Source: Rhodobiaceae bacterium
Lineage (GTDB): Bacteria; Pseudomonadota; Alphaproteobacteria; Rhizobiales; Aestuariivirgaceae
NCBI GenBank assembly: GCA_009885825.1
Contig: VFJY01000014.1
Span: forward strand, 1 to 34,468
Direction: 5' to 3'
Length of the DNA stretch: 34,468 bases
This document shows, one piece after another, positions 1-34,468 of this stretch (positions within the stretch are counted from its first letter, which is position 1; each line of letters begins with the position of its first letter). Under the pieces are notes generated by a model that had not been told where the DNA came from, did no database searches, and saw nothing but the letters and a program-made list of their open reading frames with translations. Made by a program: the position numbers and the translations under genes.

Positions 1-1220
1 AGATTGGCGGCTTCGGCGGTTTTAAAAAACTGCACGAGCGGGGGGATGGCGCCGGCATGCAGGCCATCATAGACTTCCGGGTCAGTCAGCGTCCGGTGCA
101 GATGCAGATCCGGCTCCAGCTGCACATCTTTGACGATACGGTAGAGAAGCCCATGAAAGCGCGATTTTTCAATTTCAATCTCGCCCGCTTCAAGCAAGCG
201 CAAGACCAATCGCGAGGCGAGGTGGCTGAGGTTGACGGTGACGCGAGCATACATTTCGGCCATGCACAAATCGCGCAGGCGCCGGGTGGCGCGGCGCATG
301 GTGACGGCGGCCAAGCGTTCAACCCAGCGGCTCGCCGTGTCATTGAGGCCGAAAAGCTCATCGAGGCTGTCGATCTGCTCGAAGATGCGGGCGAGCATCA
401 CGCGCTCCGCCAGGTTCCAGGCGACATCGGGATGAAACGGCTGGCCGAAGCGGATATCCATGTCGGTGTTGCGCAGCACCAGATTGCTTTCGACCAGCAA
501 CTCCTCCTCGGCCCGCTGGCCCAGGTCGAGGTGGAGGAATTCCGCCGCCTTGCGGAGGATATTATCGCCGGTGTGAATTGGATGGAATGTGATGTTCGAG
601 GGCACGATCAGGGTGGGCTTGCGCGCTGCTGCTATGAGCGCCTCCCGATCACCAAGTCCAAGGGCCGCCACCCAGCGATCGAGGCGCGGCAGGTCACCTG
701 CCTCGTGCACGGAGAGAATGCGCTTCTTGAATATCTCCAGAATAATCGCGAGTGCCGCGGCACCTTGCCGGTGGGCGGATGAAGGGCCCATCGATGGCAA
801 CAAAACGGACTGCGGAGCTGCGGCAATGCGCCGATCCTTGATCATTGATCCTTCCGGAAAGATGATCACCTTGCGTCCACGCAGGATTTCAGCGGCAAGG
901 AAGGCCAGCAACCCCGGATGGTTGCTGGGCACCGCGCCAACACTCCAGAGGAGTTTGGCAAGGCGTTCGTTGCCGGAAAACAGGCTGTGGTGGGCGACAC
1001 AGCGGCAAAAAGCGCCGGTAGCCTGGTGAATAAAGTATTGGGGAACAATGGTCTCGAAACGGGCAAAGTGATTGAACTGGAAAATCTGACCCGCCTCGAT
1101 CAGCCCGTCGGCGGCATGGGCCGTCATAAGCAAGCCAACACGGCGGCGCAACAGCGAAAAGCCCCGCACGCACCATTCGTAAAGGGATTCGTTAATCTGG
1201 TGTTCAGAGTTGCCGCTCAT
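1..1220 (-). CDS. PlsC-like glycerolipid acyltransferase, 3' end outside window
   Basis: The minus-strand frame starting at ATG 1220 stays open to the window edge, giving about 406 residues without a stop, so the C-terminus is missing. Residues 50-56 read NHFARFE, in the place of the acyltransferase NH-x4-D motif, and about residue 120 reads FPEGSMIKDRR, matching the FPEGT/S phosphate-binding motif of PlsC-type acyltransferases. The family moves an acyl chain onto glycerol-3-phosphate or a lysophospholipid at the membrane. The charge-relay Asp of the usual motif is Glu here, so activity or specificity may differ from classical PlsC. The protein is longer than simple PlsC (about 250 residues), and the region after residue 270 is unassigned. 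It lies 117 bases downstream of the beta-oxidation operon on the same strand, which fits a lipid role. Fold assignment is solid; substrate is not visible. Confidence 0.8.
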   Translation of the reverse strand, partial: MSGNSEHQINESLYEWCVRGFSLLRRRVGLLMTAHAADGLIEAGQIFQFNHFARFETIVPQYFIHQATGAFCRCVAHHSLFSGNERLAKLLWSVGAVPSNHPGLLAFLAAEILRGRKVIIFPEGSMIKDRRIAAAPQSVLLPSMGPSSAHRQGAAALAIILEIFKKRILSVHEAGDLPRLDRWVAALGLGDREALIAAARKPTLIVPSNITFHPIHTGDNILRKAAEFLHLDLGQRAEEELLVESNLVLRNTDMDIRFGQPFHPDVAWNLAERVMLARIFEQIDSLDELFGLNDTASRWVERLAAVTMRRATRRLRDLCMAEMYARVTVNLSHLASRLVLRLLEAGEIEIEKSRFHGLLYRIVKDVQLEPDLHLHRTLTDPEVYDGLHAGAIPPLVQFFKTAEAAN

Positions 1221-1337
1221 TGCGTCGAGCTCTCGCCTTTAAGTCTCCGTGTGGAATGTAGTACGGCCCAAAGCCTAAGCCAATATTGCTAAGAGTTCAT
1301 TGATTTTCGCGCGGGTTTCACGATGCCTGGGACACCT

Positions 1338-3116
1338 TTAAAAAGCGTCTTCGTGAAGCGCCATAACCGACTTCGAGCCCGCCGTAATGCTCACCAGCAG
1401 GCTGCCGGTTTCCGGAATGATCTTCGCCATGTAGAAACGGGCGCATTCGAGCTTGGCAGAACGGAAGTTATCGGCGCTACCCGCCAGGGCAGTTTCCGCC
1501 ATCCGGCACCACATGTAACCGATGGCGACAAGGCCGAACATGCGAAGATAATCTGTCGCTGCGGCCCCCCCATCATCGGGATTGGCAGTGCCCGCCTTGC
1601 CCAGCCAAAGTGTGGCCTGCTGCAGTCGCCCGAACGCCTTGGCAAGTGGCGCCACAATTTCGGCCATGGCAGGAACATTGGCCATCTGTTCCAGATAGGC
1701 GCCGACCGGGTGAAAGAACTGGCGTGCCAGCCGGCCAGTTCCCATGGACAGCTTGCGGCCGACCAGATCAAGAGCCTGAATGCCGTTGGTGCCCTCATAG
1801 ATTTGGGCAATGCGGGCGTCGCGGACCAGTTGCTCCATCCCCCACTCGCGAATATAGCCGTGGCCGCCGTGAACCTGCACACCATCATTGGCAGCGCTGA
1901 ATCCATGGTCCGTCAGCATGGACTTCACAATGGGAGTCATCAACGCAACAAGGTCGTCGGCATCCTGGCGTCTTTGGGCATCGGGATGGCCTGTTGAAAT
2001 GTCAAGTTCATGGCCAACCCACAGCGCCAGGGCCCTGCAACCCTCGGTCATGGCCTTCATCCGCATCAACAGCCGCCGAATGTCGGGATGAACAATGATG
2101 GGGTCAGCGGGTTGGTCTGGATATTTGGGGCCGGTTGCGGCCCGCATCTGCAATCTGTTGCGGGCGTAGCTGAGCGCGCCTTGATAGGCCGCCTCGGCAA
2201 CGCCCAATCCCTGAATTCCCACCATCAATCTCGCCGTGTTCATCATGGTGAACATGGCGGCCAACCCCTTGTTGGGGACACCCACCAGCCAGGCCGTGGC
2301 GCCATCGAAGTTCATCACGCATGTGGGCGAAGCCTTGATCCCCATTTTCTTCTCAAGCGCGCCACAGGCGAGGCTGTTGCGGGCGCCCAGGTTGCCGTCG
2401 GGCTGGACCAAGAACTTGGGGCAGACGAAGAGTGAGATGCCGCGCACGCCCGCCGGCGCATCGGGCAATCGCGCCAGAACGAGATGCACGATGTTTTCAG
2501 TCAGATCGTGCTCGCCAGCTGAAATGAAAATCTTCGTGCCGTAGAGCCTGTAAGAACCGTCATTGGACGGTTCAGCCCGGGTTCTGATAAGGCCCAGATC
2601 TGTGCCGCATTGGGGCTCGGTCAGGCACATGGTCCCGGACCAGCTGCCGCCCACCATTTTAGGCAGGTAGGTGCGTTTCAAGTCATCGCTGCCATGGGCC
2701 TGAAGCGCATTGTATGCGCCATGGGTCAGGCCAGGAAACAGTCCAAATGAAAGATTGGCCGAACAGATCATTTCCTCAAACGCAAAATTCACCGTGTTGG
2801 GAACGCCTTGGCCGCCATGTTCTGGATCACAGGCAATGCCAGGCCAACCGCCTTCGACAAACTTCGCGTAGGCGTCCTTGAAGCCCGTTGGCGTGCGCAC
2901 TGATCCGGATTCAAACACGCAGCCTTCCTCGTCGCCACTCCGGTTGATGGGTTGCAGCACATTCTCGCAGAAACGCCCCGCTTCCTCGAGGATGGCGGTC
3001 ACAACATCAGGTGTCATCTCGGCATAGGCCGCCACAGCATTGCCAGCGTCCTGAACTTTCAGAACGTCGAAGAGAATGAATTGCATATCGTGCAAGGGCG
3101 CTTTGTAGCTGGGCAT
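1338..3116 (-). CDS. Acyl-CoA dehydrogenase with C-terminal extension
   Basis: A 592-residue flavoprotein that oxidises an acyl-CoA to the trans-2-enoyl-CoA, the first oxidation step of beta-oxidation. The flavin/substrate signature MCLTEPQCGTDLG lies near residues 163-175. IYEGTNGIQALDLVGRK lies near 440 and carries the Glu that acts as catalytic base in the family. At 592 residues it is longer than the 380-residue short/medium-chain enzymes and belongs to the extended clade that includes DmdC-like enzymes, so chain length and substrate are uncertain. ATG 3116 is chosen over an upstream TTG (3128) because GAGG lies 7 bases before it and MPSYKAPL is a familiar family N-terminus. It is the last gene of the operon, starting 8 bases after the preceding stop. 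It ends with TAA at 1338. Confidence 0.93.
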   Translation of the reverse strand: MPSYKAPLHDMQFILFDVLKVQDAGNAVAAYAEMTPDVVTAILEEAGRFCENVLQPINRSGDEEGCVFESGSVRTPTGFKDAYAKFVEGGWPGIACDPEHGGQGVPNTVNFAFEEMICSANLSFGLFPGLTHGAYNALQAHGSDDLKRTYLPKMVGGSWSGTMCLTEPQCGTDLGLIRTRAEPSNDGSYRLYGTKIFISAGEHDLTENIVHLVLARLPDAPAGVRGISLFVCPKFLVQPDGNLGARNSLACGALEKKMGIKASPTCVMNFDGATAWLVGVPNKGLAAMFTMMNTARLMVGIQGLGVAEAAYQGALSYARNRLQMRAATGPKYPDQPADPIIVHPDIRRLLMRMKAMTEGCRALALWVGHELDISTGHPDAQRRQDADDLVALMTPIVKSMLTDHGFSAANDGVQVHGGHGYIREWGMEQLVRDARIAQIYEGTNGIQALDLVGRKLSMGTGRLARQFFHPVGAYLEQMANVPAMAEIVAPLAKAFGRLQQATLWLGKAGTANPDDGGAAATDYLRMFGLVAIGYMWCRMAETALAGSADNFRSAKLECARFYMAKIIPETGSLLVSITAGSKSVMALHEDAF

Positions 3117-3124
3117 GATTGACC

Positions 3125-5428
3125 TCAATTCCGCAGTGGCTTGCCGGTGGACAGCATGACTTCCATGCGCGCAAGCGTTGGCAGTGTCCGAATGAGCGAC
3201 ATGAACGCCCCTTTTTCAAGATCGCATATCTGGTCCTCGCTGACGGCATCCACAATGTCGGTGGCGCCGCCCGAAAGCACGTCGGCCAGGTGACCCGCCA
3301 CAACCACATCGTGGGGGAGCGCCAAGCCTTGCCGGGCGAAACCATCAATCGCCAGACCCAAGGCGGCTCGCGCGGTCGGTCCCGGCAAATGGAGTTCGAT
3401 CGGAGCCGGGGGCTTGTAGCCCTCAGCGACCAGCTTCAGCGCCAGCGCTTTGGCATCGGCGAGCAAGCGGTCGCGGTTCATGGTGATGCCATCGGAACGG
3501 CGGAGATACTTCATTTCCTTGGCTTCGGCGGCTGACTTCGAAACTTTGGCCAATGATATCTGCTCGAAGGCAGCCATCACGCCCGGCATCGGCCCCTTGG
3601 GATCGCGCGGTCCCGGTGAGTGGCGGATCAACATTTCCTTGCACCCGCCCCAGCCCGGCACAATTCCAACGCCGGTTTCAACCAGCCCCACATAGGTTTC
3701 CGCATGGGCCTGCACGGCGGCGCAATGCAGGAGAACCTCGCAACCCCCGCCCAGGGCCATTCCGCTTGGCGCGCCAACAACGGGGAAGGGGGCGTATTTC
3801 AACGCCTTCATGACCGCCTGACCCTGCGCAATCAGCTGGTCGAGCGTTGGCCACAGGCCGATGTTGGCGGCAAACAGCGCCAATCCAATATTGGCGCCAA
3901 CTGAGAAATTCTCGCCCTCGTTGTGGATGACCAGCGCCTTCATGCCTCGCCTGGCAATCTCCAGTGCTTGCATCAGCATTGTCAGGCTGTCTGGATCAAG
4001 CGTGTTCATCTTGCTGTGGAATTCCACGCAAGCCACGCCGTCGCCCACGTCCCAGACGCTGGCAGAACCATTCCTGGCCAGCGGCGTTGCCAATCGCTTG
4101 ATATCAGACAGCAGCAATGTGCCCGACTGCCGCGTTATTGGTTTATAGGAACCATCCGCGTCAAGCTGCACGATGCCTTCGTGGGTTGGTTTATAAAAGC
4201 CGCCCTTTGCCGCAGCCAACGCGAGAAGCGGTGGCACTGCTACACCTTCCGAAGCAAGGCGCTCGGCAAACCACCCAGCGCCAAGCCGGTCGATCATTTC
4301 GAAAGGCCCATGCTTCCAGTTGAAGCCTGCCTTCATGGCAAGATCGACATCGACGGCGGTGTCAGCGATTTCCGGCACCAGTGAAGCGGCATAGGCCAGC
4401 ATTTTTGAAAGGACAGCCCAGGCAAATTGACCACCCCGGTCCTTGTGGGTGACCAGCGCCCGCAAACCCGCCTTTGCCGCGTCAACGGATTCGAGTTTTG
4501 AGGGTGTTGAGGCCGCATATTCACCGGTCTTGAGGCTGATCGATTCCTTCAACTTTTTTCCGCCAGCCGTATTCAGGTGGTAGAAACCGCCCTTGCCCTT
4601 GCGGCCCGTGTAGCCGTCCGTAATCATTTTTGTCAGCAGCGGGAAATCAGATGGCAGCGACTGATAGGCGTCATCCTTGGAAAGCGCCATGCGCAGCGAC
4701 GCATCGACATGGGGTTGCAGGTCAAGGCCCACGATATCCATGAGGCCAAAGACACCCGTCTTGGGCGCGCCAATTGGTTTGCCCATCACGGCGTCGGCCT
4801 CGTCCACCGTCAGGTCAAGGTTACGCGCGGCATTGACGGCGGCCTGTATCCAGAACACGCCAATGCGATTGGCGATGAAGCCTGGTGTGTCTTTGGCCTT
4901 CACGACGACCTTGCCAAGCTTCTCATCGGCGAAGGCGGTGATTGCCGCCATTGCTTCAGGTTTGGTTTCCGGGCCGCCCACGATTTCCATCAGCCGCATA
5001 TAGCGCGGCGGATTGAAGAAGTGGGTGATGCAGAAATCCCGTTGGATGCTTGTCGGCATTCCTGCCATCAGCATTTTGAGGGGAAGCGTTGATGTATTGG
5101 ATGACAGGATTGATCCCGGTTTGCGAGACGGTTCGATCTTGCGATAAAGCTCCTGCTTGATATCCGGCCGCTCCGCTACCGCCTCTATGATCCAGTCAAC
5201 ACCGCCGAGCTTGGCGAGATCATCTTCAATGTTTCCGGCTTCAATCAATTTGGCGGCGCTTCGTGACATCAGCGGCGCGGGTTCGGCTTTGCCCAGACGC
5301 TCCAGCGCCGCCTTGGCAATGTCGCCCTTGTCGAGCAGCAAGACCGGCACTCCGGCATTGGCGATCTGGGCCGCGATCCCGCTGCCCATGACGCCTGCTC
5401 CAATCACACAGGCTTTGGCAATGCTCAC
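3125..5428 (-). CDS. 3-hydroxyacyl-CoA dehydrogenase / enoyl-CoA hydratase (FadB/FadJ-type)
   Basis: A 767-residue bifunctional enzyme that hydrates enoyl-CoA and oxidises the 3-hydroxyacyl-CoA with NAD. The dehydrogenase half comes first: a Rossmann GAGVMGSG loop at residues 10-17, then THFFNPPRYMRLMEIV near 138 with the catalytic His. The two helical dehydrogenase domains follow, to about 420. The crotonase half lies at about 470-700, with GMALGGGCEVLLHC (oxyanion hole and first catalytic Glu) and GLVETGVGIVPGWGG (second Glu). This order is the reverse of E. coli FadB (hydratase first), an arrangement seen in alphaproteobacteria. The start is GTG 5428, overlapping the thiolase stop by four bases (GTGA), so translation is probably coupled. 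Thiolase, ligase and acyl-CoA dehydrogenase in the same operon complete the cycle. Confidence 0.95.
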   Translation of the reverse strand: MSIAKACVIGAGVMGSGIAAQIANAGVPVLLLDKGDIAKAALERLGKAEPAPLMSRSAAKLIEAGNIEDDLAKLGGVDWIIEAVAERPDIKQELYRKIEPSRKPGSILSSNTSTLPLKMLMAGMPTSIQRDFCITHFFNPPRYMRLMEIVGGPETKPEAMAAITAFADEKLGKVVVKAKDTPGFIANRIGVFWIQAAVNAARNLDLTVDEADAVMGKPIGAPKTGVFGLMDIVGLDLQPHVDASLRMALSKDDAYQSLPSDFPLLTKMITDGYTGRKGKGGFYHLNTAGGKKLKESISLKTGEYAASTPSKLESVDAAKAGLRALVTHKDRGGQFAWAVLSKMLAYAASLVPEIADTAVDVDLAMKAGFNWKHGPFEMIDRLGAGWFAERLASEGVAVPPLLALAAAKGGFYKPTHEGIVQLDADGSYKPITRQSGTLLLSDIKRLATPLARNGSASVWDVGDGVACVEFHSKMNTLDPDSLTMLMQALEIARRGMKALVIHNEGENFSVGANIGLALFAANIGLWPTLDQLIAQGQAVMKALKYAPFPVVGAPSGMALGGGCEVLLHCAAVQAHAETYVGLVETGVGIVPGWGGCKEMLIRHSPGPRDPKGPMPGVMAAFEQISLAKVSKSAAEAKEMKYLRRSDGITMNRDRLLADAKALALKLVAEGYKPPAPIELHLPGPTARAALGLAIDGFARQGLALPHDVVVAGHLADVLSGGATDIVDAVSEDQICDLEKGAFMSLIRTLPTLARMEVMLSTGKPLRN

Positions 5429-6552
5429 GATACGGCCTCAAGAATGGTGGCAATTCCCTGGCCGCCACCGATGCACTGGGTCGCCAGCGCAAACTGTTTG
5501 CCTTCACGTTTCAACAAAGACGCGGCCTTGCCCGTAATGCGGGCACCCGTGGCCCCCAAGGGATGGCCCAGAGCCAATGCGCCGCCGTCCAGATTCACCT
5601 TGTTCATGTCAAGTTCGAGATCCCTCGCACAGGCGATTGCCTGCGAAGCGAAAGCCTCGTTCAATTCAATGATGTCAATATCGCCAATTTTCAGTCCTGC
5701 CCGCCGCAAGGCCTTGCGCGTGGCTGCCACAGGTCCGATGCCCATCATTTCAGGGCTGCACCCTGCGACAGCAACGCTTTTGATACGGGCCAGAATTGGG
5801 AGCTTGTGGTCCTTCGCATACTTCTCCGACACAACCAGGCATGCCGCCGCGCCATCGGTAAGCGGCGACGACGTTCCCGCAGTTACGACGCCTGCCTGAT
5901 CGAAGGCCGGTTTCAGGCTGGCCAGCGCCTGCATTGAGGCATCCGCCCGGATGCAGCCATCTTCCGCGCCCATCGGCATTGCAATGATTTCATCTGCGAA
6001 CTTGCCCTGCTGGCGCGCACGCGCGGCCTTTGCATGGCTGGCAACGGCGAATTCTTCCTGAGCCTTACGCGCGATCGCATATTTCTTCGCCACATTCTCG
6101 GCGGTAATGCCCATTGAGACATAGGCGGCTGGCATTTGTTCGATGAGAGCCGGATTGGGCATGGGGTTGAACCCCATCATTGGCACCCGGCTCATGCTTT
6201 CAACCCCGGCGCAGACAAAGGCATCGCCCGCTCCCATGGCAATCGCGCCCGCTGCCGAATGAATGGCCTGCATGGATGAGCCGCAAAACCGGTTGATGGT
6301 GGCAGCGCCTGCGGCCTGTGGCAACCCTGCCATGAAGGAAACCAGCCGCGCCACATTGAGCCCTTGCTCACCCTCGGGAAACGCGCAGCCAAGCAGCAAA
6401 TCCTCGAGATCATTCGGGTCAATCCCGGACTTCGAGACCACACCCTTGACCACTGCCGCTGCAAGATCATCGGCGCGGGTTCGTGCCAAGGCACCCTTGG
6501 TCGCAAAATGAAACGGCGACCGGACATAGCCCACAATCACGGCATGGTTCAT
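5425..6552 (-). CDS. fadA: Acetyl-CoA acyltransferase (thiolase, FadA-type)
   Basis: A 375-residue thiolase that cleaves 3-ketoacyl-CoA with CoA to acetyl-CoA and a shortened acyl-CoA. The acyl-accepting Cys is C90 in NRFCGSSMQA. GHPLGATGAR near 328 carries the catalytic His, and C360 in QCIGGGQG is the acid/base Cys. Length is slightly below the usual 390 but all catalytic blocks are present. The ATG at 6552 overlaps the upstream ligase stop by four bases (ATGA), and its own stop overlaps the downstream GTG start by four bases. As the operon partner of the hydratase/dehydrogenase it is probably the degradative thiolase rather than a PhaA-type biosynthetic one, but sequence alone does not separate the two. 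Confidence 0.93.
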   Translation of the reverse strand: MNHAVIVGYVRSPFHFATKGALARTRADDLAAAVVKGVVSKSGIDPNDLEDLLLGCAFPEGEQGLNVARLVSFMAGLPQAAGAATINRFCGSSMQAIHSAAGAIAMGAGDAFVCAGVESMSRVPMMGFNPMPNPALIEQMPAAYVSMGITAENVAKKYAIARKAQEEFAVASHAKAARARQQGKFADEIIAMPMGAEDGCIRADASMQALASLKPAFDQAGVVTAGTSSPLTDGAAACLVVSEKYAKDHKLPILARIKSVAVAGCSPEMMGIGPVAATRKALRRAGLKIGDIDIIELNEAFASQAIACARDLELDMNKVNLDGGALALGHPLGATGARITGKAASLLKREGKQFALATQCIGGGQGIATILEAVS

Positions 6553-8324
6553 GAAGTTTTCTCCTGTGACGCTGTTTTCATTTTTTCCTCTTCGACCAGA
6601 ATCTTTTTATGAATTTTCCCCACAGCCGTTTTTGGCAATTCGCCCCGGAAGTCATAGCTGCGCGGTTTTTCGATATGCGACAGGCGTTTTTCAAGAAATA
6701 CATCCAGATCATGGCCCGAAAGTGTTGCGCCAGCCTTAAGGCAAATCACCGCTTTAATGGCCTGGCCGCGATAGGCATCGTCAACGCCGAACACCGCGCA
6801 TTCCATGACCGCGGGGTGCTGGTAGATCGCTTCTTCGACCTGACGGGGATAAACCTTGAAGCCAGACGTATTGATCATGTCCTTGAGGCGGTCGGTGATA
6901 TATACATAGCCGTCATCATCCATGTGGCCTACATCGCCCGTATGGAGACGGCCGTCAATGATGACGTCTGCGGTGGCGGCAGGGTTGTTCCAATATCCTT
7001 GCATGACCTGCGGACCGCGAAAACAGATTTCTCCGGTTTCGCCCAACTTCATCAATGTGTGTTTGTCTTCGACGGAGACTATCTCGCAGACAGTCTGCGG
7101 GAGCGGCAGGCCCACCGAGCTGGAGCGGTTCGGAACATGCACGGGATTGATGCAGCAGGCGGGAGAAGCCTCGCTCAGGCCGTAGCCTTCCCAAATCGAA
7201 ACACCGGTTCTGGATTTAAAGTCTTCTTGCACTTTCAGTGGCAATGGACCACCTCCCGACACGCAGAATTTGAGGGAGGAGAGATCATAGTTGTCGAATT
7301 TAGGAACATTCATGAGGGCCGTGAAGAGCGTCGGCACGCCAACAAGGGCCGTTGGTTTTTTGAGATGGATGAGTGACAGCAGTTTCGCTGCGTCAAACCG
7401 CGGCTCAAGCAGTATGGATCCGCCAACCGCCAGCGACCAGTTCATGATGCTCGTCATCGCCAGGGCATGAAAGAGCGGCAGAACACCCACGGATTTGCTG
7501 TCGGGTGAATCAGCGACATAAAACCAGCGCTTGCACTGCATCGCGTTGGCGTAAATATTGGCATGGGTGAGAACCGCTGCCTTTGGAATGCCGGTTGTTC
7601 CACCCGTGTATTGCAGAACAGCGACGGCCGTCGCAGGATCAACATGAACAGGGACAATTACGCCATCATTTTTCAGCAATTGGTGTCCGTGAATATAGCG
7701 CGCATCTTTGGGAACAGCGGCAATGTCGCGCCACTTAACGGCGCGGAACAACAGGCCTGAAACTGACGGAAGCTGCTCCGCCAGGGAACACACGATCAGG
7801 CGCCTCAACTTCGTGCGCTCAAACATCGACGCGAACTTGTGCAGCAGCATGCCAAGATCGAGTGTCACCATGAAATCCGTGCCCGAATCCACAATCTGGC
7901 GCGCGATTTCGTCTTCGGCATACAGCGGATTGTAGTTCACGATGGTTCCACCGGCCTTCAGGCCCGCGTAGTAGAAGATCACGAAGTACGGGCAGTTCGG
8001 CAAGAACAAGCCAAGCTTCATGCCAGGCTTAAACCCAGCCAGGGCTAGGCCCTTGGCGGCCTTGTCACTTAGTGATTTGATTTCAGCGTAAGTGAAACTC
8101 CGCCCCCTAAATTCAACGCAAGGTCGCTTCGCGTTGAGCGCCGCCGCATCGTCCAGCAACCTGTAAAGGGGGTTCGAGGGCAATTCGGCCGCCCAATCAA
8201 CTTCCTTTGGATAGCTTTTCAGCCAAGGGAAAGTTGATAGATCGGCGGTATCTGCGGGACTTTTCCGGGACGCGCCAGCTGGCGTCCGTCCCGTCTTGTT
8301 TTTACGTTGTGGGTTTCTGCTCAT
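6549..8324 (-). CDS. fadD: Long-chain fatty-acid--CoA ligase (FadD-type)
   Basis: A 591-residue acyl-adenylate-forming enzyme that activates fatty acids with ATP and CoA. The AMP-binding P-loop YTGGTTGIPKAA is at residues 239-250 and GYGLSEASP lies near 370. GRLHTGDVGHMDDDGYVYITDR near 465 contains the ATP-binding Asp, and the C-terminal swivel domain contains LPKTAVGKIHKK with the catalytic Lys. The first 30 residues are a basic Ser/Ala/Pro-rich tail not seen in E. coli FadD. It is the first gene of the four-gene beta-oxidation operon, with about 500 non-coding bases upstream. FadD-type enzymes work at the inner face of the inner membrane, coupling uptake to activation. Chain-length preference cannot be read from sequence. 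Confidence 0.94.
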   Translation of the reverse strand: MSRNPQRKNKTGRTPAGASRKSPADTADLSTFPWLKSYPKEVDWAAELPSNPLYRLLDDAAALNAKRPCVEFRGRSFTYAEIKSLSDKAAKGLALAGFKPGMKLGLFLPNCPYFVIFYYAGLKAGGTIVNYNPLYAEDEIARQIVDSGTDFMVTLDLGMLLHKFASMFERTKLRRLIVCSLAEQLPSVSGLLFRAVKWRDIAAVPKDARYIHGHQLLKNDGVIVPVHVDPATAVAVLQYTGGTTGIPKAAVLTHANIYANAMQCKRWFYVADSPDSKSVGVLPLFHALAMTSIMNWSLAVGGSILLEPRFDAAKLLSLIHLKKPTALVGVPTLFTALMNVPKFDNYDLSSLKFCVSGGGPLPLKVQEDFKSRTGVSIWEGYGLSEASPACCINPVHVPNRSSSVGLPLPQTVCEIVSVEDKHTLMKLGETGEICFRGPQVMQGYWNNPAATADVIIDGRLHTGDVGHMDDDGYVYITDRLKDMINTSGFKVYPRQVEEAIYQHPAVMECAVFGVDDAYRGQAIKAVICLKAGATLSGHDLDVFLEKRLSHIEKPRSYDFRGELPKTAVGKIHKKILVEEEKMKTASQEKTS

Positions 8325-8828
8325 GCCAAGGCCCAGTTCAACTTTGCGACATGGCCGTTGTTCACCAATTTATGTTCCCAAACTCCCGTGCCGTTCGATA
8401 TGTTTAACAAGACAGGATAAGATTATTGCGTATTCGCCATTACTTTCGTCAAATAGCGTCAGCAAGTGGTTAACATTTTTTATGGCCGGCGAGAGTATCG
8501 TTAATTAAACCTCAGTAGAGCCATTGAATCGACCGGTACCGGTTTTGCTAATAGCAAGTTAAGGTATTTCGATGGAACTGGATGTCTGAAAAGGAATGAG
8601 GACGTTAGGTGGAAAGCACAGCCAAATAGTGACAGGGCCAGCTTGAGCGAAAGTTGCGCCTGGTCCGTAGCGCTATGCCACTTGCTACAGCGCCCTGTTG
8701 GCTAACCAGGGCTCTTGTGGGGTTCTGTCAAAGTTGGTGGGTCTCGATAGGGGCGGGTGCGCCAACAATTCTTAATTGGTACACTTTTACCCCGCAATCT
8801 GGCACGATTTGTCTCCGCCATCGACAAG
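8325..8828. other. Gene-free interval upstream of the beta-oxidation operon
   Basis: About 500 bases between the divergent-side leader of fadD and the 3' end of creA. Open frames here are short, lack convincing ribosome sites and resemble no known protein. The part nearest fadD (8400-8520) is AT-richer and presumably holds the operon promoter, but no well-spaced -35/-10 pair stands out. It contains a perfect 12-base palindrome, ACCGGTACCGGT (8532-8543), a possible operator. GGTTCTGTCAAAGTTG (8721-8736) resembles IS6-family terminal repeats with two bases missing. No TTGA-N6-TCAA site is present. Confidence 0.5.
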
Positions 8829-9350
8829 CTACTTCGTCAAAAAATCCCCGCATTTGGGCGCGGGCAGGGTGCCCCATGGCATGATGGGGACTGTGGAAGT
8901 TGAGTTTTGCGGCGAACCATCAATAAGCTTGTCGGTGTAGCTCAGATACACCAGCACGTTGCGCTTGGCGTCGCAGCCGCGCACGATCTGCATTTTCTTG
9001 AAGAATAGCGAGCGCCGCTGGCGATAGACTTCCTCGCCTTGTCCGAACTTCGCCTTGAACTTGACCGGGCCGATTTGGCGGCACGCCAGCGATGTTTCCG
9101 AGCGCTCCTCGGCAAAGCCCGCCCAGCCACTCCACCCGCCAATTTCCGGCACCGTGAAATGGCAGGCAACGCCTTCTATGTCTGGATCATCCAGTGCATA
9201 AGTCGCAAGCTTCGCATCGGGGGAGAAGAACCGCCATACCGTGGTCTTTTTGAAAACCAGTTCCGGATCGTCTGCCTCCTGTGCGAGGGCCGGAACGGAT
9301 ACCGCCAGTAAAACTGATATCAATATGAAAAACCGCGAAAATAACTTCAT
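8829..9350 (-). CDS. creA: CreA family periplasmic protein
   Basis: A 173-residue exported protein. Residues 1-24 form a signal peptide (hydrophobic core FFILISVLLAVSVPALA, cleavage probably after ALA). The mature part matches CreA of enterobacteria throughout: DDPDIEGVACH, the Gly-rich segment GGWSGWAGFAEE, SLACRQIGP, FKKMQIVRGCDAKRNVLVYLSYTDKLIDGSP and VPIMPWG. The biochemical role of CreA is unknown; in E. coli it lies upstream of the creBC two-component genes, which are not visible here. ATG 9350 is chosen because AAGGAGATT sits 6-7 bases before it; the in-frame TTG 15 bases upstream overlaps that ribosome site. It ends with a Cys/Lys-rich tail near the stop at 8829. Confidence 0.92.
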   Translation of the reverse strand: MKLFSRFFILISVLLAVSVPALAQEADDPELVFKKTTVWRFFSPDAKLATYALDDPDIEGVACHFTVPEIGGWSGWAGFAEERSETSLACRQIGPVKFKAKFGQGEEVYRQRRSLFFKKMQIVRGCDAKRNVLVYLSYTDKLIDGSPQNSTSTVPIMPWGTLPAPKCGDFLTK

Positions 9351-9395
9351 TCCAATCTCCTTCAAGAGCCCTAGATAGGAATTATATCCAGTGTT

Positions 9396-10571
9396 TCAAG
9401 AGGTTTTTTTCAGCCGCGCAAACCCTTGTTTCAAATCATCAATCAGGTCATCGGTGTTTTCGAGGCCGATATGGAAGCGCAGGCAGGGGCCTTGCGCGGT
9501 CCAAGTTGTCGCCGTGCGATGGGGTCTGAAGGGGACGACTAAGCTTTCGAATCCGCCCCAGCTGTAGCCCATGCCAAAAAGCGCAAGGTCGTCAAGCATC
9601 GCCGCTACGGACTGCTTCGATGTTGGCTTCAGCACAACAGAAAAAAGCCCGCACGCACCGGTAAAATCGCGCTTCCATATCTGGTAGCTGGGGTCATTGC
9701 TCAAAGCGGGATAGAGTACCGTTTCAACTTCACTGCGTCCGCGCAGCCATTCCGCCAGCGTCATGGCATTGCGTTGGTGCCGTTCAAGCCGCACGTCAAG
9801 AGTGCGCAGCCCCCGCAGCGCCAGATACGAGTCATCAGGTCCGGCAAATTGCCCCATAAGCAAATAAGCTTCCTTGAACTGCGGCCATGTCTCTTTGTTG
9901 CATGTGGTTACCCCCAGCATGGCGTCCGAATGGCCGACGATATATTTCGTGGCCGCCTGAATTGAAACATCACAACCATGGGCAAAGGCATTGAAGTAAA
10001 GACCCGCCGACCAGGTGTTATCAATAAAAACCAGACAACTCTTTTTATGGGCTTCGTCGGCGATGGCAGGAATATCCTGAACCTCCATCGTTTGCGATCC
10101 CGGGCTTTCACAAAAGACAATGCGCGTATTGGGGCGAATGAGGGCGCTAATGCCGCGACCGATCAGGGGATCGTAATAGGTTGTTTCAATGCCAAGGCCC
10201 TTGAGCAACCCATCGCAAAACTTGCGCGTCCGGTGATAGGCCGTGTCCACCATCAGCAGGTGATCGCCAGTTTTCAGAAATGCCAGGAGCGTGGCTGAAA
10301 TCGCAGCGGCACCTGACGGAAAAACCGCAGCGTCATGGCCTCCTTCGAGGGTAGCGATCGCAGTTTCAAAGGCCCGCGACGTTGGCGTTCCCTCGCGGCC
10401 ATAACTGTATGTCTGGCTTTCGTCATGCAAGGATTTTACCGTAGGGTAGAGTACGGTAGAAGCATGATAGACGGCGGGGTTGACCATGCCATGTTCGGCA
10501 TATTCGCGGCCTGCCGCCACAATCCGTGTTTCTGGTTTCAAGGTGGACAGATCGGGCCGTTTCTTTGACAT
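9396..10571 (-). CDS. metC: Cystathionine beta-lyase (trans-sulfuration PLP enzyme)
   Basis: A 391-residue Cys/Met-metabolism PLP enzyme. SYGREGTPTSRAFE near residue 56 is the phosphate-binding Tyr/Arg segment. PSGAAAISATLL near 85 and FIDNTWSAG near 182 carry cofactor contacts, and K209 in AATKYIVGHSDA is the Schiff-base lysine. The family includes cystathionine gamma-synthase, gamma-lyase, beta-lyase and O-acylhomoserine sulfhydrylase. Sequence style (VYHASTVLYPTV, MGYSWGGFESL) fits beta-lyase MetC, which converts cystathionine to homocysteine, pyruvate and ammonia in the cytoplasm for methionine synthesis. It is a single gene, divergent from the small membrane protein/gatB pair that begins 60 bases away. 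Exact substrate within the family is inference. Confidence 0.92.
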   Translation of the reverse strand: MSKKRPDLSTLKPETRIVAAGREYAEHGMVNPAVYHASTVLYPTVKSLHDESQTYSYGREGTPTSRAFETAIATLEGGHDAAVFPSGAAAISATLLAFLKTGDHLLMVDTAYHRTRKFCDGLLKGLGIETTYYDPLIGRGISALIRPNTRIVFCESPGSQTMEVQDIPAIADEAHKKSCLVFIDNTWSAGLYFNAFAHGCDVSIQAATKYIVGHSDAMLGVTTCNKETWPQFKEAYLLMGQFAGPDDSYLALRGLRTLDVRLERHQRNAMTLAEWLRGRSEVETVLYPALSNDPSYQIWKRDFTGACGLFSVVLKPTSKQSVAAMLDDLALFGMGYSWGGFESLVVPFRPHRTATTWTAQGPCLRFHIGLENTDDLIDDLKQGFARLKKTS

Positions 10572-10631
10572 TTTTGATCCGCAAATAATTGAGCAATCAA
10601 CTTACATGCCTAAAAGCGCGATAGGAAGCAA

Positions 10632-10844
10632 ATGAGTGAAATGTCGCCGCTGGGCCGGATGCTGTTGAAGATCATGCGCATTGGAACTCTCTTTGCGGCC
10701 ATGCTCATAGCGGTTCTGCTCGGAGTGGCCTTCTGGCGGAACTTGCAGAATTACGGGCTCATAGCCGTCATGGTTGTGATGTTGGTTGGCGCGCTCTGGC
10801 TCGCCCGCGCCATCGCCAAGGAACTGGACAATCCGGGGGCTTGA
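10632..10844 (+). CDS. Small two-helix membrane protein, function unknown
   Basis: A 70-residue protein with two predicted membrane helices, about residues 17-35 (IGTLFAAMLIAVLLGVAFW) and 41-59 (YGLIAVMVVMLVGALWLA), and short charged ends. I do not recognise a named family. The ATG at 10632 is preceded by AGGA 5-6 bases upstream, supporting expression. It lies 42 bases before gatB on the same strand and may be co-transcribed. It is divergent from metC. Confidence 0.65.
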   Translation: MSEMSPLGRMLLKIMRIGTLFAAMLIAVLLGVAFWRNLQNYGLIAVMVVMLVGALWLARAIAKELDNPGA

Positions 10845-10886
10845 ACCCAACGCCCCAAACCAGTAGCAAGGCCCAAAAGGTGCCGG

Positions 10887-12371
10887 ATGATGATTTCTGA
10901 AAAACGTGTGGCCGACAGGAAAGACTGGATCAAGGGGGCAACCGGTGATTGGGAAATCATCATCGGCCTCGAAGTCCACGCGCAGGTCACCTCGAAATCC
11001 AAGCTGTTTTCCGGCTCTTCGGCTGAATATGGTGGCGAACCCAACGATCATGTGTCGCTGGTTGACGCGGCCATGCCCGGCATGCTGCCGGTGATCAATG
11101 AATATTGCGTCGAACAGGCGGTGAGAACCGGTCTCGGCCTCAAGGCCCAGATCAACAATTACTCGATCTTTGACCGCAAGAACTATTTCTATCCCGATCT
11201 GCCGCAGGGCTATCAGATTTCCCAATACAAGCAGCCAATCGTCGGCGAGGGCGTTGTCAGCATTGATCTCGACGATGGCAAGAGCATTGAGATTGGCATA
11301 GAGCGGCTGCACCTGGAGCAGGATGCCGGAAAATCCATGCACGACCAGCACCCCACAATGAGTTTTGTGGATCTTAATCGTTCGGGCTGTGCGCTCATGG
11401 AAATCGTGTCAAAGCCCGACATGCGCTCCTCCGATGAAGCCCGCGCCTACGTCACCAAGCTCCGCCAGATCATGCGCTATCTCGGCACTTGCGACGGCAA
11501 TATGGAGCAGGGCTCTTTGCGGGCAGATGTTAACGTATCAGTCCGCAAGCCTGGCGACAAATTCGGCACCCGCTGCGAAATCAAGAATGTGAATTCCGTG
11601 CGTTTCATGGGCCAGGCCATTGAATATGAGGCCCGCCGGCAGATCGGCATTCTGGAGGATGGCGGCAAGATTGATCAGGAAACGCGGCTCTACGACCCCA
11701 AAAAGGGCGAAACCCGCTCCATGCGCTCCAAGGAGGAAGCTCATGACTATCGCTATTTTCCTGATCCTGACCTGCTGCCGCTCGAACTGGCTGATGACTG
11801 GGTAGCCAATATCAAGCTGGGCCTGCCGGAACTGCCAGACGAAAAGCGTGACCGCTTTATGAGCCAATATGGGCTTTCGGCCTATGACGCCAACGTGCTG
11901 ATCATGGAGCGCGCTTCGTCGGATTTCTTTGAGGAAACGGCCAAGGGCAGGGATGGCAAAACCACCGCCAACTGGGTCATCAACGAGCTGTTTGGCCGGC
12001 TTAACAAAGAGGGAAAAACCATCGAAACCACACCCATTTCGCCCAGTCAGATCGGCGAAATCGTGGATTTGATCGCAAATGGCACGATTTCGGGCAAAAT
12101 GGCCAAGGATGTCTTTGAAATCATCTGGACCGAGGGTGGTTCACCCCTGCAGGTTGTGGAAGCTCGCGGCCTGAAACAAGTCACTGACATGGGGGCCATT
12201 GAGAAGGCGGTTGACGAAATTATCGCCCAAAACCCTGATAAAATCGCGGGAGTCATTGCAAAACCGTCGATGCTGGGCTGGTTTGTGGGCCAGGTGATGA
12301 AGTCCACAGGCGGCAAAGCCAACCCCCAGACCGTTAACGATTTGCTCCGTAAAAGGCTGGGAATTAACTAA
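10887..12371 (+). CDS. gatB: Asp-tRNA(Asn)/Glu-tRNA(Gln) amidotransferase subunit B
   Basis: A 494-residue GatB, the tRNA-binding kinase/transamidase subunit of GatCAB. The enzyme turns Glu-tRNA(Gln) or Asp-tRNA(Asn) into Gln-tRNA(Gln) or Asn-tRNA(Asn) with ammonia from GatA. The N-terminus has [20 protein letters not shown] and [17 protein letters not shown], hallmarks of the catalytic cradle. [17 protein letters not shown] near residue 157 is the family signature. The helical and YqeY-like tail domains run to the C-terminus ([17 protein letters not shown]). Two adjacent ATGs (10887, 10890) are possible, with AAGGTG just upstream. gatA and gatC are not nearby. Confidence 0.97.
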
Positions 12372-12395
12372 TTAACTCAGTAATTTAGATAATAT

Positions 12396-12424
12396 TTCCG
12401 TTTTGGGATTTTATCCGCTATAGT
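12396..12424 (+). promoter_or_regulatory. Possible sigma-70-type promoter for the GST gene
   Basis: TTCCGT (12396-12401) and TATAGT (12419-12424) are separated by 17 bases in the AT-rich gap after gatB, about 45 bases before the glutathione transferase ATG. The -10 is good; the -35 is poor. Spacing and place are the only support. Confidence 0.35.
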
Positions 12425-12468
12425 CCGTGTGCAGAATTATTTTGTGATTGGGCAAGTGGGGAAATGCA

Positions 12469-13212
12469 ATGGCCAAGCCAGCCAAAAAAGCAGTGAAGAA
12501 AGCTGTTGCCAAAAGGAAACCAATGAAGCCCAAAAAAAAGGCTGTTTCCAAGGCTGTAACCAAGCCCTCATCCAACGGCGACAAGCAGCGTTTCACCTTG
12601 CATGGCACCATGATGTCGGGGCCCACTTACACGGTGGGCCTCATGCTTTCTCTCTGCCGCCACCCGTTTTCTTATATCCACGTAAACCTGCGCGAGGGTC
12701 AGCATAAGCAGCCGGACTATCTGGTCAAAAATCGCTACGGCCAGGTTCCAGCCCTGCGCGATGGGCAAATGTTTCTTGTGCAATCGGCCGCAATTCTTGA
12801 GCATTTGGCAGAATCCCTCAAGAAGTTTGACGGCAAGACGCCAATGGAGCGCATCCGGGTCCGCGAATGGCTTTTCTGGCAGTGGGACAAGCTGTCCCTG
12901 CCAGTGCTCAGGCTCCGTGCCCGCAATCGCGGCTTCCGCCAATTTGGCGATGAAGTGCGCACCATGTATGACACGGAAGCTAAGGCCGCTTTGGCTGTGC
13001 TCGAGCACGAGCTGGCCAAATCCGATTGGATTGTCGGCAAAAAGCCAACGATTGCCGACATCGGGATATTCGCGGTGGTGCGTTACACGCCGGAAGCGCT
13101 CATTGATTTGACGCCTTATCCAAATGTGGGCACCTGGAAGAAACGGATTGAAGCTTTGCCGGGTTTTGGTACACCGGAGCAGATTCTGCCCATGGAAAGC
13201 AGGCTGCTCTAA
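12469..13212 (+). CDS. Glutathione S-transferase-like protein with Lys/Ala-rich N-terminal tail
   Basis: A 247-residue protein. From about residue 40 it has a thioredoxin-fold GST N-terminal domain: LHGTMMSGPTYTVGLMLSL, the cis-Pro motif GQVPALRDG, and QSAAILEHLAE, the glutathione gamma-Glu contact region. A helical C-terminal domain follows, with the WIVGKKPTIADIGIFA motif. The family conjugates or reduces with glutathione in the cytosol; substrate is unknown. Residues 2-32 are an unusual low-complexity tail with 13 lysines and one arginine among alanine, valine and proline, resembling histone H1-like tails. ATG 12469 has GGGGAA 7-8 bases upstream and is preferred over an in-frame TTG at 12448. 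An endonuclease/exonuclease/phosphatase-fold gene follows 21 bases later, so the two may share a transcript. Confidence 0.85.
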   Translation: MAKPAKKAVKKAVAKRKPMKPKKKAVSKAVTKPSSNGDKQRFTLHGTMMSGPTYTVGLMLSLCRHPFSYIHVNLREGQHKQPDYLVKNRYGQVPALRDGQMFLVQSAAILEHLAESLKKFDGKTPMERIRVREWLFWQWDKLSLPVLRLRARNRGFRQFGDEVRTMYDTEAKAALAVLEHELAKSDWIVGKKPTIADIGIFAVVRYTPEALIDLTPYPNVGTWKKRIEALPGFGTPEQILPMESRLL

Positions 13213-13233
13213 TATCGAACGAAAGCATTTCGC

Positions 13234-14235
13234 GTGACGGATAAAACCAGGCCCGGCGCAATCGCAGTTGCGCCTAAAGCGGAATCATCGCCAAAACCGA
13301 AACGGCGCCGCCGTGGCGTTGTTGGATGCATTGTCGGCATCGCTTTGGGCCTCGCTGGCCTTGTGGGCGCAAGGCTCGCCCAGCTCTGGATCGCCTTTGA
13401 TGTGTTCACCCAGTTTTCACCGCAATTCATGTTTGTTGTTGTGGCCTTTGCAATCGGCCTGTTCTCACCGCGCGCCAAAATACTGGCCTCCAGCATTGCG
13501 CTTATTGTTTTTCTGATCGCCCAAAGCATGTGGCCCCACTATGCCAGCTCACATGTTTCGGAGTTAAGCAAGGTGGCGGCAGGCGAGCGGGAACTCAAAG
13601 TCGCCAGTTTCAATACATGGCTTGGCAACACAAATGTGGAAGCGGTGAAGGCCGAGATCACCAGAATCAATGCGGATGTTATTGTGTTGCTGGAATTTGG
13701 CCGCAACCAGCATGTGATATATGAACAGCTCAAGTCGCAGTATCCGTTTAATGCCCAATGCGCGAACGCCAGCAAATGCACCTTCGGAATTCTCTCAAAA
13801 TATCCACTGAGCAATGTCACTGACCAAATGGTGGCGCCCGGGCCAGCCTATATGCGCGCGTCCCTTGGCCCGCAATTTGGCGACCTCATCATATTTGCTG
13901 TCCACACCAATCGCTTCCCCCAGTCGCGGGCTCAACTCAATCAAATCAAGGCCCTGGTGGCCGAACTTGAAGCTGTGGTGGGGCCTCACATTATTATGGG
14001 CGATTTCAATGCCACGCCTTATTCGCGGATAACTGAAATCCTGTCTTCGCAGGCAAATCTGACCCGCTTTACAAATTTACCAACGTGGCCCGCACGCTTC
14101 GGACTGCCCCAAATCGCCATAGATCATATTTTTGCCAGCTCGGGCATCAGACAACTGGACAGCCAGAGCATTGGTAATTCGGCGGGCTCAGACCATTTCC
14201 CGATTTTTCTGAAAGTTGCTGTTCCGGTTCAATGA
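13234..14235 (+). CDS. Membrane-anchored endonuclease/exonuclease/phosphatase family protein
   Basis: A 333-residue protein. A basic cytoplasmic N-terminus (KPKRRRR near 21-27) precedes three membrane helices, about residues 29-50, 64-78 and 83-99. The catalytic domain carries all the expected motifs: SFNTW (metal Asn, near 127), LLEFG (metal Glu, near 154), HTN (near 223), GDFNATP (near 252), IDHIF and GSDHFPI (catalytic Asp-His). The family hydrolyses phosphodiesters or phosphoesters with Mg. With a membrane anchor the domain probably faces the periplasm, as in EepD/YafD-like relatives; the substrate is unknown. The start is GTG 13234 with only a weak upstream ribosome site, 21 bases after the GST stop. 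Confidence 0.85.
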   Translation: MTDKTRPGAIAVAPKAESSPKPKRRRRGVVGCIVGIALGLAGLVGARLAQLWIAFDVFTQFSPQFMFVVVAFAIGLFSPRAKILASSIALIVFLIAQSMWPHYASSHVSELSKVAAGERELKVASFNTWLGNTNVEAVKAEITRINADVIVLLEFGRNQHVIYEQLKSQYPFNAQCANASKCTFGILSKYPLSNVTDQMVAPGPAYMRASLGPQFGDLIIFAVHTNRFPQSRAQLNQIKALVAELEAVVGPHIIMGDFNATPYSRITEILSSQANLTRFTNLPTWPARFGLPQIAIDHIFASSGIRQLDSQSIGNSAGSDHFPIFLKVAVPVQ

Positions 14236-14363
14236 TAAAACGTTTCCTGGTAAACACGGGGTGAACCAAACAGCGTGAATTTATCCTAAAAAAACCCACA
14301 ACGCATTGAATTTGCTTAATTTATCGAAAACCTGATTATCAGATTCTGCAAATCGTTTGAGTT

Positions 14364-14386
14364 TGATTAAGCCTGTCACTTAATCA
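14364..14386. promoter_or_regulatory. Perfect 8-base dyad upstream of the Sel1-like gene
   Basis: TGATTAAG (14364-14371) and CTTAATCA (14379-14386) are perfect inverted repeats with a 7-base spacer, centred about 73 bases before the Sel1-like ATG. Size and symmetry suit a dimeric helix-turn-helix regulator. A smaller palindrome, CTGATTATCAG, lies at 14332-14342. No cognate factor can be named. Confidence 0.4.
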
Positions 14387-14447
14387 GTCATTCGCAGTCC
14401 TGATCCAATCTCAGGCCGAATAGCAACTGAGCTTATGGGGCTTGAAA

Positions 14448-14711
14448 ATGGGTCGGCAAACAGTAGATATGGAAATCGAATTCTCGGTCGCAACAGCGAC
14501 TGCGGAAGACCTGCTCGAAATTGGCATGAAATATTGCCTGGGTCGCGGCGTTTCCCAGAATTACGTTGAGGCGCACAAGTGGCTCAATCTTGCTGCTCTC
14601 AAAGGCAGTGAAAGCGCCAAGCAGTACCGCTGCGAAATTTCAGCGGAGATGACCTCCGCCGAAATAGCGGATGCCCAAAGGCAGGCCCGCGCCCTGCTGA
14701 CGTTGCACTAG
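14448..14711 (+). CDS. Small Sel1-repeat-like protein
   Basis: An 87-residue protein with one Sel1-type (TPR-like) repeat: EIGMKYCLGRGVSQNYVEAHKWLNLAALKGSESAKQYR. A helical tail follows, ending DAQRQARALLTLH. Small proteins of this layout (short beta-rich start, one Sel1 repeat, conserved SAEIADAQ tail) are common in Rhizobiales; function unknown, probably a cytoplasmic protein-binding adaptor. ATG 14448 is preferred over TTG 14442. Its TAG stop shares the CTAG at 14708-14711 with the stop of the convergent iron-binding protein gene. Confidence 0.85.
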   Translation: MGRQTVDMEIEFSVATATAEDLLEIGMKYCLGRGVSQNYVEAHKWLNLAALKGSESAKQYRCEISAEMTSAEIADAQRQARALLTLH

Positions 14712-15727
14712 TCGTTGAACTGAACTTCATCGACGAGCTTGGCTGCGGCTTTCTCAAACTTTGCGACTTCAACCACATTTATCTCATCTGGAGTGAAAGA
14801 ACCCCAGGCCTGGACGATTTCAGAAGCCGGCACAGCCGGATTGACTGGATACTCAAAATTGCCTTCCGCATAGATTTTCTGCGCTTCGTCGCTCGCCAGA
14901 AACGTCATCAGCTTGACGGCATTGTCCTTGTGCGGAGCATTTTTCGCAAGCAGCATGCCGGAGATATTGACGTGGGTTCCCATGGCATCCGAGGAGGGGA
15001 ACACTATGCGCGCCGAATTGGCCCATTCCTTTTGCGCGGGATCTTTTTCATTGCTGAGCATGATGCCCATGTAATAGGTGTTGGCTATTCCAATATCGCA
15101 CTCGCCTGAAAAGACGCCCTTTGCCTGCTCGCGGTCGTTGCCGCTGGGCTTCACAGCAAGGTTGGCTTTGAGGCCTTGCAGCCATATTTTTGTTTCTGCT
15201 TCTCCCTTGTGGGCGATCATTGCGGCGATCAATCCGAGGTTGTAAGGGTGATTGCCGGGACGAATGCAAATCTTGCCTTTCCATTTGGCATCAGTCAGCT
15301 CTTCATAGCTGAATTTTTCCTGGGCAACGCGTTTCTTTGAAACGTAGAAAACCCGCGCCCGCATCGTCAGTCCAAACCATTGGTTGCCGGCGTCGCGAAG
15401 GTTCGCTGGAATCTTGTCGATGATCGCCGGAGCATCCACAGCCTGGGCCAGGCCCTTGCCCGCAGCGCTCACCAGGCGCCCCACGTCCGCTGTCATCAAC
15501 AGATCGGCAGGGCTTAAGCGCCCTTCCTGCTCAAGCCGTTCCACCAAACCGTTCTCGGCGAAAATTGATTTCACTTCGATACCCGTTTGCCTGGTGAATT
15601 CGGCGAACAGGGAGTTGGTCAGCTCCGGCTGGCGGTACGAATAGACATTCACCACCTCCGCTGCTTGCGCCAGAGAGGGCAGAACCAAAATTGACGCAAA
15701 GGCAAAAATGCTACGACGTGAAAACAT
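14708..15727 (-). CDS. Periplasmic Fe(3+) ABC transporter substrate-binding protein (FbpA/FutA-like)
   Basis: A 339-residue exported binding protein. The signal peptide is residues 1-22 (FAFASILVLPSLAQA, cleavage before AEVVNVY). The body is a ferric-binding periplasmic protein: VNVYSYRQPE at the N-terminus, LLMTADVGRL, and NTYYMGIM near residue 216 with the Tyr-Tyr dyad that coordinates Fe(III) in FbpA. It would capture iron in the periplasm for an FbpBC-type permease and ATPase. Neither partner is adjacent, so the gene is an orphan here. The FbpA N-terminal His ligand appears replaced (SYRQ), closer to FutA-like proteins. The stop overlaps the convergent Sel1-like stop by four bases. Confidence 0.92.
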   Translation of the reverse strand: MFSRRSIFAFASILVLPSLAQAAEVVNVYSYRQPELTNSLFAEFTRQTGIEVKSIFAENGLVERLEQEGRLSPADLLMTADVGRLVSAAGKGLAQAVDAPAIIDKIPANLRDAGNQWFGLTMRARVFYVSKKRVAQEKFSYEELTDAKWKGKICIRPGNHPYNLGLIAAMIAHKGEAETKIWLQGLKANLAVKPSGNDREQAKGVFSGECDIGIANTYYMGIMLSNEKDPAQKEWANSARIVFPSSDAMGTHVNISGMLLAKNAPHKDNAVKLMTFLASDEAQKIYAEGNFEYPVNPAVPASEIVQAWGSFTPDEINVVEVAKFEKAAAKLVDEVQFND

Positions 15728-15760
15728 AATCGGAGTGTCTCCCAGGATTGACTTTCAGCA

Positions 15761-15789
15761 TGAATAAACGTCACCAATTTAGGTGTCAA
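15761..15789 (-). promoter_or_regulatory. Candidate promoter of the iron-binding protein gene
   Basis: On the minus strand TTGACA (15789-15784) and TATTCA (15766-15761) are 17 bases apart, about 35 bases before the ATG at 15727. The -35 is a perfect consensus and the -10 is weak. No clear iron-regulator box is seen. Confidence 0.45.
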
Positions 15790-15875
15790 GAGAAACCTAG
15801 TAAAATAGTCGGGTATTAAAATTGCTCAACTTCGCTTGCATGATCTATCAAATCACGGCAAAAGCCACGGCCAAC

Positions 15876-15966
15876 GGAGACGTGGCCGAGTGGCTGAAGG
15901 CAACGGTTTGCTAAATCGTCATACGTGTTAAGCGTATCGAGGGTTCGAATCCCTCCGTCTCCGCCA
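15876..15966 (+). tRNA. tRNA-Ser (anticodon GCU)
   Basis: A 91-base class II tRNA. The acceptor stem GGAGACG (15876-15882) pairs with CGTCTCC (15956-15962), followed by discriminator G and an encoded CCA (15964-15966). The anticodon stem ACGGT/ATCGT (15903-15907, 15915-15919) encloses loop TTGCTAA with anticodon GCT at 15910-15912, reading AGC/AGU serine codons. The long variable arm and the T arm GGTTCGAATCC are present. A decayed IS66 element begins within 150 bases downstream, a common landing region for mobile DNA, but no repeated copy of the tRNA 3' end was seen in the window. Confidence 0.97.
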
Positions 15967-16110
15967 ATTTACATGTATAATATATTGAAATTGCGATATA
16001 TTTTGTACTTGAGTTGCGGTCTGTCCAGCCATATGTCCTACCAGATGCCGCGGTGACCGTCCTTGGTCTGGTATCTCGCGCCGGCGCGTAATTGCAGCAC
16101 TCGAGACCAG

Positions 16111-16457
16111 ATGATTCCGGTTTCAGCGGGTGTCCGGGTGTGGCCTGTAGCGGGTGTGACCGACATGCGCCAAGGCTTTGTCGGGTTTGCGCTCATGGTG
16201 CAAGAGGTGCTGAAGCACGATCCTCCTGAGGGCAAGTGTTTGTGTTCCGGGGCAAGCGCGGGGATTTGATCAAGCTGATCCGGCATGACGGCCAGGGGGC
16301 GTGTTTGTTTGCCAAGAAGCTGGAGCGCGGACGGTTCATCTGGCCCATATCGCAAGGCGAGCCAGTGAGCTTGACGGCGGGGCAACTGGGCTATTTGCTC
16401 AAATGCATTGATTGGCGTGCCCCGATACGGACGCAGAGGCCGGAACTCGCGGGGTGA
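16111..16457 (+). pseudogene. tnpB: IS66 tnpB (Orf2), frameshifted
   Basis: [20 protein letters not shown] at the start and, in the next frame, [32 protein letters not shown] and LGYLLKCIDW together make a full IS66 TnpB of about 115 residues. A one-base deletion near 16231-16238 separates the two halves. TnpB is an accessory protein needed for IS66 transposition. The ATG at 16111 matches the family start. Confidence 0.88.
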
Positions 16458-16526
16458 TTGCGGCGGGTTGACTCGCGGCAGAATGCGCAAGCGCGGATCG
16501 GTGCTGACTGCGGCTAGAGTTGAGCC

Positions 16527-17790
16527 ATGGACTTCGATCTTGCCCATCTGACGGATGACACAGCTGCGCTGCAAGCGCTGGTGCGCGCACTGGCAAGCAC
16601 GGTTTAGGCGAAAGATTTGAAGATCGCGCAGCTGGAGCTACGCATCGCCAAATTGAAGCGCCTGCAGTTCGGCGCATCATCGGAGAAGAGTAGCTTCGAG
16701 ATCGAGCAGCTGGAGATGGAACTCGACGAGCTGCATGAGGATGAAGCGGCCCAAGCTGCGACGCGTCCTGCTGTCGTACAGGCCCTCACTGATAAACCCT
16801 TTCGCAAACCGCCGCCGGAATGTCTGCCGCGCGAGGAGGAGGTTCATGAACCCGCCTGCACCTGCCCGAACTGCTGTGGTGCGATGCGCAAGCTCGGTGA
16901 AGACGTGACGGAGGTGCTGGAGTATGTCCCGTCATCATTCAAAGTCATCTGGCATGTGCGTCCCAAACTGTCATGCCGCAGTTGTGAAACGATTGTGCAA
17001 TCGCCGATGCCCTCGCTGCCCATCGAGCGTGGCCCGGTCTTCTCGCCCATGTGCAGGTGGCCAGATACGCCGATCACCTGCCGCTCTATCGCCGATCCGG
17101 CAGTTATGCCCGTGAGGGTGTTGATCTGGAATGCTCCACCCTGGCCGACTGGGTCGGCAGATCGGCGGCGCTCCTTGATCCTTTGAGTGCAGCTTTGCGC
17201 AAAGACGTGCTGGCCTCAGACGTTCTGCATGGCGATGATACGCCGGTTCCGGTGCTGGCTCCGGGCCTGGGCAAAACCCGGACAGGCCGATTATGGGCCT
17301 ATGTTCGCGACGGCAGACCGTGCGCTTCGGATCAGCCCCCGGCTGCCGTGTTCTTCTATTCGCCCGACCGCAAGGGTGATCATCCGCAGTCCCATCTCAA
17401 GACCTTCAAGGGCATTCTTAACGCCGATGGTTATGCGGGCTTCAATGCCATCTTCGAAACGGAACCGTGATGGAAGCTGCCTGCTGGGCTCACGTGCGGC
17501 GCAAGTTCTTTGATGTTCACGCCGCTACAGGGTCTACAGGGTCGCCTATTGCCAAAGAGACGCTTGACCACATCGGTGCGCTTTACAAGATTGAGGCCGA
17601 TATCAGGGGCAAGCCGCCTGATGAACGGCTGCAATGGCGGCAGGAACATGCCATGCCGCTCATTGCTGGTCTCAAAATCTGGCTCGAAATAACGTTGCCA
17701 AAACTCTCCGGCAAATCCGATCTTGCATCCGCCATGCGTTATGCCCTCGGCCGCTGGGGCGCACTTGGTCGTTTCCTTCATGATGGCCGC
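16527..17790 (+). pseudogene. tnpC: IS66 tnpC transposase, multiply broken and 3'-truncated
   Basis: The frame begins at ATG 16527 (MDFDLAHLTDDTAALQALV) and meets an in-frame TAG at 16605-16607. It resumes with the coiled coil and LKRLQFGASSEKS motif, then the Cys-rich zinc finger (CTCPNCCGAMRKLGEDVTEVLEY, LSCRSC). Frame is lost near 17030-17040, where a few residues are missing, and continues as GLLAHVQVARYADHLPLYRR and DVLHGDDTPVPVLAPG with the first catalytic Asp region. It is lost again by one base near 17460 and resumes with MEAACWAHVRRKFFD. Homology to TnpC stops at ALGRFLHDGR (17790), before the segment that normally contains the catalytic Glu (NNAAERAIRP in relatives). The gene is dead. 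Confidence 0.88.
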
Positions 17791-18171
17791 AAGACCACGC
17801 TTGGCCAACTCATTGAGGCTGGCATCCAGCGTCCAATCTACACTTACGATTTTGGCGATGACTGGCGGCATGTGAACCTGGTTGAATCAGTCGCCGCTGC
17901 CGAGACCGCCACCGGCTATCCGCGCTTCATCGCAGGAGCCAATCGCGCGCCGCCAGAGGATGTTGGAGGCCAGCCTGGCTTCGAACACTTCCTCAACGTC
18001 ATGGCCGATCCCGCTCATTCCGAACATGCCGACATCACTCAATGGTACGGCAGCACCTTCAATCCCAAAGACATCGCCGAAACCGAGATCACCCTCCGCG
18101 TTGCTAAACTGGCCAAACGCCGAACAATTACAAAAACGGCCCCCGCCAAATCAAAACGCCAGATCAAATGA
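17467..18171 (+). CDS. Chimeric ORF: TnpC fragment fused to pRiA4b ORF-3-like C-terminal domain
   Basis: A 234-residue open frame. The first 108 residues are IS66 TnpC (ACWAHVRRKFFD, IGALYKIEADIRG, MRYALGRWGAL). From about 17791 the sequence becomes KTTLGQLIEAGIQRPIYTYDFGDDWRHV, then APPEDVGGQPGFEHFLNVMADPAH and WYGSTFNPKD. These are the conserved blocks of the pRiA4b ORF-3-like family (PF07929), ending in a Lys/Arg-rich tail. The N-terminal half of that family is absent. The reading frame crosses the junction intact, but GTG/ATG 17467 is an artefact of the upstream tnpC frameshift, so expression is doubtful. It is best read as a recombination scar. Confidence 0.75.
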   Translation: MMEAACWAHVRRKFFDVHAATGSTGSPIAKETLDHIGALYKIEADIRGKPPDERLQWRQEHAMPLIAGLKIWLEITLPKLSGKSDLASAMRYALGRWGALGRFLHDGRKTTLGQLIEAGIQRPIYTYDFGDDWRHVNLVESVAAAETATGYPRFIAGANRAPPEDVGGQPGFEHFLNVMADPAHSEHADITQWYGSTFNPKDIAETEITLRVAKLAKRRTITKTAPAKSKRQIK

Positions 18172-18202
18172 TACCGTACGGTCAGGAAAACTCTGCGTAA
18201 CT

Positions 18203-18216
18203 CACCGGATGCCTAC
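18203..18216 (-). repeat. Probable right terminal repeat of the IS66 remnant
   Basis: CACCGGATGCCTAC reads outward like IS66 ends of the type CCGGACGCTTAC (10 of 12 positions over the last 12 bases). A matching left end was not found, so the assignment is by resemblance and position only. Confidence 0.5.
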
Positions 18217-18350
18217 TTTGGGCAGGAGGATGATCTCAATGAACCAGAAAGAACGCGATATATCCACATTGTGACGAACGCCGCTCGCGCGATTCCGGTT
18301 TTCATTGCGGCCGGGATGACGGCAGGTTGAGTTGGGGAGCGTAGCGCTGA

Positions 18351-19574
18351 CTATTGCGCGGCTTCTGCGCGGATTTCAACTCTCACGCCATCTTCGATCA
18401 TGTCACTCGGGTGCACAATGACTGTTTGACCGTCTGTCAGGCCATCCAATATCTGCACATGCGTCGAGTTCATGTTGCCAACTTTGATTTTTGTGGATTT
18501 GGCTTGTCCGTCCACGATCCTGAACACGGCCCAGTCACTGCCACTGCGAAACATAGCGCTCAACGGAATTTGGAGCGCATTGTCTGATTGCCACGTGAGG
18601 ATATGGGCTATGACACGAAACTGATGCCCCAGGCCCGTCCATTCCGATGGCGGGTCGACAATTTGCAGCACCGCCTTCACCCGCTGTTCATCAATTCCCA
18701 GCGCTGAGACTTTTGTAAAGGCGGCGGGATCAATCCGTGTCACGCGCGCCTTCAGCTCGGTTGAGCCGCCCCAACCGTCAATCCGTGCAGCCGCGCCAGG
18801 TTTGATTTTGACCGCATCCGATGAGAGAAGATCCACAGCGATCTCCGTCTCGAGAGGATTGCCGATTTCCACGAGAGGCGTTCCAGCTTGAACCACCAGT
18901 TCGCTTTCAACCGGAACACTGAGGATGGTCCCGTTGACTGGCGCAGTCACGGTTATGCAGCAGTTCTCGCGAGTTCCCGGTTCCGTGGAGTGAACCGGTC
19001 CTATGAGTCTGGCCTCGGAAATTTCCAGGTTATGAAGCTTGGCATCCAGCAGGGCTTTTGCTGATTCGTGGCGCTGCTGCGCGCTATCCAGATTGAGTTG
19101 ATGCCGCTCCATTGCGCTCGGCGACATGACTTTCTTGTCAACAAGGACCCGGGCCCTTCTGAGTTCCGAGTTAAAGTACTCAAGTTCTTTCTCCGCTTGC
19201 ACCAGGGCGGCACTGGCAAAATCCCTGTCGGCTTTTGCGGCCTCAACCGCATGAGTGAATTCCTGCCGTGTCCGGGCATCCAGCATGGTTGGATCAACGG
19301 GGCGAATTGAGGCGACTGATGTAGCGCCTGCAACAACATGATCCCCCACTTTGCGCGGCGAGCGTTCAACTTTGCCGGCAACAGGTGCTGACACTTTATA
19401 GACTTCGCGGATGCGATGGACGCCTTCTTCCTCGATTGTGAGCTCCATATGCCCAATCCTGGCCATTGCCACATCCACCTGTATGGGCTGTGGCCACATA
19501 AGCCACGCAAATCCTGCTGCTATGGCCGCGACCGCAGCCAGCGTGAGTGCTCGTTTTGTCCATTTTGCGAACAT
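18351..19574 (-). CDS. ABC exporter periplasmic adaptor (HlyD/MacA-like membrane fusion protein)
   Basis: A 407-residue adaptor. One N-terminal membrane helix (about residues 8-24, LTLAAVAAIAAGFAWLMW) anchors it, then come a first lipoyl half (VYKVSAPVAGKVERSPRKVGDHV), a long coiled-coil hairpin (about 105-200, KADRDFASAALVQAEKELEYF) and a second lipoyl half (ITVTAPVNGTILSVPVESELVVQAGTPLVEIG). A beta-barrel and membrane-proximal domain end the protein. Such adaptors link an inner-membrane ABC transporter to an outer-membrane channel. ATG 19574 is chosen over upstream in-frame codons because AGGGAT precedes it and the family starts here; it begins 4 bases after the permease stop. No TolC-like gene is adjacent. 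The transported substrate is unknown. Confidence 0.92.
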   Translation of the reverse strand: MFAKWTKRALTLAAVAAIAAGFAWLMWPQPIQVDVAMARIGHMELTIEEEGVHRIREVYKVSAPVAGKVERSPRKVGDHVVAGATSVASIRPVDPTMLDARTRQEFTHAVEAAKADRDFASAALVQAEKELEYFNSELRRARVLVDKKVMSPSAMERHQLNLDSAQQRHESAKALLDAKLHNLEISEARLIGPVHSTEPGTRENCCITVTAPVNGTILSVPVESELVVQAGTPLVEIGNPLETEIAVDLLSSDAVKIKPGAAARIDGWGGSTELKARVTRIDPAAFTKVSALGIDEQRVKAVLQIVDPPSEWTGLGHQFRVIAHILTWQSDNALQIPLSAMFRSGSDWAVFRIVDGQAKSTKIKVGNMNSTHVQILDGLTDGQTVIVHPSDMIEDGVRVEIRAEAAQ

Positions 19575-19578
19575 GGTT

Positions 19579-21942
19579 TTAATCCCTGGTTTTGAGAACA
19601 CTGACGAGGTCAAGATTATTGGCCCGGCGGCGGACAACGAGCGCCGATACTGCAACGGCTGCCATCACAATAAGCGCGCTGTAGGCGTAGGTTGAGCGCA
19701 ACATGATGAATGGCAGACGGTAGAGATCGCTCTGGAAGCCTTCCACGAGCGCCAGCGCGAGGCCATACCCCAGCGCCCAGCCAATTGGCATCGCAGCCAG
19801 TGTGAGCAGCGCGAACTCCAGGAGCAGGAGCCGGGAAACTTCGAACTGTGTAAAACCAAGCACTCGCAGGCTGGCGAGTTCCCTCGCGCGTTCGGCGAAT
19901 TGGATGCGAGCGCTGTTGTAAACGACGCCAAAGGCAATGATACTTGCCAAACCGACATACACCGCGATTTGAATATTGATGTTCTCGGCGATGGTTTCCT
20001 GAAACTTCGCCAGCGAAATTCGTTGCAGCGCCATTGCCGCAAGTGTCGGCTGTTCTTTGACTTTGGAAAAGAACCTGTCGCTTTGAGCCGGGTCAAGCAG
20101 CATGTGCACGCCGCTGATGCTCGGGCTTTCGCCCAGGAGCTGGCTGAGCGCATGGATGTCCATGAACGCCATCAATCCAATATAGCTCTGTATGATGTCG
20201 ATGACGGGAACATCGGCCTCAAGGCGGTTTCGTCCCAGAATCTCCACATGCACGATGTCGCCGCGCTTCAGGTGCAATTTGGCCGCCAAAGTGTCGCCCA
20301 GAGCCAAGCCGGATTTTGGCAGGCTTACCGGCCGCAGCTCCAGGTCCAGCACGCGGCTGAGATCCATGGCGGCTGGCTTTCCGGAGATGGCCACGCGCTT
20401 GGTGTAGTGGCCGTTGGATAGATTGACGACGACGATGCGAAAGGGCTCCGCGCTCAATACTCCCGGCAAACGCGCGACCTCCTGCAAGGCTTGCGCGGGC
20501 CTCGCCTCACCGAATGTGAACGTCGAATCCTGCCGGTCTGCCCGGTCAAAGGTGACGTCAATCATGTAGGTAATTGATCCGACCGTAAACAGCGAGCTGA
20601 CAAGCAACGCAACCGAAAACGCTATTCCCAGAGTGGTCAGCAAAGAACGCAGCGGCCAGCGAAAGATATGGCGCAGCACCATGATCGTAAGTTGGGAAAC
20701 ATGATTGAGCGGCTGGATGCGCCCGGACCAGAAACGCCTGTAGACCGGGGGAGCGGGCGCCTGCATGGCTATGGCGGGAGAAAGAGCCGCCGCATTGGCC
20801 ACAGAGCGCATTGAACCGATGAGAGCCGCGGTCACCGAGACCAGCCCCGCAATGGCGTAGAGCCTGGGCGAAACCACGAATATCCGGTACGGAAAATGAA
20901 AAAACTTTGTGTAGAGCAGGGTCAGGCCGTAGCTCAACCAGGTGCCAGCGGCAAAGCCTATTGCCACGCCCATGGCGGAAATGAGAAGAACCAGTTTCGC
21001 GTAATGAAACGCGATGCTGGCCGGGCTATAGCCAATGGCCTTGAACAGCCCGATTTGCTCGCGCTCCAGCGAGATCAGGCGGGAGAGAACCATATTGATG
21101 AGAAAAGCCGACACCACCAGAAACACGGGCGGCATAATTCGGCTCATGGCGCTCAGCTGTTGCAGTTCAGCATCGAGAAATGCGTGCGACAACTGATCTT
21201 CACGCCCATACGCGCCCTCGCCGCCATAGCGCTGGAGAATGCGATCAAGAGATTGCAGAACGTCGGCGGCTGAAGCCCCTTTCAATAAGCGCAGCGAAAC
21301 ATTGTTGAAGGCTCCCTCAAGATTGAAAGCGGCGGCAAGCGCCGGTTCGCGCATCCACACAATGCCAAATCTTCGGTCATCCGGCATCATGTCGCCTGGC
21401 CCCAGGGCATAGATGTATTCGGCAGAGAGAACAATCGCCGTGATGGTGAGGCGCCGCTTTGCGCCATTCAAAATGGCGCCAAAGCGGGATCCGATCTTGA
21501 ACTTGTGGGCGTTTGCGAAACTTTCGCTCACGGCAACTTCCCGCAAGCTGCCGGGTTCTGGAAGCCTCCCGGAGCGTAAATGCAGTTTGTTAAGCGAGCT
21601 CTCGCCGCTCGCCGGAAGCGAGGTAAAATATCCCGTTGCGGGGAGGTCGAAACCCTCGATATCCAACAGGGCTGGCCTCACGATTCTGGTTTCCACTTGT
21701 CCCACACCCGCGATTTGACGGATTTCCGCCGAAACCGATTTGGGGGCTCGCACTGCAAACGCGAAAACATCTGCGAATTGGGACCGCTCGTAATAGGCGG
21801 CGCGAGTTTCCGACAGCGAATTATAGGCGCCCAGCCCAATGAGCATCGTGGCGACGCCAGCGGCCATGACAAAGGCCACCGCCAGGGACTGCGCCCAGAG
21901 GCGTTTCATGTCACGCAGGAGCTTTCGATCTAGCGCCTTCAT
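19579..21942 (-). CDS. ABC transporter permease with two FtsX domains
   Basis: A 787-residue inner-membrane permease built as a duplicated MacB/FtsX unit. A first helix lies near 17-38, a large periplasmic domain near 45-265, then three helices around 275-390. The second unit has a helix near 440-460 (SLLTTLGIAFSVALLVSSLF), a second periplasmic domain, and three C-terminal helices (IAFGVVYNSARIQFAERARELASLRVLGF is the FtsX coupling region). Such mechanotransmission-type exporters act on substrates in the periplasm or membrane. The start is ATG 21942, with GGTGA 7 bases upstream; GTG 21951, overlapping the ATPase stop in GTGA, is an alternative. It works with the ATPase upstream and the adaptor downstream. 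Confidence 0.92.
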   Translation of the reverse strand: MKALDRKLLRDMKRLWAQSLAVAFVMAAGVATMLIGLGAYNSLSETRAAYYERSQFADVFAFAVRAPKSVSAEIRQIAGVGQVETRIVRPALLDIEGFDLPATGYFTSLPASGESSLNKLHLRSGRLPEPGSLREVAVSESFANAHKFKIGSRFGAILNGAKRRLTITAIVLSAEYIYALGPGDMMPDDRRFGIVWMREPALAAAFNLEGAFNNVSLRLLKGASAADVLQSLDRILQRYGGEGAYGREDQLSHAFLDAELQQLSAMSRIMPPVFLVVSAFLINMVLSRLISLEREQIGLFKAIGYSPASIAFHYAKLVLLISAMGVAIGFAAGTWLSYGLTLLYTKFFHFPYRIFVVSPRLYAIAGLVSVTAALIGSMRSVANAAALSPAIAMQAPAPPVYRRFWSGRIQPLNHVSQLTIMVLRHIFRWPLRSLLTTLGIAFSVALLVSSLFTVGSITYMIDVTFDRADRQDSTFTFGEARPAQALQEVARLPGVLSAEPFRIVVVNLSNGHYTKRVAISGKPAAMDLSRVLDLELRPVSLPKSGLALGDTLAAKLHLKRGDIVHVEILGRNRLEADVPVIDIIQSYIGLMAFMDIHALSQLLGESPSISGVHMLLDPAQSDRFFSKVKEQPTLAAMALQRISLAKFQETIAENINIQIAVYVGLASIIAFGVVYNSARIQFAERARELASLRVLGFTQFEVSRLLLLEFALLTLAAMPIGWALGYGLALALVEGFQSDLYRLPFIMLRSTYAYSALIVMAAVAVSALVVRRRANNLDLVSVLKTRD

Positions 21943-21947
21943 GATTG

Positions 21948-22655
21948 TCACCAGCTGATTTCAGAGGGTTTGACGCGCGTCTCATTGACGTGTGTGGAGG
22001 TGATCCGCCCGTCGCCGAAGTTGAACACGCGGTGCGCCATTCCCTGGATGGAGGCGTTGTGCGTTATTATTGCGGTTGTCGTACCCAAAGTCTGGTTCAC
22101 CTGATCCAGCGCTTCGAGCACCAGAACTCCAATCTTGCTGTCTAAAGCACCGGTAGGTTCATCACACAGGAGAACATCTGGACGCTTGGCGATGGCGCGG
22201 GCTATCGCAACTCGCTGCTGCTCGCCACCTGAAAGTTGGGATGGAAAGTGATCCAGCCTGTGCCCAAGCCCGACAAGCGTCAGCGCTTCCTCGGGTTTCA
22301 TGGGAGCCGTCGCGATCTCTGTGACCAAAGATACGTTTTCACGGGCCGTCAGGCTCGGAATGAGGTTGTAGAATTGAAAGACGAAACCTACGTGTTCGCG
22401 GCGATAACGCGTGAGCTCGCGTTCGCTTGCGTTGGTCAGTTCATGATCGCGAAACCGCACCGTGCCGGCGGTCGGCCGGTCAAGACCGCCCAGAATATTG
22501 AGCAGTGTTGACTTGCCCGAACCGGAAGGACCCAGCATCACAGAAACCTCACCTGAATAGAGGTCGATGTCAGCGCCGCGCAGCGCGTGCACCTCAACTT
22601 CTCCGCTGCGATAGACCTTCGTCAACCCGCGCGCTGTAAATACAGCTTCTGCCAT
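21948..22655 (-). CDS. ABC transporter ATP-binding protein (MacB/LolD-like)
   Basis: A 235-residue ATPase. Walker A is GPSGSGKST near residue 42, the Q-loop is [12 protein letters not shown], the signature is LSGGEQQR, Walker B is [12 protein letters not shown] and the switch His is in ITHNAS. It is closest in style to the LolD/MacB group, which partners with FtsX-type permeases. ATG 22655 ([15 protein letters not shown]) is chosen because GGGAG lies 6 bases upstream; in-frame codons further upstream would extend over the promoter. It is the first gene of a three-gene exporter operon and is preceded by a FixK/FNR-type site with a well-placed -10. Confidence 0.94.
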
Positions 22656-22681
22656 AAACACTCCCGCGACAGTCAAGCGCC

Positions 22682-22722
22682 AGAATAGGCGATGTGCAAC
22701 GCGCATCATTGATCACGATCAA
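22682..22722 (-). promoter_or_regulatory. FixK/FNR-type box with -10, ABC exporter promoter
   Basis: TTGATCACGATCAA (22709-22722) is a perfect TTGAT-N4-ATCAA palindrome. On the minus strand TATTCT (22687-22682) follows after 21 bases, nearly the spacing of class II FNR promoters (site centred at -41.5). The predicted start of transcription is near 22675, about 20 bases before the ATG of the ATPase. The site centre is 86 bases before the divergent DUF4010 gene, so it could serve both directions. Confidence 0.75.
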
Positions 22723-22801
22723 TGCGGTCTGCCGGCAGGCAAGCGAGGCTTCAAATTGTTGCGGGAGATTTCGATTGCAAATATCACGAAGTCAATGATC
22801 A

Positions 22802-24067
22802 ATGGCAGATAGTCTCATAGTCCGCATTGGCTTGGCGCTTGCCATAGGTTTGGTGGTGGGTGTTGTGAGGGGGTGGCAACAACGGGACGACCCCGATGGC
22901 GGCAGAACCGCCGGAATACGAACATATGCGCTGGCGGGACTGCTCGGTGGCGTAGGCGCCGCGATTTCACAGGTGCTTGCTGAACCCCTGTTGCTCGGGA
23001 CTGTTTTCATCGTGTTTGGCGCGGTTTTCGGATGGTTCAGTTACCGGGAAGTGAGCCATGAAAAAACCTTTAGCGTAACTGGAACCATTGCTGCCTTTGT
23101 CGTATTCGGCGTGGGTGCGCTGGCTGTGATTGGCGATCCGGTCGTGGCGGCGGCGGCGGGTATCGCCACTGCGGGATTGCTCGCCAGCCGCGAAGTGCTT
23201 CACTCGTTTCTCGAGCGCCTGAGTTGGCAGGAACTTCGCTCGGCGCTTTTGCTTCTTGCGATGACAGCGATCGTGCTGCCCATTTTGCCCAGCAGCGCCA
23301 TTTCGGCGTTTGATGCATTGAGCTTGCGGGAGATATGGTTTCTAACGGTCCTCACGGCGACCATTTCATTCGCTGGCTATGTGGCGGTGAAGATATTGGG
23401 CCATGCGAGGGGCACTTTGGTCACCAGTGTTGCAGGGGGGCTCGTTTCATCGACCGCAGTCACCATTGATTTTGCCCGACGGGCAAATTCCGGCGAAAAA
23501 ATCGGCCTTCTTGCTGCTGGAGCCATGATTGCGGGGATTGTCTCCATACTCCGGGTGCTTGTCATCGTTTTCATTGTTGCGCCAGCACTGTTGCCGCAAA
23601 TCGCCAGTTCAGCGCTTCTTGCCGTTCTGGCATTGGGCATCTTTGCGCTGGTTCAGTGGAAATGGCGCAAGACAACGGACCCGTCCAATATTGTTCTGCG
23701 CAACCCATTCGATTTACAGCCCTTGGCAGTTTTTGCCATAACACTTATGGCCACATCATTGTTGAGTGGTTGGCTGGCTGCGAAGTATGGGACGGGCGGC
23801 ATCATCCTGAGTTCTGCTGCGGTGGCGCTGGTTGACGTGGATGTTGCCGTCCTCACGGCCAGTCGGTTTTCACAATCGGTGGTGGGCGCCGCCGGGGCCG
23901 CCAATGCCATTCTCCTGGCTCTGGCGGTCAATGCCCTGGCCCGCATCGTCTATGCAATTGCCATTGGACCAGGGGCCTTTTCCGTGAGGCTCGCCGTTGC
24001 CACCCTTGCCGCGGTTTTGGCGGGGGCGGCGCCACTCATCATTGCGGCGAGGTCAAACGTCATTTGA
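22802..24067 (+). CDS. MgtC/SapB-like DUF4010 membrane protein
   Basis: A 421-residue integral membrane protein with roughly twelve hydrophobic segments. The N-terminal 130 residues match the MgtC/SapB domain (IGLALAIGLVVGVVRGWQQRD, GGRTAGIRTYALAGLLGGVGA). The C-terminal 210 residues match DUF4010 (GGLVSSTAVTIDFAR, LLAAGAMIAGIVSILRVLVIV). The molecular function of these proteins is not established; MgtC relatives affect Mg homeostasis and ATP synthase in pathogens, but that cannot be carried over. The ribosome site before ATG 22802 is weak. It is divergent from the ABC exporter, shares the FixK/FNR-type site with it, and lies 83 bases upstream of the APC antiporter gene. Confidence 0.85.
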   Translation: MADSLIVRIGLALAIGLVVGVVRGWQQRDDPDGGRTAGIRTYALAGLLGGVGAAISQVLAEPLLLGTVFIVFGAVFGWFSYREVSHEKTFSVTGTIAAFVVFGVGALAVIGDPVVAAAAGIATAGLLASREVLHSFLERLSWQELRSALLLLAMTAIVLPILPSSAISAFDALSLREIWFLTVLTATISFAGYVAVKILGHARGTLVTSVAGGLVSSTAVTIDFARRANSGEKIGLLAAGAMIAGIVSILRVLVIVFIVAPALLPQIASSALLAVLALGIFALVQWKWRKTTDPSNIVLRNPFDLQPLAVFAITLMATSLLSGWLAAKYGTGGIILSSAAVALVDVDVAVLTASRFSQSVVGAAGAANAILLALAVNALARIVYAIAIGPGAFSVRLAVATLAAVLAGAAPLIIAARSNVI

Positions 24068-24085
24068 GGCGCGGAATGACGGCAC

Positions 24086-24099
24086 TTGATCCCGATCAA
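24086..24099 (+). promoter_or_regulatory. FixK/FNR-type box upstream of the arc-like operon
   Basis: TTGATCCCGATCAA is a perfect TTGAT-N4-ATCAA palindrome centred 58 bases before the antiporter ATG at 24151. The -10 expected for a class II promoter (about 24122-24127, CAGTCT) is poor. The sequence just downstream (ATCAATGCG) also follows the site at 22709. Confidence 0.75.
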
Positions 24100-24150
24100 T
24101 GCGCCCGGCTGTCAGGCAGGCCAGTCTGCGCGCAAACGAAGGAGATTCTG

Positions 24151-25620
24151 ATGGCAAATGTCACAAGCATTCCGGTAAACGCGGCAAAGCAGAAGCTGGC
24201 CTCTCAGTTGGGCCTGTTGCCGCTGACTGCCCTGGTTGTGGGATCCATGATTGGCGGCGGCGTATTCAGTCTCCCGCAGAACATGGCAAAAGGGGCTTCC
24301 CCGGGAGCCGTCATTCTTGGATGGCTCGTTGCCGGCATTGGCATTCTGGCGCTCGCCCTGGTCTACCGGAACCTTGCCACTCGCAAGCCCGAGCTCAACG
24401 CGGGCCCCTATGCCTATGCGCGCGCGGGGTTTGGCGATTTTGTCGGATTCAATAGCGCGTGGGGATATTGGCTAAGTGCCTGGATTGGCAACGTTTCTTA
24501 CGCCGTTCTCATATTTGGCGCGCTGAGTTACTTCGTTCCGGCGTTCGGGGCGGAAGGCAATACCTGGCAAGCCATTGTCGGCGCTTCAATTTGTCTATGG
24601 CTCATTCACGCACTGGTTCTCCTGGGTGTGCGCCAGGCAGCGGTTGTCAATGTAATCACAACAATTGCCAAGCTCGCTCCCATATTTGTTTTCATTGTTG
24701 CTGCATTGGTGGCCTTCAATCTGCAAACATTCAGCCTCAACTTTTGGGGCACAGGCACCCCGGATCTCGGTGATGTCATGACTCAGGTGAAAAGCACCAT
24801 GCTGGTCACGCTGTGGGTATTTATCGGCATTGAAGGCGCCAGTGTGGTCTCGGCGCGGGCCGAACGGCGGACCGACATCGGCTATGCGACGATTCTGGGT
24901 TTCGTCGGCGTGCTCGGCGTGTATCTCCTGGTTTCGCTGCTGTCTTTTGGTGTCATGTCGCAGCCGGAGCTGGCTGGTCTTCCCAGTTCAGCCTCCATGG
25001 CCAATGTGCTTGAAAAGGCCGTTGGCCCGTGGGGCTCCGTGCTGGTGCGGATTGGGCTGGTCGTTTCAGTTGCGGGCGCGTTCCTGAGCTGGACTTTGTT
25101 TGCTGCTGAAATTGCAAACCGCGCGGCCAGGGAGGGCATGATGCCGGATGTGTTCGCGGTGGAAAATGAGAATGGTTCTCCGTCCGGCTCGCTTTGGATC
25201 ACCAATGGCTTTGTCCAGATATTTTTGGTCATCACGCTCTATTCCAACTCAACTTACCTGGCGCTGTTCTACATCGCATCGACCGCCATTCTTGTGCCTT
25301 ATGTGCTCTCGGGGGCTTACGCGCTCAAGCTCGCGATGAGCGGCGAGAGTTATGATGCGGATGAGAGCCGGGGCTGGGACAAATTCGTTGGCCTTGTCGC
25401 CGCCGTCTACGGGGCATGGCTGATTTATGCCGCTGGACCAAATTATCTCCTGATGTGCGCGCTCCTCTATGCGCCGGGCATCGTCGTCTACGGGTGGGCA
25501 CGTTGGGCGCGTGGCGAAAAAGCATTTGATCAGACAGAAGCCATCATCGCAATCGGCCTATTGCTGGCCGCCATAGTGGCCGGATACCTCATGTGGACCG
25601 GCTCCATCAGCGCACTTTGA
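24151..25620 (+). CDS. arcD: APC-family amino acid antiporter, arginine/ornithine (ArcD-like)
   Basis: A 489-residue transporter with about 12-13 membrane helices. GLLPLTALVVGSMIGGGVFSL is the substrate-binding first helix of basic amino acid/polyamine antiporters, and AGPYAYARAGFGDFVGFNSAWGYW is typical of arginine-ornithine exchangers of the APC type. In arc operons this protein brings in arginine (or citrulline) and exports ornithine without energy cost. ATG 24151 is chosen because AAGGAG lies 6 bases before it; the longer frame back to 24064 would run through the FixK/FNR-type site. It is the first gene of a four-gene operon with gaps of 21, 13 and 3 bases. The exact amino acid pair is inference. 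Confidence 0.88.
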   Translation: MANVTSIPVNAAKQKLASQLGLLPLTALVVGSMIGGGVFSLPQNMAKGASPGAVILGWLVAGIGILALALVYRNLATRKPELNAGPYAYARAGFGDFVGFNSAWGYWLSAWIGNVSYAVLIFGALSYFVPAFGAEGNTWQAIVGASICLWLIHALVLLGVRQAAVVNVITTIAKLAPIFVFIVAALVAFNLQTFSLNFWGTGTPDLGDVMTQVKSTMLVTLWVFIGIEGASVVSARAERRTDIGYATILGFVGVLGVYLLVSLLSFGVMSQPELAGLPSSASMANVLEKAVGPWGSVLVRIGLVVSVAGAFLSWTLFAAEIANRAAREGMMPDVFAVENENGSPSGSLWITNGFVQIFLVITLYSNSTYLALFYIASTAILVPYVLSGAYALKLAMSGESYDADESRGWDKFVGLVAAVYGAWLIYAAGPNYLLMCALLYAPGIVVYGWARWARGEKAFDQTEAIIAIGLLLAAIVAGYLMWTGSISAL

Positions 25621-25641
25621 AAATTCAACGGAGAGACTTCA

Positions 25642-27015
25642 ATGCTGAATGAACCCAAACCTGTCAATGTCGTCATCATGGGCGCCGCAGGACGCGACTT
25701 CCACAATTTCAATGTCGCTTTCAGGGATAACCCCCACTATCACGTGGCGGCTTTCACGGCGGCGCAGATTCCGGGCATTTCCGGCAGGCGGTATCCTAAG
25801 GCCTTGGCCGGCAAACTCTATCCCAATGGAATTCCGATCCTGGGTGAAGGAGACCTCGCAACGATCTGCAAGGAATATTCGGTCGACAAGGTGGTCTTCG
25901 CCTACAGCGATGTGGACCATGCTACGGTGATGCACAAGGCGTCAATTGCACTTGCCGCAGGCGCCGACTTCGAATTGCTGGGCCCGCATCGGACAATGAT
26001 AAAATCAAAACTTCTCGTCATTGCAATTTGCGCGGTCAGGACCGGCGTGGGAAAATCGCAAACCACCCGCTGGCTGGGCCGCAAATTGCGGGATGCCGGG
26101 ATCAAGGCCGCGGTCATCCGCCATCCCATGCCTTATGGCGATCTTGAAAAGCAGGCGGTGCAGCGTTTTGCCAAACTCCCGGACCTTGACGACGCCAAAT
26201 GCACGATCGAGGAGCGCGAGGAGTATGAGCCCCATATCGCTGCCGGAAACATTGTCTTTGCTGGCGTTGACTATGAACGCATTTTGCGCGAAGCCGAAAA
26301 AGAAGCGCAGATCATCCTGTGGGATGGCGGCAACAATGATTTCTCGTTCTATAAGCCCGACCTTCATATCGTGATGGTCGATCCACTGCGCCCGGGCCAT
26401 GAAACCACGCACCATCCAGGCGAAGCCGTTCTGCGCATGGCCGACATAGCGGTCATTGCCAAAACGAATTCAGCGGCGCGGGCCGATGTTCAGAAGGTTA
26501 CCGACAATATCAGGCACATCCATCCGAAGGCGCATATTGTGCGGGCAGCCTCGCTGGTGACGCTGGACAACGAAGCGGCCGTCAAGGGCAAGCGGGCTAT
26601 CGTTGTTGATGACGGCCCCACCATCACCCATGGCGGCATGGCCTATGGCGCGGGCTATGTCGCGGCATCCGTTGGGCATGCTGCGGAAATAATTGATCCC
26701 AGGCGTTTCGCCGTCGGCGAAATTTCCAATGTCTACAAGAAATACCCGCATATCGGGAAAGTGCTCCCGGCCATGGGCTACTCGGCCGATGAGCTTGCCG
26801 ATCTTGCAGCAACGATAAATGCGGCCGACTGCGATGTTGTGGTGGCCGGAACGCCAATTGATCTCGGCCGGCTCCTGAAATTGAACAAGCCGGTGGTTCG
26901 CGCGCGCTATGAATTTGCCGAAGCGGACGGGCCGTCGCTGGGCTTCTACATAGACATCTTTCTTCGCGAACACGGATTGATCCCGACGGAAAAATTGATC
27001 ACCTCGGCCGCCTAG
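25642..27015 (+). CDS. COG2403 P-loop protein (cyclic 2,3-diphosphoglycerate synthetase-like)
   Basis: A 457-residue protein of the predicted-GTPase family COG2403, related to archaeal cyclic 2,3-diphosphoglycerate synthetase. The N-terminal Rossmann-like part has [13 protein letters not shown] at residues 12-24. A P-loop-like [11 protein letters not shown] lies at 130-140, with Val where the first Gly/Ala of Walker A is usual. Further blocks are [14 protein letters not shown] (227-240), DPLRPGHE (247-254) and IAKTNSA (272-278). The archaeal enzyme uses ATP to cyclise 2,3-diphosphoglycerate; no bacterial activity is established to my knowledge. Its place between the antiporter and ornithine carbamoyltransferase suggests a role with carbamoyl phosphate, citrulline or an acyl-phosphate. 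GGAGAG precedes ATG 25642. Family call is strong; function open. Confidence 0.85.
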
Positions 27016-27028
27016 CGGAGCAAAGCCC

Positions 27029-28030
27029 ATGCCGTTCAACTTGCGGAATCGCAGTTTTCTAACGCTTCGCGATTTCACGCCAGAGGAGATCAAGTTCCTT
27101 CTGATGCTGTCGGCGGAACTCAAAGCCGCGAAATACGCAGGCACAGAACAGCAGAGGCTCAAGGGCAAGAGCATTGCCCTGATTTTTGAGAAAGCATCAA
27201 CGCGAACCCGTGTCGGCTTTGAAGTCGCGGCTTATGATCAGGGCGCGCATGTCACCTATCTTGGCCCCAGCGGCACCCAAATCGGCTACAAGGAATCCAT
27301 GAAAGACACGGCGCGTGTGCTGGGGCGGATATATGACGCGATCGAGTACCGGGGCTTTGGCCAGCAGGTGGTGGAAGAGCTGGCGAAATATGCCGGCGTG
27401 CCCGTCTACAATGGCCTGACCGACGAGTTTCATCCGACCCAGGTTCTGGCTGATCTCCTGACGATGCAGGAACACTGTGAGAAGCCGCTCAGCCAGATGA
27501 GTTACTGCTTTATCGGCGATGCAGGAAACAACATGGGCGATTCACTCCTGATTGGCGGGGTCAAAATGGGAATGGATGTCAGGTTATGCGCTCCGAAATC
27601 CTGCTGGCCAGACAGGGAACTGGTTGAGCATGCCGAGAAAATGTCGCTGGAAACCGGCGCGCAAGTTGAAGTCACTGAAAATCTGGCGGAAGCCGTCAAG
27701 GACTGCGATTTCCTCTATACCGATGTGTGGCTCTCCATGGGCGAACCGGAGGAAAAGTGGGCCGAGCGCATAAAGTTGCTCAAGGATTTTCAGGTCAACG
27801 CCAAAGTCATGAAAATGACGGGCAATCCACGCTCCAAGTTCATGCATTGCCTGCCGGCTTTTCACAATGCCGAAACCAAAGTCGCCAAGGAAGTCAGGAA
27901 AAAATTCGGGATCAGCGCCATGGAGGTGACCGAGGAGGTATTCGAGTCCCCGGCTTCAATTGTGTTTGACCAGGCCGAAAACCGCATGCACGCCATCAAG
28001 GCGATTCTTGTGGCAACCATAGGGAATTGA
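27029..28030 (+). CDS. arcB: Ornithine carbamoyltransferase, catabolic type
   Basis: A 333-residue carbamoyltransferase that interconverts citrulline plus phosphate with ornithine plus carbamoyl phosphate. The carbamoyl-phosphate loop STRTR is at residues 57-61, EFHPTQ near 137, [13 protein letters not shown] near 233 carries the ornithine SMG loop, and MHCLPAFH near 273 has the catalytic Cys. The intact SMG and the C-terminal [26 protein letters not shown] favour ornithine rather than putrescine, and the length matches catabolic ArcB rather than the shorter anabolic ArgF. Adjacent carbamate kinase indicates the citrulline-degrading direction. GGAGC lies 7 bases before ATG 27029. No arginine deiminase is in the window, so the citrulline source is unclear. 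Confidence 0.95.
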
Positions 28031-28033
28031 TCG

Positions 28034-28942
28034 ATGCGCGTGGTCATTGCACTTGGCGGCAACGCAATTCTCAAACGCGGCCAGCCATTGTCGGCCGAGA
28101 ACCAGCGGCAGAATGTCAAACGCGCCGCGATAGCCATCGGCAAGGTCGTCGATGCCGGCTACGAAATCGTCATCACCCATGGCAATGGCCCGCAGGTGGG
28201 TCTTATGGCGCTCCAGGACATGGCCTATGACGAGGCGCTGGCCAGCCCAATCGACGTGCTTGGCGCTGAAACCGAAGGCATGATCGGCTATCTGATCGAG
28301 CAGGAACTGGGAAACGTCATACCCGTCAAGAATGAAGTGGCGGCTTTGCTGACGCAAGTGGAAGTCGATGCCGACGATCCTGCCTTTCAAAATCCGACAA
28401 AGCCAATTGGCCCCATGTATGGCCGCAAGGAAGCAACCGCTGTCACCGCCAGGCGGGGTTGGGTGATGGTGCCCGACGGATCGCATTTCAGGCGCGCCGT
28501 GCCTTCACCACTGCCCAAACGCATCCTGGAAATCGGCGTCATAAGGCTTTTGATCAAGCACGGAGTCACCGTGATTTGCGCCGGGGGCGGTGGCATTCCA
28601 GTTCTTCGCCGCGTAGATGGATCTTATATCGGCGTCGAAGCTGTCATTGACAAGGACTACGCCAGCGGCTTTCTGGCCCGCCAAATCAGCGCCGATATCC
28701 TTCTGATGCTGACCGATGTTGATGGCGTCTACAACGGCTGGGGAACCGTGCAGCAGCGCCGTTTGGAGCAGGCCAGGGCAAATGACCTAAACCCGGAGTC
28801 ATTCGCCGCCGGAAGCATGGGCCCCAAGGTGCGGGCCGCCGTGGATTTCGTCTCAGCCGGCGGAACAATGGCGGGAATTGGCAAGCTTGAAGACGCGCTC
28901 AAAATTTTGAAGCGCCGCGCGGGCACCGTGATTGAACCATGA
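28034..28942 (+). CDS. arcC: Carbamate kinase
   Basis: A 302-residue amino-acid-kinase-fold enzyme that transfers phosphate from carbamoyl phosphate to ADP, yielding ATP, ammonia and CO2. Visible blocks are VIALGGNAILKRGQ (phosphate loop), ITHGNGPQVGLMALQ near 48, ICAGGGGIPVLR near 181, the VIDKDYASGFLA nucleotide/active-site segment near 200, LMLTDVDGVY near 216 and GSMGPKVRAAVDFV near 257. Length matches ArcC. The ATG at 28034 is only 3 bases after the arcB stop, so the two are almost certainly translated together. It is the last gene of the operon. It runs convergent to the BON-domain gene across a 210-base gap. Confidence 0.96.
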   Translation: MRVVIALGGNAILKRGQPLSAENQRQNVKRAAIAIGKVVDAGYEIVITHGNGPQVGLMALQDMAYDEALASPIDVLGAETEGMIGYLIEQELGNVIPVKNEVAALLTQVEVDADDPAFQNPTKPIGPMYGRKEATAVTARRGWVMVPDGSHFRRAVPSPLPKRILEIGVIRLLIKHGVTVICAGGGGIPVLRRVDGSYIGVEAVIDKDYASGFLARQISADILLMLTDVDGVYNGWGTVQQRRLEQARANDLNPESFAAGSMGPKVRAAVDFVSAGGTMAGIGKLEDALKILKRRAGTVIEP

Positions 28943-28970
28943 AGTTTCCGTTCCATCCGCCTCCCAGTTC

Positions 28971-28984
28971 TTGATCTGGATCAG
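28971..28984 (+). promoter_or_regulatory. Orphan FixK/FNR-like site (one mismatch)
   Basis: TTGATCTGGATCAG differs from TTGA-N6-TCAA only in the last base. It lies between convergent arcC and the BON-domain gene, with no convincing coding start on either side within 200 bases. It may be chance, a relic, or the promoter of an unrecognised RNA. Confidence 0.4.
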
Positions 28985-29038
28985 CGCATGGCGAACCCAT
29001 CGCACCGATAGCGGGTTGTTCGTGACAGCGTACGGCTT

Positions 29039-29062
29039 CGGCCTTACGCCGGATCAAGGCCG
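29039..29062. terminator. Hairpin between arcC and the BON-domain gene
   Basis: CGGCCTT (29039-29045) and AAGGCCG (29056-29062) form a 7-base stem with a 10-base loop in the gap between two convergent genes. There is no clear T-run on either strand, so intrinsic termination is uncertain; it could equally be a structural part of an RNA. Confidence 0.35.
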
Positions 29063-29152
29063 CCAGTGCAAAAAAGAAACGCGCCCCCTTAACAGTGCCA
29101 AATAGCGTTCCGGCGAGCTTTCCGATGCGGCCCGCCGGAACAATTCGCATGC

Positions 29153-29800
29153 TTATGCAATATTGATATGATCGACGACCGATACGACGCCGGGCGCGGA
29201 CCAGGCGGTGCGTTCCGCCAGATCACGCTCGTACCAGGCTTTCACCTTGCCATCGAGCGTGACGCGGCCATCAAGGACGGACACTTTTATTGAATCCGCC
29301 TCAAGTTCCGCATTGCGTTTCAGGGCGGTCTCGATGCGCTCCTTGATGTCATAGGCATAGGCCTTCGGCTTGATCCGGATTTCGTTGGACAGGCCTTTGA
29401 TTCCGGCCAGCTTTCTGACGGCATGCTCCGCATCGTCGCGCTGGTAGAACCAGTCAACCTCGCCGGAAAGCGTCACAAATCCATTTTGCACTTTCACCAG
29501 CACCTTGTCCTTGGGGATCGTCGAATCCCAGGCGATGATGTCCAATGCCCGCTTGGCGATCTGGTCATCGGATGTTTTTTTGTCATTGGGGAAGCGGATT
29601 TCGATTTCCTGGGCAATTGCCCGGACACCTTTCACCCGTTTGGCGGCCTTCTCAGCCGTAAACTTCTCCGCATAAGTGCTGACATGGCCCGAAAGCGTTA
29701 CGACGCCATCTTCGACGGTGACGCCGATGTGTTCCGAATCAATGCTTGGCTCCCAGTCCAGTTCTTCTTCAACCGCGTGTTTTAAGGTTTTGTCACTCAT
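29153..29800 (-). CDS. Protein with three BON domains (OsmY-like)
   Basis: A 215-residue protein of three consecutive BON domains, about residues 3-70, 76-145 and 153-215. Each repeats the pattern xIGVTVEDGVVTLSGHVxxYxEKxxAExAAxRVKGV (the second has VQNGFVTLSGEVDWFYQRDDAEHAVRKL, the third VLDGRVTLDGKVKAWYERDLAERTAW). BON domains bind phospholipid or envelope surfaces; OsmY relatives are osmotic and stress proteins. No signal peptide is seen, so it is probably cytoplasmic or membrane-peripheral. ATG 29800 is chosen for AGGAGAA 7-8 bases upstream; the upstream extension in frame is unlike the family. A FixK/FNR-type site lies 88 bases ahead of the start, and the neighbours are universal stress proteins. 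Confidence 0.92.
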   Translation of the reverse strand: MSDKTLKHAVEEELDWEPSIDSEHIGVTVEDGVVTLSGHVSTYAEKFTAEKAAKRVKGVRAIAQEIEIRFPNDKKTSDDQIAKRALDIIAWDSTIPKDKVLVKVQNGFVTLSGEVDWFYQRDDAEHAVRKLAGIKGLSNEIRIKPKAYAYDIKERIETALKRNAELEADSIKVSVLDGRVTLDGKVKAWYERDLAERTAWSAPGVVSVVDHINIA

Positions 29801-29881
29801 CTGAATTCTCCTGAATATTGAAGGCATTCCGCATAATACGCTTGCCAGCTGGTATCTTCGCAATTCCTGCTGCTGACTGCA

Positions 29882-29895
29882 TTGAGCTGGATCAA
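29882..29895 (-). promoter_or_regulatory. FixK/FNR-type box upstream of the BON-domain gene
   Basis: TTGAGCTGGATCAA matches TTGA-N6-TCAA exactly (minus-strand reading TTGATCCAGCTCAA). It is centred 88 bases before ATG 29800, and lies 25 bases past the stop of the upstream Usp gene. No strong -10 is seen at the class II distance. Confidence 0.65.
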
Positions 29896-29920
29896 GCTCA
29901 CGATGCTTTCTGTGGGCGTC

Positions 29921-30334
29921 CTATCTCGCGACCGTAACCGTGCAGTGCGCTCGACCCGCGATATCGACGGCCACCGAGCCCAGCGCCAGACGGGACAGGC
30001 CACGCTTGTCGCCTGTACCCGTGACAATGTGGTCAAAGCCGTTCTGTTCCGCATATTGGACAACCGAGGTCGAAATCTCACGGCCTTTGAGTTCCGTTTC
30101 AGCAAGGTTTTTCACCCCGTGCTGGCGCGCCAGCGCCGCCGCGTTGTCAAGCATTTTCCTGACGTCCACGTCGTCATGCAGGTATATCGGCGGGCCGCGA
30201 AGGCCGCCCATCAACACATTGACGGTGCAAACGGTGAGCTGGGCGCCGGTTTTGCTGGAAAGTTCCGCAGCGCAGAGAATGGCGTTCTTGGCGTGCTCGG
30301 TGTCGTCAATCGCGCACAGGATCTTGCTTGTCAT
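29921..30334 (-). CDS. Universal stress protein, single UspA domain
   Basis: A 137-residue UspA-fold protein: KILCAIDDTEHAKNAI at the N-terminus, GAQLTVCTVNVL, then ADHIVTG-type FDHIVTGTGDKRGLSRLALGS at the C-terminus. The nucleotide loop G-x2-G-x9-G-S has Asp at the second Gly (GTGD), so ATP binding may be altered. ATG 30334 is chosen for AGGAG 8 bases upstream. Usp proteins help survival under starvation, hypoxia or redox stress. A FixK/FNR-type site with a class II-spaced -10 precedes it, giving this gene one of the best-supported promoters in the island. Confidence 0.92.
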   Translation of the reverse strand: MTSKILCAIDDTEHAKNAILCAAELSSKTGAQLTVCTVNVLMGGLRGPPIYLHDDVDVRKMLDNAAALARQHGVKNLAETELKGREISTSVVQYAEQNGFDHIVTGTGDKRGLSRLALGSVAVDIAGRAHCTVTVAR

Positions 30335-30368
30335 GATGGCTACTCCTGAAATCAACAAAGCAGCTTGA

Positions 30369-30410
30369 AGCATAGGCTCGGGTTGGGGGCCGCGCCTTGA
30401 TCGGCGTCAA
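30369..30410 (-). promoter_or_regulatory. FixK/FNR-type box with -10 upstream of the single-domain Usp gene
   Basis: TTGATCGGCGTCAA (30397-30410) matches TTGA-N6-TCAA. On the minus strand TATGCT (30374-30369) follows after 22 bases, the class II FNR spacing. Transcription would start near 30362, about 28 bases before the ATG at 30334. Confidence 0.72.
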
Positions 30411-30423
30411 TTTCTGCGGAACT

Positions 30424-30810
30424 TCAGCGCCGCGGCTGATCAAGCGGCACGACTGAAACAATCCGGAAGGTCCGCAAGTCCTCGCCGTGCTCGCGGATTG
30501 AAATGTACTCGCCGGGAGTCAGCGCGTGATCGCCAAAGCGATAGCCTGTTTCGTCGTCGTCAATGTCGCCGTGGATGTCATAATGAAAAGCCCAGGACCC
30601 ACCGGGCTTGCGCACGAGATGGCCAATTTCATCGGGCTCATCTTCCCAGAAGCGCTTGACGCGGCATTTTTCCCGGTTGGCTTGCCACGACTTGGCATCA
30701 ATATGGCGCTTCTTGTCGAGGGGCGCCACAAATTCATAGCCATGCCGTGAACTGCCTTCGGGAAACTCGGCGTCACGGGCCATTTCAATTCTTACCTTGC
30801 TGAGCGTCAT
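30424..30810 (-). CDS. Conserved-looking hypothetical protein, function unknown
   Basis: A 128-residue acidic, soluble protein without signal peptide or membrane helix. I do not recognise the family. It contains HGYEFVAPLDKKRHIDAKSW, RFWEDEPDEIGHLVRKPGGSWAFHYDI, an acidic loop (DIDDDETGYRFGDH) and LTPGEYISIRE near the end, suggesting a compact beta-rich fold. ATG 30810 is preferred over a codon at 30828 that overlaps the upstream Usp stop; it begins 14 bases after that stop, so the gene is very probably in the same operon as the tandem Usp gene and shares its stress context. Confidence 0.75.
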   Translation of the reverse strand: MTLSKVRIEMARDAEFPEGSSRHGYEFVAPLDKKRHIDAKSWQANREKCRVKRFWEDEPDEIGHLVRKPGGSWAFHYDIHGDIDDDETGYRFGDHALTPGEYISIREHGEDLRTFRIVSVVPLDQPRR

Positions 30811-30824
30811 CGCCGCCTGCCTTC

Positions 30825-31679
30825 TCAATGGGACATCAAGACAGGAACGCTCATATGCTCCAGCACATGGCTGGTGGCGCCTCCGAACACGAATTCGCGC
30901 ATTCGGGAGTGCGCATAGGCGCCCATCACAACAAGGTCGGCGCCGAGATCATTGGCGCGCAGCAAAAGCGCCTCGCCGGCATTGCGGCCATTGGTCATCA
31001 TGGGTTCGGCGACAACATTCAGGCCGTGACGCGACAATGCCGCGGCTTCTTCCGCACCCGGAACATCGCCCGCCTCGCTCTGTTGCTTGTAGGGATCAAC
31101 CCAGATGACACGGGTTTCCTTGACCAGGCTGAGGAGAGGCAGGGCGTCGAACATGGCTCTTGCGGACTCGCGCGTCCCATTGATGCCAACCAGGGCCTTC
31201 TCCGCAAACCCCTCACCGGTTGGGGCAAAGCGGCCTTTTCTGGGTATCATCAGCACCGGCCGCCCTGATTCCATCACAAGCCGCTCAGCCAAATCCGATT
31301 CAATATTGCCATCGGAGTCACCGTCGACCTGGCTGATCACAATGAGGTCCGCCTGGCGCCCATGGGCAATGGCGCTCTCCGCTATGTTGGGATAGGTGGA
31401 ATCGATGGTCCGCCACTCTCCCTTCAGTCCATCGCGCCTGACCCTGTCGTCGAAACGCTGGTGAACCGCGTCAAGCTTCGCCTTGAACAGATCGCGATAG
31501 CCCTCAAAGAGAATAGGCGTCGCCATCATTCCAACGTCGGCATAGACCTGCATGGCGGGCAGAACATAGAGGCCGATGAGATGGGCATCGCATTGAAGCG
31601 CTATTGAACTGGCAGCATCAAGCAATTGCTCAGTTCGGTCCGCGTCATTCAACAACGCCATCACTGTCTTATAGGACAT
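30825..31679 (-). CDS. Universal stress protein, tandem UspA domains
   Basis: A 284-residue protein with two UspA folds, about residues 1-145 and 155-284. The first has MSYKTVMALLNDADRTEQLLDAA and ADLIVISQVD. The second has KALVGINGTRESARAM, ADLVVMGAYAHSRMREFVFGGATSHVLEHMSVPVLMSH, where the nucleotide loop resembles the UspE-like consensus. Tandem Usp proteins are common in hypoxia and nitrosative stress regulons. ATG 31679 is preferred because GAGGAG lies 7 bases before it; the in-frame ATG two codons earlier is too close to that site. It lies 20 bases downstream of the DUF2892 gene. Confidence 0.93.
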   Translation of the reverse strand: MSYKTVMALLNDADRTEQLLDAASSIALQCDAHLIGLYVLPAMQVYADVGMMATPILFEGYRDLFKAKLDAVHQRFDDRVRRDGLKGEWRTIDSTYPNIAESAIAHGRQADLIVISQVDGDSDGNIESDLAERLVMESGRPVLMIPRKGRFAPTGEGFAEKALVGINGTRESARAMFDALPLLSLVKETRVIWVDPYKQQSEAGDVPGAEEAAALSRHGLNVVAEPMMTNGRNAGEALLLRANDLGADLVVMGAYAHSRMREFVFGGATSHVLEHMSVPVLMSH

Positions 31680-31699
31680 GTCCATGCTCCTCGCGAATG

Positions 31700-31888
31700 C
31701 TAGTTGGTCTTGAGACCCAATATGGAGTAAAGCGGGCAATAGCCCACGAATGCGGTGATTATGGGCACCACTCCGATCCAGCCCAAATAGCTGTAGGGCG
31801 TGTCTGGCGCAAGCAGCGCCAATGCGATGAGGGCTGCGCCGCCAACAACGCGGGCGACGCGGTCAACAGTTCCAATATTGGTGTTCAT
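31700..31888 (-). CDS. DUF2892 (YgaP-like) small membrane protein
   Basis: A 62-residue protein with two membrane helices (about 11-27 and 33-53). The family pattern is clear: MNTNIGTVDRVARVVGG at the start, GWIGVVPIITAFVGYCPLYSILGLKT at the end, including the conserved Cys-Pro. DUF2892 forms the membrane part of the rhodanese YgaP and also occurs alone; a stand-alone role is not known. TAGGAG lies 7 bases before ATG 31888. It sits between the host-attachment-type gene (21-base gap) and the tandem Usp gene. Confidence 0.9.
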   Translation of the reverse strand: MNTNIGTVDRVARVVGGAALIALALLAPDTPYSYLGWIGVVPIITAFVGYCPLYSILGLKTN

Positions 31889-31909
31889 GATATTCTCCTA
31901 AATCCCGGG

Positions 31910-32362
31910 TTATAGAGGCAGATCATCCTTGATGTGCTCAAAGATATAGTCATTGGTTTGGTAGGCATAATCGCGCACAATCTCCGCCAGCAGCATGTTC
32001 TGCAATTGCGGAGTGAGATCCTTGCGCAATTCTCCCAGCGCGGTCGCCGGGGCCACCACAACAAGATGCTCAAAATCACCATGCTTTGCGGCACCTGAAA
32101 GATGATGCACCACTTTCTGCAGGAAACGGAGCTTGCGCTGCATATGAGGACCGATGCGCGGCTCCACCGCATGACGCGCAAACCCAACTGATTCATGAAC
32201 GCGCGGCTGACGATCTGTCACAAGTTCATGGGTCGGGGCGTGATCGTCGTGAAAATCACCATTGGCCAATTGCCGAACCCCGGAAGCGCGCCCGAGGTAG
32301 AGCAGAATCCTCGCCCGGGCGCCGTCAACAACCAATATCCAAGTACGGTTCAATTTCATCAT
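31910..32362 (-). CDS. Host-attachment-type protein (PF10116)
   Basis: A 150-residue protein of the family named for Agrobacterium attachment to host cells. Visible marks are TWILVVDGARARILLY at the N-terminus, the polar middle with RQPRVHESVGFARHAVEPR, HLVVVAPATALGELRKDL near 105, and a tail LAEIVRDYAYQTNDYIFEHI. The fold is similar to release-factor/Pelota middle domains; the name reflects one phenotype and is a poor guide to activity here. Two adjacent ATGs (32362, 32359) are possible. It is downstream of Hsp20 beyond a hairpin, and upstream of DUF2892 and Usp genes. Confidence 0.87.
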   Translation of the reverse strand: MMKLNRTWILVVDGARARILLYLGRASGVRQLANGDFHDDHAPTHELVTDRQPRVHESVGFARHAVEPRIGPHMQRKLRFLQKVVHHLSGAAKHGDFEHLVVVAPATALGELRKDLTPQLQNMLLAEIVRDYAYQTNDYIFEHIKDDLPL

Positions 32363-32387
32363 CTCATTCCGCCTGCGGGGCAAACAA

Positions 32388-32422
32388 GAGGAAGGGATGG
32401 AATGCGTCCAGCGCCCTTCCTC
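32388..32422 (-). terminator. Hairpin after the Hsp20 gene
   Basis: GAGGAAGGG (32388-32396) and CCCTTCCTC (32414-32422) form a perfect 9-base stem with a 17-base loop. On the minus strand it is followed by TTGTTTG, a modest T-rich run. It lies about 30 bases past the Hsp20 stop and 26 bases before the next ATG, so it may end most hsp20 transcripts or attenuate read-through to the downstream stress genes. Confidence 0.6.
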
Positions 32423-32453
32423 AAGTATTGAAGTTGCAACATAGCGGAGGATG

Positions 32454-32945
32454 CTATGCTGCTGCCCTAACTTCAATCTTCTGTGGTTTTACCTGTGCCT
32501 CCACAGGCTTCTGAACCGTCAGCTTGAGAACGCCTTTTTCAAATTTGGCGTCGATTTTTGCGGCATCGGCCTTGAAAGGCAGCATCATGCTGCGCTCGAA
32601 TGTTCCGTAGGACCGCTCAACCAAATGATAATCCTTGGCCTTTTCCTCCTTGTCGGATTTCTTCTCAGCCTTGATTATCAGCATGTCGCCAGCCAGCGAA
32701 ACGTCGATATCCTTTTCATTGACGCCTGGAAGATCGGCGGTCACCTCAATCGCCTTGTCCGTTTCGGCGACGTCAACTTGCACAACGAGCCTTCCGCCGC
32801 CGTTGCCGCTCCAGCGCTCAACCATCGGAAAATCCGACGTGAAATCGCTGAACAGCCTGTCGATTTGACTCTGAAGCATGCGGAATGGCTCACGTTCATT
32901 CCGGGCATCGCTCCAAAGGGCGGGTAACATTGATCTTACTTTCAT
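32454..32945 (-). CDS. Hsp20/alpha-crystallin family small heat-shock protein
   Basis: A 163-residue chaperone that holds unfolding proteins without ATP. The alpha-crystallin domain spans about residues 55-150: VQVDVAETDKAIEVTADLPGVNEKDIDVSL, LIIKAEKK, YGTFERSMMLPFKADAAKIDAKFEKGVLKLTVQKP, the last with the GVLxLTV groove motif. The C-terminal QKIEVRAAA contains the IxV-type anchoring motif (IEV). ATG 32945 is preferred because GGAG lies 9 bases upstream, within a region that would otherwise code for the 5 extra residues from ATG 32960. A FixK/FNR-type site lies 78 bases upstream; no heat-shock hairpin or sigma-32 promoter is evident. Confidence 0.94.
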   Translation of the reverse strand: MKVRSMLPALWSDARNEREPFRMLQSQIDRLFSDFTSDFPMVERWSGNGGGRLVVQVDVAETDKAIEVTADLPGVNEKDIDVSLAGDMLIIKAEKKSDKEEKAKDYHLVERSYGTFERSMMLPFKADAAKIDAKFEKGVLKLTVQKPVEAQVKPQKIEVRAAA

Positions 32946-33016
32946 TTTTTGCGTCTCCATCGTGTGATAGACTAAAACCTACTGGTGATTTCTCGCAGCA
33001 TTTGAAGTTCCCGGCA

Positions 33017-33030
33017 TTGACTTCGATCAA
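33017..33030 (-). promoter_or_regulatory. FixK/FNR-type box upstream of the Hsp20 gene
   Basis: TTGACTTCGATCAA matches TTGA-N6-TCAA (minus-strand reading TTGATCGAAGTCAA) and is centred 78 bases before ATG 32945. It overlaps the TGA stop (33027-33029) of the helix-hairpin-helix gene upstream. The expected class II -10 position is not a good match. Confidence 0.68.
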
Positions 33031-33905
33031 CCTGAAACTGAATTTCCAGCAGGCTCGGCGCACTCTTTCTCACGCCCTCGGACCACGCGCTTGCCCTTGA
33101 GTTGGCCCATGGTTTCAGTCACGACCGTGCATTGGCTCTCAACCGCGTGATCGCTTGCGTAGAAAATGATGACCCAGTCTGCCGTTTTTCCCAGTTCGTG
33201 GGCGCGCGCCGTATTCGAAAAAAGTGCGGTAAACTGCCAGTGATCGCGCGTGGTATGGAGGATTGGCAACCACGCCATGCCGCCGGGATTGAATCTCCTG
33301 GGGGAAATCAGCTTCAAGCCACCGGCTGTAGCTTTTTCGCGGTATTCGCGGTCGACGGCCAAAATGGTTCCGACTGATGGCGCTGCCGCAAGAGAATTGC
33401 GCTGCACCAGTGGCCGCCTTCGCTCCAGTATGCTCGCAAGTGAGCTCTGGATGATCTTGATGCGACGCTTGCCAATGCCGGGCACGGTATCAAGCCGCCC
33501 GTCATGCGCGGCGGCTTCCAGCGCTTCAAGCGTGTCAACGTGCAAGTGTTCATGAATGAGATGGGCAAATACTGGCCCGATGCCGGGGATGTACTGAAAC
33601 ATCAATTCAGGCTCGAGCGTTCCACGCAAGCGCTCAAGTTGTGACCAACGGCCCGTGGTTGTCAGCTGCGCAATGGCGGATGCAATTGATTTTCCGATAT
33701 GGGGCAGGGCATCGATCGCCTCAGGCCCCCTGGCCGCGATGATGGCAATATCTTCGCGCAACTCTTCAATTGTCTTGGCGGCTTTCAAATAAGCAGTGAC
33801 GCGGAATGACGTGTCGCCTTGCGCAGCCAGCAGTTTTGCGGCCTCGCGCAACGCTTCAGCGATCAAGGCATTGTGCTCCAGCACTCTGGGGGCGTCGACG
33901 TTCAT
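33027..33905 (-). CDS. Helix-hairpin-helix protein resembling the PolX N-terminal region
   Basis: A 292-residue protein. Residues about 10-75 look like the 8-kDa domain of family X DNA polymerases (NALIAEALREAAKLLAAQ, FRVTAYLKAAKTIEEL, LPHIGKSIASAIAQL). Two helix-hairpin-helix motifs follow: YIPGIGPVFAHLIHEHL near 105 and TVPGIGKRRIKIIQSSL near 140. The polymerase palm with its metal aspartates, expected next, is absent. Instead there is a 120-residue C-terminal part (ILAVDREYREKA, PRRFNPGGMAWLPILHTTRDHW, FTALFSNTARAHELGKT, GQLKGKRVVRGRE) with no recognised domain. The protein probably binds gapped or nicked DNA; an enzymatic role is unproven. The start is uncertain: ATG 33905 or GTG 33914. 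Confidence 0.82.
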   Translation of the reverse strand: MNVDAPRVLEHNALIAEALREAAKLLAAQGDTSFRVTAYLKAAKTIEELREDIAIIAARGPEAIDALPHIGKSIASAIAQLTTTGRWSQLERLRGTLEPELMFQYIPGIGPVFAHLIHEHLHVDTLEALEAAAHDGRLDTVPGIGKRRIKIIQSSLASILERRRPLVQRNSLAAAPSVGTILAVDREYREKATAGGLKLISPRRFNPGGMAWLPILHTTRDHWQFTALFSNTARAHELGKTADWVIIFYASDHAVESQCTVVTETMGQLKGKRVVRGREKECAEPAGNSVSG

Positions 33906-33964
33906 TTTGCTCACACCACCATTTGCGATTGGGAGTGCAATGGACTGGAGAACCCGAACGCGCC

Positions 33965-33978
33965 ATGAGCCAGATCAA
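33965..33978 (-). promoter_or_regulatory. FixK/FNR-like site upstream of the helix-hairpin-helix gene (one mismatch)
   Basis: ATGAGCCAGATCAA (minus-strand TTGATCTGGCTCAT) differs from TTGA-N6-TCAA in one end base. It is centred 66 bases before ATG 33905, the same range as the perfect sites, and lies in the 87-base gap after the regulator gene. Confidence 0.45.
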
Positions 33979-33992
33979 TTTCTGCCGCATAT

Positions 33993-34468
33993 TCAGGCAG
34001 CGGCCATGACGGGGCCCGCAATCCGTGGAATTTCGCTGGTATCCTGTCCAGCCGCCATCGCGAGTGCATAGGGGTTGAGCACCTTCATCACATGGCGGTC
34101 AAATTCCAGAATGCCCTGCTCGCTGAGTTTCCCCAAGGTTCGGCACACATGCTCATTGGACAGGCCAAGTGCATCTGCGATCATGATCTGGGTAATGGGT
34201 AAGTTCAACCCACCCTCGCATGTTGCGGACTTGCCAGGCTGCGCACGTGCCATGAGCTCGGCGATGAGGGCAGCGACACGTTCGCGCGCACTGCGGCGAC
34301 CAAGGCCGATCAAGTGTTCATGGGCGCGCATCTCGCTCTCCGATAGTCTGTCCGCTATGCTGACCGCGAGCAGAGGGCATTTGGAGAGGAGTTGCCGAAA
34401 CTGCGGATAGGGCAAGACAGCGACTATGCAGCTCGTCACTGTCTCTGCGCCGTACCAGCTGGCGCGGC
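33993..34468 (-). CDS. Crp/Fnr-family transcription regulator, 5' end outside window
   Basis: The frame is open to the right edge, giving the C-terminal 158 residues of a Crp/Fnr protein. Visible are the end of the cyclic-nucleotide-binding-like barrel (WYGAETVTSCIVAVLPYPQF), the dimerisation helix (LLSKCPLLAVSIADRLSESEMRAHEHLIGLG) and the winged helix-turn-helix (LPITQIMIADALGLSNEHVCRTLGKLSEQGIL). The recognition helix has Glu and Arg of the FNR pattern E-x-x-S-R but Cys in place of Ser (EHVCR). These Glu and Arg contacts read TTGA half sites, matching the island's boxes. The missing N-terminus would show whether an oxygen-sensing Cys cluster exists. It is the probable local controller. Confidence 0.9.
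   Translation of the reverse strand, partial: RASWYGAETVTSCIVAVLPYPQFRQLLSKCPLLAVSIADRLSESEMRAHEHLIGLGRRSARERVAALIAELMARAQPGKSATCEGGLNLPITQIMIADALGLSNEHVCRTLGKLSEQGILEFDRHVMKVLNPYALAMAAGQDTSEIPRIAGPVMAAA

Follow-up and report, generated by a model that had tools for sequence, protein, structure and literature searches.

How can an arc-type operon break down arginine when arginine deiminase (ArcA) is missing and a P-loop protein stands in its place? The question is raised by the window analysed here, the whole stretch of 34,468 nt from a Rhodobiaceae bacterium (GCA_009885825.1, contig VFJY01000014.1, positions 1-34,468 of the forward strand). On its plus strand, downstream of an FNR-type box, four genes form a single operon (24151-28942). 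The first, arcD (24151-25620), encodes an arginine/ornithine antiporter (TIGR03810, 608.3 bits, cut-off 591) and starts with an ATG that has aaggag immediately 5' of it. The second (25642-27015) encodes a 457-aa protein, with an N-terminal alpha/beta domain and a P-loop domain, which we take to be a COG2403 member, as the preliminary description labelled it. It is followed by arcB (27029-28030), for ornithine carbamoyltransferase (OTC; TIGR00658, 437 bits, cut-off 281; NF003286, 536, cut-off 515; NF002470, 539 bits, slightly below its cut-off of 545), and by arcC (28034-28942), for carbamate kinase (CK; TIGR00746, 379, cut-off 358; NF009008, 442, cut-off 361). The ORF coordinates reproduce the spacings of 21, 13 and 3 bases exactly, and both they and the model scores agree with the operon as the preliminary description had drawn it. 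Besides arcB, this genome has a second OTC gene, on contig C13.

The FNR/FixK-type box, TTGATCCCGATCAA (24086-24099, no strand assigned), lies upstream of arcD. The motif TTGAYN4RTCAA, presumably the FNR/FixK-type consensus, has 4 matches in the window against 0.20 expected, a number reached in 0 of 100 shuffles. The C-terminal part of a Crp/FNR-type regulator, truncated by the window end (33993-34466, minus strand; PF13545 HTH_Crp_2, 52.5 bits), is a candidate regulator of this box, and the operon may be under oxygen-limitation control. Scans for sigma-70 promoters and terminators gave matches no more frequent than in shuffles.

The absence of ArcA, noted earlier for the locus, held when the whole genome was searched (222 contigs, 98.08% complete): no protein passed the TIGR01078 cut-off, and the four matches below it were partial, reached at most 40 bits and fell in two short ADI/DDAH-like proteins encoded on other contigs (317 and 335 aa; Pfam ADI, 75.8 and 58.8 bits). 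Likewise, in 28 COG2403 genomes drawn from several phyla no ArcA exceeded this cut-off, and two of them had long matches below it.

The COG2403 protein itself matched no Pfam family, and no NCBIfam family above cut-off. Its P-loop, RTGVGKSQ, spans residues 133-140. The closest relatives that we found were cyclic 2,3-diphosphoglycerate synthetases (cDPGS), both when a profile of the family was compared with the PDB (9sxb, E 3.4e-10) and when the AlphaFold2 model (pLDDT 94.3, pTM 0.92) was searched with Foldseek (top match 8oru, E 1.6e-18), with HypB/UreG-like P-loop proteins also among the fold matches. The predicted fold, that of cDPGS and LpxK, fits phosphoryl transfer. When 140 bacterial and archaeal sequences were aligned, 59 residues proved invariant, and these have the look of an active site. 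Members of the family occur widely in both domains, and their presence is very patchy: the genome studied here is the only carrier among 41 genomes, and one of two among 398 in its phylum. In spite of this patchiness we rejected a recent foreign acquisition on compositional grounds, as GC and third-position GC match those of the neighbouring genes. A literature search on the function of the family found nothing beyond cDPGS.

Does the company of arc genes recur elsewhere? Among 80 COG2403 loci retained from a genome scan, 22 contained OTC and/or CK, as the immediate neighbour in 20; in the other 58 neither was seen in the retrieved flank, many of these contigs being short. All seven neighbouring OTCs that were tested passed the model cut-offs, as did two of three CKs. 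Often CK or OTC alone adjoins COG2403, and on two haloarchaeal plasmids the CK gene is divergent from it. The association with arcB/arcC was seen again in several phyla, and the neighbours are non-random. With OTC or CK next to the gene in 20 of 80 loci, we discarded the idea that it was inserted into the arc operon by chance. Other neighbours were also recorded. In 13 loci, mostly of Anaerolineae, an ArgS-like gene, named by eye, lies no more than two genes from COG2403, which is probably plain synteny; also among the neighbours are GlmS, in Ignavibacteria, and SucCD, at two loci. In locus L148 an antisense frame masks COG2403 in the gene map, its position being known from the genome search.

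Co-occurrence was counted over 299 genomes, 88 with COG2403 and 211 without, and because these genomes are related, of unstated completeness and were counted without a species tree, the p-values overstate independence. With this limit, COG2403 was found in 35 of 53 genomes with D-ornithine aminomutase (OraE) and in 53 of 246 others (p = 9e-10), and in 22 of the 35 genomes with both, which are of Firmicutes type, the COG2403 match starts no more than 10 kb from OraE. Loci L157 and L169 show the co-directional order ord-ortA-ortB-oraS-oraE-or4-orr-CK-OTC-COG2403, and L163 is nearly identical; gene identities in these clusters were assigned by eye, and models were run on genes of these types. Among the 53 OraE genomes, full-length ArcA was present in 12 of the 18 without COG2403, compared with 5 of the 35 with it (p = 3e-4, kinship uncorrected). 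Viewed from the other side, COG2403 occurred in 30 of 36 ArcA-less OraE genomes but in only 5 of 17 OraE genomes with ArcA, both proteins being found together in five. Over all 299 genomes this exclusion was not significant (ArcA in 6/88 with COG2403 versus 24/211 without, p = 0.29).

A second gap was found in arginine biosynthesis. argG was present in 42 of the 88 COG2403 genomes and absent from 46, compared with an absence from 29 of the 211 others (p = 1.6e-11; related genomes, no species tree). Taking argC over its cut-off as a proxy for a retained arginine pathway, we found 24 genomes in which argC passed and neither argG nor argH did. COG2403 was carried by 19 of these, compared with 42 of the 224 genomes that have argG (relatedness uncontrolled), and was missing from five (G476, G483, G599, G685 and G704). 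Two of the 19, G479 and G727, consist of essentially one contig each, and full-length ArcA was found in none of the 19. When all argG-less genomes were considered, argC was not significantly more frequent with COG2403 than without it (19/46 versus 7/29, p = 0.14). In operon L186 the order is argC-argJ-argB-argD-OTC-GNAT-COG2403 and in L154 it is argC-argJ-argB-OTC-COG2403. The gap genomes could be arginine auxotrophs.

The ArcA gap and the ArgG/ArgH gap concern the same step, that between citrulline and arginine, and we therefore read COG2403 as an enzyme that interconverts L-arginine and L-citrulline, replacing ArcA here and ArgG plus ArgH elsewhere, a reading towards which we lean, if only slightly. 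In the operon studied here, ArcD would bring arginine in and ornithine out, COG2403 in the place of ArcA would turn arginine into citrulline and ammonia, ArcB would yield ornithine and carbamoyl phosphate from citrulline, and ArcC would form ATP from the latter. In other bacteria, members of the family would carry out the final part of arginine biosynthesis in place of ArgG and ArgH. A quick family tree, in which seven parsimony changes separate the anabolic context from that of OTC, CK or ornithine fermentation and both uses are interleaved, suits one reaction run both ways.

As for the chemistry, the citrulline to arginine direction needs energy, and CTP synthase carries out an ATP-dependent amination of the ureide carbonyl in UTP. 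The energy demand of the anabolic direction, together with the conserved P-loop, makes ATP-linked chemistry on citrulline and ammonia the likeliest, and, if it interconverts the two amino acids, COG2403 would probably be an ATP-linked citrulline:ammonia ligase that works in the reverse direction in the window's operon. We infer the reaction, its use of ATP and its reversibility as follows: citrulline + NH3 + ATP <-> arginine + ADP + Pi, in which the ureido oxygen would first receive a phosphate and ammonia would then take its place, the way in which CTP synthase acts on UTP, with the catabolic operons running the reaction backwards. That one reversible ligase supplants two arginine-synthesis enzymes in some anaerobes and, run backwards, saves the energy that ArcA wastes is proposed tentatively, as possible rather than probable. 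To our knowledge no counterpart enzyme has been described, and a literature search on citrulline ammonia ligase and like phrases found no paper.

Other readings account for parts of these data. Carbamoyl phosphate is the metabolite common to the OTC and CK beside COG2403, and the predicted P-loop fold could phosphorylate a carboxylate, which would suit an enzyme of carbamoyl phosphate or carbamate, for instance one that makes carbamate from bicarbonate and ammonia as a substitute for carbamoyl phosphate synthetase, or one that protects or channels carbamoyl phosphate. However, such an enzyme predicts neither the loss of argG and argH, whose products work downstream of citrulline, nor the inverse ArcA pattern of the ornithine fermenters, and we consider it unlikely. 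For the same reason, the loss of argG and argH, it was dropped as first choice. Of the earlier proposal the core is supported, COG2403 as a real member of an arginine pathway that lacks ArcA: its association with arcB/arcC recurs in several phyla, and neither of the results named there as refuting, an arcA elsewhere in the genome (none passed the cut-off) and random neighbours, was obtained. The suggestion that it feeds or drains that pathway, through carbamoyl phosphate or some different acyl phosphate, is disfavoured. Alternatively, citrulline might have an external source or be made by a small ADI/DDAH-like hydrolase encoded elsewhere, such as the two short ADI-family proteins of this genome, with COG2403 as a nucleotide-binding protein that assists or regulates the arginine/ornithine system; proteins like the HypB/UreG-type fold matches can have accessory roles. 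This seems improbable: the antiporter belongs to the arginine-ornithine type, an accessory protein is no stand-in for ArgG and ArgH, and the invariant residues resemble an active site.

An alternative argininosuccinate synthase, with aspartate as nitrogen donor and another fumarase-family lyase completing the step, would explain the loss of argG, and some gap genomes do have weak matches to the argH model (at most 109 bits, cut-off 279.5). It is nevertheless very unlikely, for argH is absent too, with no match at E 0.001 in gap genomes G474, G541, G565 and G594, and the activity would make no sense in catabolic operons. Scarcely credible is a cDPGS with a role in stress protection, the name given in some records, among them that of an annotated haloarchaeal homologue. 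The overall fold is shared and that haloarchaeal copy sits among universal stress proteins, but K145 and R146 of cDPGS, which bind 2,3-DPG (PMC10690619), align, in a weak stretch, with T134 and G135, both invariant in the 140 sequences; cDPG is reported to be exclusive to hyperthermophilic methanogens (PMC10690619); and the neighbours of COG2403 are arginine-related. We rejected this identity on the P-loop residues and the neighbours, and 2,3-diphosphoglycerate, listed earlier among the compounds to assay, is disfavoured by the same residues.

If the arginine-citrulline reading is true, one uncharacterised family fills both gaps in textbook arginine metabolism, by a reaction new to amino acid metabolism, a conserved bacterial and archaeal family gains a function, and predicted arginine auxotrophies need revision, such as those of five genomes with a gap of the argG/argH type that a gut study classed as auxotrophs (PMC9026213). 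Arginine fermentation would perhaps gain an extra ATP-yielding step; under the ligase reading, reversed COG2403 would raise the ATP yield of arginine from one to two. Given its occurrence in both bacteria and archaea, the enzyme may be an ancient means of saving energy.

How does this compare with known systems? With cDPGS (PDB 8ORK, 8ORU, 9SXB) COG2403 shares the two-domain fold, the P-loop and a remote sequence similarity, but differs in the invariant Thr/Gly at the 2,3-DPG-binding Lys/Arg, in its wide spread and in its arginine-linked neighbours. CTP synthase resembles it in the proposed chemistry and in a weak Foldseek match (7mif, E 2.4e-3, rank 39); COG2403 lacks the glutaminase domain, and we claim no membership of that family. 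The clostridial ornithine fermentation cluster (ord, ortAB, oraSE, or-4, orr) is matched in the tested loci by Ord, OrtA, OrtB, OraE and Or-4 over their cut-offs, whereas the tested Orr proteins fall below theirs, the tested OraS has no NCBIfam match, and the COG2403 loci extend the cluster co-directionally with CK, OTC and COG2403. Compared with an argCJBDF operon accompanied by argGH, loci L186, L192, L193 and L194 keep argC, argJ, argB, argD and OTC in order, but their genomes lack argG and argH over cut-off, and in L186 and L154 the final arginine gene is COG2403. Finally, the window's operon, like arcDABC, unites antiporter, OTC and carbamate kinase, with ATP made from carbamoyl phosphate, but it has no ArcA, and an unrelated P-loop protein is encoded where arcA would lie, after arcD and before arcB.

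The arc-type operon of the window comprises four genes in tight order: arcD (antiporter; 24151-25620), the gene for a 457-aa P-loop protein of the COG2403 family (25642-27015), arcB (carbamoyltransferase; 27029-28030) and arcC (carbamate kinase, CK; 28034-28942). The preliminary description had claimed this arrangement, and we confirmed that the frames are real and that the gaps measure 21, 13 and 3 bases. The arcD, arcB and arcC products pass curated models. The COG2403 protein falls into no Pfam family, and nothing in NCBIfam matches it above cut-off. A perfect FNR-type box, TTGATCCCGATCAA, is located at 24086-24099, with 51 bases separating it from the arcD start codon. It is one of four FNR/FixK-type boxes in the window (22709, 24086, 30397 and 33017; 0.2 expected), which likely mark an oxygen-limitation regulon, and we infer that the arc-type operon is controlled by oxygen limitation. 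Three of the boxes precede an MgtC/DUF4010 gene, arcD and Hsp20, respectively. A stress island occupies 29153-34466 (BON-domain, universal stress, Host_attach/baeRF family 12, Hsp20 and helix-hairpin-helix proteins, and a Crp-type regulator), and frames at 16617-18171 resemble, by eye, pieces of an IS66-type transposase.

The absence of arginine deiminase (ArcA), also claimed previously, held when the whole genome (98.08% complete) was searched: no arcA match exceeded the cut-off, the best partial match scored 40 bits, and the partial matches fall within two short ADI/DDAH-like proteins. Since this genome encodes a second ornithine carbamoyltransferase (OTC) besides arcB, the operon appears to be an additional catabolic module. 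The COG2403 protein is rare among nearby genomes, being present in 1 of 41 searched as relatives (its own) and in 2 of 398 of the phylum (its own and one other).

Scanning genome contigs with a four-sequence alignment revealed at least 574 relatives in 590 candidate stretches, and 80 loci were kept. BLAST with the window's proteins placed OTC and/or CK within the locus in 22 and immediately next to COG2403 in 20, so that the pairing with arcB and arcC highlighted in the preliminary description recurs in several phyla; neither was seen in the other 58, many of whose contigs are short. The phyla represented include Pseudomonadota, Cyanobacteriota, Ignavibacteriota, Caldisericota, Bacillota and Woesearchaeota. 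Ten of these neighbours, one from a haloarchaeal plasmid, were checked against models, and 7/7 OTCs and 2/3 CKs passed the cut-off. On two haloarchaeal plasmids the COG2403 gene is divergent from CK, and on the annotated one of the two it lies inside a universal stress protein group; in a Salinigranum plasmid (locus L012, 5986-9026) the COG2403-family and kinase genes are both broken, with a transposase between them. In loci L048 and L075, CK adjoins COG2403 and is followed by succinyl-CoA ligase genes; L048 has Kor-type genes in addition, and L075 a nucleoside diphosphate kinase (identities assigned by eye). A succinate-semialdehyde dehydrogenase-type gene, model-checked for L039 only, directly follows COG2403 in two Pseudomonadota genomes (L013, 10480-11952; L039, 4758-6227).

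Whether ArcA is generally missing from COG2403 genomes had also been asked, and none of 28 such genomes, from several phyla, had a match over the cut-off; two carried long matches (287 and 263 bits), which may be deiminases. ArgG exceeded its cut-off in 42 of the 78 genomes of the first scan and matched partially in one more, its absence here meaning little because many are MAGs. Ornithine fermentation genes occur in several of the loci. OraE (D-ornithine aminomutase), used here as the marker of ornithine fermenters, scored 1214 and 1281 bits in L023 and L064 (cut-off 800), with OrtB present in L023 and Or-4 in L064; the Orr-like racemases of L017, L022, L023 and L060 fall short of the cut-off for Orr.

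We then analyzed 299 genomes, interrelated and of unstated completeness, from the same phylum as G449, which is the Symbiobacterium MAG that carries L060. COG2403 was scored positive on a full-length or near full-length profile match with E under 1e-100, our own threshold (88/299), and 15 genomes with weaker matches, including a 40-position fragment in G702, were scored negative. OraE was over the cut-off in 53 genomes, and COG2403 was found in 35 of these versus 53 of the 246 others (p 9e-10; genomes related, no species tree). In 22 of the 35 genomes holding both, the matches start less than 10 kb apart on the same contig. Loci L157 and L169 carry the co-directional genes ord-ortA-ortB-oraS-oraE-or4-orr-CK-OTC-COG2403; L163 shows the same order, except that no oraS was called and two further genes are present, and its Ord, OrtA, CK and OTC are over cut-offs. 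Memo/AMMECR1-type and AmrS-like radical SAM genes (names by eye) follow orr in L163 (8119-10480) and occur also in L172 and L176. The ornithine pathway of C. difficile is described in PMC8803604, and PMC7818446 gives the OTC equilibrium as unfavourable in the catabolic direction.

ArgG was below cut-off or absent in 75/299 genomes, 46/88 with COG2403 versus 29/211 without (p 1.6e-11; genomes related, no species tree), although 42 of the 88 do have ArgG. Among the 75, argC was over the cut-off in 19/46 with COG2403 and 7/29 without, which is not significant (p 0.14); argH was over the cut-off in 0/19 and 2/7 of these, respectively. Thus 24 genomes keep argC with argG and argH both below cut-off, and COG2403 is present in 19 of them, compared with 42 of 224 argG genomes (p 4e-9; genomes related, no species tree), leaving five gap genomes without it. 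None of the 19 has a full-length ArcA. In two of these 19 the assembly is essentially one contig (2,936,195 and 2,360,781 bases, respectively), and the protein of the first clusters with a Syntrophomonadaceae MAG sequence (FastTree). These two near-complete genomes have an argC-argJ-argB-argD-OTC operon (L192, L193) without argG/argH, and COG2403 at a separate site (L185, L187). Elsewhere the gene joins the operon: argC-argJ-argB-argD-OTC-GNAT-COG2403 on a single strand in L186 (argC, argJ and OTC over cut-offs), argC-argJ-argB-OTC-COG2403 in L154, and OTC-COG2403 in L177. The small GNAT acetyltransferase directly upstream of COG2403 in L186 (8379-8801; Pfam and NCBIfam checked) and, by eye, in L182, L183 and L187 could, at a guess, be an N-acetylglutamate synthase.

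Full-length ArcA (E under 1e-100) was counted in 30/299 genomes. Across the whole sample there was no significant exclusion (6/88 with COG2403 versus 24/211 without; p 0.29), and some genomes carry both; among the 53 ornithine fermenters, however, ArcA was present in 12/18 without COG2403 versus 5/35 with it (p 3e-4, kinship uncorrected). The COG2403 family is linked to both the ArgG/ArgH gap and the ArcA gap. Loss of ArgG and ArgH blocks the conversion of citrulline to arginine, and loss of ArcA blocks the reverse. One explanation is that the family changed function repeatedly, the other that a single reaction is run both ways. In a FastTree tree of 140 sequences, which has many weak branches and in which genome G577 (argC below cut-off) was counted as anabolic, anabolic and OTC/CK/ornithine-fermentation contexts are interleaved, with 7 changes by parsimony; given this interleaving, we prefer one bidirectional reaction as simpler than repeated changes of function.

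We predict that the COG2403 protein would make arginine from citrulline and ammonia with energy input, and would run in reverse in the catabolic setting. Arginine synthesis from citrulline and ammonia requires energy, and the P-loop lysine is invariant in the 140-sequence alignment, which has 59 invariant residues. Because arginine hydrolysis to citrulline frees roughly the energy needed for ATP synthesis, an ATP-linked version could be near equilibrium and usable both ways. Under the phrases tried, the literature searched yielded no ATP-dependent citrulline amination, and no paper found names COG2403.

The AlphaFold2 model of the protein (pLDDT 94.3, pTM 0.92) matched best cyclic 2,3-diphosphoglycerate synthetase (cDPGS; E 1.6e-18), LpxK, DUF1611/DgcN and HypB, with CTP synthase a weak match at rank 39. 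In cDPGS, the P-loop residues K145 and R146 bind 2,3-DPG, according to PMC10690619. In contrast, the COG2403 protein has T134 and G135 at these positions, where the printed alignment is weak, and both residues are invariant in the 140 sequences.
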